Below are positions 1 through 64,000 of a stretch of DNA of 64,000 bases, one piece after another (positions within the stretch are counted from its first letter, which is position 1; every line of letters starts with the position of its first letter). The notes below the pieces were generated by a model. The model was given only the letters and a program-made list of their open reading frames with translations, did no database searches and had not been told where the DNA came from. The stretch is from Anaerolinea thermolimosa (GTDB taxonomy: Bacteria; Chloroflexota; Anaerolineae; Anaerolineales; Anaerolineaceae): positions 1,971,480-2,035,479 of the forward strand of contig NZ_DF967965.1 in assembly GCF_001050195.2 (NCBI RefSeq), given 5' to 3'. The translations under genes and the position numbers were made by a program.

Positions 1-1
1 T

Positions 2-970
2 TGCCCGCCCACACCGGAACCTACCCTGACGGCCACAGTGGTAACCATGGACGATCAGGACAGCTCTCCCGGGATAATCCTTTCTTCCACCTCAACCCGC
101 GTTCCAACAGATACCCCTGTGCTTACTCCAACCTCTCCTCCCCAATTCAATCCAACGCCGGAAAAAGAACCGGAGCTGGCCTTTGTTTCAGATCGTACCG
201 GAATCCCCCAAATATGGATCATTCGTTCTGATGGAAGTGACCTTCGGCAAATCACCCATCTTCCAGAAGGTGCCTGCCAGCCCGATTGGCATCCCGGAAG
301 CAACCGGCTGGTATTTGTCTCGCCATGCCGTGACACCTCCGATGAACACCCGGGGGCTGGTCTTTTTATCATCAACGCAGATGGCACCGGTCTGACACCC
401 CTGCCAACCCTGCCCGGCGGTGATTTCGACCCCGCATGGTCACCGGATGGTCAGATCATCGCCTTCTCTTCCATTCGTAATGGGCGCCCTAACATTTTCC
501 TGATCCATCTTCCCGATTTCAACCTGCAACAGCTCTCCAGTCCGGTAAATTCCGAGAGGCATCCTTCATGGTCACCCGATGGTAAGTTTTTAGCCTATGA
601 AACGACCCGCAGTGGGTTCAGGCAGGTGTGGATCATGCAATCCGACGGGAAAAATGCCAGAGCGTTCACCGAGAACCGGGGAGCATTGCCCACATGGACT
701 CCGGATGGCCTGCGTTTGGCTTTCCTTCGCGGAACCTCAGCTCTTGTGGTTGTGGAGAAGCCTTTCAACGAACCCCTGGGCGAAGAAAATCCGTTAACAG
801 AACCCGTAGTTAACCTTTCCAATCCGGCTTTTTCTTCTGATGGTGCCTGGTTGGCCCTCGACCGAATTGTGGATGGAAATCGAGACCTGTATCTTTTCAA
901 CCGCGACAGGCAAGAATGGATTCGGCTGACCGATGATCCGGCTGCCGATTTCGATCCTGTCTGGCGCTGA
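2..970 (+). CDS. TolB-like WD40 beta-propeller protein, 5' end cut by the window edge
   Basis: The frame is open from base 2, so the gene very likely begins upstream of the window; a GTG at 38 is the first possible start inside it. The visible N-terminal stretch is rich in Pro and Thr (PTPEPTLTAT, then PTSPPQFNPTPEKEPE), which reads as a linker after a missing N-terminal domain. From about residue 45 come repeated TolB/PD40 blades with the signatures WSPDGQIIAFSS, WSPDGKFLAYET and WTPDGLRLAFLR, each following a DP or HP pair. Such propellers usually bind proteins or sit in extracytoplasmic lipoproteins. In this phylum they are often fused behind protein kinase or membrane segments. The partner domain cannot be seen, so the function stays open. 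The fold is clear; the role is not. Confidence 0.8.
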   Translation, partial: CPPTPEPTLTATVVTMDDQDSSPGIILSSTSTRVPTDTPVLTPTSPPQFNPTPEKEPELAFVSDRTGIPQIWIIRSDGSDLRQITHLPEGACQPDWHPGSNRLVFVSPCRDTSDEHPGAGLFIINADGTGLTPLPTLPGGDFDPAWSPDGQIIAFSSIRNGRPNIFLIHLPDFNLQQLSSPVNSERHPSWSPDGKFLAYETTRSGFRQVWIMQSDGKNARAFTENRGALPTWTPDGLRLAFLRGTSALVVVEKPFNEPLGEENPLTEPVVNLSNPAFSSDGAWLALDRIVDGNRDLYLFNRDRQEWIRLTDDPAADFDPVWR

Positions 971-996
971 TGGCGGAGAATGCCCCTGTGAAGCCT

Positions 997-2103
997 CTAG
1001 ACCCCAACATCGCGTCGAGTACGCGCCTTGCCACGCCGACGCATCCATTCCAATACACGGGGAAGAATTTGAGTATACATCCGGTAAGAAAGTGGACGGG
1101 CGGTATAATCCCAGGCCCCAAGGGTCCGCACCACCCTGGCGCCTAATCCTTCTTTGAAACGAAATACCCCCCACATAGAGTCGCTTTCATTAAAAACATC
1201 CGGCGCCCCCCATAAATCATAGGATGAGGCTCCCTTCGCACAGGCCAGACGCATGGCTTCCCATTGTAAAAGGTAATTCGGCATCTTTTCCCGGTGCAGA
1301 TCGCGTGACATGCCATAAAGATACCAGGCTCTGCCGGCAAACACGAATAGCACCAGCCCTGCTACCGCCTCGCCCGATACCTCTGCGATCAATGGAAAAC
1401 ACATTCCCCTCCGGGAAAAAGTATTCCAGACCATCCGATAATATTCAAGAGGTCGGATGACAAACCCATCTCGCACAGCGGTTTCGGCATACATCCGATA
1501 AAGCAAGTCGAAGTCATCCTCCCCTCCCAACCGCACGGTTACTCCCTTGCGCTGCGCAAGCCGCAGGTTATACCGGGCCTTGGGTTTCATCCTTCCCAGC
1601 CAGTCCGCCTCGTCTCCTAATAAATCCAACACAGCAGTGTTTCGAAACTGAATTTGTTCCTTCGAGAATATCCAGCCCCGCTCGTTCAACTCATTCCGAA
1701 GCGCTGCACCAGCCTCAACTTCAACGGCACCTTCAGTACCGGGTACCCCATACCCTAAAGGTACCTCTGGATCGATCTTCAGGAAAATTACTCCCCGTTG
1801 CCGCGCCAGAGCTTCAAGAGTATTGATTACTTTCTGCCTGTGGCCAGGGTGCGTCCAGTCCAGCAAAGGGCCACGTGGCACATACAGCACGCTCCAACCT
1901 CCAGCCATTCCCGGAAACCGCACCCGCCTGGAGAGGATCATCGCCGCGGCAAATATTTCTCCCCGTTCATTTCTCCAAACCTGCGGACAGGCTTCCCACC
2001 CGTATTTTCCTTTAAGCTCAGCCCATTCCCGTGTTTGCAAGATGTTCGCACCCGGGAGTTTAGCAATCATTTCGTTCCACGAATTGAGATCCACCGATAG
2101 CAA
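997..2103 (-). CDS. FemAB-family aminoacyltransferase (paralog 1)
   Basis: A 368-residue FemA/FemB/FemX-like protein (GNAT-related fold). The family attaches amino acids from aminoacyl-tRNA to the lipid II peptide, or works on related envelope substrates. Recognisable blocks are LQTREWAELKGKYGW near the N-terminus, YVPRGPLLDW, MKPKARYNLRLAQRKGV in the middle, and near the C-terminus LLQWEAMRLACAKGASSYDLWG followed by WGVFRFKEGLG. The start is a TTG with AGGAG eight bases upstream; a GTG three codons on is possible. It lies just downstream of a second FemAB gene on the same strand and shares the same block order, so the two look like a tandem duplication. The substrate is unknown; context suggests peptidoglycan cross-bridge or surface polymer modification. 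Confidence 0.85.
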   Translation of the reverse strand: MLSVDLNSWNEMIAKLPGANILQTREWAELKGKYGWEACPQVWRNERGEIFAAAMILSRRVRFPGMAGGWSVLYVPRGPLLDWTHPGHRQKVINTLEALARQRGVIFLKIDPEVPLGYGVPGTEGAVEVEAGAALRNELNERGWIFSKEQIQFRNTAVLDLLGDEADWLGRMKPKARYNLRLAQRKGVTVRLGGEDDFDLLYRMYAETAVRDGFVIRPLEYYRMVWNTFSRRGMCFPLIAEVSGEAVAGLVLFVFAGRAWYLYGMSRDLHREKMPNYLLQWEAMRLACAKGASSYDLWGAPDVFNESDSMWGVFRFKEGLGARVVRTLGAWDYTARPLSYRMYTQILPRVLEWMRRRGKARTRRDVGV

Positions 2104-2114
2104 AGGCCGCGCTC

Positions 2115-3104
2115 CTATTCCATGCTTCGCTTACGCGCCCACCAGCGATACAACCAGAAAAATGGGGCGAGCAGGGGTTTCTCATAGGTCGCATGAGCAC
2201 GCTTTAAAACCCCTCCAAAACCGCGTTTAAAGCGGTAAACTCCCCACAAACCATCCTTTCGCCGCTCGAAATCCGCTTCCAGAACGGCCTCATCTTCATC
2301 AGGCACCCCCCAGAGGTCATAAGAAGTACACCCTCTCGCCGATGCCCACAACATCGCCTTCCATTGTAAAAGATAGGTGGGCATTCGGTTACGTTCCTCT
2401 TCAGTTGAAGCCCCGTAAAAATACCAGGCCCGGCTCCCCCTGGTGAATACCATCAACCCGGCCAGCGGCCGTTCCTCGTATTCCGCCATGAGTAACTCAA
2501 CCGCCTGCTGGGGATATAATAAGTCATACGCCTTTTGATAATACTCCAGGCTATGCACACCGAACCCGTCGCGTTTCCCGGTTTGTAGCATCATCCGGTA
2601 AAAGGTCTCAACATCTGAAGAAGGCCTTACTGTAACCCCTTTCTTCTCAGCCAGGCGAATGTTATACCGGGTCTTCTGTTTCATCCGTTCGAGCCATGCA
2701 TCCGGAGCGCCCTGCAGGGACACTACCAGTGTGCGGCGGGGTTGTACGGAGATGCCATCACAACGGAAACCGGTAAGCGCTCCTTCAGGGATGCTCTCTT
2801 CTTCCCAGCCATCCGGTTCAACTTTTAACAGGATGGCATGCTTTTCGCGGCATACTTTTTCGACCTCTGGCCACAGGGAGTCCCATGCCGGTCCAACCGG
2901 TCCTTTGGGAATATAGGCCAGTGTCAACCCCCCGGGCAACTGACGAAAGAGAACCTGTGCTCCAGTTACCCCAACGCATATCCGCTCCACAGTCCAGCCA
3001 AACGAACGCTTTAATTCGCCCCAGGCCGCACTCTGCAACACGTGCGTATCTGGATAAGCCCTTAAAAATGACTCCCATTCCGAAGCCGAAAGTCGCGCCA
3101 TCAT
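2115..3104 (-). CDS. FemAB-family aminoacyltransferase (paralog 2)
   Basis: A 329-residue FemAB-like protein parallel to the neighbour downstream: LQSAAWGELKRSFGW, YIPKGPVGPAW, MKQKTRYNIRLAEKKGV, then LLQWKAMLWASARGCTSYDLWG and WGVYRFKRGFGG. Compared with paralog 1 it has an insertion between YDLWG and WGVYRFK (about 17 residues of acidic and basic character). Its start codon overlaps the stop of the CapD-like gene by four bases (ATGA), so the two are translationally coupled and the gene belongs to the polysaccharide operon. Expected role: transfer of an amino acid onto the peptidoglycan precursor stem peptide or a similar acceptor at the cytoplasmic membrane face. Substrate specificity cannot be read from sequence. 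Confidence 0.85.
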   Translation of the reverse strand: MMARLSASEWESFLRAYPDTHVLQSAAWGELKRSFGWTVERICVGVTGAQVLFRQLPGGLTLAYIPKGPVGPAWDSLWPEVEKVCREKHAILLKVEPDGWEEESIPEGALTGFRCDGISVQPRRTLVVSLQGAPDAWLERMKQKTRYNIRLAEKKGVTVRPSSDVETFYRMMLQTGKRDGFGVHSLEYYQKAYDLLYPQQAVELLMAEYEERPLAGLMVFTRGSRAWYFYGASTEEERNRMPTYLLQWKAMLWASARGCTSYDLWGVPDEDEAVLEADFERRKDGLWGVYRFKRGFGGVLKRAHATYEKPLLAPFFWLYRWWARKRSME

Positions 3105-5008
3105 TCGATCGCTGTAAGTTCAGGGGGTGGAGTACGCCGGATAGACGCAAACGGGATCAGTTCATCAAGCAGCGTTATAATGGCCTGCGATTCCCCCTCT
3201 CGAGCCAGGCGAACCAGCTCCTCCACCATCGAATGTAACGCTTCGCTATCCATATCTTGAACCTGACCCTCAATCTTAAAGATATCCGGGTGGCTGGTCT
3301 TCTGGTACAGGTTTCCTTCATCCCAGAGATCTTCACTGAGTTTTTCGCCAGGACGAATCCCCGTGAATACAATTTCAATGTCCTTACCCGGTTCCAATCC
3401 CGAAAGGCGGATCAAATCCTCTGCCAGATCCAGAATACGCACCTGCTCACCCATGTTCAACATAAAGGTTTCGCCGCCTTTACCCATCGCCGCGACCTGC
3501 AATACCAGATGAACCGCCTCAGGAATAGTCATAAAATAACGACGCATTTCTGGATGAGTCACCGTCACTGGCCCGCCGCGGGCAATCTGGCTTTTAAAAA
3601 GAGGAACTACACTTCCCCGGCTTCCCAGAACATTTCCAAACCTGACGACCGAATAAGCCCTTCCCGACCGATCCGCAGCATCCAGGACGATCATTTCTGC
3701 CACCCGCTTGGTAGCGCCCATTACATTGGCAGGCCGAATGGCCTTATCCGTGGAGATCATCACCAGCCGGTTGACATCAGCCTCTAATGCTGCACTGACC
3801 ACATTCATGGTTCCAAGAATATTATTCGTTACCGCCTCTTCAACGTTGGACTCCATGAGAGGGACATGTTTATGCGCTGCTGCATGGAACACAATATCTG
3901 GCCGGTGCCGGTTGAAGATTGAACGAATACGCGGATAATCCCGAACATCCGCAATGACCGGCCTCACCAGCAAAAGGGAAAAATTCTCCCGCAGCTCCAG
4001 CATGGTTTCAAAAATGCTATTTTCCCCATGCCCTAGCACAATCAATTCAGAAGGCCCCCACCGGGCAATTTGACGGCACAATTCTCGGCCAATCGAACCG
4101 CCTGCACCGGTTACCAGCACCACCCGTCCACCCAGTGTTGCGCCAACCAGTTCTTCCTCAATGTGAGCCGGTTCACGCCGAAGCAAATCGGAAATATCTA
4201 CTTCACGCAACCGGCTGACACTCACCTTTCCCCCCAGCAGTTCATAAATGCCCGGCATCGTGCGGAAAGGAATACCCTTGGGGCGGCACGCTTCTGCAAC
4301 CAGACGAACCACACGCCCCGGCGCCGATGGAATGGCAATAATCACCTGATCTGCACCGGTCTGGTCGATCACTTTAGACAGGTCACTCAAAGTACCAATG
4401 ACCGGCACGCCGTAAATCTGCTGTTTAAGCTTGGATGGGTTATCATCCAGAAAGCCCACCGGCGTCAAATAAAGCTGCGGATTTTTCTGAAGCTCACGCA
4501 CCACAAGTGCCCCGGCATCTCCAGCACCCACGATGAGCACTTTCTGCGTCCGGCGTCGATCCAGCCCTGAATATAAAACCTGATTGACGCGATTCTCGGC
4601 AAGTAGACGAAGCACAAAGCGTAATCCGCCAGCCAAAACTACGGAGAGGAAAAAATCAAAAACCAGAACCGGGCGGGGAAAACCAATAAATAAACGAAGG
4701 GAAGCCAATGCCACCATCACCGCAGAAAGAATGACCGATGAGGTAGCCACCGCCGAAACGATCAACACCACCTCTCTCGTGCTGGCGTAAATCCACATTC
4801 TGCGGTACATACCAAAAAAATAATAGACAAGCGGCTTAATGATTAAAGCCGCACCTGCCATCCAGTATGCAGAAGGAAGATAGAAAAAAAACAGGTTTCC
4901 CAGCTCAAAGCGTAACGCGTAGCTCCCCATGACCGATAAAACAATCAGGATCAGATCGCCCAGCAAGAGGTAACGATTGCGAATATTCGGCACCGGCTTG
5001 GATTTCAT
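3101..5008 (-). CDS. CapD/WbpM-like membrane nucleotide-sugar dehydratase/epimerase
   Basis: A 635-residue polysaccharide biosynthesis protein of the WbpM/CapD/FlaA1 large type. About four transmembrane helices occupy the first ~130 residues. A first Rossmann domain follows (KVLIVGAGDAGALVVREL), then the catalytic extended SDR domain with RVVLVTGAGGSIGRELCRQI. The SDR catalytic block is STDKAIRPANVMGATK: Met replaces the usual Tyr before GATK, as in the SMK triad of the WbpM group, while the Lys is kept. Family members convert UDP-GlcNAc-type sugars to 4-keto-6-deoxy intermediates for surface glycans. The gene sits between the sugar-phosphate transferase upstream and FemAB downstream, with an ATGA overlap to the latter. 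The exact sugar is not predictable here. Confidence 0.9.
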   Translation of the reverse strand: MKSKPVPNIRNRYLLLGDLILIVLSVMGSYALRFELGNLFFFYLPSAYWMAGAALIIKPLVYYFFGMYRRMWIYASTREVVLIVSAVATSSVILSAVMVALASLRLFIGFPRPVLVFDFFLSVVLAGGLRFVLRLLAENRVNQVLYSGLDRRRTQKVLIVGAGDAGALVVRELQKNPQLYLTPVGFLDDNPSKLKQQIYGVPVIGTLSDLSKVIDQTGADQVIIAIPSAPGRVVRLVAEACRPKGIPFRTMPGIYELLGGKVSVSRLREVDISDLLRREPAHIEEELVGATLGGRVVLVTGAGGSIGRELCRQIARWGPSELIVLGHGENSIFETMLELRENFSLLLVRPVIADVRDYPRIRSIFNRHRPDIVFHAAAHKHVPLMESNVEEAVTNNILGTMNVVSAALEADVNRLVMISTDKAIRPANVMGATKRVAEMIVLDAADRSGRAYSVVRFGNVLGSRGSVVPLFKSQIARGGPVTVTHPEMRRYFMTIPEAVHLVLQVAAMGKGGETFMLNMGEQVRILDLAEDLIRLSGLEPGKDIEIVFTGIRPGEKLSEDLWDEGNLYQKTSHPDIFKIEGQVQDMDSEALHSMVEELVRLAREGESQAIITLLDELIPFASIRRTPPPELTAIE

Positions 5009-5018
5009 GGCTACACCT

Positions 5019-6428
5019 TCACTGTCCCTTCAACCCGAGAACCGTTCCCACCGTGCGTAAAAGGATCAATAAATCCAGAGCCAGATTACGATGTTTGATG
5101 TAATACAGGTCATATTCCAATTTAATGCCGGTGTCTTCTACCGTCGCCGCATAACCAAAATTGACCTGCGCCCAGCCGGTAATCCCCGGTTTTACCAGCA
5201 ACCGGGCGCGGTAAAAAGGCACCTTGGTCTGTAATTCTTCAACCAGTTCGTTGCGCTCAGCCCTCGGGCCGATCAGACTCATCTCACCGCGTAACACATT
5301 AATAAACTGAGGAAGCTCATCTAAATGGCTCTTCCTTAAAAAACGCCCGACACGGGTAATCCGTTCATCGTTTTCCAGAGTGACCCGTGCCTTGCCATCG
5401 TTTTCAGAATTGTTCCGCATGGTCCGGAATTTAATAATAGTATATTGTTTTCCACTTAGACCAAGGCGATTTTGGGTAAACAGCACCGGCCGACCATTAT
5501 CCACCACAATGGCCAGTGCAATAAAGGGGAACACGACCAGCGTTATCAGAGTCCCGATCAACCCCCCCACGATATCCATCAATCGTTTCACCAGCTCATA
5601 CAGCCCGCTGGCATGAGCCTGATCAACAAAAGATCGCAATATCCAGTCGGACTGGAGTAAAAAGATCGGCACCCGCCCCAGAAGCCTCTCGTACATGGTG
5701 GGCATGGTCACAATCTCTACTCCCATTTCCTCCACCTGCAACAACGCCTGAAATAATTCCGGGCGCACATCCTGAGAGATGGCCAGAACCACATCGGTAA
5801 TGTGCTTCTCCTCGATGGTCTTCAACAACACATCCCATCCCCCCAGCACCGGATAGTTCTCCACCGTGGATCCTTTTTTCTCTTCATCATCATCCACAAA
5901 ACCAATCACCTCAAAGGGGTGCGGGGTAAGCTCATTGACCACCTTCGCCAGGGTGCTTCCAGCCCGTCCTGCGCCGACTATTAACACCCGCCGTAAAAAT
6001 TCCGGGGATGTGAAGACTGTGATATAGATATTCCGCCAGAGAAGGGTTAACAGTGCACTGGCAACCACAAAAACCCCCACCCCCACACGGGGTAGCGATT
6101 CCGGTGGAGCCAGGAAGAAAACCAGTAAATACACGGCCAGCCCAACCCCGGCGGAGAGTAATATTCCCTTCAACGTTTCATCCCGGCGGCCAGCCCGTTT
6201 CATGTCATACATTTCGACATTCAACAGCAACCAAGCAAACGGTAAAAAATAAAACCAGGATGGAATCCGCTCCAGTAACAATTGGCGGGAGAAATCCAAC
6301 CAGTCACGTTGTCCCCAGGCAACCATCGCCAGAGCCAGGCCCAACCACGCGGCGAGAAAATCACCGGCCAACAGGATCAGGCGCCTTTCTTCCGGGCGCA
6401 TCCGCCAACGAGAGGTACGTTGTTCCAT
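5019..6428 (-). CDS. Polyprenyl glycosylphosphotransferase (WcaJ/WbaP type)
   Basis: A 469-residue initiating enzyme for exopolysaccharide or glycan synthesis: it moves a hexose-1-phosphate from a nucleotide sugar to undecaprenyl phosphate at the membrane. The N-terminal half has several hydrophobic helices, then a CoA-binding/Rossmann-like domain (RRVLIVGAGRAGSTLAKVV). The C-terminal catalytic domain starts with a helix (KRLMDIVGGLIGTLI). It carries the family blocks FTQNRLGLSGKQYTIIKFRT, KSHLDELPQFINVLRGEMS, SLIGPRAE and PGITGWAQVNFGYA. The gene is ten bases upstream of the CapD-like gene and three bases downstream of the GT2 gene, in one operon. The sugar donor (glucose or galactose type) is not decided by sequence alone. 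Confidence 0.93.
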   Translation of the reverse strand: MEQRTSRWRMRPEERRLILLAGDFLAAWLGLALAMVAWGQRDWLDFSRQLLLERIPSWFYFLPFAWLLLNVEMYDMKRAGRRDETLKGILLSAGVGLAVYLLVFFLAPPESLPRVGVGVFVVASALLTLLWRNIYITVFTSPEFLRRVLIVGAGRAGSTLAKVVNELTPHPFEVIGFVDDDEEKKGSTVENYPVLGGWDVLLKTIEEKHITDVVLAISQDVRPELFQALLQVEEMGVEIVTMPTMYERLLGRVPIFLLQSDWILRSFVDQAHASGLYELVKRLMDIVGGLIGTLITLVVFPFIALAIVVDNGRPVLFTQNRLGLSGKQYTIIKFRTMRNNSENDGKARVTLENDERITRVGRFLRKSHLDELPQFINVLRGEMSLIGPRAERNELVEELQTKVPFYRARLLVKPGITGWAQVNFGYAATVEDTGIKLEYDLYYIKHRNLALDLLILLRTVGTVLGLKGQ

Positions 6429-6431
6429 AGG

Positions 6432-7424
6432 TTACTGTTTCATTCCTTTGAGCATACTAAAAAGTAGTCCGCTGCCCCATGTAATGTGCATGGTAGCTAT
6501 AGCCAGAGGTACCCCTATCACCAGCAGTGGGTCTTTCTTCTTCCATGCCTGGGGCAAGCTGGCAAGTACCAGCGCCAGAAAATATAACCCGACCATCAAC
6601 AGGAGCATCCAGCGTGCCCACTCCCACCAGAGCGCGCCTATCCCAAGCCCAATGATCCCGGCCACAAAAAGGGGCGGCAGGGCCTGCCGCCAGCGTAAAG
6701 TGCCCGGATACCTCTGCAACATCCGCCATTTCCAGAAACCATACCGCCAATATTGAGCCGCCAACGCCCGAAGGGAAGGGCGCGCCAAATAGACCGACCG
6801 GATGGCAGGATCAAGCCAGATTTTACCGCCGTTTTGCCTGAGCCGCGCATTAAGCTCATAATCCTCGTTCGTTAAAAGCGTTTCATCAAACCAGCCAATC
6901 CGCTCCAGTGTTTCTCGCCGAAAAGCCCCGAAAGGCACGGTATCTACATAAGCTGATCGATTGGTATAGCGATACGCGGCATCCCCTACTCCCAGCGGAT
7001 GCGATGCGGCCACAGCAATGGATCGGGCAATCCAACCAGAACCTCCGGGGTGGATTTCCCACACGCCGCCGACGTTTTCTCCCCTGCCTTCGCGTAAAGC
7101 AGCCACACAGCGCGCCACATATTCTGGCGACGGTGCAGAATGAGCATCCAGCCTTACCAGCACCTCCCCGCCAGAAGCCTCAATCGCCCGGTTTAGACCA
7201 CTGGGAATGATACGCCTGGGGTTATCTACCAGCTTCACCGATAAATCAGGGTGTTCCTGGATGAACTTTTTCACCACATCCCGCGTTCGGTCTTCCGACA
7301 TCCCGTCGGCCAGTACAACTTCCATCAGCGAACGCGGATAAGTCTGCCGGTAGATAGCCTCCAGCAGCCCATAGATCGTTCGTTCCTCATTATAACAGGG
7401 GATAATTATGGATACGAAAGTCAT
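6432..7424 (-). CDS. Family 2 glycosyltransferase, ExoA-like
   Basis: A 330-residue GT2 enzyme with the N-terminal nucleotide-sugar fold: SIIIPCYNEERTIYGLLEAI, then VVLADGMSEDRTRDVV, a DxD-like LDAHS motif and the acceptor-side NEDYELNARLRQNGGKI. Two to three hydrophobic segments follow at the C-terminus (from about residue 245), so the enzyme is membrane anchored. The order of blocks resembles succinoglycan ExoA-type transferases, which add a sugar to a lipid-linked oligosaccharide. It is the first gene of the minus-strand surface polysaccharide operon, only 24 bases after the RidA gene. Acceptor and sugar are unknown. Confidence 0.9.
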   Translation of the reverse strand: MTFVSIIIPCYNEERTIYGLLEAIYRQTYPRSLMEVVLADGMSEDRTRDVVKKFIQEHPDLSVKLVDNPRRIIPSGLNRAIEASGGEVLVRLDAHSAPSPEYVARCVAALREGRGENVGGVWEIHPGGSGWIARSIAVAASHPLGVGDAAYRYTNRSAYVDTVPFGAFRRETLERIGWFDETLLTNEDYELNARLRQNGGKIWLDPAIRSVYLARPSLRALAAQYWRYGFWKWRMLQRYPGTLRWRQALPPLFVAGIIGLGIGALWWEWARWMLLLMVGLYFLALVLASLPQAWKKKDPLLVIGVPLAIATMHITWGSGLLFSMLKGMKQ

Positions 7425-7448
7425 TGGAGCCGAAATCGCCAGGCTCTC

Positions 7449-7877
7449 CTAACCACACGAACAACCGCAATCGCAGGTAGAAGACGCCAGAGCGATCGCT
7501 TCAATTTCTACCGCCGCCCCACGGGGCAATGCGCCAACCTGAAAAGCCGATCTGGCCGGTGGATTTGCCACAAAAAACTCGGCGTATACACTGTTCATTT
7601 TCTGGAAATCTTGAATATCCCGCAGGAAAACTGTAACTTTTACTACCTGGTCCATACTTGAGCCGGCAGCCTCGACCAAATGCTTCAGATTGGTCAAAGC
7701 CTGCCTTGTCTCGGCTTCAATCCCCCCTTCGACCAGGTTGCCGGTCGCCGGATCCATGCCAAGTTGCCCGGCAATAAAAACCAACCCACCTCCTTTGACC
7801 GCGGGTGAGTAAGGCCCCTGGGCTTTGGGAGCTTTTTCAGAAGTATAAATTCGTTTCTCTTCACAACAGCAGGCCAT
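7449..7877 (-). CDS. RidA-family protein with cysteine-rich N- and C-terminal tails
   Basis: A 142-residue protein with the full RidA/YjgF/UK114 core: APKAQGPYSPAVKGGGLVFI, GQLGMDPATGNLV, the substrate-binding Arg in NPPARSAFQVGALP, and the closing VEIEAIA. RidA proteins hydrolyse reactive enamine/imine intermediates made by PLP enzymes. The odd part is at the ends. The protein begins MACCCEEK and finishes CDCGCSCG, giving seven cysteines outside the core, where typical members stop soon after EIEAIA. The start is secure (AAGGAG six bases upstream of the ATG). The tails look like a metal or redox site, which is inference. The upstream gap contains two strong hairpins, so it is probably separate from cydAB transcription. 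Confidence 0.92.
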   Translation of the reverse strand: MACCCEEKRIYTSEKAPKAQGPYSPAVKGGGLVFIAGQLGMDPATGNLVEGGIEAETRQALTNLKHLVEAAGSSMDQVVKVTVFLRDIQDFQKMNSVYAEFFVANPPARSAFQVGALPRGAAVEIEAIALASSTCDCGCSCG

Positions 7878-7996
7878 GGCGAACTCCTTTTATATCCTTA
7901 TAAATGCTTCAGGCTATTCTCGCAAAAGAACTCACTCCAATGTAGATAGCATTCTGATTCTAATCCAAATGTTCCGAAATAGCATACCCCGTGAAC

Positions 7997-8032
7997 TATC
8001 TTGATAGACCTGGGGCTGACCCTATCAAGATA
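7997..8032. repeat. Perfect inverted repeat, 11-bp arms, 14-base loop
   Basis: TATCTTGATAG (7997-8007) and CTATCAAGATA (8022-8032) are exact reverse complements. The loop is rich in C and G (acctggggctgacc). It lies in the ridA-cydB gap next to a second hairpin and lacks a T tract on either strand, so it is not a textbook terminator. It could be a palindromic repeat element or an operator. Confidence 0.7.
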
Positions 8033-8033
8033 A

Positions 8034-8070
8034 GAGGGTGAGATTGGATCATCATTCAATACTCACCCTC
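8034..8070 (-). terminator. Hairpin downstream of cydB, possible terminator
   Basis: gagggtgagattg (8034-8046) pairs with caat-ctcaccctc (8057-8070) with one bulged base at 8061, giving a 13-bp stem and a ten-base loop. It lies 36 bases past the cydB stop on the minus strand, the usual place for a transcript end. No run of T follows on the minus strand, so termination may be weak, or the stem may protect the 3' end. Confidence 0.5.
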
Positions 8071-8105
8071 ACTCAAGGTCCAGTGGAAAGAAGCTATATC
8101 TTCAC

Positions 8106-9119
8106 CTAATAGTGAAGATCTGATTGTCCTCCCACACGTTTCCGGAAAATCCAGTATGACCAGGCCTGATAAGCCAGTACAATGGGTACGAATATCAGAG
8201 CCACAATAGACATAACCCGCAGTGTATATGGGCCAGAGGAAGCGTTATAAATGGTCAGGCTATACGCGTTGTCAAGGCTCGAAACAAGCACCCGCGGGTA
8301 GAGCACCATGAAAATCGTCGTCACGGCAAAGACAATCGCCAGAGACGTCAGGAAAAAAGCCCAACCGCTTCGCCTGGTATAGATCAAGTACCCTGCCGCT
8401 AGCAGAGCAACCCCTGCTCCTACTGGTATTGGCCCGGGGTTAATTCCCAATTGTCGCAGGATATCGGTCAGAAAATACATCCCCACCGTATACAATACCA
8501 TCGTGACCACCGCTGCTGGCCAGGCTTTCCAGGCGGCATCCTCGGCTGCTTTACGCAGAGCGCCATCGGTCTTCAGGCTCAAGAAAATCGCTCCATGTAA
8601 GGTGAACCCTGCAACCGCCACCAAACCACCTAAAAGAGCAAACGGGTTGAGCAAGTTCCAGAATCCACCCACATACGTCATCGTTTCGTCGATGGGCACC
8701 CCGCGGATGAAATTGGTGAAGGCTACTCCAAACAGGAATGCTGGAATCAGGCTTCCAAAGAAGATAGCCCAATCCCACAGGCTGCGCCATCGCGGATGAT
8801 CATCCTTGCTCCGAAATTCGAAAGCCACTCCCCGAACGATCAGCGCCAGCAAAATCAAGAACAGAGGCAGGTAAAAGCCGCTGAACAGCGTTGCATACCA
8901 GTGTGGGAAAGCCGCAAAAGTAGCCCCACCGGCGGTGATTAACCATACTTCATTGCCATCCCAGTGAGGGCCAATGGTATTGATCATCATCCGTCGTGTT
9001 TGGTCATCCTTCCCGAGCACCGGTAAAAGAATGCCCACCCCCATATCAAACCCCTCCAGCACAAAGAAACCGATATACAACACCGCAATTAAAATAAACC
9101 ACAATGTATTCAGATCCAT
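8106..9119 (-). CDS. cydB: Cytochrome bd ubiquinol oxidase subunit II
   Basis: A 337-residue multi-pass membrane protein with CydB hallmarks: LEGFDMGVGILLP in helix 1, IGPHWDGNEVWLITAGGA after it, then FPHWYATLFSGFYLPLFLIL and RGVAFEFRSKD. The family forms the second subunit of the cytochrome bd quinol oxidase, which reduces oxygen to water without pumping protons and has high oxygen affinity. It follows cydA by nine bases. I see no cydX-like small subunit gene and no cydDC heme exporter nearby. The subunit assignment is certain. The quinone used (mena- or ubiquinol) is not shown by sequence; menaquinol would fit the presumed phylum. Confidence 0.97.
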   Translation of the reverse strand: MDLNTLWFILIAVLYIGFFVLEGFDMGVGILLPVLGKDDQTRRMMINTIGPHWDGNEVWLITAGGATFAAFPHWYATLFSGFYLPLFLILLALIVRGVAFEFRSKDDHPRWRSLWDWAIFFGSLIPAFLFGVAFTNFIRGVPIDETMTYVGGFWNLLNPFALLGGLVAVAGFTLHGAIFLSLKTDGALRKAAEDAAWKAWPAAVVTMVLYTVGMYFLTDILRQLGINPGPIPVGAGVALLAAGYLIYTRRSGWAFFLTSLAIVFAVTTIFMVLYPRVLVSSLDNAYSLTIYNASSGPYTLRVMSIVALIFVPIVLAYQAWSYWIFRKRVGGQSDLHY

Positions 9120-9128
9120 GTTGGCCTC

Positions 9129-10508
9129 CTACGCCGCCGTAGATTCAGAAATGGTTGAAGCTGGTTCATTCGATCCGTCACCCGGGCCAGCTTTGGCGTA
9201 TTTCACCAGCAGGTAAACATCGGCCACCATCAGTGACCCGTAGACGAGGGTAAAAGTGATGAGTGTGGTCAGCACCATCCCTGCCGTAAGGTTGGGCGAG
9301 AAAGCATCCCGGGTTTGCATCAACCCAAACACCACCCATGGTTGCCGGCCCATCTCGGTTAAAATCCAGCCGGTCGTATTGGCCACATAAGGAAGCCCGA
9401 TTGCCAGGGGGAGATACCGGGTAAACTTAATAGAGTCGAGCGGCCTATTCCGAATGATTAAATACAATGCCAACAACATGATCCCCAGCATCAGGAACCC
9501 CGCCCCTACCATGATCCGAAACGTCCAATAGGTAGTGAACACTGAGGGCACATAGTACCCGGGCCCATACTTTTGCACATACTCTTCCTGTAAATCACGA
9601 ATCCCCTTAACCAAACCACTGGGACGGTTATAGGAGAGAATGCTCAATAAATAAGGGATTCGGATAGCGAAGCGATCCCGCAGGTTTTCCTGGTCACCCC
9701 AGGTGAACAACGAGAAAGACGCCGGATCCTCAGATTCCCACAACGCCTCAACCGAAGCCATCTTCATTGGCTGAACCTGTACCATTTGTTGGGCCTGACT
9801 ATGGCCGACGAAGATCACCAGTACAATGGAAAGCGAACCAAAAACCACAGCAAGGTTGAAAGATCGTTGGAAGAATTCCACATTTTTCTTTCGCAACAGA
9901 TGATACACGCTAATCCCAAACACAAAAAACGCCCCGGTGACAAAGCCTGAAAAAACAGTGTGCGGGAACTGCGTCCACACATATCGGTTAGCCACCAGCG
10001 CCCAGAAATCCGTCATCACGGCCCGGCCATTCTCCAGAGCATATCCGACCGGATGCTGCATGAATGAGTTGGCTATCAGAATCCATAGAGCAGAAATATT
10101 CGCCCCGATTGCCACCAACCAGATACATGCCAGGTGCAATTTCTTGGAAATTTTATCCCAGCCAAAGACCCACACCCCCAGGAAGGTTGACTCCAGGAAA
10201 AACGCCAGCAGCGCTTCGATTGCCAGGGGAGCACCGAAGATATCCCCCACATATCGCGAATATTCCGACCAGTTCATCCCGAACTGGAATTCCTGGACAA
10301 TACCGGTCACCACCCCCATAGCAAAGTTAATCAGGAAAAGGGTGCCCCAGAACTTTGCCATGGATCGATACAGTGTTTGCCCGGTTGAGACATAAATGGT
10401 CTCCATGATGGCAACCAGCACAGATAACCCCAGCGTCAGGGGTACGAAGAAAAAATGATATACCGATGTAATGGCAAACTGCCATTGCGAAAGTGTGAGA
10501 ACGTCCAT
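9129..10508 (-). CDS. cydA: Cytochrome bd ubiquinol oxidase subunit I
   Basis: A 459-residue subunit I. His18 in the SVYHFFFVPLTLGLS block is the usual axial heme b595 ligand. The second conserved His lies in QFPHTVFSGFVTG (heme b558 ligand region), and the quinol-loop end has the invariant GRQPW in ILTEMGRQPWVVFG. The length and compact loop between helices 6 and 7 fit the short Q-loop class of CydA rather than the longer E. coli type. First gene of the cydAB operon. Upstream (10509-10664) are the divergent promoters towards the SlyD-like gene. Function: oxygen reduction and quinol oxidation at the cytoplasmic membrane. Confidence 0.97.
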   Translation of the reverse strand: MDVLTLSQWQFAITSVYHFFFVPLTLGLSVLVAIMETIYVSTGQTLYRSMAKFWGTLFLINFAMGVVTGIVQEFQFGMNWSEYSRYVGDIFGAPLAIEALLAFFLESTFLGVWVFGWDKISKKLHLACIWLVAIGANISALWILIANSFMQHPVGYALENGRAVMTDFWALVANRYVWTQFPHTVFSGFVTGAFFVFGISVYHLLRKKNVEFFQRSFNLAVVFGSLSIVLVIFVGHSQAQQMVQVQPMKMASVEALWESEDPASFSLFTWGDQENLRDRFAIRIPYLLSILSYNRPSGLVKGIRDLQEEYVQKYGPGYYVPSVFTTYWTFRIMVGAGFLMLGIMLLALYLIIRNRPLDSIKFTRYLPLAIGLPYVANTTGWILTEMGRQPWVVFGLMQTRDAFSPNLTAGMVLTTLITFTLVYGSLMVADVYLLVKYAKAGPGDGSNEPASTISESTAA

Positions 10509-10648
10509 TGAAGGCTCCTGGTGAAAAGATAAAACAGCTTTGGAGTATTTCGCCTGACGATGTCAATTTTATTACAAGTCTAAAATTACCCTTCTGCCCG
10601 ATCTATTGTTTTTTATCACCTGAAAAAACGAAGATTGTCATGATAGTA

Positions 10649-10657
10649 TGATATAAT
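10649..10657 (+). promoter_or_regulatory. Extended -10 promoter for the SlyD-like gene
   Basis: TGATATAAT is a perfect extended -10 element; no good -35 is seen 17 bases upstream. Transcription would start near 10664. This rules out the in-frame TTG at 10665 as the real start and favours the ATG at 10704. Confidence 0.6.
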
Positions 10658-10703
10658 CCCTTCGTTGTTCGGATTGAGTAATAAGTTAAGGAAAGTAAAA
10701 TCA

Positions 10704-11270
10704 ATGGATAAAAGCACAAAGCCCACAGTTGTGGCAGACGACGTGGTAGTCAGCATGGACTACACCCTGACGGTAGACGGCGAAGTGGTCGACACCACTC
10801 AGGGAGACGAACCTATTCAGTTCATCCAGGGACATGATAACATCATTCCCGGCCTGGAACGCGAGCTTTACGGTATGGCTGTAGGCCATTCGAAAAAGGT
10901 TCGCGTGGCTGCCCGGGATGCGTATGGTGAAATTGACCCCGATGCGATCATCGAAGTGCCCCGCGACGAAATCCCCAAAGAGATTCCCCTTAAACTTGGC
11001 GTTGAATTAACCGTCACCGATGAGAACGGGGATTTGATGGAAGCCAGAATTGTATCCCTCAGCAAGGATACGGTTCAACTTGATTTCAACCATCCTCTCG
11101 CAGGCAAGGATCTCGAATTTGACGTCACCATCACCGATCTGCGCCAGGCCAATGAAGAAGAACTGGAGCATGGCCATGTTCACTCCGATGACGAGGAAGA
11201 GGACATGGACGATGAGGAATTTGAATTCTTCATCGATGAAGAAGACGAAGACGATTCTCCTGAGAAATAA
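10704..11270 (+). CDS. SlyD-like FKBP-type peptidyl-prolyl cis-trans isomerase
   Basis: A 188-residue FKBP with the SlyD layout. The FKBP strands are VSMDYTLTVDGEVVD and PIQFIQGHDNIIPGLERELY. The inserted IF chaperone domain follows, and the fold closes with FNHPLAGKDLEFDVTI, typical of SlyD. The C-terminal tail is strongly acidic (DDEEEDMDDEEFEFF) after a short HGHVHSD, where E. coli SlyD has a metal-binding His/Cys tail. The start is set at the ATG at 10704, which has AAGGAAAG upstream; the longer reading from TTG 10665 would begin at the predicted transcription start. The enzyme catalyses proline isomerisation and assists folding in the cytoplasm. It is monocistronic, followed by a long hairpin. 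Confidence 0.93.
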   Translation: MDKSTKPTVVADDVVVSMDYTLTVDGEVVDTTQGDEPIQFIQGHDNIIPGLERELYGMAVGHSKKVRVAARDAYGEIDPDAIIEVPRDEIPKEIPLKLGVELTVTDENGDLMEARIVSLSKDTVQLDFNHPLAGKDLEFDVTITDLRQANEEELEHGHVHSDDEEEDMDDEEFEFFIDEEDEDDSPEK

Positions 11271-11294
11271 ACAGGTTCGTTCCTCCGTTTAACC

Positions 11295-11336
11295 TAACTG
11301 GAGAGCTCAGCCCCTGATGGCTGAGCTCTCCAGTTA
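11295..11336. terminator. Bidirectional hairpin terminator between convergent genes
   Basis: An 18-bp perfect stem: arms 11295-11312 and 11319-11336, loop cctgat. It lies between the SlyD-like gene (plus) and the MFS gene (minus), which converge here. The T tract is weak on both sides. Confidence 0.8.
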
Positions 11337-11365
11337 ACGGTTTACTTCGAGTAAATAACAGCCAT

Positions 11366-12604
11366 CTACGAGGGCTTCCACGCAGCAAAGAGCACCGCCG
11401 CCAGCAGAGCCATACTCGCTCCAAACAGGAAGGGCGCCGAGGCACCGAAACCCTGCCACCCCCCTACACCCTGCCACAAAATGCCAGCGATGAGGGAAGC
11501 AGGAAAATCTAAAATTCCCAGAACGGCATTATAGGTGCCGTACGCCGTACCGCGCAAATTCTCCGGCACCAGATCGGCCACCATGGCCTTGGTCGTTCCA
11601 TACGTCAGGGCATAATACACCCCGTAGGCAAGGTAAAACACAACAATATGCCAGGCATTGCGTGCCAGGGCAAAACCCAGGTAAATGATCCCATAAACCA
11701 ACCAACCACCGATAATCATCCGGCGGCGCCCGATCTTATCCGACAGCCCCCCCGCTGGAGCTGAGAGTACTGCATAGATCAGGTTAAACGCCGCCAGCAT
11801 AGCCAGAATCCCAACCACATTTAAACCACGCTCCTGGGCCCGCAATGTCAGGAAAGCATCCGATGAATTACCGAGGTCAAAAATCCCCACGATGATCATA
11901 AAGATCATGAAGGGTTTCCCAAGTGACCGGAAAGCAAACCGGGGCATTTCATGACCATCAGCCACAGGCACATCCTTTGCCCCAAGGATTAATGCCAGAA
12001 CGGCCAAAAACCCGGGCACCAGGCTGATCAGCACGACCGTACGGAAGGTACTCGCCCCCAATTCAACCCGGCTCGACTGAGCCATCCATACAATCACCAA
12101 TGAAATTAACAAACCCAGCATCGCTCCGGCGGTATCTGCCGCCCGATGGAGACCAAAAGCAAGACCCCGTACCTCAGATTTCACCGAATCCGCTACCAGG
12201 GCGTCTCGGGGCGCAGTGCGAACCCCCTTACCCACCCGATCGATCCAGCGAACCGCGGCCACCGTTGCCCATGAGTTGGCAAAATAAAAAAAGGGTTTAG
12301 CCAGAGCCGATAATCCATACCCGGCCACCGCAATCCATTTGCGGCTTCTCAGCTTATCTGATAACCACCCAGAAAAAAGCTTCAACAGACTGGATGTGGC
12401 TTCCGCAATTCCCTCAATGATTCCGATAATATTGGTCTTTACCCCCAGAACATTGGAGAGAAACAACGGAAGAATGTTGATGACCATTTCACTGGAAATA
12501 TCCATTAAGAAACTGGTCACACTCACAGCCCAAACATTACGTGGCAAATTACGCACCCCTCCCAATAGTCCACGGGAGGGAACTTTTTTCGCCATCTCGT
12601 CCAT
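11366..12604 (-). CDS. Major facilitator superfamily transporter
   Basis: A 412-residue MFS protein with about twelve hydrophobic helices. The N-half carries FLMDISSEMVINILPLFLS and GWLSDKLRSRKW (the helix 2-3 loop signature), then RVGKGVRTAPRDALVADSV. The C-half has the second loop signature GLSDKIGRRRM. The RVGKG-RTAPRDAL block is common in a poorly characterised MFS group annotated as general efflux or sugar-phosphate-like permeases; no substrate can be named. The start is placed at the ATG at 12604, preceded by GGAGG with five bases of spacing. A TTG at 12661 would extend the frame by 19 polar residues but has poorer support. It faces away from the DUF4395 operon across a 347-base gap. 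Confidence 0.88.
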   Translation of the reverse strand: MDEMAKKVPSRGLLGGVRNLPRNVWAVSVTSFLMDISSEMVINILPLFLSNVLGVKTNIIGIIEGIAEATSSLLKLFSGWLSDKLRSRKWIAVAGYGLSALAKPFFYFANSWATVAAVRWIDRVGKGVRTAPRDALVADSVKSEVRGLAFGLHRAADTAGAMLGLLISLVIVWMAQSSRVELGASTFRTVVLISLVPGFLAVLALILGAKDVPVADGHEMPRFAFRSLGKPFMIFMIIVGIFDLGNSSDAFLTLRAQERGLNVVGILAMLAAFNLIYAVLSAPAGGLSDKIGRRRMIIGGWLVYGIIYLGFALARNAWHIVVFYLAYGVYYALTYGTTKAMVADLVPENLRGTAYGTYNAVLGILDFPASLIAGILWQGVGGWQGFGASAPFLFGASMALLAAVLFAAWKPS

Positions 12605-12721
12605 GCCATCCTCCGCGCGAAAAGAATAAAAATTATTGTACTCCCCTTCCTGGAAGTTCAATAGAGCTTACCTACCGCTATTATCTCTTCTTCCACTACA
12701 AAGAAAAACCGGCAGAAAACC

Positions 12722-12749
12722 TTGACAACAACACAAACAAGAGTATTAT
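12722..12749 (+). promoter_or_regulatory. Sigma-70-like promoter driving the structured leader
   Basis: TTGACA (12722-12727), 16-base spacer, TATTAT (12744-12749). This is the only strong promoter in the 12605-12951 gap and points to the DUF4395 operon. Transcription would start near 12756, giving a leader of about 195 bases before the first start codon. Confidence 0.7.
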
Positions 12750-12755
12750 TATCCA

Positions 12756-12951
12756 AATACTATGGATCAAGTCATGGAACGAATTCCTTGCATGTGTTGT
12801 TTCCGGCGGAGACTGAAACCGCCGCCGGTATAAAAATCCGACGATTGCTCAAAACGGGCGGTTGCAGTCTCTGCACATTGCGGAACAGCAACTGCCCGTT
12901 TTTTTTTCGTAGAAGTGCATTAGCCGGTTTTTCACCCAACGGAGGATCTGT
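12756..12951 (+). ncRNA. Candidate attenuator or riboswitch-like leader of the DUF4395-thioredoxin operon
   Basis: The leader contains a 7-bp hairpin (12803-12809 with 12822-12828) and a 15-pair terminator stem (12851-12865 with 12888-12902, one G-T pair). The 22-base terminator loop holds a stretch (12865-12874) that can pair over ten positions with 12806-12815, which form part of the first hairpin. After the terminator comes GGAGG at 12941-12945 and the ATG at 12952. No plus-strand gene lies upstream, so the terminator belongs to this leader or to a stand-alone small RNA. I do not recognise a known riboswitch class. The pairings were checked by hand; the regulatory role is inferred. Confidence 0.6.
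12851..12907 (+). terminator. Intrinsic terminator inside the leader
   Basis: Stem aaaacgggcggttgc with gcaactgcccgtttt, followed directly by further Ts (nine in a row, 12899-12907). It sits 45 bases before the DUF4395 start codon, so full termination would silence the operon. Confidence 0.85.
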
Positions 12952-13443
12952 ATGACTTCTCTGGTTCCCATGGATCATTCTTCAATTAAGACCAATCAGG
13001 CACTGGTCATGCTCCTTCCAACCCTCGCGTTTATCTTCGACTGGCCCTGGCTGGTCGCCTTAACATCTGCGGTTATGTTGATTGGCTCATTTTTTCTGAA
13101 GCGACCTGGTTTCAGCTTCTTATATACAAAGCTGCTTCAACCTGTACATCTTGTAAAACCCAACGTACTCCTCGACCATCGAGAGCCTCACCTCTTTGCA
13201 CAGGGAATGGGCGGAGTATGCCTGGCGCTCTCTGCCCTGGGTTTGGCATTTGGGCTGGTATGGCCGGGCTGGTTGTTAAGCTGGATCGTGGTAGGACTGG
13301 CAGCCTTAAACTTTTTTGGCGGGTTTTGCGCCGGTTGTGCCATTTATTACTGGCTGAACCGTTTGCACGTCCCCGGTTTTACTCAGTCTCCACCCCCTGA
13401 TACTCCCCCAGGTATGCGCCCCAGGAGTTCTGCCCATGAATGA
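12952..13443 (+). CDS. DUF4395 membrane protein
   Basis: A 163-residue protein with about four hydrophobic helices. The DUF4395 signs are the N-terminal DHSSIKTNQAL block, PGFSFLYTKLLQPVHLVKPN with the conserved Pro and Asn, and a last helix ending GGFCAGCAIYYWLNR, where two cysteines (CAGC) sit at the membrane edge. Family members are often found beside thioredoxin- or rhodanese-like proteins and are thought to act in thiol or sulfur chemistry, but no reaction is proven. It has GGAGG seven bases before the ATG. It overlaps the following thioredoxin gene by eight bases, so the two are coupled. Expression is probably governed by the terminator-bearing leader upstream. Confidence 0.85.
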   Translation: MTSLVPMDHSSIKTNQALVMLLPTLAFIFDWPWLVALTSAVMLIGSFFLKRPGFSFLYTKLLQPVHLVKPNVLLDHREPHLFAQGMGGVCLALSALGLAFGLVWPGWLLSWIVVGLAALNFFGGFCAGCAIYYWLNRLHVPGFTQSPPPDTPPGMRPRSSAHE

Positions 13444-13846
13444 ACCCCTTTTAACGCGCCTGCTCTGGAGTCTGGTGATCATCGCAGGAGCTTATCTTTT
13501 GTTGCGCCTAATCCGGTGGTGGATGCTTAACCGCGTTCAGAACACCACTCATCATTCCCCCGCCATTGAACCAGGTCGCCCTACCGTGATTTACTTCACC
13601 ACTCCAGATTGTGCCCCCTGCAAAACAGTTCAACGACCTGCCCTGCAAAAAGCCTTAAGCCAGCTGGGGGAAGCATGTCAACTCATTGAGGTGAATGCCT
13701 ACGAGAAGCCCGATCTGGCGCGGCAGTGGGGTGTGTTGAGCATTCCCACCACCTTTATCCTCGATTCCACCGGTAAGCCCCGGCACGTTAATTACGGAGT
13801 AACACCGGCCGAAAAGCTGGTTCGACAACTCAAAGCACTTTTATGA
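13436..13846 (+). CDS. Membrane-anchored thioredoxin-family protein
   Basis: A 136-residue protein: an N-terminal hydrophobic helix (residues ~8-25), then a thioredoxin domain with VIYFTTPDCAPCKTVQRPAL. The CAPC redox pair replaces the common CGPC. The cis-Pro loop is WGVLSIPTTFILDSTG, and YGVTPAEKLVRQL ends the fold. It should reduce or oxidise dithiols at the membrane, facing either side depending on the topology of the anchor. It overlaps the DUF4395 gene, whose CAGC motif might be its partner (inference). The single operon promoter and leader lie at 12722-12951. Confidence 0.9.
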   Translation: MNEPLLTRLLWSLVIIAGAYLLLRLIRWWMLNRVQNTTHHSPAIEPGRPTVIYFTTPDCAPCKTVQRPALQKALSQLGEACQLIEVNAYEKPDLARQWGVLSIPTTFILDSTGKPRHVNYGVTPAEKLVRQLKALL

Positions 13847-13902
13847 AGCCCTTCCAGGTAAAAGCATACAACTTTCCAGGTACGCCTCCGTATACTTCTA
13901 TA

Positions 13903-13934
13903 GATCATCCACCATTCTGATTTACTGGATGATC
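13903..13934 (+). promoter_or_regulatory. 5' UTR hairpin before the small glycine-rich membrane protein
   Basis: gatcatcca (13903-13911) pairs with tggatgatc (13926-13934), a 9-bp perfect stem ending two bases before the ribosome binding site GGAGG (13937-13941). A TATACT -10 box at 13891-13896 would start transcription at about the first base of the stem. It may stabilise the mRNA or gate translation. Confidence 0.5.
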
Positions 13935-13946
13935 CTGGAGGAAACC

Positions 13947-14129
13947 ATGGGTTTGCTTGAATTTATCTTCAATTTGGTGGGTGGCATTATCGGCCTGGCC
14001 TTTGGACTGGTAGGCGGAGTACTGGGATTGGTTGTGGGCATTATCGGGCTGGTCATTGCCCTGGTGATCGGGGTACTTTTACTGATTCTGCTCGGCCCCA
14101 TCATCCTGCTTCTGGTGCTCATTTTTTAA
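13947..14129 (+). CDS. Small glycine-rich hydrophobic membrane protein
   Basis: A 60-residue protein that is nearly all membrane: FNLVGGIIGLAFGLVGGVL, then a run of Val, Ile, Leu with Gly every three or four residues, and a very hydrophobic C-terminus. The GxxxG-like spacing suggests helices that pack tightly or oligomerise. The start is the ATG at 13947, with GGAGG five bases upstream; the ATG at 13929 lies ahead of that site and is unlikely. No family is recognised. It has its own candidate promoter and a 5' hairpin, and ends six bases before the convergent GNAT gene. It could be a stress-type membrane peptide, but nothing in the sequence proves this. Confidence 0.7.
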   Translation: MGLLEFIFNLVGGIIGLAFGLVGGVLGLVVGIIGLVIALVIGVLLLILLGPIILLLVLIF

Positions 14130-14135
14130 GTAAAC

Positions 14136-14924
14136 TCATTCGCCCAGCAATCGAATGACCCACCAGATATGGTTACCTGAAAAGCCACATCGCCGATAAA
14201 GGTGCTCGGCATCCGATGGGTTATCAGCCCCTCCCGATACCGTCACCAGTTGTGCTTTTCCTTGAATCAACATCAGGAGGTAACTGATTAACGCTCGAGC
14301 TACCCCCCTGCCACGATATTCCGGGATCACCTGGATCCATTCCAGAGAAGCCTCCCTTCTCACAGGGTCAAAATCGGCAATTCCCAAACCCGCGGGTTGA
14401 TCGGTAAGCCGATCAATGACCCATACCCACAACTCAGGCGTGAACACTGGCTGCCGGGTCCATCGCAGCACTTCCTCATACGATGGATGAAGATGAGGAT
14501 AACACCGGCCAATCACCTCGGTAGCCAGGAGAACATCTGCGGGGACTCGAACCGGTGCAAAGGCAAACTCCCCGGGTAAGGGATAAACCGGAAAAGATTC
14601 CCCCAGCTGGAGGCGAAAATATCTTTGAATGGAATATTGAGAGGAACGCGGAAATTGAGCCGCATACTGGCTGTACACCACCGCGAATTTAGGAGACTTC
14701 CAAAATGCTTCAGGGGCATCGGGTCGCCATTCCCCTGTGCGGTCCCAGTACACCTGATACCCGGATTCATTCCAGGCTTCCAGGTGATCTACTGAGCCAT
14801 CTCCCCTCACCCGGCAGGAATAAAACACACCGCCGAGCATGGACTCTGCTTTCCAAAAAGGAACGAGAAGCACCCTGCATGGATCGTAGAAATAGACCTT
14901 TTCCAGCGCTTTTAAAAATTCCAT
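14136..14924 (-). CDS. GNAT-family N-acetyltransferase
   Basis: A 262-residue protein. The C-terminal third is a GNAT domain: LWVWVIDRLTDQPAGLGIAD, then LEWIQVIPEYRGRGVARALI with the acetyl-CoA pyrophosphate loop (Q/RxxGxG/A as RGRGVA), and a final YRRCGFSGNHIWWVIR. The N-terminal half (to about residue 150) is not a standard acetyltransferase and may be a second, degenerate GNAT-like lobe. It transfers an acetyl group from acetyl-CoA to an unknown amine. It converges with the small membrane protein and is transcribed alone. Confidence 0.85.
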   Translation of the reverse strand: MEFLKALEKVYFYDPCRVLLVPFWKAESMLGGVFYSCRVRGDGSVDHLEAWNESGYQVYWDRTGEWRPDAPEAFWKSPKFAVVYSQYAAQFPRSSQYSIQRYFRLQLGESFPVYPLPGEFAFAPVRVPADVLLATEVIGRCYPHLHPSYEEVLRWTRQPVFTPELWVWVIDRLTDQPAGLGIADFDPVRREASLEWIQVIPEYRGRGVARALISYLLMLIQGKAQLVTVSGGADNPSDAEHLYRRCGFSGNHIWWVIRLLGE

Positions 14925-15047
14925 CCTCTGAATCTCAAAACGAACCGTTGTATCCTGGGTTAATCATATCGCAGGAGTTGCCAGAATGGAAAACTTCCCG
15001 GTAACCCTGCTATGTTACAATCAATGATCATCTGCATGGAGGAATTT

Positions 15048-15608
15048 ATGCCACAGGAACGCACCCGTAAAATCGTCGTCACTGGCATCATGGGAGCTAT
15101 TGCCATCTTTTTAGGATTAACCCGCTGGGGATTTATTCCCTGGGTTGCGGGAGCCTCACTCACGATCATGCACGTACCCGTTATTATCGGTGCCATTCTC
15201 GAGGGACCGGTTGTAGGCTTGTTGATTGGTCTGATTTTCGGGCTATTCAGCCTGATTCAGGCCGCCGTTGCTCCCAACGGCCCGGTGGACATCTGGTTTA
15301 CCAACCCGTTACTCTCTGTTTTACCTCGCCTTTTTATCGGACCGCTGGCCTGGCTTGTATGGCGTGCATTGCGACAATGGCCGGTCATTGGGTTAATCAT
15401 TGCCGGGATCGCCGGCAGCCTGACCAACACCGTCCTTGTACTTGGAATGATAGGCGTACTGGGGTTTCTCCCGTGGGCAGCACTTGCGCCGATCGTGGTT
15501 GCCAACGGTCTCCCTGAGGCCGGTTTATCTGCTCTGCTCGTTCTGATCGTTGTGGCCGCCTGGATGCGCATTCGGGTTGGGGCAAAACGGGGAGCCTCTC
15601 TGGAGTAA
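15048..15608 (+). CDS. ECF transporter substrate-binding (S) component
   Basis: A 186-residue integral membrane protein with about six helices in the S-component pattern: TGIMGAIAIFLGLTRWGFIP, LTIMHVPVIIGAILEGPVVG and GLIFGLFSLIQAA, with an RLFIGPLAWLVWR block later. The LTRWGFIP and HVPVIIGAI phrases are typical of the uncharacterised COG4684-like S subunits. It captures a vitamin or similar small molecule and works with the EcfT and EcfAA proteins encoded convergently at 15617-18176. The substrate is not readable from sequence. The start is the ATG at 15048 with GGAGG five bases before; the longer frame from 15012 lacks support. It ends eight bases from the convergent ecfT stop. Confidence 0.9.
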   Translation: MPQERTRKIVVTGIMGAIAIFLGLTRWGFIPWVAGASLTIMHVPVIIGAILEGPVVGLLIGLIFGLFSLIQAAVAPNGPVDIWFTNPLLSVLPRLFIGPLAWLVWRALRQWPVIGLIIAGIAGSLTNTVLVLGMIGVLGFLPWAALAPIVVANGLPEAGLSALLVLIVVAAWMRIRVGAKRGASLE

Positions 15609-15616
15609 AACCGCAC

Positions 15617-16438
15617 CTAAAAAACGAGGATAGCCGCCCCGGTAAGGAACGAGATCCCCAGGAGTAACCCATCCACCGCTTTTAACCGCAGTTCCACCAG
15701 TGATGTGCGTTGCGTGGAGCTCCCATACGCTCGTGCGTCCATGGCAAGTGCCATATTTTCTGCCCTGTGAAGGCTGGAGAGGAAAAGTGGGACAACCACC
15801 GGGATAACCTGCCGCACCCTGGCGATGATATTGCCGGGGCGGCTGTCCCAATCTGCCCCTCGTGATGCCTGCGACTTGGCAATTCGCTCAGCGGTTTGGG
15901 CCAGCATAGGTAAAAAGCGCAGTGTAACCTGAACCATCATGACCAGATCCTGAGCAGGAAACCCCATTTTCGCCAATGGTTGAAACATAATATTTAAACC
16001 CTGGGTCATTTCAGCGGTAGAGATGGTATAGGTTGCCAGCCCAATTGCCAGAATCAATCCAGTAAAGCGAATAAGCAACTTCGCACCGGCCGCTAAATCT
16101 GAAGGGGTAATCCTTACCGGTCCAATTACGGCCAGAATCGACTCGTCAGGCGAACTGACATTTAAGAATACCTGAAGAATGGCTAACAAAAACAAAAAAG
16201 GCAAGGGCGGCAACAACCCCCGAAAGGCAAAGCGGTAAGGAATTTTACCTACCCGTAAACCCACGAGCACCACAGCACAACCGATCAGCAAGCCAACCAG
16301 ACTGCGGCTGAAGGTCAGGGCCAGCACAATTACTGTAAACGCCACCATCCGCGCGCGGGGATCCAACCGGTGTAAAAAAGAACCCACCGGCAGGTATTGC
16401 CCGAAAGGTATCGAGCGTAAAAACTCAAACTGGCTCAC
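15617..16438 (-). CDS. ecfT: ECF transporter transmembrane (T) component
   Basis: A 273-residue EcfT/CbiQ-family protein with several N-terminal helices after HRLDPRARMVAFTVIVLAL. The two short Ala-Arg-Gly coupling motifs that touch the ATPase are QASRGAD and MALAMDARAYG. It transmits ATP-driven movement from the EcfA ATPases to the S component. I choose the GTG at 16438, which has GGAGG six bases before it and lies inside the end of the ATPase gene (14-base overlap). A TTG at 16462 would extend the frame but has no ribosome site. With EcfAA upstream and the S component convergent, the transporter is complete. Confidence 0.92.
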   Translation of the reverse strand: MSQFEFLRSIPFGQYLPVGSFLHRLDPRARMVAFTVIVLALTFSRSLVGLLIGCAVVLVGLRVGKIPYRFAFRGLLPPLPFLFLLAILQVFLNVSSPDESILAVIGPVRITPSDLAAGAKLLIRFTGLILAIGLATYTISTAEMTQGLNIMFQPLAKMGFPAQDLVMMVQVTLRFLPMLAQTAERIAKSQASRGADWDSRPGNIIARVRQVIPVVVPLFLSSLHRAENMALAMDARAYGSSTQRTSLVELRLKAVDGLLLGISFLTGAAILVF

Positions 16439-18176
16439 CCTGAACCTCCACACACCTCTCAAGATGATCCATCAGCATTTCTGCGGTAACGACACGGGAA
16501 GGTACTCCCCACCCCAGGGTACGAAGGCGTGCCGCCACCAGAGCCGCGACCGGGGGCTCCAGCCCAAGCTCACGAACCGCCTCAAATTGCCAGAAGACCT
16601 CTGCCGCCAAACCTTGAAGCGCATTTCGCCCTTTACGAAAGGCGGTCAGATCATGAGCGAGCATGGCCACATCTTCCATTTGATGGGATGAAAGGACGAT
16701 TTCCATCCCTTCACTGACCATCCTGCGTAACGTTAATAAAATTTCTTTTCGAGAGCGCGGATCCAGCCCGGCTGTCGGCTCATCCAGCAAGAGAAAACGT
16801 GGTTTAATCGCCAGAATGCTTGCCAGAGCAACCTTCCGTTTTTCTCCACCGCTCAGGGTATCGGTGAAGCGGTCTTTAAAGGCCAAAAAATCCAATCCCA
16901 CCTGCTCCATTGCCCAGCGGACTCGGCTCGCAAGGGGCTCATCACACCCTAATTGACGTGGCCCATAGGCAATTTCATCTCCCACAAATTGCTCAAAAAA
17001 CTGGCTTTCCGGGTTTTGCATCACCAATCCGGCCAGGCGAACCACCTGCCGGGTAGACACAGTCGGATCGTCCAGCTGAAAGGGCCCCACCCGCACTTTT
17101 CCCTCCTGCGGGCGGAGTATTCCATTGAGATGCTGGAGCAGGGTCGACTTGCCAGAACCAGTGACTCCCACCAGCGCGTGCGCTCTTCCTGCGGCAACCT
17201 GAAGACTGGCATTCTGGAGAGCCTGGTGTGCCAGTGGAGTGCCGAGCATATACGTATGATTCAACCCCTGCACTTCGATTACCCACTCTCTCCCCTGTTG
17301 GTCGGTACCGCCATCTACTCTATGTTCTGGTGGTTCACAAGGGCGTTGTGGTGATGGAAGACTTCCAAGAAGCTCCTCCACGGTGAGTAGATCCTCAGGC
17401 AGGTGAGGGAACAAACGCCGCAACCGTCCCCCAAGCTCCACCACCGGAGGGGGTTCCAGCCCCCAGTCTTCCAGAGATTGCCTGGTAAAGAGTTCTCGTG
17501 GTGCACCATCGAACACCACACTCCCCTCACTCAATACCACCGCCCGGTCGGCAAGTGCCGCCTCTTCCATGTTATGGGTCACAAAAAGAACGGCCATACC
17601 GGAGGCCCGCAATTCTGCCATCAACGCGAGCGCCATTCTCCTTCCTGCCGGGTCAAGCATGGTGGTGGCCTCATCAAACACCACCACACGCGGACGCATG
17701 GCCAACACCCCTGCCAGTGCCAGGCGCTGCATCTGACCGGAAGAGAGCATGTGAGGCGGACGATGACGGTGGGCTTCCAACCCCACGGCTTCAATGGCTG
17801 CATCCACGCGCTGGCGAATTTCCGACGGAGGTAGCCCCAGGTTCTCAGGTCCAAAGGCTACATCTTCCTCCACCGTAGTGGCCACAATTTGATCTTCCGG
17901 GTGTTGAAATACCATACCCACCCGCTGCCGGATTATTCCATGATAGGAACGATCCCGTGTATCCAGATTAGTGACCAGCACCCGCCCCAGAGTGGGTAAA
18001 AGCAGGCCATTTAAATGGCGCGCCAGCGTGGTCTTTCCGGAACCATTCGCCCCCAGGATAACCGCAAATTCGCCCTCATGGAATTGTAAAGTAATATCCT
18101 TCAGTGCCGGATGAGGATCCTTTGGGTCTCCAGTATATGAAAAAGTAACCTTATCCAGTTTAATGAGTGCAGTCAT
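16425..18176 (-). CDS. ECF transporter energy-coupling ATPase, fused EcfA-EcfA'
   Basis: A 583-residue protein made of two ABC ATPase domains in tandem. Domain 1 has Walker A GANGSGKTTLARHL and Walker B VVVFDEATTMLDP, but a signature of MLSSGQMQRLALAG (SSGQ in place of SGGQ). Domain 2 has GVTGSGKSTLLQHL, LLLDEPTAGLDPRSR and a normal TLSGGEKRKVALAS. A proline- and glutamate-rich linker joins them around residues 270-300. Separate EcfA1 and EcfA2 genes are usual in Firmicutes; a single fused chain is seen in some archaea and other phyla. It hydrolyses ATP to drive vitamin uptake, with EcfT translated from its end. The less standard first signature suggests unequal nucleotide sites. Confidence 0.94.
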   Translation of the reverse strand: MTALIKLDKVTFSYTGDPKDPHPALKDITLQFHEGEFAVILGANGSGKTTLARHLNGLLLPTLGRVLVTNLDTRDRSYHGIIRQRVGMVFQHPEDQIVATTVEEDVAFGPENLGLPPSEIRQRVDAAIEAVGLEAHRHRPPHMLSSGQMQRLALAGVLAMRPRVVVFDEATTMLDPAGRRMALALMAELRASGMAVLFVTHNMEEAALADRAVVLSEGSVVFDGAPRELFTRQSLEDWGLEPPPVVELGGRLRRLFPHLPEDLLTVEELLGSLPSPQRPCEPPEHRVDGGTDQQGREWVIEVQGLNHTYMLGTPLAHQALQNASLQVAAGRAHALVGVTGSGKSTLLQHLNGILRPQEGKVRVGPFQLDDPTVSTRQVVRLAGLVMQNPESQFFEQFVGDEIAYGPRQLGCDEPLASRVRWAMEQVGLDFLAFKDRFTDTLSGGEKRKVALASILAIKPRFLLLDEPTAGLDPRSRKEILLTLRRMVSEGMEIVLSSHQMEDVAMLAHDLTAFRKGRNALQGLAAEVFWQFEAVRELGLEPPVAALVAARLRTLGWGVPSRVVTAEMLMDHLERCVEVQGEPV

Positions 18177-18220
18177 TGGGGGGTATTATACGTCAACCTT
18201 TTCCCCCTCGCGCTGTGGAT

Positions 18221-19129
18221 TCAGGTAGACCTCCTGGTAAGGAAGAGCCTTCTACCAGATCTACGCCAGTAAACCACCACGATTCCCGAAACAACCATCA
18301 ACAGAAGCACCCCACGCACCCACATGGGTGGCTGGATGAATGTCAGAATAAAGAGGATGATTATCGCTTCCAAACCCACCCCCAGCGCATGGTATCCCGA
18401 AGGGTATCGGACAAAATCCACCGCGGCCACTACCCCCAGAGCAAATACCAGTAACCAGATTGCCGCCCCCAGCGGTTCCTCCCACGAAGAAGGAAGGTGG
18501 CCCTCTGATCGATCTCGAATACCCAGCATCATCGCGCGTTCCATGACGTAACCCATATTCATGATCCATGTAAATGCCTGACGGGGAAACTCCTCTGGTA
18601 CATCGATCCGGTGCCGGACAATCAATCGTGAGGTAAGCTCATTAACCGGCTGGATGTACCATAACCACGTCCACTTCAGGGGCATTTTATCCGTGGCAGT
18701 TGCCAGAACATACTGGTCAGGCTGATAATCATGGATCACGAGAAAATCCATAATTATTCCCTGTTTCCCCTTGACTGGATTCTGCCACTCCTCATGAATC
18801 CGATCAGCATTCACATAGCGACATTCACCGCTTGTCATACAAAACAAGTTCTCGATGAAAGTAATGGAATAAAATGCCGCCCTGGAATCCCCCATCTGGA
18901 TCAGCCAGGGATAGATAGCCTTTGCAGGTGCCCGAATGGTGATCGCATGATTCCAGAGAATGTCGGGGGTTGGCACCAGCTTGTCTCCCGGCAATTCCAA
19001 TGCCACTTCTTGAGATGTGCTTCCCCAGGTAGGGATCATTGCGGCGACCCAGGAGAATCCCACGATCACCACAATCACCATCACCAGAATACCTATCCCC
19101 AATCGAGCCCATGGCCTTTCAATTTTCAT
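18221..19129 (-). CDS. SRPBCC-domain membrane protein
   Basis: A 302-residue protein with one N-terminal transmembrane helix (GIGILVMVIVVIVGFSWVAA). A soluble domain follows, with the SRPBCC/Bet v 1-like block WNHAITIRAPAKAIYPWLIQ and RAAFYSITFIENLF, then a small Cys pair (CMTSGEC). Two or three C-terminal helices end in a basic tail (YWRRSGRRLFLTRR). The ligand-binding SRPBCC fold is supported by the IRAPA-xx-VYPWLxQMG phrase; no enzyme activity is shown. The start is the ATG at 19129, preceded by GGGAGG; the frame stays open 70 codons further but that extension looks non-coding. The promoter region is shared divergently with the aspartokinase gene. Confidence 0.8.
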   Translation of the reverse strand: MKIERPWARLGIGILVMVIVVIVGFSWVAAMIPTWGSTSQEVALELPGDKLVPTPDILWNHAITIRAPAKAIYPWLIQMGDSRAAFYSITFIENLFCMTSGECRYVNADRIHEEWQNPVKGKQGIIMDFLVIHDYQPDQYVLATATDKMPLKWTWLWYIQPVNELTSRLIVRHRIDVPEEFPRQAFTWIMNMGYVMERAMMLGIRDRSEGHLPSSWEEPLGAAIWLLVFALGVVAAVDFVRYPSGYHALGVGLEAIIILFILTFIQPPMWVRGVLLLMVVSGIVVVYWRRSGRRLFLTRRST

Positions 19130-19193
19130 ATAACCCTCCCCGAAAAACATCGATTCAACCCGGACGTCATCAAGAGATTGATCAAAAGTCATG

Positions 19194-19199
19194 TATAAT
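19194..19199 (+). promoter_or_regulatory. -10 box upstream of aspartokinase
   Basis: TATAAT preceded directly by TG, 44 bases before the ATG at 19244. No convincing -35. No T-box or lysine riboswitch pattern was recognised in the short leader. Confidence 0.45.
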
Positions 19200-19243
19200 A
19201 CCCAATTATTTAATTTTACCCCCATCCTGCGGTCGAGGTTTTT

Positions 19244-20677
19244 ATGGTCGGTTCTTCTCCCAGTACATTGGTAATGAAATTCGGTGGAACATCCGTAGGC
19301 ACCGCCGAAGCCATGGCTCAAACAGCCCAGATCGTTCAACGCCAGCGCTCACTGACACGGCGCCTGGTGGTGGTGACTTCCGCTTTATCCGGCGTAACGG
19401 ACCTCTTGCTAAGCAGCGCCATGGCAGCCGCCAGAGGCGATACTACCACTTACAACCAGGCCGTTCAAACCCTGAGAAATAAACACGAAGCCATCTTAAA
19501 ATCTCTCATTGATGACCGCTCCCGTCAGGAAGAAGTCCGCAGTGCTATCACTCTCCTGATCCTGGATTTTGCCAATCTTTGCCAGGCTATCGCCATTCTG
19601 GGAGAGGCAACCCCGCGCGCCCTCGATGCTGTGGCTTCGCTGGGCGAACGCATGTCGGTACGCCTGCTGGCCGCTGTGCTCGAAAACATCGGGGTAACCG
19701 CACAATTTGTTGAGGCTACCCGGCTGGTAGTTACCGATGACCATTTTCAGGCCGCTCATCCCGACCTTGACGCCACGCGTATGGCCACCCGCGCCGTCCT
19801 CAATACGCTTCTGGATCAAGGCATCGTCCCGGTAGTAACCGGGTTTATCGGCGCCACCCCTTCCGGTGTGACCACCACCCTTGGGCGAGGCGGGAGTGAC
19901 TACACCGCCGCATTGCTGGGGGCTTCCCTCCCGGCCGATGAAGTCTGGATCTGGACCGATGTGGACGGCGTGATGACCGCCGACCCGCGAATCGTCCCCC
20001 AGGCCACCACGATTGAAGAATTGACCTATCGCGAAGTTTCTGAACTGGCTTATGCCGGAGCTAAAGTCCTCCATCCGAAGACGATCCGCCCGGTCATTGA
20101 AGCCGGTATTGGCCTGCGGGTTCTCAATACTTTCAACCCCGATAATCCCGGTACTCGCCTCGTATCTGAGCTTCCCATCACCGATCATCACGTCGTTAAA
20201 TCGGTAACCGCCATTCGTGGGCAAAGCCTGATCACTCTGGAAGGCCGCGGGATGCTAGGTGTACCGGGTGTAGCCGCACGCACATTTTCAGCGATTGCTT
20301 CTACAGGCACAAGCGTTACCCTCATTTCCCAGGCTTCATCCGAACAATCCATCTGCTTTGCAGTTCCTCTTGAGGCTGCCGCGAAGGTAGTCTCGGCGTT
20401 GCAGAAGGAATTCTTCCATGAGTTCCAGCGGAAGGATATCGATCGTGTCTGGTCAACTGAAGAAGTGGTGATTGTAACCGTAGTAGGAGAAGGCATGAAA
20501 AGCACCCCGGGGGTGGCCGGCAGAGTGTTCTCTGCCCTGGGAGACAAGAAGATTAATGTGATTGCCATTGCTCAGGGATCTTCAGAAGTGTCCATCAGTT
20601 TTGTCCTCCGTGCCGAAGAAGTACGCCCTGCGGTTCAGACCTTACACGATCTCGTCATTCGCAAAGAGGTAGTATGA
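19244..20677 (+). CDS. lysC: Aspartate kinase
   Basis: A 477-residue monofunctional aspartokinase, first step of the Lys/Met/Thr branch: ATP plus aspartate to aspartyl phosphate. The kinase start is MKFGGTSVGTAEAM. Catalytic and substrate motifs include VTGFIGATPSGVTTTLGRGGSDYTA-type spacing (residues ~200-225) and WTDVDGVMTADPRIV. Two ACT domains follow (VTAIRGQSLITLEGRGMLG and VTVVGEGMKSTPGVAGRVF), where allosteric amino acids bind. The length of about 475 fits the long class (ThrA-N/LysC III) rather than the ~405-residue LysC II. The stop overlaps the asd start (ATGA), so the first two pathway steps are coupled. Which amino acid gives feedback cannot be told. Confidence 0.95.
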   Translation: MVGSSPSTLVMKFGGTSVGTAEAMAQTAQIVQRQRSLTRRLVVVTSALSGVTDLLLSSAMAAARGDTTTYNQAVQTLRNKHEAILKSLIDDRSRQEEVRSAITLLILDFANLCQAIAILGEATPRALDAVASLGERMSVRLLAAVLENIGVTAQFVEATRLVVTDDHFQAAHPDLDATRMATRAVLNTLLDQGIVPVVTGFIGATPSGVTTTLGRGGSDYTAALLGASLPADEVWIWTDVDGVMTADPRIVPQATTIEELTYREVSELAYAGAKVLHPKTIRPVIEAGIGLRVLNTFNPDNPGTRLVSELPITDHHVVKSVTAIRGQSLITLEGRGMLGVPGVAARTFSAIASTGTSVTLISQASSEQSICFAVPLEAAAKVVSALQKEFFHEFQRKDIDRVWSTEEVVIVTVVGEGMKSTPGVAGRVFSALGDKKINVIAIAQGSSEVSISFVLRAEEVRPAVQTLHDLVIRKEVV

Positions 20678-21729
20678 ATAAAATTCCTGTTGCAATCCTT
20701 GCTGCTACCGGTAGTGTCGGCCAGCGCTTTGTACAGCTACTCGATCAGCACCCCTGGTTTCAGGTCGTAGCGCTCACCGGGTCGGAACGTGGACACGGAA
20801 AACCCTATGGCGAAGTCTGTCGCTGGTTACTGGCCGAACCCATGCCAGAATGGGCTCGTGATTTACCCGTTCTTCCGTCCACCCCTGAAGCAGTTCAGGT
20901 GCCTCTTGTTTTTTCCGGCCTTCCAGCGGATATCGCCCGTGAAGTGGAACCACTTTTTGCCCGTACAGGCACCGCCGTCTGTTCGAACGCCTCCGCGTAC
21001 CGACGAGACCCTACCGTCCCAATCCTTTTACCAGAAATCAATGCCGGGCATGCTCACATCATTCCAGCCCAGCGCGCCACTCACGGCTGGAATGGCCTGA
21101 TTGCCACCAATCCCAATTGTACGAGCACAGGAATGACCATAGTCCTCAGAGCACTCAAGGATGCCTTTGGGCTTCGACGGGTGTTCGCTGTTTCAATGCA
21201 GGCTCTTTCTGGAGCTGGCTACCCCGGTGTTCCTTCTATGGACATTACGGATAATGTCATCCCTTATATTGGCGGTGAAGAAGAAAAAGTGGAATGGGAG
21301 CCGCGAAAGATGCTCGGTCAGATCATCGGAGACCAGATCGAGCTGGCAGATTTTACCATCTCCGCTCATACCAACCGGGTTGCTGTCACCGATGGCCACA
21401 CGGTATGCCTCACCATCGAGTTCGAACATCGCGCCACACCCGCGCAGGTTGAAGCATGCCTCGCCGCATTCCAGGCAGATGAGCTGGCCCGCGATCTGCC
21501 ATCGGCCCCTCACCCCCCTATTCTGGTACGTCATGAAGAAAACCGGCCTCAACCTCGCCTCGACCGCATGACCGGCCACGGGATGACCACCGTCGTTGGA
21601 CGCGTTCGCAGCGATTCGCTCTTTGATATTCGCATGGTCGTCCTTTCGCATAACACCATCCGCGGTGCTGCCGGTGGATCCATTTATAATGCTGAGTTGT
21701 TGTATCAACTGGGGTATATCAGGCAGTAA
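20674..21729 (+). CDS. asd: Aspartate-semialdehyde dehydrogenase
   Basis: A 351-residue enzyme that reduces aspartyl phosphate to aspartate semialdehyde with NADPH. The nucleotide-binding loop is AILAATGSVGQRFVQLL. The catalytic Cys is in ATNPNCTSTGMT and the catalytic His is in TISAHTNRVAVTDGH. These phrases, with GEEEKVEWEPRKMLG, match the archaeal/fungal-type Asd class rather than the E. coli type. It is encoded four bases inside the aspartokinase stop. No dapA or hom gene follows here, so the rest of the pathway lies elsewhere. Confidence 0.95.
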   Translation: MNKIPVAILAATGSVGQRFVQLLDQHPWFQVVALTGSERGHGKPYGEVCRWLLAEPMPEWARDLPVLPSTPEAVQVPLVFSGLPADIAREVEPLFARTGTAVCSNASAYRRDPTVPILLPEINAGHAHIIPAQRATHGWNGLIATNPNCTSTGMTIVLRALKDAFGLRRVFAVSMQALSGAGYPGVPSMDITDNVIPYIGGEEEKVEWEPRKMLGQIIGDQIELADFTISAHTNRVAVTDGHTVCLTIEFEHRATPAQVEACLAAFQADELARDLPSAPHPPILVRHEENRPQPRLDRMTGHGMTTVVGRVRSDSLFDIRMVVLSHNTIRGAAGGSIYNAELLYQLGYIRQ

Positions 21730-21771
21730 CCAGAACCATCCCGGCCATGGTATTTAACGGAGGTAAACATA

Positions 21772-22428
21772 ATGCTTTCCCCCGCAGTAACCCAATTCCT
21801 TAAAGCTCTTGATCCGGCATCAAGAGACAAAATTCTGGCGATTAAAAACCCCTTCCAGGTTCAGGCTCTCCTGGATGAAATGCCTTATGTGGGAGAAGAT
21901 CGCAACCGTTCTCCCCTGCAGGTAATGCAGGATCGCCAGTGTCATTGCCTGGATGGCGGTTTACTCGGCGCCCTGGTGCTCAACCTGATTGGCTTTCCTC
22001 CGAGAATCATCGATCTGATACCTCAGCCTGACGTGGACGATGATCATGTCCTCGCCATTTTTCAGATTGACGGCTTCTACGGAGCAGTGGCTAAATCTAA
22101 TTTCAGCGGGCTGCGCTTCCGTGAACCTGTTTATCGCACCTTACGTGAACTGGCAATGAGTTATTTTGAGGTGTTCTTCAACATCCAGGGCGAAAAGACC
22201 CTGCGTGCCTATACCCGCCCTCTCAACCTGATGGTTTTTGATCGTTTTAACTGGCCCATTGATGAACAGGGGGTTCATTTGATAACCCGGAGGTTATACT
22301 CACTTAAACCCATTCCCCTGATCAACCCCCTACAGGCCGCCAGACTTTCAAAATTGGATGAACGCTCTTACCAAACCAATATGATGGGCGTGAATCTGGA
22401 AGGTCTGTTCAAAGCTCCTGCGCATTAA
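21772..22428 (+). CDS. Conserved protein, possibly transglutaminase-like
   Basis: A 218-residue soluble protein. The centre reads QDRQCHCLDGGLLGALVLNL, then DDDHVLAIFQIDGFYGAVAK and a conserved-looking REPVYRTLRELAMSYFEVFF. A Cys at the start of a helix, a His about 35 residues later in DDHVLA and an Asp/Asn after it fit the order of a transglutaminase-like cysteine hydrolase, and the CLDGG phrase recalls the helix-capping Cys of that fold. I rate this as an inference. The protein has no signal peptide or membrane helix. GGAGG lies seven bases before the ATG. It follows asd by 42 bases and may share its transcript, but no metabolic link is evident. Confidence 0.65.
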   Translation: MLSPAVTQFLKALDPASRDKILAIKNPFQVQALLDEMPYVGEDRNRSPLQVMQDRQCHCLDGGLLGALVLNLIGFPPRIIDLIPQPDVDDDHVLAIFQIDGFYGAVAKSNFSGLRFREPVYRTLRELAMSYFEVFFNIQGEKTLRAYTRPLNLMVFDRFNWPIDEQGVHLITRRLYSLKPIPLINPLQAARLSKLDERSYQTNMMGVNLEGLFKAPAH

Positions 22429-22475
22429 TCTACCGCAGAGTGCATCACCTGCAATCAGAGTGTCCGGGAATCTGA

Positions 22476-23171
22476 TCAACGCCCGAGTTCCCCTGCAACG
22501 GGGCGATCAGGTATCTTTAACCAATCTTCAATCTGTTGCTCGAAAAACAGGGCGATGTCGGGAGTGTCCAGGGTAGATAACAGTTCCATCTGATGTCCAT
22601 CCTGAGTGACGGCCATGAGTTTATATTGATGATTGGTGCCATTCTCAGAACGCTGGGTCTTCTCAACGCAGTATAGCTGTTTAAGCTGCCTGACCGGCAC
22701 CGTTTTCTCTCCCAGCCAGGGAAGGGGCTCGAACCAGACCGAGAGCTCTTCGGGGGTCACCTCAAGAACCGTTCGGTTTAAAAAACCACAAAGAGTGGAA
22801 TACGTCAGGCCGATGCCAACCGCCAGATGAGCGATTGGAAAAATAATAAAAATCCAGGGAGCGTGGTTCCCCAGCGCCATGCCGTACCAGAAGCATAAAA
22901 AGCTATCCCAGGCGACAGAGAAAAAGGCCATGGGAATATACTTTACAGAAAACCAGCGTTGAACAATGCGTGCACTTTTCCCCTCTTTTTCAATCCGAAC
23001 CATGGCAGGCACAGGTATCCGTGGCCGAATGGGTTGAGCTGCCGCGAGGGCTGAAGGTGAAAGCACATGCTCATTTCCGCAGTATTCGCAGCGATAACGG
23101 CTGGCTTCGTCTGAAACGCTAACCGCCGCTCCGCAGGATGGACAGGAAAGGGTAACCCAGTGCGTATTCAT
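22476..23171 (-). CDS. Zinc-ribbon membrane protein of unknown function
   Basis: A 231-residue protein. An N-terminal zinc ribbon (LSCPSCGAAVSV, then YRCEYCGNEHVL) gives two CxxC pairs 17 residues apart. A linker follows, then two hydrophobic helices (residues ~85-130), and a soluble C-terminal part (EVTPEELSVWFEPLPWLGEK). That part resembles a PH-like bacterial domain reading out membrane-linked parameters, which is a loose guess. No catalytic motif is visible. It is transcribed alone, away from the glycoside hydrolase gene. Confidence 0.7.
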   Translation of the reverse strand: MNTHWVTLSCPSCGAAVSVSDEASRYRCEYCGNEHVLSPSALAAAQPIRPRIPVPAMVRIEKEGKSARIVQRWFSVKYIPMAFFSVAWDSFLCFWYGMALGNHAPWIFIIFPIAHLAVGIGLTYSTLCGFLNRTVLEVTPEELSVWFEPLPWLGEKTVPVRQLKQLYCVEKTQRSENGTNHQYKLMAVTQDGHQMELLSTLDTPDIALFFEQQIEDWLKIPDRPVAGELGR

Positions 23172-23275
23172 GGTCGGTAGTATACATCAGCCCTCTGCGA
23201 AAAAACCATTCACGGGCACTCTACAAATTTGCAAATTGTGGTAGGATAAATTAATCCCCCACCCCGGAGAACATT

Positions 23276-24868
23276 ATGCTTCAATCGATCTTCAAGCGGA
23301 ATGGAATTCCTTTCTTCGTATTAGGCGGTCAGGTGCACAACTCGAGCGCCTATAACCTGACGGAGATGGAAACCGCCTGGAAAGCGCTCGAAGCACTCCA
23401 TGCCAATACAGCTGAAGTACCTGTCTACTGGAGCCAGTTCGAACCCCGCCCGGGGAAATATTCTTATCAACAGATCGATCAACTGATCCAGGCCGCACGT
23501 GAACACAAGTTAAAACTCATCCTGCTCTGGTTTGCCACCTGGAAGAATGGCTCGATGCAATACGCCCCCGAATGGGTAAAACTGGCTCCTGATCGCTATC
23601 AGAGGGTGATTACCCATGCAGGTAACCGTCTATGGGTGCTCTCTTCCCATGCCGAAGCCAACTGGGAGGCCGATCGAAACGCCTTCTGTGCTCTTCTGAA
23701 CCACCTGAAAGAAGTCGATGGTGACCAACGTACGGTCATCGGCGTGCAAATTGAAAATGAACCAGGCATCCTGGGCGCAGTACGTGATCACAGCCCACTT
23801 GCCGAGTCAGAGTTTTCAGGCCAGGTGCCTGATGAACTTATGCAAAAGCTCCAGATAACCTCAAAAGGACCAGTACGAGATGCCTGGGCCCTGGCCGGTA
23901 AGCGCAGCCAGGGCAGCTGGCAACAGGTGTTCGGACCCCACGCCGCGGAATATTTCTCCGCCTGGAGTATTGCCCGTTACATCGATCGAATCGCAGAGGC
24001 AGGCAAAGCCGTCTATGACCTGCCATTTTATGTCAATGTTTGGCTGGGCGAAAATGGCTGGCAGCAACCCGGAATCAGCTACCCGAGTGGAGGGCCAGTA
24101 TCCAGAGTGCTGGATCTTTGGAAATGGGCTACTCCTCACCTTGATCTAATTGCACCGGATATATACATTGACACTCCTGATACCTACCGTGAGGTATGCC
24201 AGGCTTATGCAAGAGAAGACAATCCTCTTTTCATTCCAGAATCTGCCCTTTCACCGGGTAATGCCCTGAATGTATTCGAGGCCATCCACCGCTATCACGC
24301 GGTTGGATATGCAGTATTTGGCATCGAAAGCTTGCTGGATGCCCAGGGGACTGTCAAAGCATCGGCTCAACCCCTGGTTGATAGCTTCCGCATTCTGGCT
24401 GCGGTTCAGCCTCTCCTTCTTCAATTTTGGAAGACCAGCCGCATGACTGCCATTATCCAGCGCGAATTTCAATCTGAGCAGCTGCTCGACCTGGGAGAGT
24501 ATCTGGCACTGGTCCAGTTTGGCCCCACTACCAATACCGGGTGGATGCATACCGATTACCGCCACTCACCGGCAGACTTCAACCAGCGTGGACGTGGTTT
24601 GCTCTTCCAGGCTCCCAATCGAGAATTTTTCGTGGCCGGGGCTGGCTTCGCCCTGCAAATCAAACGGAAGCGCGGTGAAACCAGTGAATTTTCAAAGGCC
24701 CACGATCGTTTCGACGCCCCTCTCACTCCCTATTTACGGGTCGAAGAAGGACGCTTTGGTGCTCTCGGCGAGTGGATTCCCACCCGCGAGCGCAACGGAG
24801 ATGAAATTACCGCGGGCATCTGGGTCACCCCTGATATTGGTGTGGTGCGATTTGTCCTGGCCGAGTAA
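23276..24868 (+). CDS. Glycoside hydrolase, beta-galactosidase-like (GH35/GH42-type TIM barrel, DUF5597 kin)
   Basis: A 530-residue clan GH-A enzyme without a signal peptide. The N-terminal part has LGGQVHNSSAYNLTEMETAW and NTAEVPVYWSQFEPRPG. The acid/base Glu is in VIGVQIENEPGILG and the nucleophile candidate Glu is in NPLFIPESALSP, at the ends of strands 4 and 7 as expected. Between them, WLGENGWQQPGISYPSGGP and LDLIAPDIYID match proteins with a C-terminal DUF5597 that are annotated as beta-galactosidases. It should cleave terminal beta-linked sugars in the cytoplasm; the exact linkage is open. GGAG precedes the ATG. The next operon starts 32 bases after its stop. Confidence 0.88.
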   Translation: MLQSIFKRNGIPFFVLGGQVHNSSAYNLTEMETAWKALEALHANTAEVPVYWSQFEPRPGKYSYQQIDQLIQAAREHKLKLILLWFATWKNGSMQYAPEWVKLAPDRYQRVITHAGNRLWVLSSHAEANWEADRNAFCALLNHLKEVDGDQRTVIGVQIENEPGILGAVRDHSPLAESEFSGQVPDELMQKLQITSKGPVRDAWALAGKRSQGSWQQVFGPHAAEYFSAWSIARYIDRIAEAGKAVYDLPFYVNVWLGENGWQQPGISYPSGGPVSRVLDLWKWATPHLDLIAPDIYIDTPDTYREVCQAYAREDNPLFIPESALSPGNALNVFEAIHRYHAVGYAVFGIESLLDAQGTVKASAQPLVDSFRILAAVQPLLLQFWKTSRMTAIIQREFQSEQLLDLGEYLALVQFGPTTNTGWMHTDYRHSPADFNQRGRGLLFQAPNREFFVAGAGFALQIKRKRGETSEFSKAHDRFDAPLTPYLRVEEGRFGALGEWIPTRERNGDEITAGIWVTPDIGVVRFVLAE

Positions 24869-24900
24869 GTGAGGTTACTTCAGAAACAGGTGATTTACCC

Positions 24901-25029
24901 GTGACCATTGAACCCGAAAAACGTCGGGCGCTTGCGCTCCTGATCATTTCTATCCTCCTTCTCCTCATCTTATCGATGGGACTTACCGGGCTGAAGCTTT
25001 CCCCCGGATTGTTAATGAATTTCACTTGA
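24901..25029 (+). CDS. Short membrane ORF, likely the detached N-terminus of the DUF4129 protein
   Basis: A 42-residue reading frame from a GTG: a charged start (MTIEPEKRRA), one hydrophobic helix (LALLIISILLLLILSMGLTG) and LKLSPGLLMNFT before a TGA at 25027-25029. The same frame is open again right after the TGA and runs into the DUF4129 gene with no other stop, so the two pieces together would make one 295-residue protein. An N-terminal helix ending in an LxxxPG phrase is what I expect at the front of such proteins. Either this is a real small membrane protein, or the gene is split by a nonsense codon or a sequence error. The ribosome site (AGGTG) is modest. Confidence 0.5.
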   Translation: MTIEPEKRRALALLIISILLLLILSMGLTGLKLSPGLLMNFT

Positions 25030-25059
25030 AGCACTCCCATAAGCAACGGGGCAGATAAT

Positions 25060-25788
25060 TTGACTGGCGCGCAGGGATTGATCGACTTCGTTCGCATTGT
25101 GCTGGCTCTGGCGCTCGTATTCTTCCCCATTTACCTTGTTTACATGCTGATCCACCCGCAGCGACGGAAGAAACTGCTCCGCGATTTACTGATTTTTGGT
25201 ATGTTGATCTTCTTTTTTGACCGGTTGCGTGCTATCGCAAGCAATATGGAGAGGCAGGGTGTCGAAGTCGAAGGTCCTGCGCCCGCTGAAGGCCTCCCCC
25301 CGATGGCAACCATCCAGCCTTTGAGTGATTATGTGCAAAACCCTCCTAACTGGATTGTAGGCATGGTGATCGGGGTTGTGGTCATTGTCCTGGCAACTGC
25401 TATTTTTGGCGTTCTCTGGTACTGGGCACATCGCCGTCCTGGCGAACCTGATACCATTTCCCGGGTTTCACGCGAAGCTGAAGGTGCCCTGCTCTCCATT
25501 CAATCAGGCAGTGACCTGCGCGACACCATCATCCAGTGTTACCGAAGTATGGTCAGGGCTGTACAAGAAGAGCGTGGCATTCATCGTGACGTGGCAGTCA
25601 CCCCTCGCGAATTTATCCACATCCTCACCAGCCGCGGTATTCCCTCCCGCCCCGTTGAGAACCTGACCCACCTTTTCGAAGATGCACGCTATGGAAAAAT
25701 TGAAGGGGGAATGCGCCAGAAACTGGAAGCGGTTTCCGCACTGGAAGAAATCATCGAAGCTTGCCGCAAACAGAAGGAGGCCTCGTGA
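25060..25788 (+). CDS. DUF4129 domain membrane protein
   Basis: A 242-residue protein if started at the TTG at 25060. There are two helices, near residues 8-28 (VRIVLALALVFFPIYLVYML) and 95-115 (WIVGMVIGVVVIVLATAIFG). A cytoplasmic C-terminal DUF4129 domain follows (RDTIIQCYRSMVRAVQEERG, then TPREFIHILTSRGI and LTHLFEDARYG). DUF4129 domains accompany MoxR ATPases, DUF58 proteins and transglutaminases in operons thought to process envelope polypeptides. That matches the next genes here, though no transglutaminase (TgpA) is present. The TTG has only a weak GGGG site, and the frame continues upstream through a TGA, so this start is doubtful. Confidence 0.8.
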   Translation: MTGAQGLIDFVRIVLALALVFFPIYLVYMLIHPQRRKKLLRDLLIFGMLIFFFDRLRAIASNMERQGVEVEGPAPAEGLPPMATIQPLSDYVQNPPNWIVGMVIGVVVIVLATAIFGVLWYWAHRRPGEPDTISRVSREAEGALLSIQSGSDLRDTIIQCYRSMVRAVQEERGIHRDVAVTPREFIHILTSRGIPSRPVENLTHLFEDARYGKIEGGMRQKLEAVSALEEIIEACRKQKEAS

Positions 25789-26456
25789 AGCCCCCTCGCT
25801 CCCGTTCCCTTCTCATCGGATTGATCGCCCTCTCTATCATTGGCAGTATCACCATAACCGTAATCTTCCGTCAGCAAATTCGCTCCTGGCTGGTCACACC
25901 TGTCTCTTACGTAATCTGGTACATCAACCTGATCCTTGAAACAGTTCCCCAGCCCATTTTCTGGGTCATTCTGGTGCTGGGAGGATTCTTTCTTTCCATT
26001 CGCACCATCCTTAAGAACCTTCCCCAGCCCGAATTTCCTCCTGAACCGACCTATTCCGGCCTTAGTGCTTCCCGCTATCAATACTGGTTATGGTACATTT
26101 CAACCTATCAGATCAGCCCTTTTTCAAGCGAAAATCTGGCGCGCAACCTTTCGCGTCTGGTGATGGATGTGCTGGCATATCAGGAGCATCTCACCATCAG
26201 CGAACTGGAAGAGATGATCCGTACAGGAAAACTTAACCTGCCAGAAGATATTCGGGAATTTTTAATCACTCGCAGGCTCGCCCCTGCACAACCTGCACCT
26301 CCCCTCATGCTTCGCTGGTTTGATCGACTCTTTTCCCGTCGAACTCGACAGAGAAGGTCACCCTCTCCCGAATCCCTTAAAGCGCAGCAAAAGCTAGAAC
26401 GCGTGATCCAATTCATTGAAGAACGTCTGGAGTTACAACATGGAATCAACCTCTGA
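25785..26456 (+). CDS. Two-helix membrane protein of the DUF4129/MoxR operon
   Basis: A 223-residue protein beginning at a GTG that overlaps the DUF4129 stop (GTGA) with AAGGAGG four bases before. Two transmembrane helices lie near residues 7-27 (LLIGLIALSIIGSITITVIF) and 58-76 (FWVILVLGGFFLSIRTIL). The cytoplasmic part is rich in Arg and Leu: SRYQYWLWYISTYQISPFSS, an ELEEMIRTGKLNLPEDI segment and an RRTRQRR patch. No known domain is recognised. It is translationally linked to the genes on both sides, so it is probably a structural partner of the MoxR-DUF58 machine. Confidence 0.75.
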   Translation: MKPPRSRSLLIGLIALSIIGSITITVIFRQQIRSWLVTPVSYVIWYINLILETVPQPIFWVILVLGGFFLSIRTILKNLPQPEFPPEPTYSGLSASRYQYWLWYISTYQISPFSSENLARNLSRLVMDVLAYQEHLTISELEEMIRTGKLNLPEDIREFLITRRLAPAQPAPPLMLRWFDRLFSRRTRQRRSPSPESLKAQQKLERVIQFIEERLELQHGINL

Positions 26457-27411
26457 GTTAATGTCTATTGCTGAAGTTGCCACCCGCAGCCAGCGTATTA
26501 TCCAGGAAGTCAGTAAAGCCATTGTTGGAAAACAGGCCGTCCTGGAAAAGATCCTCGCCGCTTTTCTCGCAGGTGGACATGTCCTTCTCGAAGATTTCCC
26601 GGGCCTGGCCAAGACTTTGATTGCCAATAGCTTTGCCCAAACGCTGGGAATGGGTTTCAAGCGCATTCAATTCACCCCCGATTTACTTCCCGGCGACATT
26701 ACCGGCGGGTATATTTACAACCGGGCAGAGAATAAATTTGTTTTGCGAGAGGGCCCCATTTTTACCAACCTTATTCTTGCAGACGAAATTAACCGTGCTT
26801 CACCAAGAACCCAGTCAGCGCTTCTAGAAGCCATGCAAGAATACCAGGTCACCCTTGAAGGTGAAACTCTCAAGCTGCCTGATCCTTTTATCGTCGTTGC
26901 CACACAGAATCCTATCGAATACGAAGGCACTTTCCCTCTCCCCGAAGCACAGCTGGATCGTTTTATCCTCAAGTTAAGCGTGGGATATCCTACCCCTGAG
27001 CAGGAACAGGAAATTCTCCATCGCCGACGCGAACGCCGACAGGATGCCATCACTCTCCAGGCTGTGACCGATGCTCAGACATTCCTTGCCATGCGCCGTG
27101 CTATCGAAGAAGTCTACCTCGATCCTGATATTGAAAAGTACATCGTGGAACTGGTCACGCGCACTCGCACCAATCGTCAGGTTGCTGTTGGATCTAGCCC
27201 CCGTGGCGCCCTGGCTCTTCTCAAGCTCAGCCGGGCGTACGCTGCCATGCAGGGGCGCGCCTACGTCATTCCGGATGATGTCAAACTCTTTGTCCGCCCG
27301 GCATTGCAGCACCGGCTCATTCTGCAACCCGATCTGTGGAGCAGCCCGCAGGCGATCGATCACATTCTCAATGATATTATTACAGCGGTTCCGGTTCCGG
27401 TCGTGGAATAA
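26440..27411 (+). CDS. MoxR-family AAA+ ATPase
   Basis: A 323-residue MoxR (AAA_3) protein. Walker A region: GGHVLLEDFPGLAKTLIANS, with GxAKT in place of GKT-type as usual for this family. Walker B: NLILADEINRASPRTQSALL. Sensor and arginine-finger blocks: VATQNPIEYEGTFPLPEAQL. Its lid domain ends in SPRGALALLKLSRAYAAMQG. MoxR ATPases act as chaperones that insert cofactors or activate partners with VWA or DUF58 domains; the DUF58 gene follows with a one-base overlap. The start is the ATG at 26440 (GGAG seven bases before), inside the previous gene by 17 bases. Confidence 0.93.
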   Translation: MESTSELMSIAEVATRSQRIIQEVSKAIVGKQAVLEKILAAFLAGGHVLLEDFPGLAKTLIANSFAQTLGMGFKRIQFTPDLLPGDITGGYIYNRAENKFVLREGPIFTNLILADEINRASPRTQSALLEAMQEYQVTLEGETLKLPDPFIVVATQNPIEYEGTFPLPEAQLDRFILKLSVGYPTPEQEQEILHRRRERRQDAITLQAVTDAQTFLAMRRAIEEVYLDPDIEKYIVELVTRTRTNRQVAVGSSPRGALALLKLSRAYAAMQGRAYVIPDDVKLFVRPALQHRLILQPDLWSSPQAIDHILNDIITAVPVPVVE

Positions 27412-28697
27412 TGAGCGGTCGTGGTTTCTTTCTTGCCCTGGTGATCTTCACCCTGTTATTGGTTGGTCTGGCAACCCTCAATGGTGGGGTCATTGCTCTT
27501 GCGCTCCCCCTGGTGCTCTACTTTACCGCTGCCATCTACTACCGGCCTACTGTTCCCCAGTTAAGCGCACAGAGATTCCTCTCCACCGATCGGATTTTTC
27601 CCGATACACCGGTGACCATCAGCCTGATCATTCGCAATGAAGGCCCCCCCCTTGAAGAAATCCACATCGAAGACGCTCTCCCGCGTGGCCTGGAATTACT
27701 TCAGGGCAACACCGAATTGTACACTTCACTGGATTCCGGCCAGGAAGTGACCCTCGAATACACCGTTCGGGGAAAGCGCGGTGATTATCGCTTCAGTGGC
27801 TTTCGCGCCACATATCGCGAGGGGGCTGGCCTTTTTGAAGCCACATCCCCGGTACAGGCCTCTCATCGCTTAATCGTTCGCCCCCGGCCCGCACGCCTTA
27901 AGCCTATGCGCATTCGTCCCCCGCAGACTCGCGGTTTTGCTGGCCCCATACCGGCCCGACAGGGAGGGGCAGGGGTAGATTTTTTCACCGTCCGTGAGTA
28001 CCAGCCCGGCGACCAACAACGCCGCATTAACTGGAAAGTCGCCGCCCACTCAGAGTCAGACCTTTTTACCAATGTTTATGAACAGGAGCGCGTGGCCGAT
28101 GTGGGAATCATCCTGGATGCCCGCGAACAAAGTTATGGCGATCTCCCCGATCATCCTCTTTTCGAAAAAGTGGTTCAGGCCACTGCTTCTATCTGTGAAG
28201 GCTATCTGAATGATGGCAACCGGGTAGGGCTCCTGGTGTATGGCGGTGGAATCGAGAGTGCCTTCCCCGGCGTCGGAAAGACCCAGCGTCAGCGCATTTT
28301 ACAGGTTCTGGCACGGGCTCGACCAGGACGTAACTTTGCTCTCGAAACCCTGCGTTACCTCCCAACCCGCTTTTTCCCTCCGCGCTCCCAGATCATCCTC
28401 ATCAGTCCCCTGCTCCAGGCAGATGTGGACGTATTGATCAGCCTGCGTGCCCTTGGCTACGCCGTAATGGTCATTAGCCCCAACCTCCTCCTCTTTGATG
28501 CCACTCAGGAAGACAAAGCCCCCGACCCTCTGGCTTTGCGTCTGGCACTGGCAGAACGCGCTTTGCTCCTCCAGAAAGTACGTCGGGCGGGGGTGCAGGT
28601 CATCGACTGGAATACTGAGGTGCCCATCGAGCAAATTTCCCGCCGCTATAGCGTTCGCAGTCTGGCGGTAAACCCCACCGTGGAGGCCAGCCGATGA
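27411..28697 (+). CDS. DUF58 domain protein
   Basis: A 428-residue protein: two N-terminal hydrophobic helices (residues ~5-45), a beta-rich extracytoplasmic part (FPDTPVTISLIIRNEGPP), then the DUF58 block GVDFFTVREYQPGDQQRRIN. A VWA-like region follows (VADVGIILDAREQ), where the metal site is degenerate. DUF58 proteins are the usual partners of MoxR ATPases and are suspected to act in surface protein or polysaccharide handling; no reaction is known. It starts one base into the MoxR stop and ends with an ATGA overlap onto the next gene. Confidence 0.92.
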   Translation: MSGRGFFLALVIFTLLLVGLATLNGGVIALALPLVLYFTAAIYYRPTVPQLSAQRFLSTDRIFPDTPVTISLIIRNEGPPLEEIHIEDALPRGLELLQGNTELYTSLDSGQEVTLEYTVRGKRGDYRFSGFRATYREGAGLFEATSPVQASHRLIVRPRPARLKPMRIRPPQTRGFAGPIPARQGGAGVDFFTVREYQPGDQQRRINWKVAAHSESDLFTNVYEQERVADVGIILDAREQSYGDLPDHPLFEKVVQATASICEGYLNDGNRVGLLVYGGGIESAFPGVGKTQRQRILQVLARARPGRNFALETLRYLPTRFFPPRSQIILISPLLQADVDVLISLRALGYAVMVISPNLLLFDATQEDKAPDPLALRLALAERALLLQKVRRAGVQVIDWNTEVPIEQISRRYSVRSLAVNPTVEASR

Positions 28698-29212
28698 CTA
28701 CCCGGAGGCTCTTGTTTAGCGCCCTGATTCTTTCTACCTTCTGCCTGGTAGTCGGGAGCCTCCTGAAAGGCTTTATCGCAGGCGCACTTGTTGTCCTCGT
28801 TTTCGGTGCCGTTGGAGTAATCAGCCTGTGGCAGCGCTGGCGGTGGATGATATCCCTCTTGTTCCTGATCTTCGCCTTCTACAGCGCCATCCTGATGCTT
28901 CTTCAGGTGCCGTTTTACCTCCCTGTCCTGGCAGTCGCCTTGATGCTGATCACCTGGGATCTGGAGTACTTTCGGGAACGGCTAGAACGAATTCGTTCAC
29001 CTGAAACAGCCCGTGCCGTTCAGCGGTACCATTTCCTGCACCTGTTTCCGGTTGTGGCCGGTGGCGTTCTACTTTCAATGGTCGCTCTGGTCATTCATTT
29101 TCAGCTTCGCTTCGCCGCCGCGCTCATTCTGGCCGCTTTGGCGATCTTCCTCCTGAGCCGGTTGGTGGCCCATCTGGCCGGGCGGTCAACTCCACCGCCG
29201 GGTATCTCGTGA
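28694..29212 (+). CDS. Integral membrane protein at the end of the DUF4129/MoxR/DUF58 operon
   Basis: A 172-residue protein with about five hydrophobic helices (for example SLLFLIFAFYSAILMLLQV and VVAGGVLLSMVALVIHFQL) and a loop DLEYFRERLERIRSPETAR between two of them. No family was recognised. The four-base overlap with the DUF58 gene places it in the same operon. The next gene begins 22 bases later with its own ribosome site. Confidence 0.75.
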   Translation: MTTRRLLFSALILSTFCLVVGSLLKGFIAGALVVLVFGAVGVISLWQRWRWMISLLFLIFAFYSAILMLLQVPFYLPVLAVALMLITWDLEYFRERLERIRSPETARAVQRYHFLHLFPVVAGGVLLSMVALVIHFQLRFAAALILAALAIFLLSRLVAHLAGRSTPPPGIS

Positions 29213-29234
29213 TGATCATGTCCGGGAGGTTTCC

Positions 29235-30068
29235 ATGAGACTGGGTGGACCCATTTTTGATTCCTTCGACGATCCAGATGCCTGGGTCGCAGCTGTTCGG
29301 GCGGCAGGGTACAGGGCAGCCTATTGCCCTCTATCTCCGGATGCCGACGAAGTGACCATTCAGGCCTTTACCAGAGCCGCCCGTTCTGCTGATCTTCTCA
29401 TTGCCGAGGTTGGAGCATGGTCTAACCCGATCAGTCCTGACGAATCAGAACGTCAGCAGGCCATTGAACGGTGTAAACAGAGCCTCTACCTTGCCGATCG
29501 CATAGGCGCGAGTTGTTGCGTCAATATAGCCGGATCGCGCAGCCTGCAGTGGGATGGGCCTCACCCCGCAAATTTCTCTCCTGAAACCTTTGAACAAATC
29601 GTGATAACCGTCCGCGAAATTATTGATGAAGTGCAGCCCACTCGCACCTGTTATACCCTTGAAACCATGCCCTGGATCTTCCCAGACTCACCCGACAGCT
29701 ATCTGGAACTGCTCCACGCGATTGACCGAGTGGCCTTCGGCGTTCATCTTGACCCGGTAAATCTTATTTCCAGTCCACAACGGTATTATCATAACACCGC
29801 CCTTCTTCACAAATGCTTTGAAAAATTAGGGCCATACATACGATCCTGCCACGCAAAGGATATCCTTTTGCAACCCCGCCTCACAACCCACCTGGATGAA
29901 GTTATTCCCGGCCAGGGTGGGTTAAACTATCGCGTTTTTCTTAAAGGGGTAGCCAGCCTTCCACGGGATGTGCCCATTATGCTGGAGCATTTGAACACAG
30001 CGGAGGAATACTACCGGGCGGCAGCGTTCATCCGCTCTGAAGCTCAGGCCCTGGGATTAAGCCTCTAA
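29235..30068 (+). CDS. Xylose-isomerase-like TIM barrel protein (sugar phosphate isomerase/epimerase family)
   Basis: A 277-residue protein of the AP endonuclease 2 / xylose isomerase-like barrel superfamily. Strand-end metal and substrate residues include Glu in LIAEVGAWSNPI, YTLETMPWIFPDSP, FGVHLDPVNLISSP, RSCHAKDILLQ and PIMLEHLNTAEEY. The set Glu-Asp-His-Glu fits a divalent metal site. Members epimerise or isomerise sugars; this one has no closer assignment. GGGAGG lies upstream of the ATG. It converges with the SMP-30-like gene, with one base between the stops. Confidence 0.85.
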   Translation: MRLGGPIFDSFDDPDAWVAAVRAAGYRAAYCPLSPDADEVTIQAFTRAARSADLLIAEVGAWSNPISPDESERQQAIERCKQSLYLADRIGASCCVNIAGSRSLQWDGPHPANFSPETFEQIVITVREIIDEVQPTRTCYTLETMPWIFPDSPDSYLELLHAIDRVAFGVHLDPVNLISSPQRYYHNTALLHKCFEKLGPYIRSCHAKDILLQPRLTTHLDEVIPGQGGLNYRVFLKGVASLPRDVPIMLEHLNTAEEYYRAAAFIRSEAQALGLSL

Positions 30069-30069
30069 G

Positions 30070-31005
30070 TTAAGACCATATCTCTCCGGCCAGAAAAATT
30101 GCCGGCCCGGGTTGAATATCTGGAATACTCAACAGGAGCCCTTTTTCAGCTTCTGTCACCACCAGCCCCAGTTTCCCACCGGGATCAATAGCTACATTGG
30201 TCGGGTTTTTCCCGGGCAAAGAGAACTTTTCCACGGTCATTCCATCTGGGCCAATGACCCGCACCATTCCATCGCCATATATAGCCTGGTACAGATAACC
30301 ATTGGCACCGGGAGCCATTCCATCAGGCCCCTCAGCTCCGCCTACCTGCGCCCACAGGTGAACATCATCCCAGGTACAACCTTTGTCATCCCATCGTCCT
30401 TTAAACAGAGCTTTCTGGTAAGTATCCGCCACTACCAGAGCTTTCCCACCATCCACAATATCTATCCCGTTTGGACGGTAATACCCCTCTGCAATTTTCC
30501 TTGCGCTCCCATCCGGCTGTAAACAAACCACATAACCCGTTCGCTCTGTAGTGGCGTAATTGGGACATGTGAAAATCAAGTTTCCCCGCGCATCAAAAGT
30601 CAGATCATTCGGTGCCTGAAGCGCCATGCCATCCACACGTTCCAAAATAGTCTCCCAGAGGCCAGTTTCCGGGGTGTACCGACGGATTGCATTTAACTGA
30701 GAATCAGGCACCCAGGCTCTTCCCTGCCGGTCAAAAGCCAGGCTGTTGGGGCGCCCACCGGTGGGAATACGCTCCACCTGACCATCCTGCCAGCGAACCA
30801 GATTACCTGCACCCATCTCGGTACACCATAGCACCCCTTGAGGATCAAAAGCCGGCCCTTCAGGAAAATTCAACCCCTCTGCCAATACCCTGACTTCCGG
30901 CGGAACAGACTGGGTGGCGTAAGGTTTTACTCCTTTAGAACAGGCCGCAAGGGCACCGGCAGTAGAAAGCACGATTGAAAAATGAAGAAACTGGCGACGA
31001 TTCAT
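30070..31005 (-). CDS. SMP-30/gluconolactonase-like Tat lipoprotein
   Basis: A 311-residue exported beta-propeller. The N-terminus MNRRQFLHFSIVLSTAGALA with LAACS right after it shows a twin-arginine motif (RRQFLHF) and a lipobox Cys at about residue 22, so it is likely a lipid-anchored Tat substrate. The mature part has SMP-30 blades: LNFPEGPAFDPQGVLWCTE, GGRPNSLAFDRQGRAWVPDS, APNDLTFDARGNLIFTCPN and GYYRPNGIDIVDGGKALVVA. The family hydrolyses sugar lactones with a bound metal; the Glu in FPEGP and the Asn in APND are conserved. The start is the ATG at 31005; the frame stays open upstream without a ribosome site. Confidence 0.88.
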   Translation of the reverse strand: MNRRQFLHFSIVLSTAGALAACSKGVKPYATQSVPPEVRVLAEGLNFPEGPAFDPQGVLWCTEMGAGNLVRWQDGQVERIPTGGRPNSLAFDRQGRAWVPDSQLNAIRRYTPETGLWETILERVDGMALQAPNDLTFDARGNLIFTCPNYATTERTGYVVCLQPDGSARKIAEGYYRPNGIDIVDGGKALVVADTYQKALFKGRWDDKGCTWDDVHLWAQVGGAEGPDGMAPGANGYLYQAIYGDGMVRVIGPDGMTVEKFSLPGKNPTNVAIDPGGKLGLVVTEAEKGLLLSIPDIQPGPAIFLAGEIWS

Positions 31006-31040
31006 TCCCTTTTCCTTTCCAGAACCCTCTTCAAGATGAG

Positions 31041-31046
31041 TATAAT
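31041..31046 (+). promoter_or_regulatory. -10 box for the azlCD operon
   Basis: TATAAT 43 bases before the azlC start; the -35 region is poor. It overlaps the divergent upstream region of the SMP-30-like gene. Confidence 0.4.
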
Positions 31047-31089
31047 AGGCGAAATTTGGCTCCACTGTACCATAAATTCCTGAAAACCT

Positions 31090-31797
31090 ATGACCACTTC
31101 TTCTCCTGCTGAATCCCTGACCAACCGGCAACAATTCTGGCGTGGCGTTCGGGGTGTCTTGCCCATCCTTCTGGGGGTTTTCCCGTTCGGGATGATTTAC
31201 GGAGCCCTGGCACGGCAATCGGGTATCTCGGTTCCAGCAGCTCAGGCGATGTCTTCGATTGTTTTTGCCGGAAGTGCCCAGTTCATCACCACCCAGTTGG
31301 TACGCCTGGCAACGCCAGGAATAATGATTGTGCTGACCATTGCCGTGGTCAACTTACGCCATGCGCTCTACAGCGCTTCCATCGCCGGATTTGTCCAGAA
31401 CTTGCCTTCGCACTGGAAGTTAATCCTGGCCTATCTGCTGACAGATGAAGCCTATGCCGTGGCCATTACTAACTACAATCGTGAAGGTGCTCAAGGTAAT
31501 CAGCACTGGTTCTTCCTGGGTGCCGGTTTGGGTTTGTGGAGTTGCTGGCAACTTAGCACCTTCATGGGCATCTTTCTTGGCACTCTTATCCCTCCGCACT
31601 GGCCGCTGGACTTTGCCCTTCCTCTGACCTTCATCGCTCTGGTAGTTCCCAATCTTAAAGACTCAGCTGCAACAACTGCCGCACTGGTGGGAGGAATAGT
31701 GGCCATTCTCACCTTCAGTTTACCGTACAGGTTAGGGCTCATCGTTGCTGCACTCGCCGGAATTCTTGCCGGATTATGGATGGAGAAAACCCCATGA
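31090..31797 (+). CDS. azlC: Branched-chain amino acid exporter, AzlC subunit
   Basis: A 235-residue AzlC-family membrane protein with the signature blocks FWRGVRGVLPILLGVFPFGM, SSIVFAGSAQFITTQL, VVNLRHALYSASIAGF and YLLTDEAYAVAITNY. With AzlD it forms a two-part exporter of branched-chain amino acids or related compounds (BrnFE type). It has about seven to eight helices. The azlD gene overlaps by four bases (ATGA). Confidence 0.95.
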   Translation: MTTSSPAESLTNRQQFWRGVRGVLPILLGVFPFGMIYGALARQSGISVPAAQAMSSIVFAGSAQFITTQLVRLATPGIMIVLTIAVVNLRHALYSASIAGFVQNLPSHWKLILAYLLTDEAYAVAITNYNREGAQGNQHWFFLGAGLGLWSCWQLSTFMGIFLGTLIPPHWPLDFALPLTFIALVVPNLKDSAATTAALVGGIVAILTFSLPYRLGLIVAALAGILAGLWMEKTP

Positions 31798-32111
31798 ACC
31801 TCTGGATGGTGATGTTAGCAGGGGGGCTGTTAACTTTCCTCACCCGCCTTTCTTTCATCTGGCTTTTTGATCGCCTCACTCTCCCCCGGTTGTTCCGCCG
31901 TGCTTTACGCTTCGTCCCTCCAGCAGTTCTTTCGGTCATCATCTTTCAAGAATTATTAATCCGAGATGGTTCTCTCTTTCTCAGCATCTCAAACGCCCGT
32001 TTACTCGCCGGTATTCTGGCCATGGGCGTCGCCTGGAGGACTCGTAACACCCTGCTCACCATCATCGTCGGCATGGCCGCCTTATTATTCCTCCAAATCT
32101 TCATCTCATGA
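31794..32111 (+). CDS. azlD: Branched-chain amino acid exporter, AzlD subunit
   Basis: A 105-residue AzlD-family protein with four helices: MVMLAGGLLTFLTRLSFIWL, LRFVPPAVLSVIIFQELLI, NARLLAGILAMGVAWRTRN and TIIVGMAALLFLQIF. The FVPPAVLS and AWRTRNTL phrases are family hallmarks. The start is the ATG at 31794, coupled to the azlC stop. It is in turn coupled by ATGA to a small helical protein. Confidence 0.93.
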   Translation: MNLWMVMLAGGLLTFLTRLSFIWLFDRLTLPRLFRRALRFVPPAVLSVIIFQELLIRDGSLFLSISNARLLAGILAMGVAWRTRNTLLTIIVGMAALLFLQIFIS

Positions 32112-32395
32112 ACCGGATGGACGAATATCATCTCCTCTGGAAGTTGGAGCAGGCCCGCGAGATCGTTCGACGCATCGAGCGCATTTCGGCCGACTCGTGC
32201 TGGGCACACCAGTCCAGCGGTGTGCGGGGAGCTCTCTTACGGGCCATTGACCGCCTGGAACGCAGTTTCCGTGGCAAAGCCCGATTTACCGAACAGGATC
32301 TGGCCGCACTCAACCACCTGATTGAGGAAGGCTACGCCGTGCTCATCCAGGCCGCCCGCGAAATCCCCTATAAAGAAGACCCCCGCGCCCGGTAA
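32108..32395 (+). CDS. Small helical protein coupled to azlD
   Basis: A 95-residue soluble protein, mostly amphipathic helices rich in Arg and Leu (LWKLEQAREIVRRIERIS, then GALLRAIDRLERSFRG and LNHLIEEGYAVLIQAAREI). No known domain. The start overlaps the azlD stop (ATGA), so it is made from the same message as the exporter and may be an accessory. A GC-rich stem (32380-32406) covers its end. Confidence 0.65.
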   Translation: MNRMDEYHLLWKLEQAREIVRRIERISADSCWAHQSSGVRGALLRAIDRLERSFRGKARFTEQDLAALNHLIEEGYAVLIQAAREIPYKEDPRAR

Positions 32396-32406
32396 GGATG
32401 CGGGGG
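32380..32406 (+). terminator. GC-rich hairpin at the end of the azlCD operon
   Basis: cccccgc (32380-32386) pairs with gcggggg (32400-32406); the stop codon at 32393-32395 lies in the loop. No T run follows, so it is only a weak terminator candidate. Confidence 0.4.
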
Positions 32407-32429
32407 AAATCGATTGGGTCTCGAAAGCC

Positions 32430-32861
32430 TCAGCCTGTGTACGTACTGCGTACCCAGTCACCAATCAGCCAGTAGCGAAAATCCTCACCCTGGCTTGTCT
32501 TGATTGCACCCACTACCCCATACACCGGAGCAACCAGCGGTAGCGCCGAGAGTAAAATGGCAAAGGGGATCAAACACAGACCGATGATGACCAGTGACAA
32601 AAGGCCAGTGATGACCCACGCGATCGCAATGAATGCACCACCACCCACCCAGACAACCAGCTGGAGCAGTAAGGCCTGGAGTGATTGATAGGCGACATAG
32701 CGCGACTTATCCTTGTGAGCGAGATAAATCACCAGAGCAATCACTGGCCCCAGCACACCAGTGAAAAGATTGACCAGCACGCTGAGATGAGCCAGAGTCG
32801 CCCAGGTTTTCTCATCAGAGGTGGGCTGGTACACTGTGGAGGTTAAGCTTTCAGAAGTCAT
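32430..32861 (-). CDS. DUF4870 (Tic20-like) membrane protein
   Basis: A 143-residue protein with the DUF4870 block DEKTWATLAHLSVLVNLFTG and about four helices, including LVVWVGGGAFIAIAWVITGL. RYVAYQSLQALLLQ gives the family's conserved helix. It ends YGVVGAIKTSQGEDFRYWLI, also typical. Function unknown; the fold is related to Tic20. The start is set at the ATG at 32861; the frame continues upstream without a ribosome site. Confidence 0.85.
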   Translation of the reverse strand: MTSESLTSTVYQPTSDEKTWATLAHLSVLVNLFTGVLGPVIALVIYLAHKDKSRYVAYQSLQALLLQLVVWVGGGAFIAIAWVITGLLSLVIIGLCLIPFAILLSALPLVAPVYGVVGAIKTSQGEDFRYWLIGDWVRSTYTG

Positions 32862-33006
32862 GGGGTTATTTTCCTTTCTTTTCGTAGTTCCATTCATTCT
32901 ACGCATATCTTTCCTGAAGGTTGCAAAAACCGCCCCTTCCACCATGCACCCTCCCTTTTTATTTTTGTTATAGAATCAATCCCATCTCTGACTTGATGGA
33001 GGAATC

Positions 33007-33897
33007 ATGCGTTTCGACAACCGCGAAGATATCATTCAACTTACCCCCCTATGGAAAGGTGAACGTTTCGAAAACGGACGACCGAAGGTACCCGATGACA
33101 TTTTACGTCGGTTTCAACGGGTGACCACCGAAGAGGCCTGGGGGGTACTCTGGGAACATGGATATAAGTATCAGTTTCAGGGAGACTGGAAAGTGATTCA
33201 TCCGGGGAAAATCCTGGTCGGGCGGGCAGTGACCGCTGTAATGGTTCCCAAGCGGCCAGACCTTGATACCTACCTGCTTGAATACGGGCAAAAAGAAGAA
33301 GGCCGTAAAGGGTTCTTCAATTCCTGGGTCATTGAAAGCCTGCAAGAAGGCGATGTGCTGGTAGTAGATATGTTTGATAAGGTCTATGAAGGCACCTTCG
33401 TTGGGGGAAATCTGTCTACCGCTGTGTCACGCCGGACCAAATACGGCGGGCAGGTGATCTGGGGAGGAATCCGCGATGTGCAACAGGTAATGGAGATCAC
33501 CAATATTCAAACCTTTTATCGTGGCAACGACCCTACCCCCATCCGCGATGTAACGCTGGTCGGTATGAACGTACCCTGCCGAATCGGGAATGCCATTTGC
33601 ATGCCCGGAGATGTTGTCCTCGGTACACCAGCCGGGATCATCTTCGTACCGCCTCACCTGGCGGAGGAATGCTGCATTAAAGCTGAAAAAACTGCCATGC
33701 GTGATCGTTTCGGCCTCCAGCGCCTGCGCGAAGGAAAATATACCACTGCCCAGATCGATTCGCTCTGGACCGACGAAATCTGGCAGGACTTCCACAACTG
33801 GCGGAAAGAGAATACACCACCCGAATACGCCCATCTGGACTGGAGCGGCGAAGAGGAAGAAATGCGTAAGCGCCAGACCGGCCCAACCATCGCCTGA
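33007..33897 (+). CDS. RraA-family protein, long form
   Basis: A 296-residue protein with an RraA/HMG-aldolase-like core. Recognisable blocks are FQRVTTEEAWGVLW, LVGRAVTAVMVPKRPD, LQEGDVLVVDM, the active-site loop QVIWGGIRDVQQVME with Gly-Gly and Arg-Asp, and PGDVVLGTPAGIIFVPP. Typical RraA proteins are 160-220 residues. This one adds about 50 residues at the N-terminus (REDIIQLTPLWKGERFENGR) and a C-terminal tail after the core (TDEIWQDFHNWRKEN), as in the group found in sugar-acid gene clusters. It may be a metal-dependent aldolase/decarboxylase of 4-hydroxy-2-oxo acids; it is unlikely to be an RNase E inhibitor. GGAGG lies upstream of the ATG. Confidence 0.85.
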   Translation: MRFDNREDIIQLTPLWKGERFENGRPKVPDDILRRFQRVTTEEAWGVLWEHGYKYQFQGDWKVIHPGKILVGRAVTAVMVPKRPDLDTYLLEYGQKEEGRKGFFNSWVIESLQEGDVLVVDMFDKVYEGTFVGGNLSTAVSRRTKYGGQVIWGGIRDVQQVMEITNIQTFYRGNDPTPIRDVTLVGMNVPCRIGNAICMPGDVVLGTPAGIIFVPPHLAEECCIKAEKTAMRDRFGLQRLREGKYTTAQIDSLWTDEIWQDFHNWRKENTPPEYAHLDWSGEEEEMRKRQTGPTIA

Positions 33898-33938
33898 CCT
33901 GTTCGTGTTCCTTCAAGAATATTTCCGCCCTGCGCTGG

Positions 33939-34844
33939 CTATGCGCAGGGCGGTTGGTTTTCTTGCGGGTATTCCTGCCGCACCAGACGAATCAACTCAC
34001 GTGCCAGAAAAGAGAGACGCCTGCGTACATACCAGGCCGCAGCAATTTTTCGCTGCGGAACAGCATCCGTCACCCGTCGGTACACCACCTGACCGGAATC
34101 ATCACTCACAGCCAGTGCCTGAGGAACCAGCGAGATACCCAATCCAAGTACCACACAGCTCTGGACCGTTGAAAGTTGCGCAGTATGACAGACAATCTGT
34201 AAATCAACATTTTGTTGAGAACAGAAAGCCCGCACCTGCTCACCCAGGCAATGCATCTCGCTCAGAGCAATAAATGGATACCGTTCCAATTCATGAACCG
34301 TCAAGTCATCGCTTTGCGCTGCCAGATGCTCTCTGGGAATGGCCACCATGAGAGTTTCTGTAAGCAATTCATCAGTTTCGATTAAAGGGTGATGAACCGG
34401 CAAACTGGTGATGGCCACATCCAGGCTGCCCTCGATCAGCCCACTCACCAGAGCCTGGGTCAGGTCTTCGTGAACAGCCAGCGTTGCACCAGGGTACAGC
34501 GTTCTAAAACTACGAATAACACGGGGTAAAACGAAAGGCGCAACGGTTGGAATAAATCCCACCGAAACCTTGCCTTTTCCCTCCTGAACCTCCCGCTCCA
34601 GGTTCGGACGGATATTTTGAATTTCGGCCAGAATGGCATGCGCCCGCGGTAAGAGTAACTGGCCGGCTTCCGTCAGGCTCACTCCCTTGCGAGAACGATT
34701 GAAGAGCGGTTGACCGATTTCCTGCTCCAGTTTCTTGATCTGCTGACTGAGAGAAGGCTGCGCCACATGACAGCGCTCAGCCGCCCGGCTAAAACTCCCG
34801 GTCTCAGCTACAGCAATAAAGTACTCAAGTTGATGCACTTCCAT
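33939..34844 (-). CDS. oxyR: OxyR-type LysR-family peroxide sensor
   Basis: A 301-residue LysR regulator: N-terminal winged helix-turn-helix (EYFIAVAETGSFSRAAERCH, then AQPSLSQQIKKLEQEIG), followed by a periplasmic-binding-like sensor. The sensor holds SEMHCLGEQVRAFCSQQN: two Cys separated by eight residues, the same spacing as Cys199 and Cys208 of E. coli OxyR (CLRDQAMGFC). So it should sense hydrogen peroxide by a disulfide switch. It is divergent from the catalase gene with a 133-base shared region. The assignment by motif spacing is strong; a general LysR role would be the fallback. Confidence 0.9.
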   Translation of the reverse strand: MEVHQLEYFIAVAETGSFSRAAERCHVAQPSLSQQIKKLEQEIGQPLFNRSRKGVSLTEAGQLLLPRAHAILAEIQNIRPNLEREVQEGKGKVSVGFIPTVAPFVLPRVIRSFRTLYPGATLAVHEDLTQALVSGLIEGSLDVAITSLPVHHPLIETDELLTETLMVAIPREHLAAQSDDLTVHELERYPFIALSEMHCLGEQVRAFCSQQNVDLQIVCHTAQLSTVQSCVVLGLGISLVPQALAVSDDSGQVVYRRVTDAVPQRKIAAAWYVRRRLSFLARELIRLVRQEYPQENQPPCA

Positions 34845-34865
34845 AGCGCCGATTTATCTCACATG

Positions 34866-34891
34866 TATAGTTTATAACAATCGATCCTATA
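34866..34891. promoter_or_regulatory. Candidate OxyR operator dyad
   Basis: TATAG (34866-34870) and CTATA (34887-34891) form an inverted pair near the regulator start, using the ATAG/CTAT half-site wording of OxyR sites. The spacing does not follow the full four-box pattern, so this is only suggestive. Confidence 0.35.
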
Positions 34892-34895
34892 AGCA

Positions 34896-34932
34896 ATGTA
34901 TATTTTACATCAATACAACCATCGCATACAAT
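34896..34932 (+). promoter_or_regulatory. Catalase promoter with overlapping dyad
   Basis: TTTACA (34904-34909), 17-base spacer, TACAAT (34927-34932). The -35 is overlapped by the dyad ATGTA-N5-TACAT (34896-34910), a likely place for the divergent regulator to act. Confidence 0.6.
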
Positions 34933-34977
34933 GAAGTCCAGTAACAATTTACCTGTTGACCACGAAAGGAAGCTCAA

Positions 34978-36495
34978 ATGAGTAAGAAAAAACAACTCAC
35001 CACTGCCCACGGTAACCCCATTGCAGACAACCAGAATTCGCTTACCGCCGGCCCGCGCGGCCCACTGTTGATGCAAGATTATCAACTTTTAGAAAAGATG
35101 GCCACCTTTAACCGCGAGCGAGTTCCAGAGCGCGTGGTACATGCCAAAGGTTCAGGGGCTTATGGCACCTTCACAGTCACCAATGACATCACCCGCTACA
35201 CCAAAGCCAGGATTTTTTCCGAAGTCGGGAAGAAAACCCCTTGCCTGGTGCGTTTCTCCACGGTAGCCGGTGAACGCGGCGCCGCCGATGCTGAACGTGA
35301 TGTCCGCGGGTTTGCGGTTAAGTTCTATACTGAAGAAGGTAACTGGGACATGGTTGGAAACAATACCCCCGTCTTCTTCATCCGTGACCCATACAAGTTT
35401 GGTGACTTCATCCATACCCAGAAGCGCGATCCTCGAACCAACCTGCGCTCCCCTACGGCCATGTGGGATTTCTGGTCCCTTTCTCCTGAGAGTTTACACC
35501 AGGTGACCATTCTCTTCAGCGATCGAGGACTTCCTCAGGGTTATCGCTATATTAATGGGTATAGCAGTCATACCTATAGCTTCATCAATGCTCAAAATGA
35601 GCGTTTCTGGATTAAGTTGCATTTCAAAACCCTTCAGGGCATTCGCACCTGGACAAACGCCGAAGCCGCCGCGGTGGTGGGTCAAGATCGTGAAAGCTCT
35701 CAACGCGACCTGTTTGAAGCCATCGAGCGAGGCGATTACCCGCGCTGGCGACTTTTTGTTCAGGTTATGCCCGAAGCTGAAGCTGAAACGTACTCCATCA
35801 ACCCCTTTGATTTAACCAAAGTCTGGCCTCACGCCGACTATCCCCTGATTGAAGTAGGCGTCATGGAACTTAACCGGAACCCCGAGAATTATTTCGCCGA
35901 AATCGAGCAGGCCGCCTTTGAACCTTCAAATATCGTACCCGGAATCAGCTTCTCTCCGGATAAAATGCTTCAGGCGCGGATCATGTCTTATGCCGATGCA
36001 CACCGCTATCGCATCGGGGTGAACTATGCTGCCTTGCCGGTCAATCATCCCCATAGTGAGGTTAATACCTATCACCGCGATGGGGCAATGCGTTTTGACG
36101 GGAATTACGGCGGCGCCGTCAATTACGAACCCAACAGCATGGGCGGCCCCGTGGAAGATAAACGCTTCCTTGAACCCCCGTTGAAAATTTCCGGCGATGC
36201 CGCTCGTTACGATCATCGTCAGGGTAACGATGACTATACCCAGCCGGGCAATCTTTTCCGCCTCATGAACGACCATCAGAAAGAACAGCTTTTCAGCAAT
36301 ATCGCCGAAGCCATGCAAGGGGTTCCTGAGCGCATCATTGTCCGCCAGCTGGTTCACTTCTATAAAGCTGATCCAGCTTACGGTTACGGTGTTGCCAAAA
36401 AACTTGGCATCGACATGGAGCGTTTTACCTCCTGGGCATCCTTGCCTCTTGAAGATCTATTCCGGAAAACCTCTCAAGAAGCCTATCCTGATTAG
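34978..36495 (+). CDS. katA: Monofunctional heme catalase
   Basis: A 505-residue catalase that dismutates hydrogen peroxide to water and oxygen. Catalytic His: [16 protein letters not shown] (about residue 54). Catalytic Asn: [14 protein letters not shown]. Heme-ligand Tyr: [16 protein letters not shown]. It also has [17 protein letters not shown] and the C-terminal [19 protein letters not shown]. Length near 500 fits the small-subunit class. AAGG precedes the ATG. A 14-bp terminator hairpin follows. It is divergent from the OxyR-type gene, so induction by peroxide is likely (inference). Confidence 0.97.
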
Positions 36496-36517
36496 TCCAC
36501 CTTAATCAGTAAACTAT

Positions 36518-36556
36518 AATCCTGGCCTTCTTTGGACCAATTAGAAGGCCAGGATT
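36518..36556 (+). terminator. Catalase terminator
   Basis: A perfect 14-bp stem: 36518-36531 with 36543-36556, 11-base loop, ending in an ATTTATA tail. It lies 23 bases after the katA stop. The 186 bases after it (to 36742) hold only a weak TATAAA-like -10 at about 36648 for the next gene. Confidence 0.85.
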
Positions 36557-36742
36557 TATATTCTTCCTTGATGAATGATCCATGGAAGGATAAGCCCCTT
36601 TTTGGTTATGTTCTTCCCGATCGAATGGCCCCCCTGCCAATCTATGCTATAAATGAATGAATGGTATCTATTTACAAACATACCTTTAAAAAATCATTCA
36701 ACCGTGAGCTCCATTCCATCCAAACCGGGAACAAACAACCCT

Positions 36743-37552
36743 ATGAAACCAGATCGAACACCCTTTCTTCCGGGAACAATCGTTGCGTTCCTTTTTTCCA
36801 TTCCCATCGGCACACTGGGTGGTTTGATTGGTCTTGGCGGAGCTGAATTCAGGCTGCCTGTGCTGGTAGGGATTCTCAAAAAACAGATCAAAAGCGCCCT
36901 GCCCATCAACCTGGCCATCAGCCTGGTCACAGTAGCCAGTTCCCTGCTTTTCCGCAGCCGCAATATTCCCCTTGAGAAAATTGCCGGTTATCTACCCGTC
37001 ATCCTTGCCATGGTATGCGGTGCCATCCCTGCCGCTTACCTCAATGCGGCCATCACGCAAAAAATTTCCACTGCCCAACTGAGAAAGACGATCTTCGTGA
37101 TCCTGTTGATGATCGGCATGTTACTTGTCGTTGAAGCCTTCCTTCACCCGAACAACGTCAGGTTGCTTCCTTCCATTCTGCTCATAGAATTAATTTCCGG
37201 AGTGCTCTTTGGCATGCTTATCGGGGTGTTCAGCAGTACGCTGGGGGTGGCCGGTGGAGAACTGATCATACCAACGTTGATCTTTATGTACGGCATCGAT
37301 GCGAAAACCGCGGGCTCAGCATCGTTGTTGATTAGCCTGCCGACCATCCTCTCTGGAATAACACGCCACTCAACCGCGGGTAATTATCGGGAACTTAACG
37401 AATTTCCTCAAACCATTATCCCCATGAGCCTTGGCTCAATCATCGGGGCATTGGCTGGAGGTGTCCTTGTCGGGTTCGTTTCAGCCAATCTCATTAAATT
37501 GATCCTCGGGTGTATCCTGATCTATTCGGCCTGGCACGTCTTCCATAAGTAA
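36743..37552 (+). CDS. TauE/SafE (TSUP) family membrane permease
   Basis: A 269-residue transporter with eight or so helices in two repeats. The TSUP loops are IGTLGGLIGLGGAEFRLPVL in repeat 1 and IGVFSSTLGVAGGELIIPTL in repeat 2, which mirror each other as expected for this family. Members move sulfite, sulfoacetate, taurine or other anions; the substrate cannot be assigned. The frame is open from an ATG at 36653, but the first 30 residues look non-coding (polar, Pro/Ser/Asn-rich). The ATG at 36743 gives the normal length. The ribosome site is weak. Confidence 0.88.
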   Translation: MKPDRTPFLPGTIVAFLFSIPIGTLGGLIGLGGAEFRLPVLVGILKKQIKSALPINLAISLVTVASSLLFRSRNIPLEKIAGYLPVILAMVCGAIPAAYLNAAITQKISTAQLRKTIFVILLMIGMLLVVEAFLHPNNVRLLPSILLIELISGVLFGMLIGVFSSTLGVAGGELIIPTLIFMYGIDAKTAGSASLLISLPTILSGITRHSTAGNYRELNEFPQTIIPMSLGSIIGALAGGVLVGFVSANLIKLILGCILIYSAWHVFHK

Positions 37553-37667
37553 ACCTGCATTTTCCAATCCGGCCATTTCCAGGAAATCTCTTTCGATCTA
37601 CTGGTATTTTTAATCCTCACCTGATATACTGACTATTATTATCCATGTAATACACAAAGGACGAGCC

Positions 37668-38624
37668 ATGACTCTCTTTTCGAACCCCCATGAATTGAAA
37701 ACGGCCCTTGGTAAACAACAATACATCGCCAGCGAGGAAATTGCAACCGTTCTCTTCCTTGCCCAGCAATTGGGAAAACCCGTTCTCACAGAAGGCCCCG
37801 CTGGCGTTGGAAAAACTGAGCTCGCAAAAGCACTGGCCGGTGCCACCGGTTTTGAGCTGATCCGGTTGCAGTGCTACGAAGGGCTGGATGAAACCAAAGC
37901 TCTCTACGAATGGGAATACGCCAAACAACTGCTCTACACACAATTACTGCGCGACAAACTGTCAGATACTCTGTCTGCCGCTCAGAGTCTCCGCGAAGCC
38001 GCTGATCGGCTTTCAGCCGAGGAAGATATATTCTTTTCCATGCGTTTTCTCCTCCAAAGGCCACTTCTCAAGGCGATCCTCAACGAGAAACCCACCGTGT
38101 TGCTCATCGACGAAATCGACCGCGCCGACGCCGAGTTTGAGGCCTTTCTCCTCGAAGTGTTGAGTGATTTTCAGGTATCCGTCCCTGAGATTGGCACATT
38201 GCAGGCAGTGCACCGCCCTCTGGTAATCCTTACCAGCAACAATACCCGCGAGCTCAGTGAAGCCCTCAAACGAAGATGCCTCTATCTGTTTATCGATTTC
38301 CCCTCTCTCGAACAAGAACTGGCAGTGGTACGGCTCAAAGTACCGGGGCTCCCCCCAAAACTTGCCCGCCAGGCAGTGGAGCTCGTTCAACGATTACGAA
38401 CCATGGATTTACGAAAAGTACCCTCTATCAGCGAAACCCTGGATTGGGCAAAAGCTCTTGTCACTTTGAATGCCAGCCACCTTGATCAGGAAACCCTCGA
38501 AACTACCTTGAGCGTGTTATTAAAACATGAAGTCGATCTTCAGCGAGCCAAGCGTCAGTTATTCGCGCCTTCTCCGCGAGATAAACACTCTGATAATCCT
38601 ACCCTGCCACGCTGGCAAAATTGA
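37668..38624 (+). CDS. CoxD-like MoxR AAA+ ATPase
   Basis: A 318-residue AAA+ ATPase of the CoxD/MoxR branch: Walker A LTEGPAGVGKTELAKALA, Walker B VLLIDEIDRADAEFEAFLLE, sensor 1 ILTSNNTRELSEALKRRCLY. CoxD-type ATPases act with VWA-domain CoxE proteins in the maturation of the carbon monoxide dehydrogenase active site; the same pair also occurs without that enzyme. A VWA gene follows after 74 bases. No dehydrogenase gene is in this window, so the client is unknown. It has a TATACT box upstream and is clearly separate from the MoxR gene at 26440. Confidence 0.92.
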   Translation: MTLFSNPHELKTALGKQQYIASEEIATVLFLAQQLGKPVLTEGPAGVGKTELAKALAGATGFELIRLQCYEGLDETKALYEWEYAKQLLYTQLLRDKLSDTLSAAQSLREAADRLSAEEDIFFSMRFLLQRPLLKAILNEKPTVLLIDEIDRADAEFEAFLLEVLSDFQVSVPEIGTLQAVHRPLVILTSNNTRELSEALKRRCLYLFIDFPSLEQELAVVRLKVPGLPPKLARQAVELVQRLRTMDLRKVPSISETLDWAKALVTLNASHLDQETLETTLSVLLKHEVDLQRAKRQLFAPSPRDKHSDNPTLPRWQN

Positions 38625-38698
38625 TGGACTCCTTTCAACCCTGATACGCTCATGGAAGTAGCGCCTTTTCCGACTTCTTCTTAAGTGGGGTATCAATT

Positions 38699-40075
38699 AT
38701 GGACCAGAGAATTACCCAGTTTATTGCTGCTTTACGTGCCAGTGGGGTTCGCATCAGCCTGGCCGAAAGTGCTGATGCTTTCCGCGCCATCGACGTGCTC
38801 GGAGTGCAGGATCGCGACCTTTTCCACGACAGTCTGCGATCTACTCTGATCAAAGAACAACAAGACATTCCTGTCTTTGAGAAACTATTTCCTCTATTCT
38901 TCCAGCATGGAAACCCTCCGGCCATGCAGGATGGTACCCGGAACCTCACCGATAAAGAAGCCCAGATGCTTGCCGAAGCCCTTCGGCAGTTTAATCAGAA
39001 ACTCCGTGACCTGATGGAAAAACTGATAGAGGGAAAGCCCCTTACCCCCCAGGAACTGAACCAGCTCGATCAAATAATCCATTCTCAGAATTGGGACGAT
39101 ATGCGTTACCAGAGCTGGATGGCGCGCCAGCTTGAAGCGGCACTGAACTTTCGCGAAGTCAGGCAGGCCTTGCAGGAATTACTCCGATTGCTCAATGAAC
39201 TGGGAATGAACCGCCAGCGCCTTGATCAATTACGCCAGGCCATCCAGGCCAATCAGCGTGCCCTTCAGGAGCAAATCCGCCAGCACGCTGGCGAACGAAT
39301 TTTACAGAACATGATAGAGAATCAATCCCGCCAGCCCCAGAACGATTTACTCAATCGCCCTTTTCATGCTTTCAGTGAAGAAGATATGCGGCAGTTAAGA
39401 GACGAAGTTCGGCGTCTGGCTGCTGCCCTGCGTACTCGCCTGGCATTACGCCTGAAACGCGCCCGCAATGGACAACTGGATCTAAAAACCACCCTGCGTG
39501 CCAACCTTAAACATGGTACCGTTCCCATCGAGTTGCGGCACCGAGATCATACCCGTAAGCCCAAACTTGTCATTTTATGCGATATTTCTACTTCCATGCG
39601 CTTTTGCTCAGAATTAATGTTAAGTCTGATCTATGCCATCCAGGATCAAATCAGCAAAACCCATGCCTTTGCGTTCATTGACCACCTGGAATACGTGTCA
39701 CCCTTCTTTGAACATCAACAGGCCAACCAGGCTATCGAACAAGTACTCCGACGTATGCCTGGCGGTCACTACAACACCGACTTGGGGTTTTCTCTGGAAA
39801 ACCTGCAAAAAGAATATCTCGACACGATTGACCACCGAACCACATTCATCGTCGTGGGAGATGGGCGTAATAACTTCAACGATCCACGCCTGGATATCTT
39901 TCAAAAACTTACCCGTCGTGCCTGTGCGACCATCTGGTTGAACCCTGAACCTCCCATTCTCTGGTCTACCGGCGACTCAGATATGTATCGTTATGCACCT
40001 TTTTGCACCCGCACTTTTCAGGTCAGCAACCTGCGGCAACTTGCCGCTGCCATTGATCAGCTTTTGCTTCATTGA
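38699..40075 (+). CDS. CoxE-like VWA-domain protein
   Basis: A 458-residue protein. The middle (residues ~70-240) is helical and rich in Gln, Arg and Leu (EALRQFNQKLRDLMEKLIEG). The C-terminal part is a VWA domain with the metal-site motif ILCDISTSMRFCSEL (DxSxS), a later Asp in GGHYNTDLGFSLEN and a third loop VVGDGRNNFNDPRLD. All metal-site positions seem kept. This fits CoxE-type partners of the MoxR-like ATPase just upstream. Together they probably form a chaperone that remodels a metalloenzyme or envelope complex (inference). Confidence 0.92.
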   Translation: MDQRITQFIAALRASGVRISLAESADAFRAIDVLGVQDRDLFHDSLRSTLIKEQQDIPVFEKLFPLFFQHGNPPAMQDGTRNLTDKEAQMLAEALRQFNQKLRDLMEKLIEGKPLTPQELNQLDQIIHSQNWDDMRYQSWMARQLEAALNFREVRQALQELLRLLNELGMNRQRLDQLRQAIQANQRALQEQIRQHAGERILQNMIENQSRQPQNDLLNRPFHAFSEEDMRQLRDEVRRLAAALRTRLALRLKRARNGQLDLKTTLRANLKHGTVPIELRHRDHTRKPKLVILCDISTSMRFCSELMLSLIYAIQDQISKTHAFAFIDHLEYVSPFFEHQQANQAIEQVLRRMPGGHYNTDLGFSLENLQKEYLDTIDHRTTFIVVGDGRNNFNDPRLDIFQKLTRRACATIWLNPEPPILWSTGDSDMYRYAPFCTRTFQVSNLRQLAAAIDQLLLH

Positions 40076-40093
40076 ATCCTCTCTCTTCACTTC

Positions 40094-40102
40094 TGTTATA
40101 AT
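40094..40102 (+). promoter_or_regulatory. Extended -10 element in the gap after the VWA gene
   Basis: TGTTATAAT, 129 bases before the next start codon. One of two extended -10 elements in this gap. Confidence 0.4.
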
Positions 40103-40211
40103 AAATTTAAGCAATCTGGTCAGAAGAACCCATCCGCTGGTCAGAACACCAATGTATCCAATCCACCGGAATCACCAGGAAGACCGGGGACTCAATAACT
40201 CTCACCCAACG

Positions 40212-40220
40212 TGATATAAT
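40212..40220 (+). promoter_or_regulatory. Extended -10 element next to the start of the small membrane protein
   Basis: TGATATAAT, ending ten bases before the ATG at 40231. Transcription would begin about four bases before the start codon, so the message may be nearly leaderless. Confidence 0.5.
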
Positions 40221-40230
40221 GGGAGCTATA

Positions 40231-40686
40231 ATGGAAGAAAATCAGCCGGTTTCACAGACATTCTCAACACCAACACTTCCTGCCGGCGAGTCAATGCAAC
40301 CCACCGGATCACGTAAGGCTCCGATAGGATGGATCATCGGGCTGGTTGTGGTATTGGCGGTAATCATCACCGGAGTGGTGCTTCTCCTTCGCGCCGATAA
40401 TGACACTACAGCCCGGGTCAGAGACGTTTTTATCATCTTCATGGCCCTGGAGTCTCTGGTCATTGGAGTCGCACTGGTCATCCTCATTGTCCAGCTTGCC
40501 ACCCTCATCAACCTTCTCAATAATGAAATTCGGCCCATCATTCATGCCACCAATGACACTGTCAACACTATCAAAGGCACGGTGGTCTTCCTGAGTGACA
40601 ACCTGAGTGAACCAGTGATAAAGCTTAACGAAACTCTGGCAGCCATTGCAAAGTTCTTCCAGATCGTCTGGCCTCGCAAGCGGTGA
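40231..40686 (+). CDS. Small two-helix membrane protein (DUF948-like)
   Basis: A 151-residue protein. A Pro/Thr/Ser-rich N-terminus is followed by helix 1 (IGWIIGLVVVLAVIITGVVL) and helix 2 (SLVIGVALVILIVQLATLIN). A helical tail NEIRPIIHATNDTVNTIKGT with a VVFLSDNLSEPVIKLNETLA repeat follows, like the DUF948 type of coiled, membrane-tethered protein. The ATG at 40231 is preferred over 40219 because the -10 element covers the earlier one. It precedes the YtxH-like gene by 69 bases, and the two may be co-transcribed. Confidence 0.75.
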   Translation: MEENQPVSQTFSTPTLPAGESMQPTGSRKAPIGWIIGLVVVLAVIITGVVLLLRADNDTTARVRDVFIIFMALESLVIGVALVILIVQLATLINLLNNEIRPIIHATNDTVNTIKGTVVFLSDNLSEPVIKLNETLAAIAKFFQIVWPRKR

Positions 40687-40755
40687 GTGGTGAGCCTCTC
40701 ACACCGTTTGAGCAGGTCAATTCAAGAGTAAAACCAGACCGAAAGGAGTAAGATA

Positions 40756-41055
40756 ATGTCAGAACGAGATGAATTCGGCGCCTTCATGATCGGATTCGTA
40801 GTTGGAGCGCTCACCGGCGCGGTAGTCTCTTTGTTATTTGCCCCGCAGAGCGGTGAAGAAACCCGTGTTCTTATCAAAGAGCGTGCCATCGAATTGGGAG
40901 ACCGTGTTTCCGAAGAGATTCAGAAGGTCGGCAGTGAAGTCGAAACCCGATCTGTTGAATATCGCCAGAAAGCGGAAGAACTGGCCTCCAAAGCCCGCAC
41001 AGCGGTAGAAGAAGCCGCGAAAAAAGGTCAGGAAGTGATCGGCCCGTGTGACTGA
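40756..41055 (+). CDS. YtxH-like stress-associated small protein, probably frameshifted near its 3' end
   Basis: A 99-residue protein: one N-terminal glycine-rich helix (FMIGFVVGALTGAVVSLLFA) with the PQSGEETR turn typical of YtxH proteins, then a long charged helix (AEELASKARTAVEEAAKKGQ). The frame stops at 41053-41055. The +1 frame just after codon ATC (41038-41040) continues as TEAVQSVAKPKEETPL to a TAG at 41099-41101, which looks like the missing tail of such a helix. A single inserted base near the GGCCC at 41041-41045 would explain it. AAGGAG precedes the ATG. Confidence 0.75.
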   Translation: MSERDEFGAFMIGFVVGALTGAVVSLLFAPQSGEETRVLIKERAIELGDRVSEEIQKVGSEVETRSVEYRQKAEELASKARTAVEEAAKKGQEVIGPCD

Positions 41056-41117
41056 GGCCGTACAATCGGTGGCCAAACCCAAAGAGGAAACCCCTCTATA
41101 GAACAATCCGAGATACC

Positions 41118-41146
41118 CAAGATCCGGCCTTGAAGGCCGGATCTTG
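41118..41146. terminator. Hairpin terminator between convergent genes
   Basis: caagatccggcc (41118-41129) pairs with ggccggatcttg (41135-41146), 12 bp, five-base loop, followed by TTATTTTT on the plus strand. It serves the YtxH operon and may also help the minus-strand gene. Confidence 0.88.
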
Positions 41147-41152
41147 TTATTT

Positions 41153-42769
41153 TTACCAGACCAGAGAAAGCACTTCAGGAATGGCATCGATGAGGTCACT
41201 GGCCTGAACCGAGGCCGTATGCCCCAGATGATCCGCAGCGGTCAGCCCCGCCCGTGCATGAATCCAGGCCGCGGCAGCCGAAGCTTCATAAGACGGCATT
41301 CCCTGGGCAAGTAAGCCAGCGATCATCCCCGCCAGCACATCACCCGTTCCCCCGTGTGCCAGAGCATCGCTCGCCACCGGGATCACTCCCACCCGACCAT
41401 CCGGACTGGCAATAACGGTAAACGCTCCTTTCAGCACCACCACATGACCCCAGTCACGGGCAAAACGCTGAGCCACGGCTATCCTGTCAGCCTGGATCTC
41501 TTGCACCTGAAGACCGGTCAGGATAGCCATTTCACCGGGATGAGGAGTAAGCACCGTCTCCGACGGCAGGAGTTTTGGCCATTCGGGAATCTTCGCCAGG
41601 TGCTTCAGACCATCGGCATCAAAAACCAGAGGTGGAAGTTGCCGCGGGCTACTTTCTTCAAGATTGGGCTGGGCCACAGAGACAAAACCCATACCCCGAC
41701 GGGGCTGAGCGACTTTCCGGGCTTCAAGCAATCGCCGCACAAATTCACCGGTACAATCCTCCAATCCCAATCCAGGCCCCACAAGCAGGGAAGTCGCCCT
41801 TCCAAGCGATCGGATCACAATATCAGCTGCCTCTCCATTGATCACGCCCATCTGGTGAGGAAGCAATACCCACGTCACATTCGGGTTGGCTCCAGCCAGC
41901 GCCCCGTGAAGCGCCGACGGCACTGCCAGCTGCACCAGCCCTGCGCCTATATTTGCCGCTCCCCCGGCAGAGAGAAGCGCCGCGCCACTAAAATTTAAAG
42001 AACCGGCCACGACCATGACAGTTCCGAATGTCCCCTTATGCCCCTCAACCGAACGTTCCGGTAACCATTCATGAACCAGATCTTCCGAAACGACCTCTCT
42101 CTGAATTGCACTCCAGGAGGGCAAATCCTCAGGCAGGCCAATATCGACCACCTGTATTTCTCCGCAGTAGGTAAAAGCCGGGAATCGCAATAACCCCATT
42201 TTTACCGCCGCCATGCACACAGTAACCTCAGCCGGGATGGTTTCGTCGGCCACCGCCCCGCTGTTGCAGTCAACCCCCGACGGGCAATCTACCGCTACTA
42301 CCGGGGGGCACACCGATGACTCTCTGACGTGCAACAACACCCCCGCGATCTCCGCTTGCAAAGGCAACCGGGCTCCAGTTCCCAGCACGCCATCCAGCAC
42401 CACGGTTGAATCTGCCAGCCAGGCCTCGAGCTGCCCGAAGCCCGAATCTCCATCGGCTTCAGCCACAAGCCCTCCCGCCTCAACCACTCGCTGTACAAGG
42501 GGATCATCGGAAGGACGAGGTCGCACAAGATAGGCTCTGACACTCCACCCCACACTGGCCAGTTCTGCCAGGGCCACCAGCGTATCGCCCCCATTATTTC
42601 CTGGCCCTATCAATCCAAGCGCTACCAGACGGTCCTCATACCCAAAAAGCGAATGAACCACTTCAGCCAGGCCAAGGCCGGCTCTTTCCATCATGTCCGC
42701 ATACGTCCAACCCCGGGCGTCCGCTTCTCGTTCAATCGCTCGCATTTCATCAACACTAACCAGTTTCAT
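41153..42769 (-). CDS. nnr: Bifunctional NAD(P)HX epimerase / ADP-dependent NAD(P)HX dehydratase
   Basis: A 538-residue repair enzyme. The N-terminal YjeF domain (to about 215) has LVSVDEMRAIEREAD, the epimerase loop LIGPGNNGGDTLVALAELA and VAVDCPSGVDCNSG. The C-terminal ribokinase-like domain has GHKGTFGTVMVVAGSLNFSG, VLTPHPGEMAILTG and the anion-hole AHGGTGDVLAGMIAGLLAQG. It restores hydrated NADH and NADPH: the N-half equilibrates the R and S forms and the C-half dehydrates the S form using ADP. The start is the ATG at 42769 with GAGG seven bases before. Divergent from the TlpA gene. Confidence 0.96.
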   Translation of the reverse strand: MKLVSVDEMRAIEREADARGWTYADMMERAGLGLAEVVHSLFGYEDRLVALGLIGPGNNGGDTLVALAELASVGWSVRAYLVRPRPSDDPLVQRVVEAGGLVAEADGDSGFGQLEAWLADSTVVLDGVLGTGARLPLQAEIAGVLLHVRESSVCPPVVAVDCPSGVDCNSGAVADETIPAEVTVCMAAVKMGLLRFPAFTYCGEIQVVDIGLPEDLPSWSAIQREVVSEDLVHEWLPERSVEGHKGTFGTVMVVAGSLNFSGAALLSAGGAANIGAGLVQLAVPSALHGALAGANPNVTWVLLPHQMGVINGEAADIVIRSLGRATSLLVGPGLGLEDCTGEFVRRLLEARKVAQPRRGMGFVSVAQPNLEESSPRQLPPLVFDADGLKHLAKIPEWPKLLPSETVLTPHPGEMAILTGLQVQEIQADRIAVAQRFARDWGHVVVLKGAFTVIASPDGRVGVIPVASDALAHGGTGDVLAGMIAGLLAQGMPSYEASAAAAWIHARAGLTAADHLGHTASVQASDLIDAIPEVLSLVW

Positions 42770-42804
42770 CACAACACCTCACAATCTTGACCTGACGCAT
42801 GAAT

Positions 42805-42810
42805 TATAAT
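42805..42810 (+). promoter_or_regulatory. -10 box directly before the TlpA-like gene
   Basis: TATAAT ending six bases before the ATG at 42817, so transcription would begin at about the start codon. There is no Shine-Dalgarno sequence. This suggests a leaderless message. Confidence 0.5.
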
Positions 42811-42816
42811 ACCTCC

Positions 42817-43371
42817 ATGCTCACCCCCCGCACTTTTACCATCTTCAGCCTGGTCCTTTTAGGATTGAGCGCCACCTGGATCGTCCTCACTCGCCCTGCG
42901 CCCGGGGTACTGGAAAACCCAAGTCTGACACTGGCTCGTCCGGGATTTCAGGCGCCTGACTTTGAACTGCAAACCCTCACTGGAGAGAGCGTGTCTCTCT
43001 CTTCCTTACGCGGGAAGCCAGTTATCCTCAACCTCTGGGCATCCTGGTGCCCGCCCTGCCAGGCCGAAATGCCTTCCTTTCAGCATGTGTATGAAGATTA
43101 TCATGAGAGAGGGGTAGTCATTTTAGCAGTCAACCTCACCCTTCAGGACCGCGAGGAAGATGCCCGCCAGTTCGTGCTTAAAAACCATCTTTCTTTCCCT
43201 GTCTTGCTGGACTCTGGTGGCAATGTTGAAAGGCTATATTCTACGCGCGCTTTACCCACCACTTACTTTATCTCTGCGGATGGAATCATTCGCGAAAGAG
43301 TAATCGGGGGGCCCATTGCTGAAGCCCTGTTGCGAGCCCAAGTTGAGCGTTTACTCCACGAGGCACCCTGA
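42817..43371 (+). CDS. TlpA/ResA-like membrane-anchored thioredoxin
   Basis: A 184-residue protein: N-terminal helix (FTIFSLVLLGLSATWIVL) as anchor or uncleaved signal, then the TlpA fold with FQAPDFELQTLTGESVSLSS, the active site LNLWASWCPPCQAEMPSF (WCPPC) and the cis-Pro loop ALPTTYFISADG. It works outside the membrane, probably reducing disulfides in cytochrome c maturation or other exported proteins. It shares one base with the Lgt-like gene. The ATG at 42799 is less likely because the -10 box lies between it and 42817. Confidence 0.92.
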   Translation: MLTPRTFTIFSLVLLGLSATWIVLTRPAPGVLENPSLTLARPGFQAPDFELQTLTGESVSLSSLRGKPVILNLWASWCPPCQAEMPSFQHVYEDYHERGVVILAVNLTLQDREEDARQFVLKNHLSFPVLLDSGGNVERLYSTRALPTTYFISADGIIRERVIGGPIAEALLRAQVERLLHEAP

Positions 43372-44129
43372 TGTTCCCCGTCCTTCAACTAGGTCCACTG
43401 GTCATCCAAACCCCGGGATTGGTTCTGCTCTTGGGATTCTGGGCTGGTATGGAGCTTGCTGAACGTCATGCCGTTCAACGAGGCATCCCTGAAGGTCGGG
43501 TGTATAACCTCATCTTGGTTAGCCTGATCACCGGTCTGCTCGGTGCGCGTCTGGGTTTTATTGCTCAATACCCGTCCGCCTTTGCTTCCTCCCCACTCAG
43601 TATATTCGCTCTTAGCCCTCAAATGCTATCGGTACCCTCTGGGTTGCTTGTCGCTTTCCTGACTACCCTGATCATCACCCAGCGTAAAAAGCTACCAGCC
43701 TGGACCACCCTGGATAGTCTGGTCAGTTTACTGGCAATGATGACTGTAGCATTAGGCATAGCGCATCTTGCGTCAGGAGACGCCTACGGTCTACCCACAG
43801 CGCTTCCCTGGGGAATAGAACTCTGGGGCGATCGCCGTCATCCAACCCAGCTTTATGAAACAGTGCTGGCGCTGCTGGTACTGGCTTTACTCTGGCCAGC
43901 CAGGAAATACCGCTACTCAGCATGGATTCAACCTGAAGGAACACGCTTCTGGGCGTTTCTGGCGCTTTCAGCGGTTTCCTGGATCATTACCGAAACCTTC
44001 CGGGCTGAAGGCACATTAATCTTTGGAGTGCGCCAGTCTCAGATCGTTGCCTGGCTGATTCTCGGTATCAGTGTATGGGGGTGGAGAAAACGTCTTTTCC
44101 CCGACCAAACCTCGCCGGAACGCTCCTAG
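43371..44129 (+). CDS. Lgt-like membrane protein lacking core catalytic residues
   Basis: A 252-residue polytopic protein related to prolipoprotein diacylglyceryl transferase. Family signs are FWAGMELAERHAVQRG, SLITGLLGARLGFIAQYP and RRHPTQLYETVLALLVLALL. The usual Arg/Asn block (GRxGNFxNxE) is replaced by IAHLASGDAYGLPTALPWGI, so the residues thought essential for lipid transfer are missing. It starts at the last base of the TlpA gene, suggesting a joint role. It is probably a paralog with a changed function; another gene would then supply normal Lgt. Confidence 0.8.
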   Translation: MFPVLQLGPLVIQTPGLVLLLGFWAGMELAERHAVQRGIPEGRVYNLILVSLITGLLGARLGFIAQYPSAFASSPLSIFALSPQMLSVPSGLLVAFLTTLIITQRKKLPAWTTLDSLVSLLAMMTVALGIAHLASGDAYGLPTALPWGIELWGDRRHPTQLYETVLALLVLALLWPARKYRYSAWIQPEGTRFWAFLALSAVSWIITETFRAEGTLIFGVRQSQIVAWLILGISVWGWRKRLFPDQTSPERS

Positions 44130-45139
44130 CGACGTCTAGCCAGCAGGCGTTCGGCCAATTCCTCCAGGCAGGCAGCCTTGCAGTCTTCTCCAACGGCATC
44201 TTTCAACGCCTGCTTTGCCTCAAGGGTTAATTGCTCTGCCGTCGAGAGGGTAAACTCTTGAGCCCCTGCAGAGTCTAACATTGCTACAATTTCGCTCACT
44301 TCAGATGGCCGAATTTCACCCTGCTGCCAGCGCCTGGCAAAGGTGTGGTCTTTTTCCAGAGCATATAACACCGGAAGTGATTTCTTCCCTGAAACCAGGT
44401 CACTCTCGGTAGACTTGCCAGTGAGGGCCGCATCTCCCCAGATTCCCAGCCAATCATCCAGAACCTGAAAAGCCAATCCCAGCTTCACCCCAAATTGAGA
44501 GAAAGCCCTGCGTCGTTTTTCATCAGCTCCAGCAATCAATGCCCCCAACTCGGCACATCCACCGAGAAGAGCAGAGGTTTTACCGGCAATCATCGGCCAG
44601 TAATCTTGTAAAGACAGGTCATGTCGGGTTTCATAGGCCAGGTCGAGGTATTGTCCCTCAGTCAAGCGTAAGCAAACGTCCTGGAGAATACGATGTGCTT
44701 CCAGCGCAATCTCTGAAGAGGTGGTTTTAACCAGACCATGTAACGCCCGAAACGCCAGTGTGAACATAACATCTCCGGCGTTGATCGCCTGTGCAACCCC
44801 CCACTTAACCCATACCGTAGGCCTCCCCCGGCGAACCTCACTGTGGTCTTGAATATCATCATGAATCAGGGAGAAATTGTGCAGCAACTCAACCGCAATA
44901 GCAGCAGGAAGGGCGTTGTGCCAGTCTCCATCCGCCGCCTGGGTGCTTAAAAGGGTCAGTACAGGCCGAATACGCTTTCCCTGTGCTTCCCTGCCAGATC
45001 CTTCTCCTTCCCACCCCAAATGATAGGCCAGCATTCCGCGAAGTTCAGGATATTCCGGGTTGCACCCATCCGTAACCACCTGTTTTAGCCCTGCTTCAAT
45101 CTCCGGAAGCATTTCTTGAATCACATTATCCAGGCTCAT
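44126..45139 (-). CDS. Polyprenyl diphosphate synthase (FPP/GGPP type)
   Basis: A 337-residue trans-prenyltransferase. First aspartate-rich motif: LIHDDIQDHSEVRRGRPTVW. Second: FQVLDDWLGIWGD, where the last part reads DDWLG in place of DDxxD, as often seen in actinobacterial and Chloroflexi enzymes. The residues before the first motif (ELLHNFSL) set chain length; bulky Phe suggests a C15-C20 product, an inference. It adds isopentenyl diphosphate to an allylic diphosphate. The type 2 IPP isomerase gene lies three bases upstream on the same strand. Confidence 0.93.
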   Translation of the reverse strand: MSLDNVIQEMLPEIEAGLKQVVTDGCNPEYPELRGMLAYHLGWEGEGSGREAQGKRIRPVLTLLSTQAADGDWHNALPAAIAVELLHNFSLIHDDIQDHSEVRRGRPTVWVKWGVAQAINAGDVMFTLAFRALHGLVKTTSSEIALEAHRILQDVCLRLTEGQYLDLAYETRHDLSLQDYWPMIAGKTSALLGGCAELGALIAGADEKRRRAFSQFGVKLGLAFQVLDDWLGIWGDAALTGKSTESDLVSGKKSLPVLYALEKDHTFARRWQQGEIRPSEVSEIVAMLDSAGAQEFTLSTAEQLTLEAKQALKDAVGEDCKAACLEELAERLLARRR

Positions 45140-45142
45140 GCT

Positions 45143-46180
45143 CTACGCCTCTCCTTCCCGAATTAATGGAGTTTCCGATAACGCCCGGAGAGAAGCCGCC
45201 CCAACCCCAAACATACAGATACGGATCTCACGGCTGATCTCCTCAATCGTATCTACCACCTCTTCAACCGATTGATTAGCGGCTTTAAGAAATGGACCGG
45301 CCATTCCCCCCAGTGTCGCTCCCAGAGCGATGCATTTAGCAATGTCTACCCCATCTCGCAGCCCTCCTGATGCAAACACCAGCACATCCGGGGCTGCCTG
45401 GCGCACCATGGAGATCGATTCGCTGGTGGGAATTCCCCATCGGCGGAACGCTGCAGCAACCCGGCGCTGACGTTCTGTGGGCAAGCGGTACATCTCAACC
45501 TGCGTCCAGGAGGTGCCACCCGCACCTGCCACATCAATCGCTGCCACGCCTGCCTCTGCCAGCAACCGGGCAGTTCGTTTAGAAATTCCCCAGCCTACTT
45601 CTTTCACAACCACAGGTACCGATAATTCACGACACACCTTCTCAATTTTGCGGGCCAACCCTGCAAACCGGGTATCGCCCTCCGGTTGAATCGCTTCTTG
45701 CATCGAATTGAGATGTAAAATTAATCCATCGGCTTCAATCATCTCCACAGCCCGCTTGCATTCGTCAACAGTATACCCATAATTCAGCTGAACAGCCCCA
45801 AGATTGGCCAGCAGGAGAATATCCGGCGCGTAAGATCGCACCTGAAAAGAAGACTGCAGCTCAGGATTCTCCAGCGCAGCTCGCTGTGACCCGACACCCA
45901 TGGCCACCCCACATTGCTGGGCGGCTTCGGCCAGTAGCCGGTTGATCATCCCGGCACGATCGGTTCCGCCGGTCATCGATGAAATGAGCACAGGAGCGTT
46001 GAGTTGTCTGCCAAACACGGACACTGAACAATCAATCTGTTCAAAATCAATCTCCGGCAGGGCTTCATGAACAAAACGGTAGCGTTCCAGGCCCGTGGTT
46101 AACCCTGACTGAACGTCTTCTTCAAGGTTAATGCGGATATGGTCAGCTTTTCGAGAGGAGGTAAAAGAAGTATCTGGCAT
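45143..46180 (-). CDS. fni: Isopentenyl diphosphate isomerase, type 2 (FMN-dependent)
   Basis: A 345-residue FMN barrel enzyme that interconverts IPP and DMAPP. Motifs: [18 protein letters not shown] near the N-terminus, [50 protein letters not shown], then [17 protein letters not shown] and [20 protein letters not shown] for flavin phosphate binding. The start is the ATG at 46180 with AAGGA eight bases before. Its neighbour consumes the product to make longer prenyl chains. Divergent from the acyl carrier protein gene. Confidence 0.95.
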
Positions 46181-46362
46181 AATCGGAGTCCTTATGGTAA
46201 AAGCAGTATACCAGAGGGACATTGCACCTGCAAAAGGCTGTAAAATCCCGGTGCGGCCTGATTCCCACGCGCCGAAACTTCCTGATCAAAGCAGCCTTGA
46301 CAGATACTTAAGGAACGTTACAATTCAAACAACAACCCCTGATCTTACCCCGGAGGCTTAAC

Positions 46363-46599
46363 ATGAGCAGCACATTTGAAGACGTGAAGGCAGTCATCAT
46401 GGACGTGATGAAAATCGACGGCGATGAAATCACGATGGAGACACGTTTCGTCGAAGATTTAAAAGCCGATTCAATGGATCAATTTTTTCTCATCGACGGC
46501 TTCTGCGAAAAATTCGGCATGACTATCAGTGATGAAGATGCTCGCACCATTCGCACAGTGGCCGATGCAGTGCATTACATCGACTCTCATCGCAGCTAA
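46363..46599 (+). CDS. acpP: Acyl carrier protein
   Basis: A 78-residue acyl carrier protein. The phosphopantetheine site is in KADSMDQFFLIDGFCEKFG, where Ser follows Asp as usual but Met takes the place of the common Leu (DSMD). Helix 1 is VKAVIMDVMKIDGDEI. The protein carries growing acyl chains; no fatty-acid genes flank it, so it may serve lipid or another acyl pathway. CGGAGG lies upstream of the ATG. A strong terminator follows. Confidence 0.93.
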   Translation: MSSTFEDVKAVIMDVMKIDGDEITMETRFVEDLKADSMDQFFLIDGFCEKFGMTISDEDARTIRTVADAVHYIDSHRS

Positions 46600-46623
46600 T
46601 CTTGCCCGGGCTTTCATGGCTCG

Positions 46624-46653
46624 CGAACAGGCCGCCCATGGGCGGCCTGTTCG
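46624..46653. terminator. Terminator after the acyl carrier protein gene
   Basis: cgaacaggccgccc and gggcggcctgttcg (46624-46637 and 46640-46653) are fully complementary; the effective loop is about four to six bases. A TTCCTTTTTTC tail follows. It lies between convergent genes. Confidence 0.9.
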
Positions 46654-46661
46654 TTCCTTTT

Positions 46662-47531
46662 TCAACCTTTTACCAGCAAACCCGGGATCTCTTCTGGATG
46701 ACGAGCCACGCGAACCCCGGCAGTCTCCAGTGCTCGAATTTTCTCACGGGCAGTACCTTCTCCTCCTTCAATAATCGCACCGGCATGCCCCATCCGTTTT
46801 CCAGGAGGGGCTGATTGACCAGCAATGAATGCTGTTACCGGTTTGGTCATTTTCCGAGAGATGTATTCAGCGGCTTTTTCCTCATCAGAACCGCCGATTT
46901 CACCGATTAACACTACCTGATCAGTGTGAGGATCGGCTTCAAACATTTCTAGCACATCAATAAAATTAGTGCCGTTGATCGGGTCGCCCCCAATGCCCAC
47001 ACACGTACTGGCCCCCAGGCCCACCGCCTTGAGAGCGTAAAGCACCTCGTAAGTCAGCGTTCCCGAACGAGACACAACTCCGATATTTCCCGGAATGGCA
47101 ATGTTGTTGGGTATGATTCCAACTTTACACTCTCCCGGGGTCAACAAACCGGGGCAATTTGGCCCCACCAAACGGATTTTCCTGGTGTCCAGATAAGCCC
47201 GCACACGCATCATATCCAGAACGGGAATGCCCTCGGTAATACAGACAATCAGCTCAATCCCGGAGTCTGCGGCTTCCAGAATGGCGTCGGGAGCAGAGCG
47301 TGCCGGGACGAAAATGACGCTGGTATTTGCGCCGGTTGTCTGTACAGCACTGTGCACGGTATCAAAAACCGGAATTTTCCCATCCAGCACCCACTCACCA
47401 CCGCGTCCCGGGGTAACTCCTGCCACAACATTCGTTCCGTATTGCACCATCTGGGTCGTATGGAATAAGCCTTCATTACCGGTGATTCCCTGCACCAACA
47501 AACGGGTGTTTTTATTGACCAGAATGCTCAT
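46662..47531 (-). CDS. sucD: Succinyl-CoA ligase alpha subunit
   Basis: A 289-residue ADP- or GDP-forming succinate-CoA ligase alpha chain. CoA site: [20 protein letters not shown], with [20 protein letters not shown]. The phosphorylated His is in [19 protein letters not shown]. It converts succinyl-CoA to succinate with nucleotide triphosphate formation, in the citric acid cycle, together with the beta subunit encoded two bases upstream. It ends at the acpP terminator. Confidence 0.97.
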
Positions 47532-47533
47532 CG

Positions 47534-48670
47534 CTACGCCCCTTTCGCAATTGCGACCGCCTTTTGAGCGGCCTCCAGTAATGTTTCTGCGGTAGCCATA
47601 CGCGCTTCTGCAAGCAACCGCCGGCCCTCCTCAGCATTCGTTCCGACCAGGCGAACCACCATCGGCACTTTTGTCTCAACTTCGCCCAGGGCAGTGAGAA
47701 TTCCCCGTGCCACTTCATCACACCGGGTAATTCCTCCAAAAATATTGAACAATACCGCCTTAACCCGGGCATCTGACAGGATAATTCGTAAAGCCGCTGC
47801 CACTTTATCGGCGCTTGCACCACCCCCGATATCCAGAAAATTGGCTGGCTCACCTCCACAGAGATGAATGATATCCATCGTGGCCATCGCCAGCCCAGCC
47901 CCGTTGACCATACAGCCAATTTCGCCGTCCAGACTAATATAAGAAAGGCCAAATTTACGGGCTTCCACTTCGGCCCAATCCTCTACATCCAGATCACGCA
48001 TCTCGTCCAGTTCGGGATGGCGGAAAAGAGCATTATCATCCACCACCATTTTTCCATCCAGCGCCAGCAGACGCTGCTCCGAGGTGATCACCAGCGGATT
48101 GATTTCAGCCAGCGTAGCGTCGTTGGCCTGGTATGCCGCCCACAACCCGGCTGCAATTTCCATAAACGGTCGCCATAAAGAGCGGGGCAGGTCAATGCTA
48201 ACGGCCAGGTCGCGAGCCTGGTAATCTCTCAAACCCAGGAGCGGATCAATATACACTTTAATGATCTTTTCTGGCGATACACGGGCCACCTCTTCAATAT
48301 CTACCCCGCCGGCTGCCGAAGCCATCATCACGGGGCGTCTGGCGGCACGATCATTGGTGATTCCCAGATAAATTTCTTTGGTGATACTCACCGCCTCATC
48401 TACCAGAACTTTTCGCACCGGCAAACCTTTGATTTCCATACCCAGGATCATCGTTGCCAGTTCTTCGGCTTCCTTGGGGGTTTTCGCCAGGCGAATTCCA
48501 CCCGCCTTACCACGTCCTCCCACCAATACCTGCGCTTTAATCACAACATGCCCGCCAAGCTCTTCTGCAAAATGGCGGGCTTCACTGGCAATGGAGGCAA
48601 TCCGTCCGCGAGGGATCGGAATCCCATAACGACTGAACAGCTGTTTCGATTGATATTCGTGAAGTTTCAT
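47534..48670 (-). CDS. sucC: Succinyl-CoA ligase beta subunit
   Basis: A 378-residue ATP-grasp beta chain. It starts [20 protein letters not shown]. It has [20 protein letters not shown], the metal and nucleotide residues in EINPLVIT and [14 protein letters not shown], then [20 protein letters not shown] and [19 protein letters not shown]-type sequence near the C-terminus ([15 protein letters not shown]). GGGAG lies before the ATG. First gene of the sucCD operon. Confidence 0.97.
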
Positions 48671-48745
48671 ACCACTCCCAGTTAAGAAAACCCTTGGATA
48701 ACGACCAGCCCAAATGAGGACAAACCCTATTATTTATAACATAAA

Positions 48746-48768
48746 TCAGGCCGCTGACTGCGGCCTGA
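48746..48768 (-). terminator. Terminator of the SPFH gene
   Basis: tcaggccgc (48746-48754) pairs with gcggcctga (48760-48768), five-base loop. On the minus strand an A/T-rich tail (TTTATGTTATAAATAATAG) follows. It lies between the SPFH gene end (48823) and the sucC start. Confidence 0.75.
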
Positions 48769-48822
48769 CAATGGGTTATTGTTCCATATGAACCATCAAT
48801 GGGTTGCATCCATGTGTGAGAG

Positions 48823-49866
48823 CTAACCTTTCAGGAATTCTTCCAGGGCTTCTTTGCTGATACGGAAGGCGCTCCCAATTTTCCGCGCTTTTAAATCGCC
48901 AGCATTGATCGCTGCCAGAACGTCTTCTTCAGAGACCTTGAGAATCGCCGCCGCTTCCGATGGAGTCATCACCGCCGGAATAACTGGAGCACCCGTCGAA
49001 GATCCACCACCTCCCTGTGGTTGGGCCTGGCTTTGCAAAGACTGTGAAAGCACATTCCCAATCCCCATTCCTGCTCCAATCCCAGCAGTTAATCCGGCAC
49101 CGCCGCTTGGATTCTGCGCGGCATCTCGCATGGCATCTGCAGCCTGCAGACGGGTGTAGGTATCCATATCCAACACCCCCATGGCACGCAGTTCTTCGGC
49201 AGACTTTTCGGAGGGCTTCAGGTTAGCAATATAAAAACTCTTAAGCGTCAGACCAATGGCGGCAAAATCGTCCTGCGCTTTGGCTCGAACCCCGGCGCCC
49301 AGCTCTTCGGTAAGCCCGATTAATGCAGTTACATCCACTTTTGCCGCAGTCTCACCCAGCAGATCCTGGAGTTTTGAAAGGAGCATTGTACGTAATCGGT
49401 TCTCAATATCCGCTGTGCGATACATGCCCTGCGCGCCAACGATCTGAGTTACAAACTGTTGGGGGTCACGCACCTGGAAGCTATACGTTCCAAACCCTTG
49501 CAGAAGGGCCAGCCCCAGCCCCATACCCGGGTTGCGGACAAAAATGGGCTGAGGAGTGCCCCATTTTCGATCCGCAAATTCGCGCATCGAAACAAAATAA
49601 ACCTCTGCCGTAAAGGGCGTTCGGTCTCCAAAGGCACGGCCCAACAAATCGGTTAACAACGGCACATTGGCTGTGCTGATGGTATGCCGCCCCGGGCCCA
49701 GCACATCCAGTGCGTGACCATCACGGAAGAAAACCGCCCGCTGTGCCTCACGAACGATCACCTGAGAACCAAAACGCAGATCGGCCACCCCGGTTTCGGG
49801 GAAACGATGGACGATCTCATCTGCCATTTCACTGGGGTATTCAACAACATCAAAAATTCGGGCCAT
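48823..49866 (-). CDS. SPFH-domain protein (YdjI-like) fused to a C-terminal excisionase-type helix-turn-helix
   Basis: A 347-residue protein. The N-terminal part (to about 230) is an SPFH/band 7 domain of the YdjI 'virion core protein' group: VEYPSEMADEIVHRFPETG, FFRDGHALDVLGPGRHTIST, FRVRDPQQF-like wording (FQVRDPQQFVTQIVGAQGMY) and IANLKPSEKSAEELRAMGVL. A glycine- and Gln-rich linker follows (residues ~250-300). The last 48 residues are an HTH_17/MerR-like excisionase domain: TPSEAAAILKVSEEDVLAAI, then KARKIGSAFRISKEALEEFL. Most YdjI proteins end in a zinc ribbon instead. It may oligomerise at the membrane and bind DNA or a protein through the HTH (inference). It precedes sucCD on the same strand. 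Confidence 0.88.
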   Translation of the reverse strand: MARIFDVVEYPSEMADEIVHRFPETGVADLRFGSQVIVREAQRAVFFRDGHALDVLGPGRHTISTANVPLLTDLLGRAFGDRTPFTAEVYFVSMREFADRKWGTPQPIFVRNPGMGLGLALLQGFGTYSFQVRDPQQFVTQIVGAQGMYRTADIENRLRTMLLSKLQDLLGETAAKVDVTALIGLTEELGAGVRAKAQDDFAAIGLTLKSFYIANLKPSEKSAEELRAMGVLDMDTYTRLQAADAMRDAAQNPSGGAGLTAGIGAGMGIGNVLSQSLQSQAQPQGGGGSSTGAPVIPAVMTPSEAAAILKVSEEDVLAAINAGDLKARKIGSAFRISKEALEEFLKG

Positions 49867-49904
49867 AGAATCCTCAACTTCCTTTGATCACCAATCCCAT
49901 CAGA

Positions 49905-50438
49905 TTACGCCTGGGCAGGTTTTGCCCCACCGAGGATTACCTCAGTGCGTTTATCGAATGCCTCAATACATTTCTGCGCCTGTTGAGTCAACTGGCGGAT
50001 CGCCGCTCCCAGCCCTTCTGTACCCATTGCAGCTTCCACATTGTCGATGGCGCGCTCCACTTCATCTCCTGCCTCGAGCAACGAAAGATCGTACTGGTAT
50101 AGCATGGCCAGTTCATCCGAGTTAATCTTCACTGCATCAAAAAATCCCGCATACCCGTACGAAGCAGTGCGAACCCGGTCGGTAAAAGTGCGCAACTTAA
50201 TGACCGCCGCCTCCAGATCATCCACCCAGGATAACCCACCCTGACTGATCAAATCACGTTGCAGAGCAGAAATCCTCTGGCCCAACGCATCAAAACGCCC
50301 GGCAATGGTCTCTCGTAACAGTTTGTCTGCGGCCCGCCGGTTTGTTCGATCCACATAACCCTTGAACCCCGGTACCTTACCAAGCAGTTTCTTGAAAAGA
50401 TCCTGCTCATCCATTACACGACCGAGTATGTCACTCAT
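49905..50438 (-). CDS. Helical partner protein next to the SPFH gene
   Basis: A 177-residue soluble protein, nearly all helix, with two coiled-coil-like regions (RFDALGQRISALQRDLISQG and GDEVERAIDNVEAAMGTEGL). No signal peptide or membrane segment and no known domain. The ATG has GAGGAGG upstream. It lies 38 bases before the SPFH gene on the same strand, so the two should be co-transcribed. A role as an SPFH-associated scaffold is likely but not shown. Confidence 0.75.
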   Translation of the reverse strand: MSDILGRVMDEQDLFKKLLGKVPGFKGYVDRTNRRAADKLLRETIAGRFDALGQRISALQRDLISQGGLSWVDDLEAAVIKLRTFTDRVRTASYGYAGFFDAVKINSDELAMLYQYDLSLLEAGDEVERAIDNVEAAMGTEGLGAAIRQLTQQAQKCIEAFDKRTEVILGGAKPAQA

Positions 50439-50597
50439 GATTCCTCCTCATTGATCTACCCAGGATGCACTTGAATAGCCTGCACCTATTTGATTATAGC
50501 GACAAACCATCAAAGGAACAACAAAACTGCAATAAAACTCATCAAGGAAGTGTCAAATCTTGAGTGAGGCTGTAAGGTTCCTGTAATGTAAAAAGGA

Positions 50598-50625
50598 TTG
50601 TAATCCACCTCCCACACGCTATAAT
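50598..50625 (+). promoter_or_regulatory. Promoter of the flp pilin gene
   Basis: TTGTAA (50598-50603), 16-base spacer, TATAAT (50620-50625). The transcript would have about 44 bases before the ATG at 50677. Confidence 0.65.
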
Positions 50626-50676
50626 AAAGTCAGGTTGAACCAAATGCAAATTCGCGACAGGAAGGAGGTGAAAACC

Positions 50677-50823
50677 ATGTTGTTCGCACCGAAAGAAAAA
50701 GGTCAAGGACTGGTAGAGTACGCGTTGATTCTTGTTTTAGTTGCAGTAGTCGTCATTGTTATTCTTGCGCTGCTCGGCCCGGCCATTGGCAATATCTTCA
50801 GCAATATCGTCAATCGCATCTAG
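50677..50823 (+). CDS. flp: Flp-family class IVb pilin
   Basis: A 48-residue prepilin: a short basic leader (MLFAPKEKG), then the mature start QGLVEYALILVLVAVVVIVI. This fits the G/XXXXEY rule for prepilin peptidase with Glu5 and Tyr6. The rest is one hydrophobic helix ending LGPAIGNIFSNIVNRI. It assembles into the Tad pilus for adherence. The ATG at 50677 has a perfect AAGGAGGTG; an ATG at 50644 is earlier but lacks one. A strong terminator follows the pilin gene, so pilin is made in excess of the assembly proteins. Confidence 0.93.
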   Translation: MLFAPKEKGQGLVEYALILVLVAVVVIVILALLGPAIGNIFSNIVNRI

Positions 50824-50851
50824 GCGGTTTTCTAAACCACTCTTCACGTCC

Positions 50852-50882
50852 AAAAAAGGCTCTGGCCAACAGGGCCTTTTTT
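50852..50882 (+). terminator. Terminator after flp
   Basis: aaaaaaggctct (50852-50863) with agggcctttttt (50871-50882), 12 pairs including one G-T, seven-base loop, ending in a T run. It separates flp from cpaB; a second promoter (-10 TATAAT at 50983-50988) lies between them. Confidence 0.88.
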
Positions 50883-50982
50883 AATAAAAAATTTCATGGT
50901 TGAATTCAGAAAACGGTGGTGGCAAGAGTATTGCAACTCAATGGGTAAATCAGAGATTAAAAGCTCCATTTCAGAATTGACG

Positions 50983-50988
50983 TATAAT
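50983..50988 (+). promoter_or_regulatory. -10 box for the cpaB-tadC transcription unit
   Basis: TATAAT 64 bases before cpaB; TTGACG just before it is too close to act as -35. Its presence after the flp terminator suggests separate control of the assembly genes. Confidence 0.4.
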
Positions 50989-51052
50989 AAAGCATGTATT
51001 GGGAAGCTAAAATCTCATTTAACTCACCCTCAACACATATCAGGAGGCTAAA

Positions 51053-52180
51053 ATGGCAGCAGGTGGGAGACGCCGGGGACGAGTTTTCATTCTGATCGCA
51101 TTAATATTAATCCTGCTCCTGGTGCTGGTCTGGGCAGTTATGCGCTTAATGAGCCCCACTCAGCTCAGCTCGGGAATTCAGGAGCCAGTGGCTCAACCAA
51201 CGCCAGTAGAAGAAATGGTAACCATTGTAATTTCGGTGCAACCCATCGCTCGAGGCGCTGAGTTCACTGATGCGGTCGTTACCACTTTACCCTATCCTAA
51301 GAAGGATCTGGTTGAGGGAGCTTTCATCACCGATATCAACGAAGTGCTTGGGAAACGGGCGCGGTTCAACCTGGAGGCCCGCACCCCCATCACCTCTTCC
51401 ATGATTGTCGACCCAACCATGAAGAACTCCCCCGCCGCGTTCCAGATTCCGCCCGGTATGGTGGCCATTCCCATACCGGTGAGCCAGCTGTCGTCGGTGG
51501 CTTACGGGCTTGAACCGGGTGATCATGTCAATGTCATTGCTTCCCTGCTTCTGGTGGATATTGATCCTGGCTTCCAGAGCAAGCTCCCCAACAACATCGG
51601 AGTTGTCGAAGCTCCCGGAGCTGTCGAGGGTGGCCCGACAAAGTCTTCCTCCACCATCACCAAAACCGATGGCATGGCAGGTCGCACGGAGCTCGATCCA
51701 ACCCTTGGGCAACCAGTCTATGTGATTCCCTCTGAACCACAGCGCCCACGCCTCGTCAGTCAGACGCTCATTCAGGACGCCATTGTGCTGCAAACCGGTA
51801 ACTTCCCCCAGCCTGGTGAAACTGTGCTGCAACCGGGCCAGGCAGCTCCAACCCCTGTACCAGGGCAGGAAGCCCAACAGCAGACCACTCCCAAGTTACC
51901 AGATACCGTGACCCTGATTGTGACCCCGCAAGACGCCGTCACTCTTAACTATCTGATCCTGGCTGGTGGTAAACTGAACCTGGTCATGCGCAGCGCTGGC
52001 GACTCTCAACGCATTGCCACTGAGCCGGTGACCTTGCAGTTCATTCTGGATCAATACAATATCCCCAATCCTGCCAAGCTGCCTTACGGACTGGAACCCC
52101 GGTTGGATAGTATCCCCTCCACCGTCAGCCCCTTCCCATCTACATCGTCCAGCGGGCAACAGCAGGTTCCTCCGCAGTAG
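51053..52180 (+). CDS. cpaB: Flp pilus assembly protein CpaB/RcpC
   Basis: A 375-residue protein with an N-terminal helix (VFILIALILILLLVLVWAVM), then an SAF-like domain (VVISVQPIARGAEFTDAVV, then LGKRARFNLEARTPITSSMI). The RcpC-type core is FQIPPGMVAIPIPVSQLSSV, LEPGDHVNVIASLLLVDI and TVTLIVTPQDAVTLNYLILA. A proline- and glutamine-rich linker lies around 255-290. In secretin systems CpaB sits in the periplasm and helps the pore; here no secretin gene is present. AGGAGG lies upstream of the ATG. Confidence 0.9.
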   Translation: MAAGGRRRGRVFILIALILILLLVLVWAVMRLMSPTQLSSGIQEPVAQPTPVEEMVTIVISVQPIARGAEFTDAVVTTLPYPKKDLVEGAFITDINEVLGKRARFNLEARTPITSSMIVDPTMKNSPAAFQIPPGMVAIPIPVSQLSSVAYGLEPGDHVNVIASLLLVDIDPGFQSKLPNNIGVVEAPGAVEGGPTKSSSTITKTDGMAGRTELDPTLGQPVYVIPSEPQRPRLVSQTLIQDAIVLQTGNFPQPGETVLQPGQAAPTPVPGQEAQQQTTPKLPDTVTLIVTPQDAVTLNYLILAGGKLNLVMRSAGDSQRIATEPVTLQFILDQYNIPNPAKLPYGLEPRLDSIPSTVSPFPSTSSSGQQQVPPQ

Positions 52181-52223
52181 GTTTGAAACGAGAGGATGTC
52201 CGGTCATTTGAAATAAAGCATTG

Positions 52224-52252
52224 CACAGGTGCCGAGGGGGCAGGCGCCTGTG
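52224..52252 (+). other. Intercistronic hairpin between cpaB and the TadZ-like gene
   Basis: cacaggtgcc (52224-52233) pairs with ggcgcctgtg (52243-52252), ten pairs including one G-T, nine-base loop. No T tract. It may tune expression of the downstream ATPase genes. Confidence 0.5.
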
Positions 52253-52278
52253 TATAAGTTAACGGATCAGGAGAATTT

Positions 52279-53514
52279 ATGCCGCCACAGGAACGCATTC
52301 GGGTTTTAATTGTTGACGACATTGCTGAAACCCGCGAGAATATTCGCCGCATGTTGCAATTCGATGCCAATATCGAAGTTGTAGGTGCAGCGCGTACCGG
52401 GCGCGAGGCCATCGAAGAAGCCCAGCAAAACAAACCCGATGTCATCATTATGGACATTAATATGCCCGACATGGACGGCATAACCGCCACCCAGGAGATT
52501 AAACGCAAGCTCCCCTTCTGTCAGGTGGTTATCCTCTCGGTTCAGAGTGACCCCAGTTATATGCGGCGTGCCATGCTGGCCGGAGCACGAGATTTTCTCA
52601 CCAAGCCCCCCATGATTGACGAGTTAACCGACGCCATTCGGCGTGCAGGGGCTCTGGCTCAGGAAGAGAAAAAGAAAACTGCTCAGGCCTTCCCGGTCAT
52701 TTCGCCTGAAGGAGGTACACCCGCTGCCCCACAGGTGATCAGCCTGGGAAAGGTGATCACTGTATACAGCCCTAAAGGGGGCACCGGATGCACCACCCTG
52801 GCTACCAACCTCGCCATTGCTTTCAAAACAGAAGATCGGCGGGTAGCCCTCATCGACGCTAATCTGCAATACGGCGATGTGGCAGTATTCCTAAATGAGC
52901 AGGGGAAAAACACTGTTCTTGATCTGGCGCTCCGTGCCGACGAACTGGATCCTGACATTGTGCAAGAAGTCATGGTCACGCATCGCGCCAGTGGAGTTGA
53001 TGTTCTGGCAGCCCCTTCCCGTCCTGAGCTGGCCGATAAAATTAATGGTGAGCAGTTTGCAAAACTGATAGAGTACTTGCGCCGCATCTACAATTACATT
53101 ATCATCGATTCAGCAACCTTTTTAACCGACGTCGTACAGAGTGCCCTGGACGTTGCCACGGTCATTGTACTTGTCACCACCCAGGACATTCCTTCGATCA
53201 AAAACTGCAATCTCTTCCTCACCCTGGCAGATGCCGTCGGTCTAAAAAGAGAACGGATTATGTTTGTGATGAATCGTTATGATAAGAGGGTGGCCATCAC
53301 TCCCGAGCGGGTTGGTGAAAGTCTGCGTCAGCCAATTGTTACCGCTATTCCCTTTGACGAAAAGATCCCCGTTAACGCAGTCAATCGCGGTATACCATTT
53401 ATGCTGGATAACCGGACGCAACCCATCGGAAAGAGCATTCTGGCCATGGCAGATTTAATCAAAGAACGCATTCAAAAACTGGAGCTGGCAGAACTTGAGA
53501 ACCCAAAAACTTAA
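52279..53514 (+). CDS. TadZ/CpaE-like protein with an N-terminal response-regulator receiver
   Basis: A 411-residue protein. Residues 1-125 are a receiver: IRVLIVDDIAETRENIRRML, phospho-acceptor Asp in VIIMDINMPDMDG, then AGARDFLTKPPMIDELTDAI. The rest is a ParA/MinD-like ATPase: VYSPKGGTGCTTLATNLAIA, where the usual Walker A Lys (KGGxGKT) is Cys; VALIDANLQYGDVAVFLNEQ; and YNYIIIDSATFLTDVVQSAL. Altered Walker A motifs are known in TadZ/CpaE, which localise the pilus apparatus. So it may be a poor or inactive ATPase. GGAG precedes the ATG. Confidence 0.92.
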   Translation: MPPQERIRVLIVDDIAETRENIRRMLQFDANIEVVGAARTGREAIEEAQQNKPDVIIMDINMPDMDGITATQEIKRKLPFCQVVILSVQSDPSYMRRAMLAGARDFLTKPPMIDELTDAIRRAGALAQEEKKKTAQAFPVISPEGGTPAAPQVISLGKVITVYSPKGGTGCTTLATNLAIAFKTEDRRVALIDANLQYGDVAVFLNEQGKNTVLDLALRADELDPDIVQEVMVTHRASGVDVLAAPSRPELADKINGEQFAKLIEYLRRIYNYIIIDSATFLTDVVQSALDVATVIVLVTTQDIPSIKNCNLFLTLADAVGLKRERIMFVMNRYDKRVAITPERVGESLRQPIVTAIPFDEKIPVNAVNRGIPFMLDNRTQPIGKSILAMADLIKERIQKLELAELENPKT

Positions 53515-53545
53515 CGGTACGCTCCTTCCTGAACGGAGGTAACTT

Positions 53546-54958
53546 ATGTCGATCCTGAAACGCATTCAGGGAAATAATAATTCGAATGGTGGCTCCGCTC
53601 CACCATCCACATCGGGCATCAACCCCCCGACGTCCCCCAACCTGCAGGCGGCCCGGCGGGTGGCTGCACCGAGCATCCCCTCCGCGCAAGACACCTATCA
53701 GGATCTCAAATCTCGTGTTCAAAGTAAACTGATCGCCGGGCTCGATCCAACCTCCGATCCATCCAAAGTTGCCGAAGTACGCCGAACGATCCAGGAACTC
53801 TTTGAACAAATTCTCACCGAAGAAAACATCGTTCTCTCCCGGCCTGAACGGGCGCGGATGTTCGAGCAAATCGCCGCCGAAATTCTCGGCCTTGGCCCCC
53901 TGCAACCTCTTTTGGATGATGACACCATTACCGAAATCATGGTCAATGGTGCCAAGAGTGTCTACATTGAGCGCGGTGGACGTCTGTATCGGGCACCGGT
54001 CACCTTTGAGAGCAACGAACACGTCATGCGCATCATTGAGCGCATTGTCTCACCCCTGGGACGCCGCATTGACGAGTCCAGCCCCTATGTAGATGCCCGT
54101 CTGGCAGATGGCTCGCGTGTGAATGCGGTCATTCCCCCCATCTCGTTAATCGGCCCGGTGCTCACCATTCGTAAATTCGCACGAAAGCCGATCACCGTAG
54201 AGCAATTGATCCAGTTCGGCTCGATCACCCCAGAAGCAGTCGAGTTCCTGAAAGCGTGTGTTGCTTCCCGTATTAACATTGTGGTTTCCGGAGGTACCGG
54301 TTCCGGTAAAACTACCCTCCTCAATGTCCTATCTGGTTTCATTCCTAACGATGAACGTATCGTCACCATCGAAAACGCCGCCGAGCTTCAGTTACGTCAG
54401 GAACATGTGGTGACTCTGGAATCTCGTCCACCAAACATTGAAGGCAAGGGAGAAATTACCATTCGGCAACTGGTAATCAACGCCCTGCGCATGCGCCCCG
54501 ACCGCATCATCGTGGGTGAGTGCCGTGGAGAAGAAGCCCTGGACATGCTCCAGGCCATGAACACCGGCCATGACGGTTCCATGACCACCCTCCACTCCAA
54601 CAGCCCACGCGACACCCTGGCCCGTCTTGAAACCATGGTTATGATGGCCGGGATGGACCTCCCCGTTCGCGCTATTCGCGAGCAGGTTTCCTCCGCCATT
54701 GATTTGATCATCCACCAGGAACGTATGCGCGATGGGTCACGTAAAGTAGTCAACATCACCGAAGTATCGGGCATGGAGGGAGACGTGATTACCACGACCG
54801 ATTTGTTCGTCTTCGAGCAGGTGGGGTACGAAAACAATAAAATCATTGGGCGTCTCCGACCGACCGGCTTACGCCCGAAATTTATGGAAAAGATCGAAAG
54901 CTCAGGGATTCACCTTCCACCGAGCATTTTTGGTATTGGCGAACGCCGTCGATTCTAA
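53546..54958 (+). CDS. tadA: Tad pilus secretion ATPase TadA/CpaF
   Basis: A 470-residue type II/IV secretion ATPase. The N-terminal domain has [20 protein letters not shown] and [19 protein letters not shown]. The catalytic part has Walker [20 protein letters not shown], the Asp box [20 protein letters not shown], Walker [21 protein letters not shown] and the His box [20 protein letters not shown]. It drives pilus assembly at the membrane, pushing through TadB and TadC. GGAGG lies upstream. Confidence 0.96.
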
Positions 54959-55003
54959 AAGATGGTTCCTCACACTCTTCCCTGAGCAAGAAAGGACAAG
55001 AGC

Positions 55004-55981
55004 ATGGTCCTCGATATGACCCTAATCCTGATCATCGGAGGAGCCCTGGCGGTTGTGCTCCTGATCGTCGGCATTATCGTGTCTGTAACCAGCGAACGTT
55101 CTCTGGTTGAAGAGCGCTTGGGACGATACGTAGAATCTCCCCGTCCGTCTCAGAAGGAACGCCAGGTGCAGGCTCCGGTCACGGAATGGCTCAATAAACA
55201 GGTGGCCAGCTCTTCGCTTGGCGAAAATATCAGTCGGGAACTCGCTCGAGCCGATATTAAACTGAAGGCTGGAGAGTACGTCGTCCTGATGGGCCTTTCG
55301 GGCTTCATAGTCGGCTTCCTTATTTATTTCATCGCCGATAGGAGCCTCCTTGCCTCGATGGCAGGCTTTGCTGTCGGGTTATTCCTGCCACGTTTTTATG
55401 TACGCTCGCAACAAAACCGCCGCCTGATCCGCTTCAACGAACAGCTTTCCGACATGCTTAACCTGATGGTCAATGGATTGCGGGCCGGATATTCCACCAT
55501 GCAGGCCATGGAAGCGGTCAGTAAAGAACTGCCTCCCCCTATCTGCGATGAATTCCGCCGGGTGGTGCAGGAAATGCAGCTGGGTGTACCCATGCAAACC
55601 GCCCTCGAAAACCTCCTGCGTCGCATTCCAAGCGATGACCTCGACCTGGTGATCACGGCCATCAATGTACAACGCGAAGTAGGTGGTAACCTCGCCGAAA
55701 TTCTGGATACCATTTCCTTTACCATTCGGGAGCGTGTGCGCATCAAAGGCGAAATCCGAGTTCTCACAACCCAGGTGATGTATTCAGGGCGCTTCCTTGC
55801 CATGATGCCAATTTTTGTTATGGGCATTCTTTACCTCTTAAATCGTTCCTACATGATGGAATTCTTCAAACCCGAGAACAACGCCAACCTGCCCTGCGGT
55901 TATATTGCCCTGGTATGTGCAGCTATTCTCATCATTAGCGGGTACGTAGTTATGAACAAGATCGGCGATATTGAGGTATAG
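55004..55981 (+). CDS. tadB: Tad pilus inner membrane platform protein TadB
   Basis: A 325-residue type II secretion F-like protein. Helix 1 is TLILIIGGALAVVLLIVGII. The T2SSF domain has FNEQLSDMLNLMVNGLRAGY, EFRRVVQEMQLGVPMQTALE and DDLDLVITAINVQREVGGNL. Two more helices follow at the C-terminus. It forms the membrane platform with TadC and is turned by TadA. AAAGGA precedes the ATG; 45 bases after tadA. Confidence 0.94.
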   Translation: MVLDMTLILIIGGALAVVLLIVGIIVSVTSERSLVEERLGRYVESPRPSQKERQVQAPVTEWLNKQVASSSLGENISRELARADIKLKAGEYVVLMGLSGFIVGFLIYFIADRSLLASMAGFAVGLFLPRFYVRSQQNRRLIRFNEQLSDMLNLMVNGLRAGYSTMQAMEAVSKELPPPICDEFRRVVQEMQLGVPMQTALENLLRRIPSDDLDLVITAINVQREVGGNLAEILDTISFTIRERVRIKGEIRVLTTQVMYSGRFLAMMPIFVMGILYLLNRSYMMEFFKPENNANLPCGYIALVCAAILIISGYVVMNKIGDIEV

Positions 55982-56005
55982 TAATACTAGCAGGAGTGAA
56001 CACCT

Positions 56006-56965
56006 ATGAACTTCGTGACCATCCTCATCGGAGTTGTGGCTCTCATTATCATTGGCGTGGTAGCTCTGGTGTATATTGGTTTGCGTAATCCGCAAACTAC
56101 CGACGAGCGCATTTTACAAGCCCGCCTGGAAGAGTTCAACCGACGAGGTGAAGAGGTAAACCTCGAAAAAATTGAGCTCTCTCTCCCTTTCCAGGAGCGT
56201 GTCATCTACCCAATGGCGCGCAAGCTTGGAGAGATTGCAGTTAAATTCACTCCCCAAAATGCCCTCCAATCCATTGCTCGAAAACTCGAACTGGCCGGAA
56301 GTCCGGGTCGGCTCGATCCAACGGTTTTCCTCGCCCTGCAATTCATTGCTGCCGGAACTTTCGGAGGCATTCTCTTTCTGGCCATTACTTTTGGGCGGGT
56401 CAACTGGCCCATCGGCCAGCGCTTCCTGATCATTCTTGGCGGAACTTTGCTGGGTTTTTTCTTCCCTCAGATCTGGCTCACCAGCCGCATCAATCGACGG
56501 CAGAAAGAGATTCGCAAAGCCATGCCCGACGCACTTGACCTTCTGACCATCTGCGTGGAAGCCGGGCTGGGTTTTGACGCGGCCATGGCCAAAGTGGCCG
56601 AAAAATGGGAATCGGAGCTTTCTCTGGCCTTTGCCAGAGTCATTCAGGAAATCCAGCTTGGCAAAATCCGCCGTGAGGCCCTTCGCGATATGGCAGATCG
56701 AATTGGCATCCCTGAGATGACCAGCTTTGTCGCCGCAGTAATCCAGAGTGAACAGCTCGGCGTTAGCATGGCCAAAGTACTCAGAATCCAATCCGACCAG
56801 ATGCGCGTCCGACGCAGACAGGCCGCCGAAGAAGAGGCCCACAAAGCGCCTGTCAAAATGCTCATTCCTATGGCTTTACTGATCTTCCCTTCGCTGATGA
56901 TCACCCTGATGACTCCTGCCGCACTGCGGCTGATGAACTCGGCACTCGCCGGGATGTTCCGATAG
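56006..56965 (+). CDS. tadC: Tad pilus inner membrane platform protein TadC
   Basis: A 319-residue T2SSF protein. Helix 1 is FVTILIGVVALIIIGVVALV. The platform domain has IRKAMPDALDLLTICVEAGL, LSLAFARVIQEIQLGKIRRE and MTSFVAAVIQSEQLGVSMAK. C-terminal helices carry VKMLIPMALLIFPSLMITL. It pairs with TadB. The Tad operon as seen here ends at this gene; the next gene (ComF-like) follows after 25 bases and may be on the same message. Confidence 0.94.
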   Translation: MNFVTILIGVVALIIIGVVALVYIGLRNPQTTDERILQARLEEFNRRGEEVNLEKIELSLPFQERVIYPMARKLGEIAVKFTPQNALQSIARKLELAGSPGRLDPTVFLALQFIAAGTFGGILFLAITFGRVNWPIGQRFLIILGGTLLGFFFPQIWLTSRINRRQKEIRKAMPDALDLLTICVEAGLGFDAAMAKVAEKWESELSLAFARVIQEIQLGKIRREALRDMADRIGIPEMTSFVAAVIQSEQLGVSMAKVLRIQSDQMRVRRRQAAEEEAHKAPVKMLIPMALLIFPSLMITLMTPAALRLMNSALAGMFR

Positions 56966-56990
56966 CACCAGGAACAAGGAGAAATTTCTC

Positions 56991-57749
56991 ATGATCACGT
57001 CGGGCCTGCAAAAGCGCCCGGCAGCGGTTGCTTATCATCTCTTCTGGAACGCCGTTGACTGGGTTTTTCCACCTACCTGTGGAGGGTGTAATCGAACAGG
57101 GGAGCGGTGGTGTGAACAATGCCAGAAGAGTACCCTCCTGTTAGCCGAAAACCTCTGTGAGCGTTGCGGAAATCCCCTCCCGTCAGACGGTCACTGCCCG
57201 GAATGCGACCGACAACGGCCTGTGTTCACCGCGTTACGCTCTTTTTGCGCTTACCAGGGGCCTGCTCGGAAAGCCATCCATCGTTTAAAATATCAGAGAG
57301 ACCTTGGAATGGGCGAAGCTCTGGCTCAGGTTATGAGTCCGTGGGTTGCTTCACTTCAATGGCCTGTTGACGTCGTCACCAGTGTTCCCTTAAGCCCGGC
57401 AAGGCTGAAACAAAGGGGATACAATCAGGCTTCGATGATTGCTCTCCCCCTTGCATGGGAGATGGGGGTGCGTTTCGACTCGGGCCTTTTACATCGAGCA
57501 CGAGAGACCTCTTCCCAGGTTGGCCTCTCCGCAGCCGAACGGATAAAAAACGTGGACGGAGCTTTTTATGCCCAAGGAAACCTTCGGGGGAAAACGGTGC
57601 TGGTTGTTGACGATGTTATTACTACAGGGGCCACCATGAATTCCTGTGCCTCGGCGCTTTTGACAGCCGGAGCGAGCGTAGTTTTTGGGCTGTCCTTCGC
57701 CAGGGCATTACTTGCCGACCATCAGGTCGAACCCGATCCCATTTTTTAA
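56991..57749 (+). CDS. comF: ComF-family phosphoribosyltransferase-like protein
   Basis: A 252-residue protein with an N-terminal double zinc finger: PPTCGGCNRTGERWCEQCQ, then CERCGNPLPSDGHCPECD. The phosphoribosyltransferase fold follows, with TSVPLSPARLKQRGYNQASM and the PRPP loop VLVVDDVITTGATMNSCASA. ComF is needed for uptake of transforming DNA in naturally competent bacteria; many ComF-like proteins have unproven roles. Its place after a Tad locus is of interest because Tad-like pili can bind DNA. GGAG lies upstream. Confidence 0.93.
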   Translation: MITSGLQKRPAAVAYHLFWNAVDWVFPPTCGGCNRTGERWCEQCQKSTLLLAENLCERCGNPLPSDGHCPECDRQRPVFTALRSFCAYQGPARKAIHRLKYQRDLGMGEALAQVMSPWVASLQWPVDVVTSVPLSPARLKQRGYNQASMIALPLAWEMGVRFDSGLLHRARETSSQVGLSAAERIKNVDGAFYAQGNLRGKTVLVVDDVITTGATMNSCASALLTAGASVVFGLSFARALLADHQVEPDPIF

Positions 57750-57762
57750 TAAGGAGGATGTT

Positions 57763-58329
57763 ATGACACTCAAGGTCGAGATTTACCATAAGAATATTGA
57801 ACCCACAGAACGCATTACCGAGTATGTTACCAAGAAAGTTTCAAAACTGGATCGTTATTTGAACGATATCGAAGAAGCCAGGGTGGATCTCGGTTATCGA
57901 AAATCGATGCGCAACCCGGCAGACCGTCAGGTTGCCCAGATCACCTTACGAGGGCCAGGGTTCATCCTTCGAAGTGAAGAACGCTCCGACGACCTTTTTA
58001 CCGCCATTGATACCGCTGTTGACCGTATCCAGCGCAAGATTGAACGTTTGAAAGGGAAAAGAGTTCGTGGCCGGGGCGACGGCACCCCTGCTTCAGCCGT
58101 TTCTGGTGAGGCTACCACCCCCGTGGAAGAAGAAGAGGAAATGCCCATCATTGCCCGACGAAAAGAATTTACCCTTGTTCCCATGGACGAACTGGAAGCG
58201 ATTGAGCAAATGAAGGCTCTCGGGCACGAAAACTTCTTCATTTTCTTCAATGCAAACACCAATGCGATTAATGTACTTTATCTCCGCCGCGATGGGACGT
58301 ATGGTTTAATTGAGCCACGCCTGGGCTGA
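57763..58329 (+). CDS. hpf: Ribosome hibernation promoting factor, long form
   Basis: A 188-residue long HPF. The N-terminal S30AE domain has LKVEIYHKNIEPTERITEYV and SKLDRYLNDIEEARVDLGYR. After a Pro/Glu-rich linker, the C-terminal dimerisation domain has ARRKEFTLVPMDELEAIEQM and NTNAINVLYLRRDGTYGLIE. It binds the 30S subunit and dimerises ribosomes into inactive 100S forms in slow growth. The ATG at 57763 has AAGGAGG; the earlier in-frame ATG would add 26 residues from the comF end. A terminator follows. Confidence 0.95.
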   Translation: MTLKVEIYHKNIEPTERITEYVTKKVSKLDRYLNDIEEARVDLGYRKSMRNPADRQVAQITLRGPGFILRSEERSDDLFTAIDTAVDRIQRKIERLKGKRVRGRGDGTPASAVSGEATTPVEEEEEMPIIARRKEFTLVPMDELEAIEQMKALGHENFFIFFNANTNAINVLYLRRDGTYGLIEPRLG

Positions 58330-58372
58330 TTCGTCCCAAAACACCAGCCTGATACAACTCTATGAAGGCCCG

Positions 58373-58403
58373 CACCGGTCTGGGATTATCAACCAGACCG
58401 GTG
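58373..58403 (+). terminator. Terminator between hpf and efp
   Basis: caccggtctgg (58373-58383) with ccagaccggtg (58393-58403), 11 bp, nine-base loop, then a TTATTGTTAAT tail. Confidence 0.85.
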
Positions 58404-58435
58404 TTATTGTTAATAAAGAATAGAGGAATATCATC

Positions 58436-58464
58436 TTGTCACCCTTCCAGGCGTTTGCTATAAT
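58436..58464 (+). promoter_or_regulatory. efp promoter
   Basis: TTGTCA (58436-58441), 17-base spacer, TATAAT (58459-58464). This is a near-ideal promoter, 39 bases before the efp ATG. Confidence 0.75.
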
Positions 58465-58503
58465 TCCGACTGTTCGTTATTTCATTTCAAGAGGCAAGTT
58501 TTT

Positions 58504-59061
58504 ATGATTGATGTCAATGATCTACGCAAGGGCGTTATTTTTGAACTGGATGGGAATCTGTTCCGGGTGCTGGAGTACAGCCACCACAAGCCCGGACGAG
58601 GGAATGCGGTGATTCGGATTAAAGCGCGGAACATGCGCACCGGAGCCACTTTGGAAAAAACCTTCACCTCTGGCGACCGGGTTCAAGACGTCCGGCTCGA
58701 TTATCATAACGTCCAATACCTGTACAATGATGATCGATTCTATTATTTCATGGATACTGAAACCTTCGAACAGGTAGCTGTTGACAAGGAAATGCTTGCT
58801 GATTCTGCGGGTTTCCTGAAAGAGAACATGGAAGTCAAGCTTACCCTCTACCAGGGCACCCCGATGGACATCGAATTGCCCACTACCGTAGATCTGAAAG
58901 TAGTTCGTGCCGAAGCCGCCGTCCGCGGTGACACAGCGACCGGGGTTACCAAAAAGGTTGAGGTAGAAACTGGGGCTCAGGTAGAAGTGCCACTCTTTGT
59001 CAATGAAGGGGATACCATCCGCGTAGATACCCGCACCGGCACTTACGTCACCCGTGTCTAG
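58504..59061 (+). CDS. efp: Elongation factor P
   Basis: A 185-residue EF-P with three beta domains: DVNDLRKGVIFELDGNLFRV at the N-terminus, RDVQDVRLDYHNVQYLY-type middle (VQDVRLDYHNVQYLYNDDRF), and the signature near the C-terminus GVTKKVEVETGAQVEVPLFV. The loop that reaches the ribosome reads SHHKPGRGNAVIRIKARNM, so the tip residue is Arg, where E. coli has the modified Lys. Rhamnosylating EarP is known for some Arg-tip EF-Ps, but no such gene is nearby. EF-P relieves ribosome stalling at proline runs. A strong promoter lies at 58436. Confidence 0.95.
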   Translation: MIDVNDLRKGVIFELDGNLFRVLEYSHHKPGRGNAVIRIKARNMRTGATLEKTFTSGDRVQDVRLDYHNVQYLYNDDRFYYFMDTETFEQVAVDKEMLADSAGFLKENMEVKLTLYQGTPMDIELPTTVDLKVVRAEAAVRGDTATGVTKKVEVETGAQVEVPLFVNEGDTIRVDTRTGTYVTRV

Positions 59062-59138
59062 ATTCTGTTTCATCTGTTGAAAGGCTTATCGGGAACCCTG
59101 CCTTCAACCGAGGCGGGGTTCTCGCTAAAGAAAACCTT

Positions 59139-59504
59139 ATGCGCACCCCGGCAGGAACCGAATGCCCATTTTTCTACGGTAATTATTTTCGCGGACGTTC
59201 GCAGGAAGAATGCCGTCTGATCGGCAATCAGCCCCGCCCGCACCACTGGACGCCAGACCTGTGCCGTACATGTCCGGTGCCGGGAATCACCCTGGCCAAT
59301 GCCTGCCCGGATATGAAATTAAAAGCTCTGGTTCACACATCCTGGCTGGGGTTGATTCGAAGAGTCAAAATCTCTGCGTATTGCTTTCGAAGTGAAGCCC
59401 CGGTTAAAGACCCTTATATCGGCTGTGGATTATGCCATCCCCTTCCACCCGCTTTGACCAACGAGGACCAAAATGACGTGCACCCTCCTCCTGGACCTGG
59501 ATGA
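59139..59504 (+). CDS. Cysteine-rich small protein downstream of efp
   Basis: A 121-residue protein with eight cysteines, including LCRTCPVPGITLANAC, YIGCGLCHPLP and GRSQEECRLI. The RTCPVPG and GCGLCH pairs look like two metal-binding knuckles. No catalytic motif or membrane helix. The last 32 bases overlap the next gene. It lies 77 bases after efp and may be on its transcript. I believe similar proteins exist elsewhere in this phylum, but I cannot verify that here. Possibly a zinc or iron-sulfur protein. Confidence 0.65.
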   Translation: MRTPAGTECPFFYGNYFRGRSQEECRLIGNQPRPHHWTPDLCRTCPVPGITLANACPDMKLKALVHTSWLGLIRRVKISAYCFRSEAPVKDPYIGCGLCHPLPPALTNEDQNDVHPPPGPG

Positions 59505-60687
59505 CACCCTTCTCACCAACAATATCGAAACCTTCTTACCGGCATACCTGAAAGCTCTGGGGGAATATCTTGCAAAATTCATCCCTCCGGACAGGCTTGC
59601 GCGCGAGTTAATGCGGGCAACTCGTGCTATGGTGGATAACCAAAACCCGGTCTATTCCCTCGAAGAAGTCTTTGACGCCCATTTTTATCCCGCTGTAGGT
59701 TTTTCCAAAGAAGCCCTCCAGGAACGCATCACCCACTTTTATGAAGTGGAATTCCCCAAATTAGCGCATCTAACCAGCCCGCGGCAAGAGGCCATCCGCC
59801 TGGTGAAGAGTGCAATGGACCAGGGCTGGCAGGTCGTCGTCGCAACCAATCCTCTTTTCCCACGGCGGGCGATCGAACACCGCCTTCAATGGGCAGGACT
59901 GAAAGTGGAATGCGTTCCTTTCCGTTGGATCACCTCGTATGAAACCATGCATTTTGCCAAACCCAATCCAGCCTATTACGCTGAAATCCTCGGGCGGTTG
60001 GGCTGGCCGCAGGAGCCCGTAGTTATGATCGGCAACAGTCTGGAAGAGGATATCCTTCCAGCCGCAGTGATCGGTATTCCTACCTTCTGGTTGGATGAAA
60101 CGGACGCCACATTACCATCCACGGTCGTTCCAGGCAGTGTAAAAGGTAATCTTGCCCAGGCGGAGGGCTGGTTTTCCCGGATGCTCCAACACCACGATCC
60201 CTGCCCCCTCACTCCAGAAGCTATCCTCGCCAATCTGATCTCCACCCCTGCAGTGTTCGATGGCATGAAACGCGACCTTCCACCCGGGGAATGCAACCGA
60301 AAACCCGAACCCGATGAATGGTGTTTCACGGAGATCATCTGTCACCTGCGAGATGCTGATCGGGAGGTTAATCTTCCCCGGTTAAGTCACATCCTCGCCC
60401 AGGAGAATGCCTTTATCTCAGCCGTTAATACTGACGAATGGTCAGCGACTCGAAATTACTGCGATGAAAATTTGGGATTAGCCCTGCATGGATTCGCCGC
60501 CGCTCGAATGGAGCTTGTGCATCAGCTGGAAAAGCTTTCTGACGATGACTGGAATCGTCAGGTACGCCATGCCATTTTTGGCCCCACATCCCTGCTTGAA
60601 TTGATGCGTTTTATCACTACCCACGATCGCAGCCACATCCAGCAGGCCATTCAAACCCTAGCCTCCGTTCGTTCAACAGGCATATAA
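59473..60687 (+). CDS. HAD-family hydrolase fused to a DinB-like domain
   Basis: A 404-residue protein. The N-terminal part is HAD-type: TCTLLLDLDDTLLTNNIETF (DxDxT), VVVATNPLFPRRAIEHRLQW for motif II, then FAKPNPAYYAEILGRLGWPQ for the motif III Lys and VMIGNSLEEDILPAAVIGIP for motif IV. From about residue 245 a four-helix DinB_2 domain follows: EWCFTEIICHLRDADREVNL and RFITTHDRSHIQQAIQTL, with His residues that could bind a metal. The joining of a phosphatase-like domain to a DinB thiol-transferase-like fold is unusual. It should be cytoplasmic. Confidence 0.9.
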   Translation: MTCTLLLDLDDTLLTNNIETFLPAYLKALGEYLAKFIPPDRLARELMRATRAMVDNQNPVYSLEEVFDAHFYPAVGFSKEALQERITHFYEVEFPKLAHLTSPRQEAIRLVKSAMDQGWQVVVATNPLFPRRAIEHRLQWAGLKVECVPFRWITSYETMHFAKPNPAYYAEILGRLGWPQEPVVMIGNSLEEDILPAAVIGIPTFWLDETDATLPSTVVPGSVKGNLAQAEGWFSRMLQHHDPCPLTPEAILANLISTPAVFDGMKRDLPPGECNRKPEPDEWCFTEIICHLRDADREVNLPRLSHILAQENAFISAVNTDEWSATRNYCDENLGLALHGFAAARMELVHQLEKLSDDDWNRQVRHAIFGPTSLLELMRFITTHDRSHIQQAIQTLASVRSTGI

Positions 60688-60725
60688 GAGTTTGATAAGA
60701 ACCTTTCTCTTTTTCGACCTAAAAA

Positions 60726-60754
60726 TTGATAAGCTGGGGTGAGATTGGTATAAT
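60726..60754 (+). promoter_or_regulatory. ftsH promoter
   Basis: TTGATA (60726-60731), 17-base spacer, TATAAT (60749-60754). The leader of about 45 bases contains the hairpin at 60762-60786. Confidence 0.75.
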
Positions 60755-60761
60755 CTGTTCA

Positions 60762-60786
60762 GCAGTCTTAATTTTTTGAAGACTGC
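60762..60786 (+). other. Leader hairpin upstream of ftsH
   Basis: gcagtctt (60762-60769) pairs with aagactgc (60779-60786), with a T-rich loop. It lies at the 5' end of the predicted transcript, 18 bases before the GTG start. It may act in temperature- or stress-related control, which is an inference. Confidence 0.45.
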
Positions 60787-60804
60787 AAGTATTGGAGGTT
60801 ATTT

Positions 60805-62670
60805 GTGAATTCACGGAACCAATCCTATATCATTTATGTGCTGCTCTTCATCGCGATCATCGCCATCCTGGTTTATCAATTCACTCAGCAGGGGAACAGT
60901 CAGGATGTGCTTACCATCAATGAAGTAGCCGCAGACCTTCAGGCTGAAAAGGTTGCTCGCATCGTTGAGAATGAAAACCGCCTCAAAGTCATTTACCGGG
61001 ACGGTACTCAGCGTGACTCAACCATCGAATCCAACGCGACTTTCGTGGAGCAGATGTTGAGTTTGGGAGTGAAACCCGATCAACTCAGCCCGACTAAAGT
61101 AAAGATCGAAATCAAACCCCCCAGCGCCTGGCTTGGCCTGCTCACCCTGCTGGGATACGTACTTCCCTTTATTGTACTGGCAGGGGTGTTCTTTTTCATC
61201 TTTCGCCAGGCTCAGGGTAGTAACAATGCCGCCATGTCTTTTGGAAAGTCGCGAGCACGCATGTTCACCGGTGACCATCCAACGGTAACTTTCGAAGATG
61301 TTGCCGGGGTTGAGGAAGCCAAGGAAGAACTCAAAGAGGTGGTTGAATTCCTGCGTGAGCCGCAGAAATTCATTCAACTTGGCGCGCGAATCCCCAAAGG
61401 GGTTCTACTGGTAGGCCCCCCGGGAACTGGAAAAACCCTCATTGCCAAGGCTGTGTCTGGCGAAGCGGGCGTACCTTTCTTTTCCATTTCCGGGTCAGAA
61501 TTTGTAGAAATGTTCGTAGGTGTTGGAGCCAGCCGCGTGCGCGATCTTTTCGATCAGGCCAAACGTCACTCGCCGTGTATCGTCTTTGTGGACGAAATTG
61601 ATGCCGTTGGACGACACCGCGGTGCCGGTCTGGGCGGTAGCCACGATGAACGGGAGCAAACCCTCAACCAGCTTCTCGTCGAAATGGATGGCTTCGATAC
61701 CGATACCAACATCATCATTATGGCCGCTACCAACCGCCCCGATATTCTTGACCCGGCGTTATTGCGCCCGGGACGCTTCGACCGGCGGGTGGTTCTTGAT
61801 CGTCCGGATATGCGCGGACGGGAGGCGATCCTAAAAGTGCATGTCAAGGGAAAACCTTTGGCGCCCGAAGTTGATCTGAGCATCATTGCCCGCGCCACCC
61901 CGGGGTTTGTCGGGGCTGACCTGGAAAATCTGGTGAATGAGGCAGCCATCCTCGCCGCTCGCCGCAACAAGAAGGCCATTGGCCAACCCGAATTTGAAGA
62001 AGCCATTGAGCGCGTCATCGCTGGACCCGAACGGAAGAGCCGCCTGATCAGTGAAGAAGAGAAACGCATCGTGGCATATCACGAAGCCGGCCATGCGGTG
62101 GTGATGAACTCCCTCCCCGAAGCCGACCCCGTGCAGAAGGTTTCGATCATCGCCCGTGGAATGGCCGGGGGATACACCCTGTCTTTGCCGGAGCAGGACC
62201 GCACCCTTATGCCAAGAAAAAAGATGCTAGCCGATCTGGTTGGCTTGCTGGGCGGGCGTGCCGCCGAGGAACTGGTCTTCGATGACATTACCTCAGGAGC
62301 ATCAAATGACATCGAGCGAGTCACACAGTTAGCCCGCACTATGGTTACCCGTTTGGGAATGAGCGAAGCTCTTGGCCCCATGGTTTACGGGCAAAAAGAA
62401 GAACTGATCTTCCTGGGACGCGAAATTTCTGAGCAAAGAGACTATTCAGAGGCCGTGGCTGAACAGATCGACCGCGAAGTCCGTCGTCTGGTGAATGAGG
62501 CATACGCCCAGGCAAAATCGATCCTTATGGAGCATCGCGATAAACTCGATGCTGTAGCCCAGCGCCTGCTGGAAGTGGAAACCTTATCCCGCGAAGAATT
62601 CGAGAAAATCTTCCCCCCACCCGTGCGAAAGCGCGGTGGGGTGCCATCTCTGGTTTCCAACCAGAATTAA
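60805..62670 (+). CDS. ftsH: ATP-dependent zinc metalloprotease FtsH
   Basis: A 621-residue membrane-bound AAA+ protease. Two helices flank an extracytoplasmic domain ([20 protein letters not shown] and [20 protein letters not shown]). Walker A GPPGTGKT (residues 204-211), Walker [15 protein letters not shown], second region of homology [20 protein letters not shown], zinc site HEAGH (residues 426-430) with a later Asp in [18 protein letters not shown]. It degrades damaged membrane and soluble proteins. The GTG start has GGAGG seven bases before. Confidence 0.97.
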
Positions 62671-62675
62671 CCTGC

Positions 62676-63725
62676 TCAGGTGTTCAAAGAGGGAGTGGAA
62701 TAAGCTCCCTCTTTGAATTTTAAAATCCATAAACCCGGGGCAATGATGGTCACCACTGCCCAGGCCTGATCGATCCCATAGGCAAACAGGATCACCAGAA
62801 GGGTGGGAACACCCAGCATCACAGCCCCCCACTGTAAACGTTTTGAATCCAGTAGCGGGATCATCTGAATCAAATCATAATCGTGAACCAGCGGGCTGAT
62901 ACAAAAATACCAGAGAGTCAGCAGATCCAAATCAAGCTTTTGCCGAACGTGCTTCAAAATCCATACAAAACTCAGAAGTGTTATGATCACCCAGAGCCCC
63001 CAGAACGCCCATCCATGAATACCCAGCATCACCAATCCACGTGGCACAAAACCCGCCAGAGCCCGTTCAAACAACGGACGGGGATGGCTCAGCCATTGAG
63101 AGAGCCAATCGGGAGCAACCAGGAAAGGTATCCCATAAATGAAGATCATCGCCGCCACCCACCCTAAAAACTGCTTTGGAATCTGACCCGTACCCCGAAA
63201 AGCTTTCCACCAGCGAGAAATCGCCCAGCTCAGAGGGAGAAGACCAAGCTGAGGCTTGATCAGGGTCAGTGCAAGCCAGATTCCCCCGCCAAAGTGATCC
63301 GTCTTCTGACGCTGGCGGTATCCCCATAACCCTATCATGCCAAATACCGCCGTTTGCCCTCCCAAAAAATGAGCTATCAATGGAGCATATAACAAGACCC
63401 AGAGCTTCCACCCACTGATCCACCACGCCACTATCACCGGCAAGAACAGCCACAAGGCCATGCTAACTGGCCGGGGCAGCGCAGCAAAACCAGCAAAAAT
63501 CATCACAAATGGCAAGGGGTAATAGCTATTTTCGCCATACACTTCCTCTCCGCGTAAGAAGCGAGTGCCAATTTGCATGAAAGTCTCATAATCAACTGGC
63601 CCCTGGTCATGTTGTATCACGAAACCGATATAGAGCAGATAAACGGCCAGAAGCAAGAGAGAGAATATTCGGGGAAAAGTAGTTATGGCTGCATTTTTCA
63701 GGGATTTTTTTGTAAATGTTGCCAT
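62676..63725 (-). CDS. GT87/DUF2029-type membrane glycosyltransferase
   Basis: A 349-residue polytopic protein with about nine helices: FSLLLLAVYLLYIGFVIQHD at the N-terminus, then a short extracytoplasmic stretch DYETFMQIGTRFLRGEEVYG with Asp and Glu residues, as in polyprenol-phosphate-mannose-dependent transferases of the GT87 family. The LALTLIKPQLGLLPLSWAIS block (KPQ) is a further family sign. It would add a mannose-like sugar to an acceptor outside the membrane. The ATG overlaps the acyl-CoA synthetase end by 28 bases. Donor and acceptor unknown. Confidence 0.85.
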   Translation of the reverse strand: MATFTKKSLKNAAITTFPRIFSLLLLAVYLLYIGFVIQHDQGPVDYETFMQIGTRFLRGEEVYGENSYYPLPFVMIFAGFAALPRPVSMALWLFLPVIVAWWISGWKLWVLLYAPLIAHFLGGQTAVFGMIGLWGYRQRQKTDHFGGGIWLALTLIKPQLGLLPLSWAISRWWKAFRGTGQIPKQFLGWVAAMIFIYGIPFLVAPDWLSQWLSHPRPLFERALAGFVPRGLVMLGIHGWAFWGLWVIITLLSFVWILKHVRQKLDLDLLTLWYFCISPLVHDYDLIQMIPLLDSKRLQWGAVMLGVPTLLVILFAYGIDQAWAVVTIIAPGLWILKFKEGAYSTPSLNT

Positions 63726-64000
63726 ATCAGTTCCCTTCTGAGGATTTTCCCCACCCCTGTCCGTGGCAGACTCTCGCGAAATTCCACCTCCACGGGCACT
63801 TTATAATACACCAGAGCACGGCCGCACCATGAAATGATCTCCCCGGGGTCGAGTTCGCTACCCGGTCTGGGTACGATCCAAACCTTTACGGCTTCTCCCC
63901 GCAATGGGTGTGGAATACCCGCCGCCGCGACTTCCAACACACCAGGGTGCTGGGCAACCACCTCTTCAACCTCCCTTGGCCACACCTGGAATCCACTCAC
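63698..64000 (-). CDS. Acyl-CoA synthetase (AMP-forming) C-terminal part, 5' end beyond the window
   Basis: The last 100 residues of an AMP-dependent synthetase: SGFQVWPREVEEVVAQHPGV, AAAGIPHPLRGEAVKVWIVP and the catalytic-lysine motif PRTGVGKILRRELI near the C-terminus. These are the C-terminal small domain of long-chain acyl-CoA ligase-type enzymes, which activate a carboxylic acid with ATP and couple it to CoA. The gene runs out of the window at 64000. Chain length is unknown. Confidence 0.88.
   Translation of the reverse strand: MSGFQVWPREVEEVVAQHPGVLEVAAAGIPHPLRGEAVKVWIVPRPGSELDPGEIISWCGRALVYYKVPVEVEFRESLPRTGVGKILRRELIWQHLQKNP

Follow-up and report, generated by a model that had tools for sequence, protein, structure and literature searches.

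A probable ribosome-mediated attenuator with a Cys-codon leader peptide upstream of a DUF4395–thioredoxin operon in Anaerolinea thermolimosa

The leader of a two-gene operon of Anaerolinea thermolimosa (Chloroflexota, class Anaerolineae), encoding a DUF4395 membrane protein and a thioredoxin-like protein, is very probably a transcription attenuator of the ribosome-mediated (leader-peptide) type, with charged tRNA-Cys as the signal sensed. The operon lies in a stretch of 64,000 nt of contig NZ_DF967965.1, hereafter the window. This reading is drawn from sequence: the elements of such a switch are present in the leader, its helices are mutually exclusive, like leaders occur in relatives with antiterminator strands matched within each locus, and like leaders precede cysK-cysE and CysK-first clusters that contain DUF4395.

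The leader ORF and its competing helices

A first-pass annotation of this DNA had reported a promoter here with no plus-strand gene upstream. The predicted sigma-70-type promoter (12722–12749, plus strand) is indeed present, with TTGACA at 12722–12727, a spacer of 16 nt and TATTAT at 12744–12749, and the upstream neighbour is a divergent MFS transporter gene on the minus strand. The promoter matches the consensus at 11 of 12 positions and ranks first of nine promoter-like sites in 9000–17000, a count that is not above chance (7.1 expected).

Absent from that annotation, and present in the sequence, is a short ORF at 12762–12833 (plus strand), encoding MDQVMERIPCMCCFRRRLKPPPV and ending in TAA at 12831–12833, which is read as a leader ORF by reference to the Cys-x-Cys leaders of relatives. 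No Shine-Dalgarno sequence precedes its ATG at 12762, which is 12 nt downstream of the -10 hexamer. The ORF would be near-leaderless, but only with transcription from the predicted promoter; a second in-frame ATG is possible at 12774. The clustered codons for one amino acid typical of attenuators are found as TGC ATG TGT TGT (Cys-Met-Cys-Cys; 12789–12800, plus strand), directly 5' of the first hairpin. Four leader peptides compared with NCBIfam gave no family, and no second copy of the leader DNA was found in the window's genome.

The 7-bp hairpin, the 15-pair terminator and the nine Ts described by the first-pass annotation were all located. Hairpin 1 (regions 1:2; 12803–12828, plus strand) pairs CCGGCGG (12803–12809) with CCGCCGG (12822–12828) and overlaps the 3' end of the leader ORF. 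The intrinsic terminator (regions 3:4; 12851–12907, plus strand) has a stem of 15 pairs, one of them G-U, between 12851–12865 and 12888–12902, and a run of nine Ts at 12899–12907, with 44 bases between this run and the ATG at 12952. An automatic terminator scan of the region did not list the hairpin 12851–12902, probably because its loop exceeds the 3–8 nt limit of the scan. The fold of 12756–12912 has an energy of -60.2 kcal/mol, compared with -40.5 (sd 3.8) for dinucleotide shuffles, none of 200 being as good (z -5.24).

The complementarity of ten bases noticed earlier between 12806–12815 and 12865–12874 (10 pairs, one G-U) proved to be part of a longer helix, which continues after an A·G mismatch with 12817–12823 and 12857–12863. 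The resulting candidate antiterminator joins region 2 (12806–12823, plus strand) to region 3 (12857–12874, plus strand) by 17 pairs, and region 3 overlaps the 5' arm and the loop of the terminator. All the pairs named in the three helices are standard pairs. The duplex of regions 2 and 3 is calculated at -36.8 kcal/mol, compared with -23.5 in shuffles, of which 1 in 300 was as good. Regions 1:2, 2:3 and 3:4 compete, the antiterminator excluding both hairpin 1 and the terminator, with bases 12857–12865 used by the antiterminator and terminator alike. The alternative fold anticipated by the annotation is this antiterminator, and in each relative its strands fit one another, as described below.

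Downstream, a Shine-Dalgarno sequence GGAGG (12941–12945, plus strand) precedes the DUF4395 gene (12952–13443, plus strand; 163 aa, CAGC motif; PF14340, E 1.7e-26). The thioredoxin-like gene (13436–13846, plus strand; 136 aa, CAPC motif, hydrophobic N-terminus; PF00085, E 2.7e-11) overlaps it by 8 nt. On the 3' side of the operon, 13944–14129 contains an ORF of 61 codons, very hydrophobic and rich in Gly, Val and Leu, with no Pfam match.

Leaders and antiterminators at DUF4395 loci of relatives

DUF4395 genes were searched for in three overlapping sets of genomes, comprising 61 relatives, 396 members of the class and 147 members of the family, with the window's own genome among them. The family search gave 17 matches, of which 13 (at least 100 bits) were used; the four left out were three distant matches (26.7–28.9 bits) and a further fragment of one gene (41.9 bits). 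Within 350 nt upstream, 8 of the 13 loci carry a short ORF that encodes C-x-C or CC, compared with 2.0 expected from dinucleotide shuffles (P 9e-5). Seven of these were accepted as convincing Cys-x-Cys leaders (the window, L003, L004, L005, L006, L009 and L101). The eighth match, at L008, was discounted, as it sits further upstream and is probably due to chance.

The other six family loci have no convincing C-x-C leader. At L015 and L104, no C-x-C or CC ORF was matched in the 350 nt upstream of DUF4395. L102, a sister of L006, keeps the attenuator layout with one Cys codon (MKNFQKQMKNIYLCKPRR; 1995–2139, minus strand) compared with two in L006, and is the exception among relatives to the clustering of Cys codons; its leader may be an attenuator in decay, or the sequence may contain an error. 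L103 and L105, which belong to one genus, have no Cys leader at DUF4395. At both, a tRNA-Cys (GCA) gene lies directly upstream (L103, 1386–1457, plus strand; L105, 1917–1990, minus strand), and a tRNA-Cys gene in the place of a leader peptide is an independent link of DUF4395 to cysteine.

A wider scan covered the 330 nt upstream of 99 DUF4395 matches, two of which have less than 100 nt of upstream sequence. A Cys ORF was found at 18 of the 39 loci L002–L040, 15 of which were accepted by eye (not L008, L020 and L025), and at 8 of the 60 loci L041–L100, from which L043 and perhaps L091 were accepted. Most of these 60 have a further ORF a short way 5' of DUF4395, which is therefore unlikely to be the first gene at those loci. 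Outside the window's family (L021, L024, L034, L035, L038, L043 and L127–L145), many leader peptides end in Arg-Gly-Arg or Arg-Gly-Ser before the stop codon. The G-rich antiterminator strand, and not the peptide itself, seems to account for these ends.

For pairing tests, 29 leaders were selected by us from the DUF4395 and CysK-cluster scan matches. In 20 of the 29, the duplex of regions 2 and 3 outdid 285 or more of 300 shuffles, a count that keeps three leaders in which the automatic finder misplaced the terminator (L003, L017 and L127) and two in which the strand taken reaches into the 3' arm (L006 and L102). A MAFFT alignment of the window group (A1) was too poor for column covariation, and a strand-swap test was used instead. 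In the eight loci of this group, own strands paired at -30.8 kcal/mol, compared with -22.8 for strands of relatives (p 5e-5, with permutations that take the loci as independent, some being close sisters); the own partner ranked first in four, second in two and fourth in two. By this test the long-range pairing passes the check in relatives that the first-pass annotation had set for it. A -10-like hexamer lies 7–16 nt 5' of the leader ATG in all eight.

The same test, again with loci taken as independent, was applied to three further groups. For 15 aligned leaders ending in Arg-Gly-x (the RGx group), none of 20,000 permutations was as good, with the own partner ranking from 1 to 12, and for six cysK leaders p was 0.014. 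In the f53 group (n = 4) the own pairing was not better (p 0.58). A column-pair scan of the RGx alignment (5' columns 41–75) gave the antiterminator helix, columns 48–56 with 134–142, as the longest paired run. The 14-pair RGx structure has a covariation score of 0.265, compared with 0.166 when shuffled (0/500), and 74.3% of its cells are paired, compared with 66.2% in letter shuffles and 40–48% when the structure is slid, a control that is biased since the structure was chosen on that very alignment. Two of the five measures, pairs changed on both sides (43/500) and pair types (139/500), were not beyond shuffles.

These pairings bear on an explanation modelled on a proposal for mycobacteria, in which the Cys leader peptide would exert its effect via Rho or on translation, the hairpin being an ordinary constitutive terminator or an RNA-stability element. 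The near-leaderless Cys leaders do resemble the mycobacterial ones. However, the antiterminator overlaps the 5' arm of the terminator with strands matched within each locus, and the T run stops 44 nt before the gene; we consider this explanation improbable and favour transcription attenuation.

Like leaders at cysK and CysK-first clusters

Upstream of cysK in the window's own genome lie MKLVNFGVLRSIACMCPWRGPVTLPR and a terminator. Of seven cysK matches above the family cut-off, the pair in the window's genome has one and the same upstream sequence and was counted once. A C-x-C leader precedes cysK in the window's genome and in five relatives, that is in 6/6 compared with 1.1 expected (P 2e-5), and cysE follows cysK in all six genomes. 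The cysK-cysE region of the window's genome occurs twice on one contig (G000:C6:43356–44826 and 99607–101077), about 56 kb apart and with an identical leader, which reflects either true duplication or an artefact of assembly. On the opposite strand, some 200 bases past the cysK leader of this genome, lies a c-di-GMP-II-GAG riboswitch (L150, 2862–2960, plus strand; 54.2 bits, cut-off 40). The leader pattern, which does not fit the window's own leader, was found at five places in this genome, namely the two cysK copies and three read as chance, and a reversed-pattern control gave two.

DUF4395 also occurs in clusters with cysteine-synthesis genes. The cluster at L010 encodes, by Pfam, a PALP enzyme, a JAB protein, a thioredoxin, a ThiS-like protein and ThiF, among which we take CysK/CysM, Mec and CysO to be represented; in the other clusters CysK, Mec and CysO were assigned by eye. 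Upstream stretches were taken from 20 clusters, hand-picked rather than random. L016 and L043 recur among them as the two stretches that begin with DUF4395, and of the remaining 18, 13 had a CysK motif that could be located. A C-x-C leader was found at 12 of these 13 CysK-first clusters elsewhere in the class, compared with 2.2 expected, and none of 100,000 simulations was as high; the match at L138 is weak. At the thirteenth, L141, MRQHCRCMRRE lies just beyond the scanned span. At L144 a Cys leader lies 5' of a Mec-like ORF, and in the stretches L133, L134, L140 and L142 no acceptable leader was found. The clusters suggest that DUF4395 may contribute to thiol or sulfur supply during the synthesis of cysteine.

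The spread of such leaders has limits. Among stand-alone cysK genes there was no enrichment in a sample of 100 class genomes (5 of the 30 best loci, the window's own included, compared with 4.1 expected) or in a phylum sample (4/28 compared with 2.65 expected, L148 and L150 being omitted as already counted), and a Cys leader as a general feature of cysK was rejected. The gene start of L215 in these samples is unconfirmed, and the matches at L187, L188 and L201 look real by eye. Membership of cysS in the regulon is unsupported: none of five loci was convincing, four having no such ORF and the fifth being doubtful.

The leaders at cysK also bear on what the first-pass annotation had left as a choice between an attenuator, a riboswitch and a redox-sensing leader. 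The attenuator part stands. In a metabolite-binding or redox-sensing riboswitch the terminator would be the expression platform and the small ORF would be due to chance, as the strong structure and the alternative fold might suggest. The Rfam covariance search proposed by the annotation, run with the Rfam 15 models including riboswitches and T-box, gave no match at gathering score in the window, and below that score the leader had only three weak, implausible matches (E 0.67–8.4). Across families the peptides keep Cys-x-Cys while the intervening RNA differs widely with no conserved aptamer core seen, and a like leader also precedes cysK. These results and the Cys-codon leader ORF make a riboswitch or redox-sensing RNA very improbable. 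The annotation's guess of a thiol- or sulfur-related signal was right in kind; the sensor is probably a translated leader peptide containing Cys codons. A plain unregulated terminator, with the leader ORF and the pairing due to chance, is hardly credible given the leader enrichment in three sets and the swap test, even though chance C-x-C ORFs occur in about 10–14% of such regions.

Proposed mechanism and relation to known systems

In the proposed attenuator, transcription would start a few bases 5' of the leader ATG, and a ribosome translating the leader would trail the polymerase. With ample Cys-tRNA, the ribosome would reach the stop codon (12831–12833) and cover part of region 2; the terminator would then form and no operon mRNA would be made. 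When Cys-tRNA is short, the ribosome would stall at the Cys codons (12789–12800) and block hairpin 1. Region 2 could then pair with region 3 once this is transcribed, occupying the 5' arm of the terminator and allowing read-through into DUF4395 and thioredoxin. Without a ribosome, hairpin 1 would form first. We infer this start site, translation of the leader, the stalling, the direction of the response, and cysteine, rather than another thiol signal, as the cue.

The scheme was compared with ribosome-mask folding, in which footprints were assumed and the RNA was made up to 12880, before the 3' arm of the terminator. The antiterminator had a probability of 0.95 with the mask on the first Cys codon and 0.36 with the mask at the stop codon. 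Two results count against the model: a mask on the third Cys codon gave only 0.20, and the antiterminator was also preferred (0.95) with no ribosome. By these probabilities the likely inducer is a leading ribosome held up on the first Cys codons, and the likely repressor one that has arrived at the stop codon. In the full-length RNA at equilibrium the terminator was favoured under every mask (P 0.97–0.98), and the switch must therefore be kinetic, decided during transcription. The switch of the trp attenuator is likewise kinetic.

Attenuators of the trp/his type comprise a leader ORF with regulatory codons, the hairpin 1:2, the antiterminator 2:3 and the intrinsic terminator 3:4. The present leader has the same parts, but differs in its Cys codons, its predicted near-leaderless start, the DUF4395–thioredoxin genes controlled and its occurrence in Chloroflexota. 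T-box riboswitches of cysteine genes respond to tRNA charging too; unlike in these, sensing here would need translation, and Rfam gave no T-box match.

Work by Canestrari in 2020 reportedly dealt with polycysteine leaderless sORFs of mycobacteria. It is cited on these sORFs in the available portions of PMC13236596 and PMC9094748, the former terming the system translation attenuation, and the accessible text of PMC4633059 (Shell 2015) describes leaderless Cys-rich ORFs in mycobacteria. The available part of PMC1262725 mentions trp attenuators of Actinobacteria, and Cys leader peptides in the same group with no conserved terminator hairpin. Like the mycobacterial sORFs, the present ORF is short and, by its predicted promoter, near-leaderless, with Cys codons clustered upstream of genes linked to sulfur. 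The present leader has an antiterminator and an intrinsic terminator, in contrast to the lack of a conserved terminator hairpin reported there, and it precedes other genes in another phylum. The uORFC-8-2 motif, as far as the available text of PMC8632094 goes, combines Cys codons in tandem with a terminator stem and its U run, is a proposed ribosome-mediated attenuator and is reported exclusively before cysS of Rhodobacterales; the uORF with tandem Cys codons and the terminator stem are alike, whereas the gene here is DUF4395, not cysS. No description of a Cys leader peptide in Chloroflexota was found in the literature searched, which covers part of the published work, and the accessible text of PMC2965389 contains no occurrence of 'chloroflex'. 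The kind of switch is already known; what appears to be new is the phylum, together with the operon and the regulon, and Cys leader-peptide attenuation with an intrinsic terminator would thereby be extended to Chloroflexota.

More tentatively, and at a strength just short of probable, a cysteine regulon controlled by leader-peptide attenuation may operate in much of the class, its Cys-x-Cys peptides being near-leaderless and its antiterminators evolving fast. DUF4395 and thioredoxin would belong to this regulon and provide, at the membrane, a step of thiol or sulfur supply to the CysO/Mec cysteine route. Cysteine shortage is proposed as the regulatory signal for DUF4395, a membrane family without an assigned function. 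Its ties to cysteine come by three routes: the leader like that of cysK, the clusters with CysK, Mec and CysO, and the tRNA-Cys gene upstream in one genus. The more than 30 candidate leaders provide material for a family model.

An AlphaFold2 model of the DUF4395 protein is mainly helical (mean pLDDT 94) and has no match in the PDB at E 0.001 or better; on the strength of this model, the fold is possibly an unsolved one. The available text of PMC10937449 includes a DUF4395 protein in its list of proteins restricted to thermophilic Anaerolineaceae.
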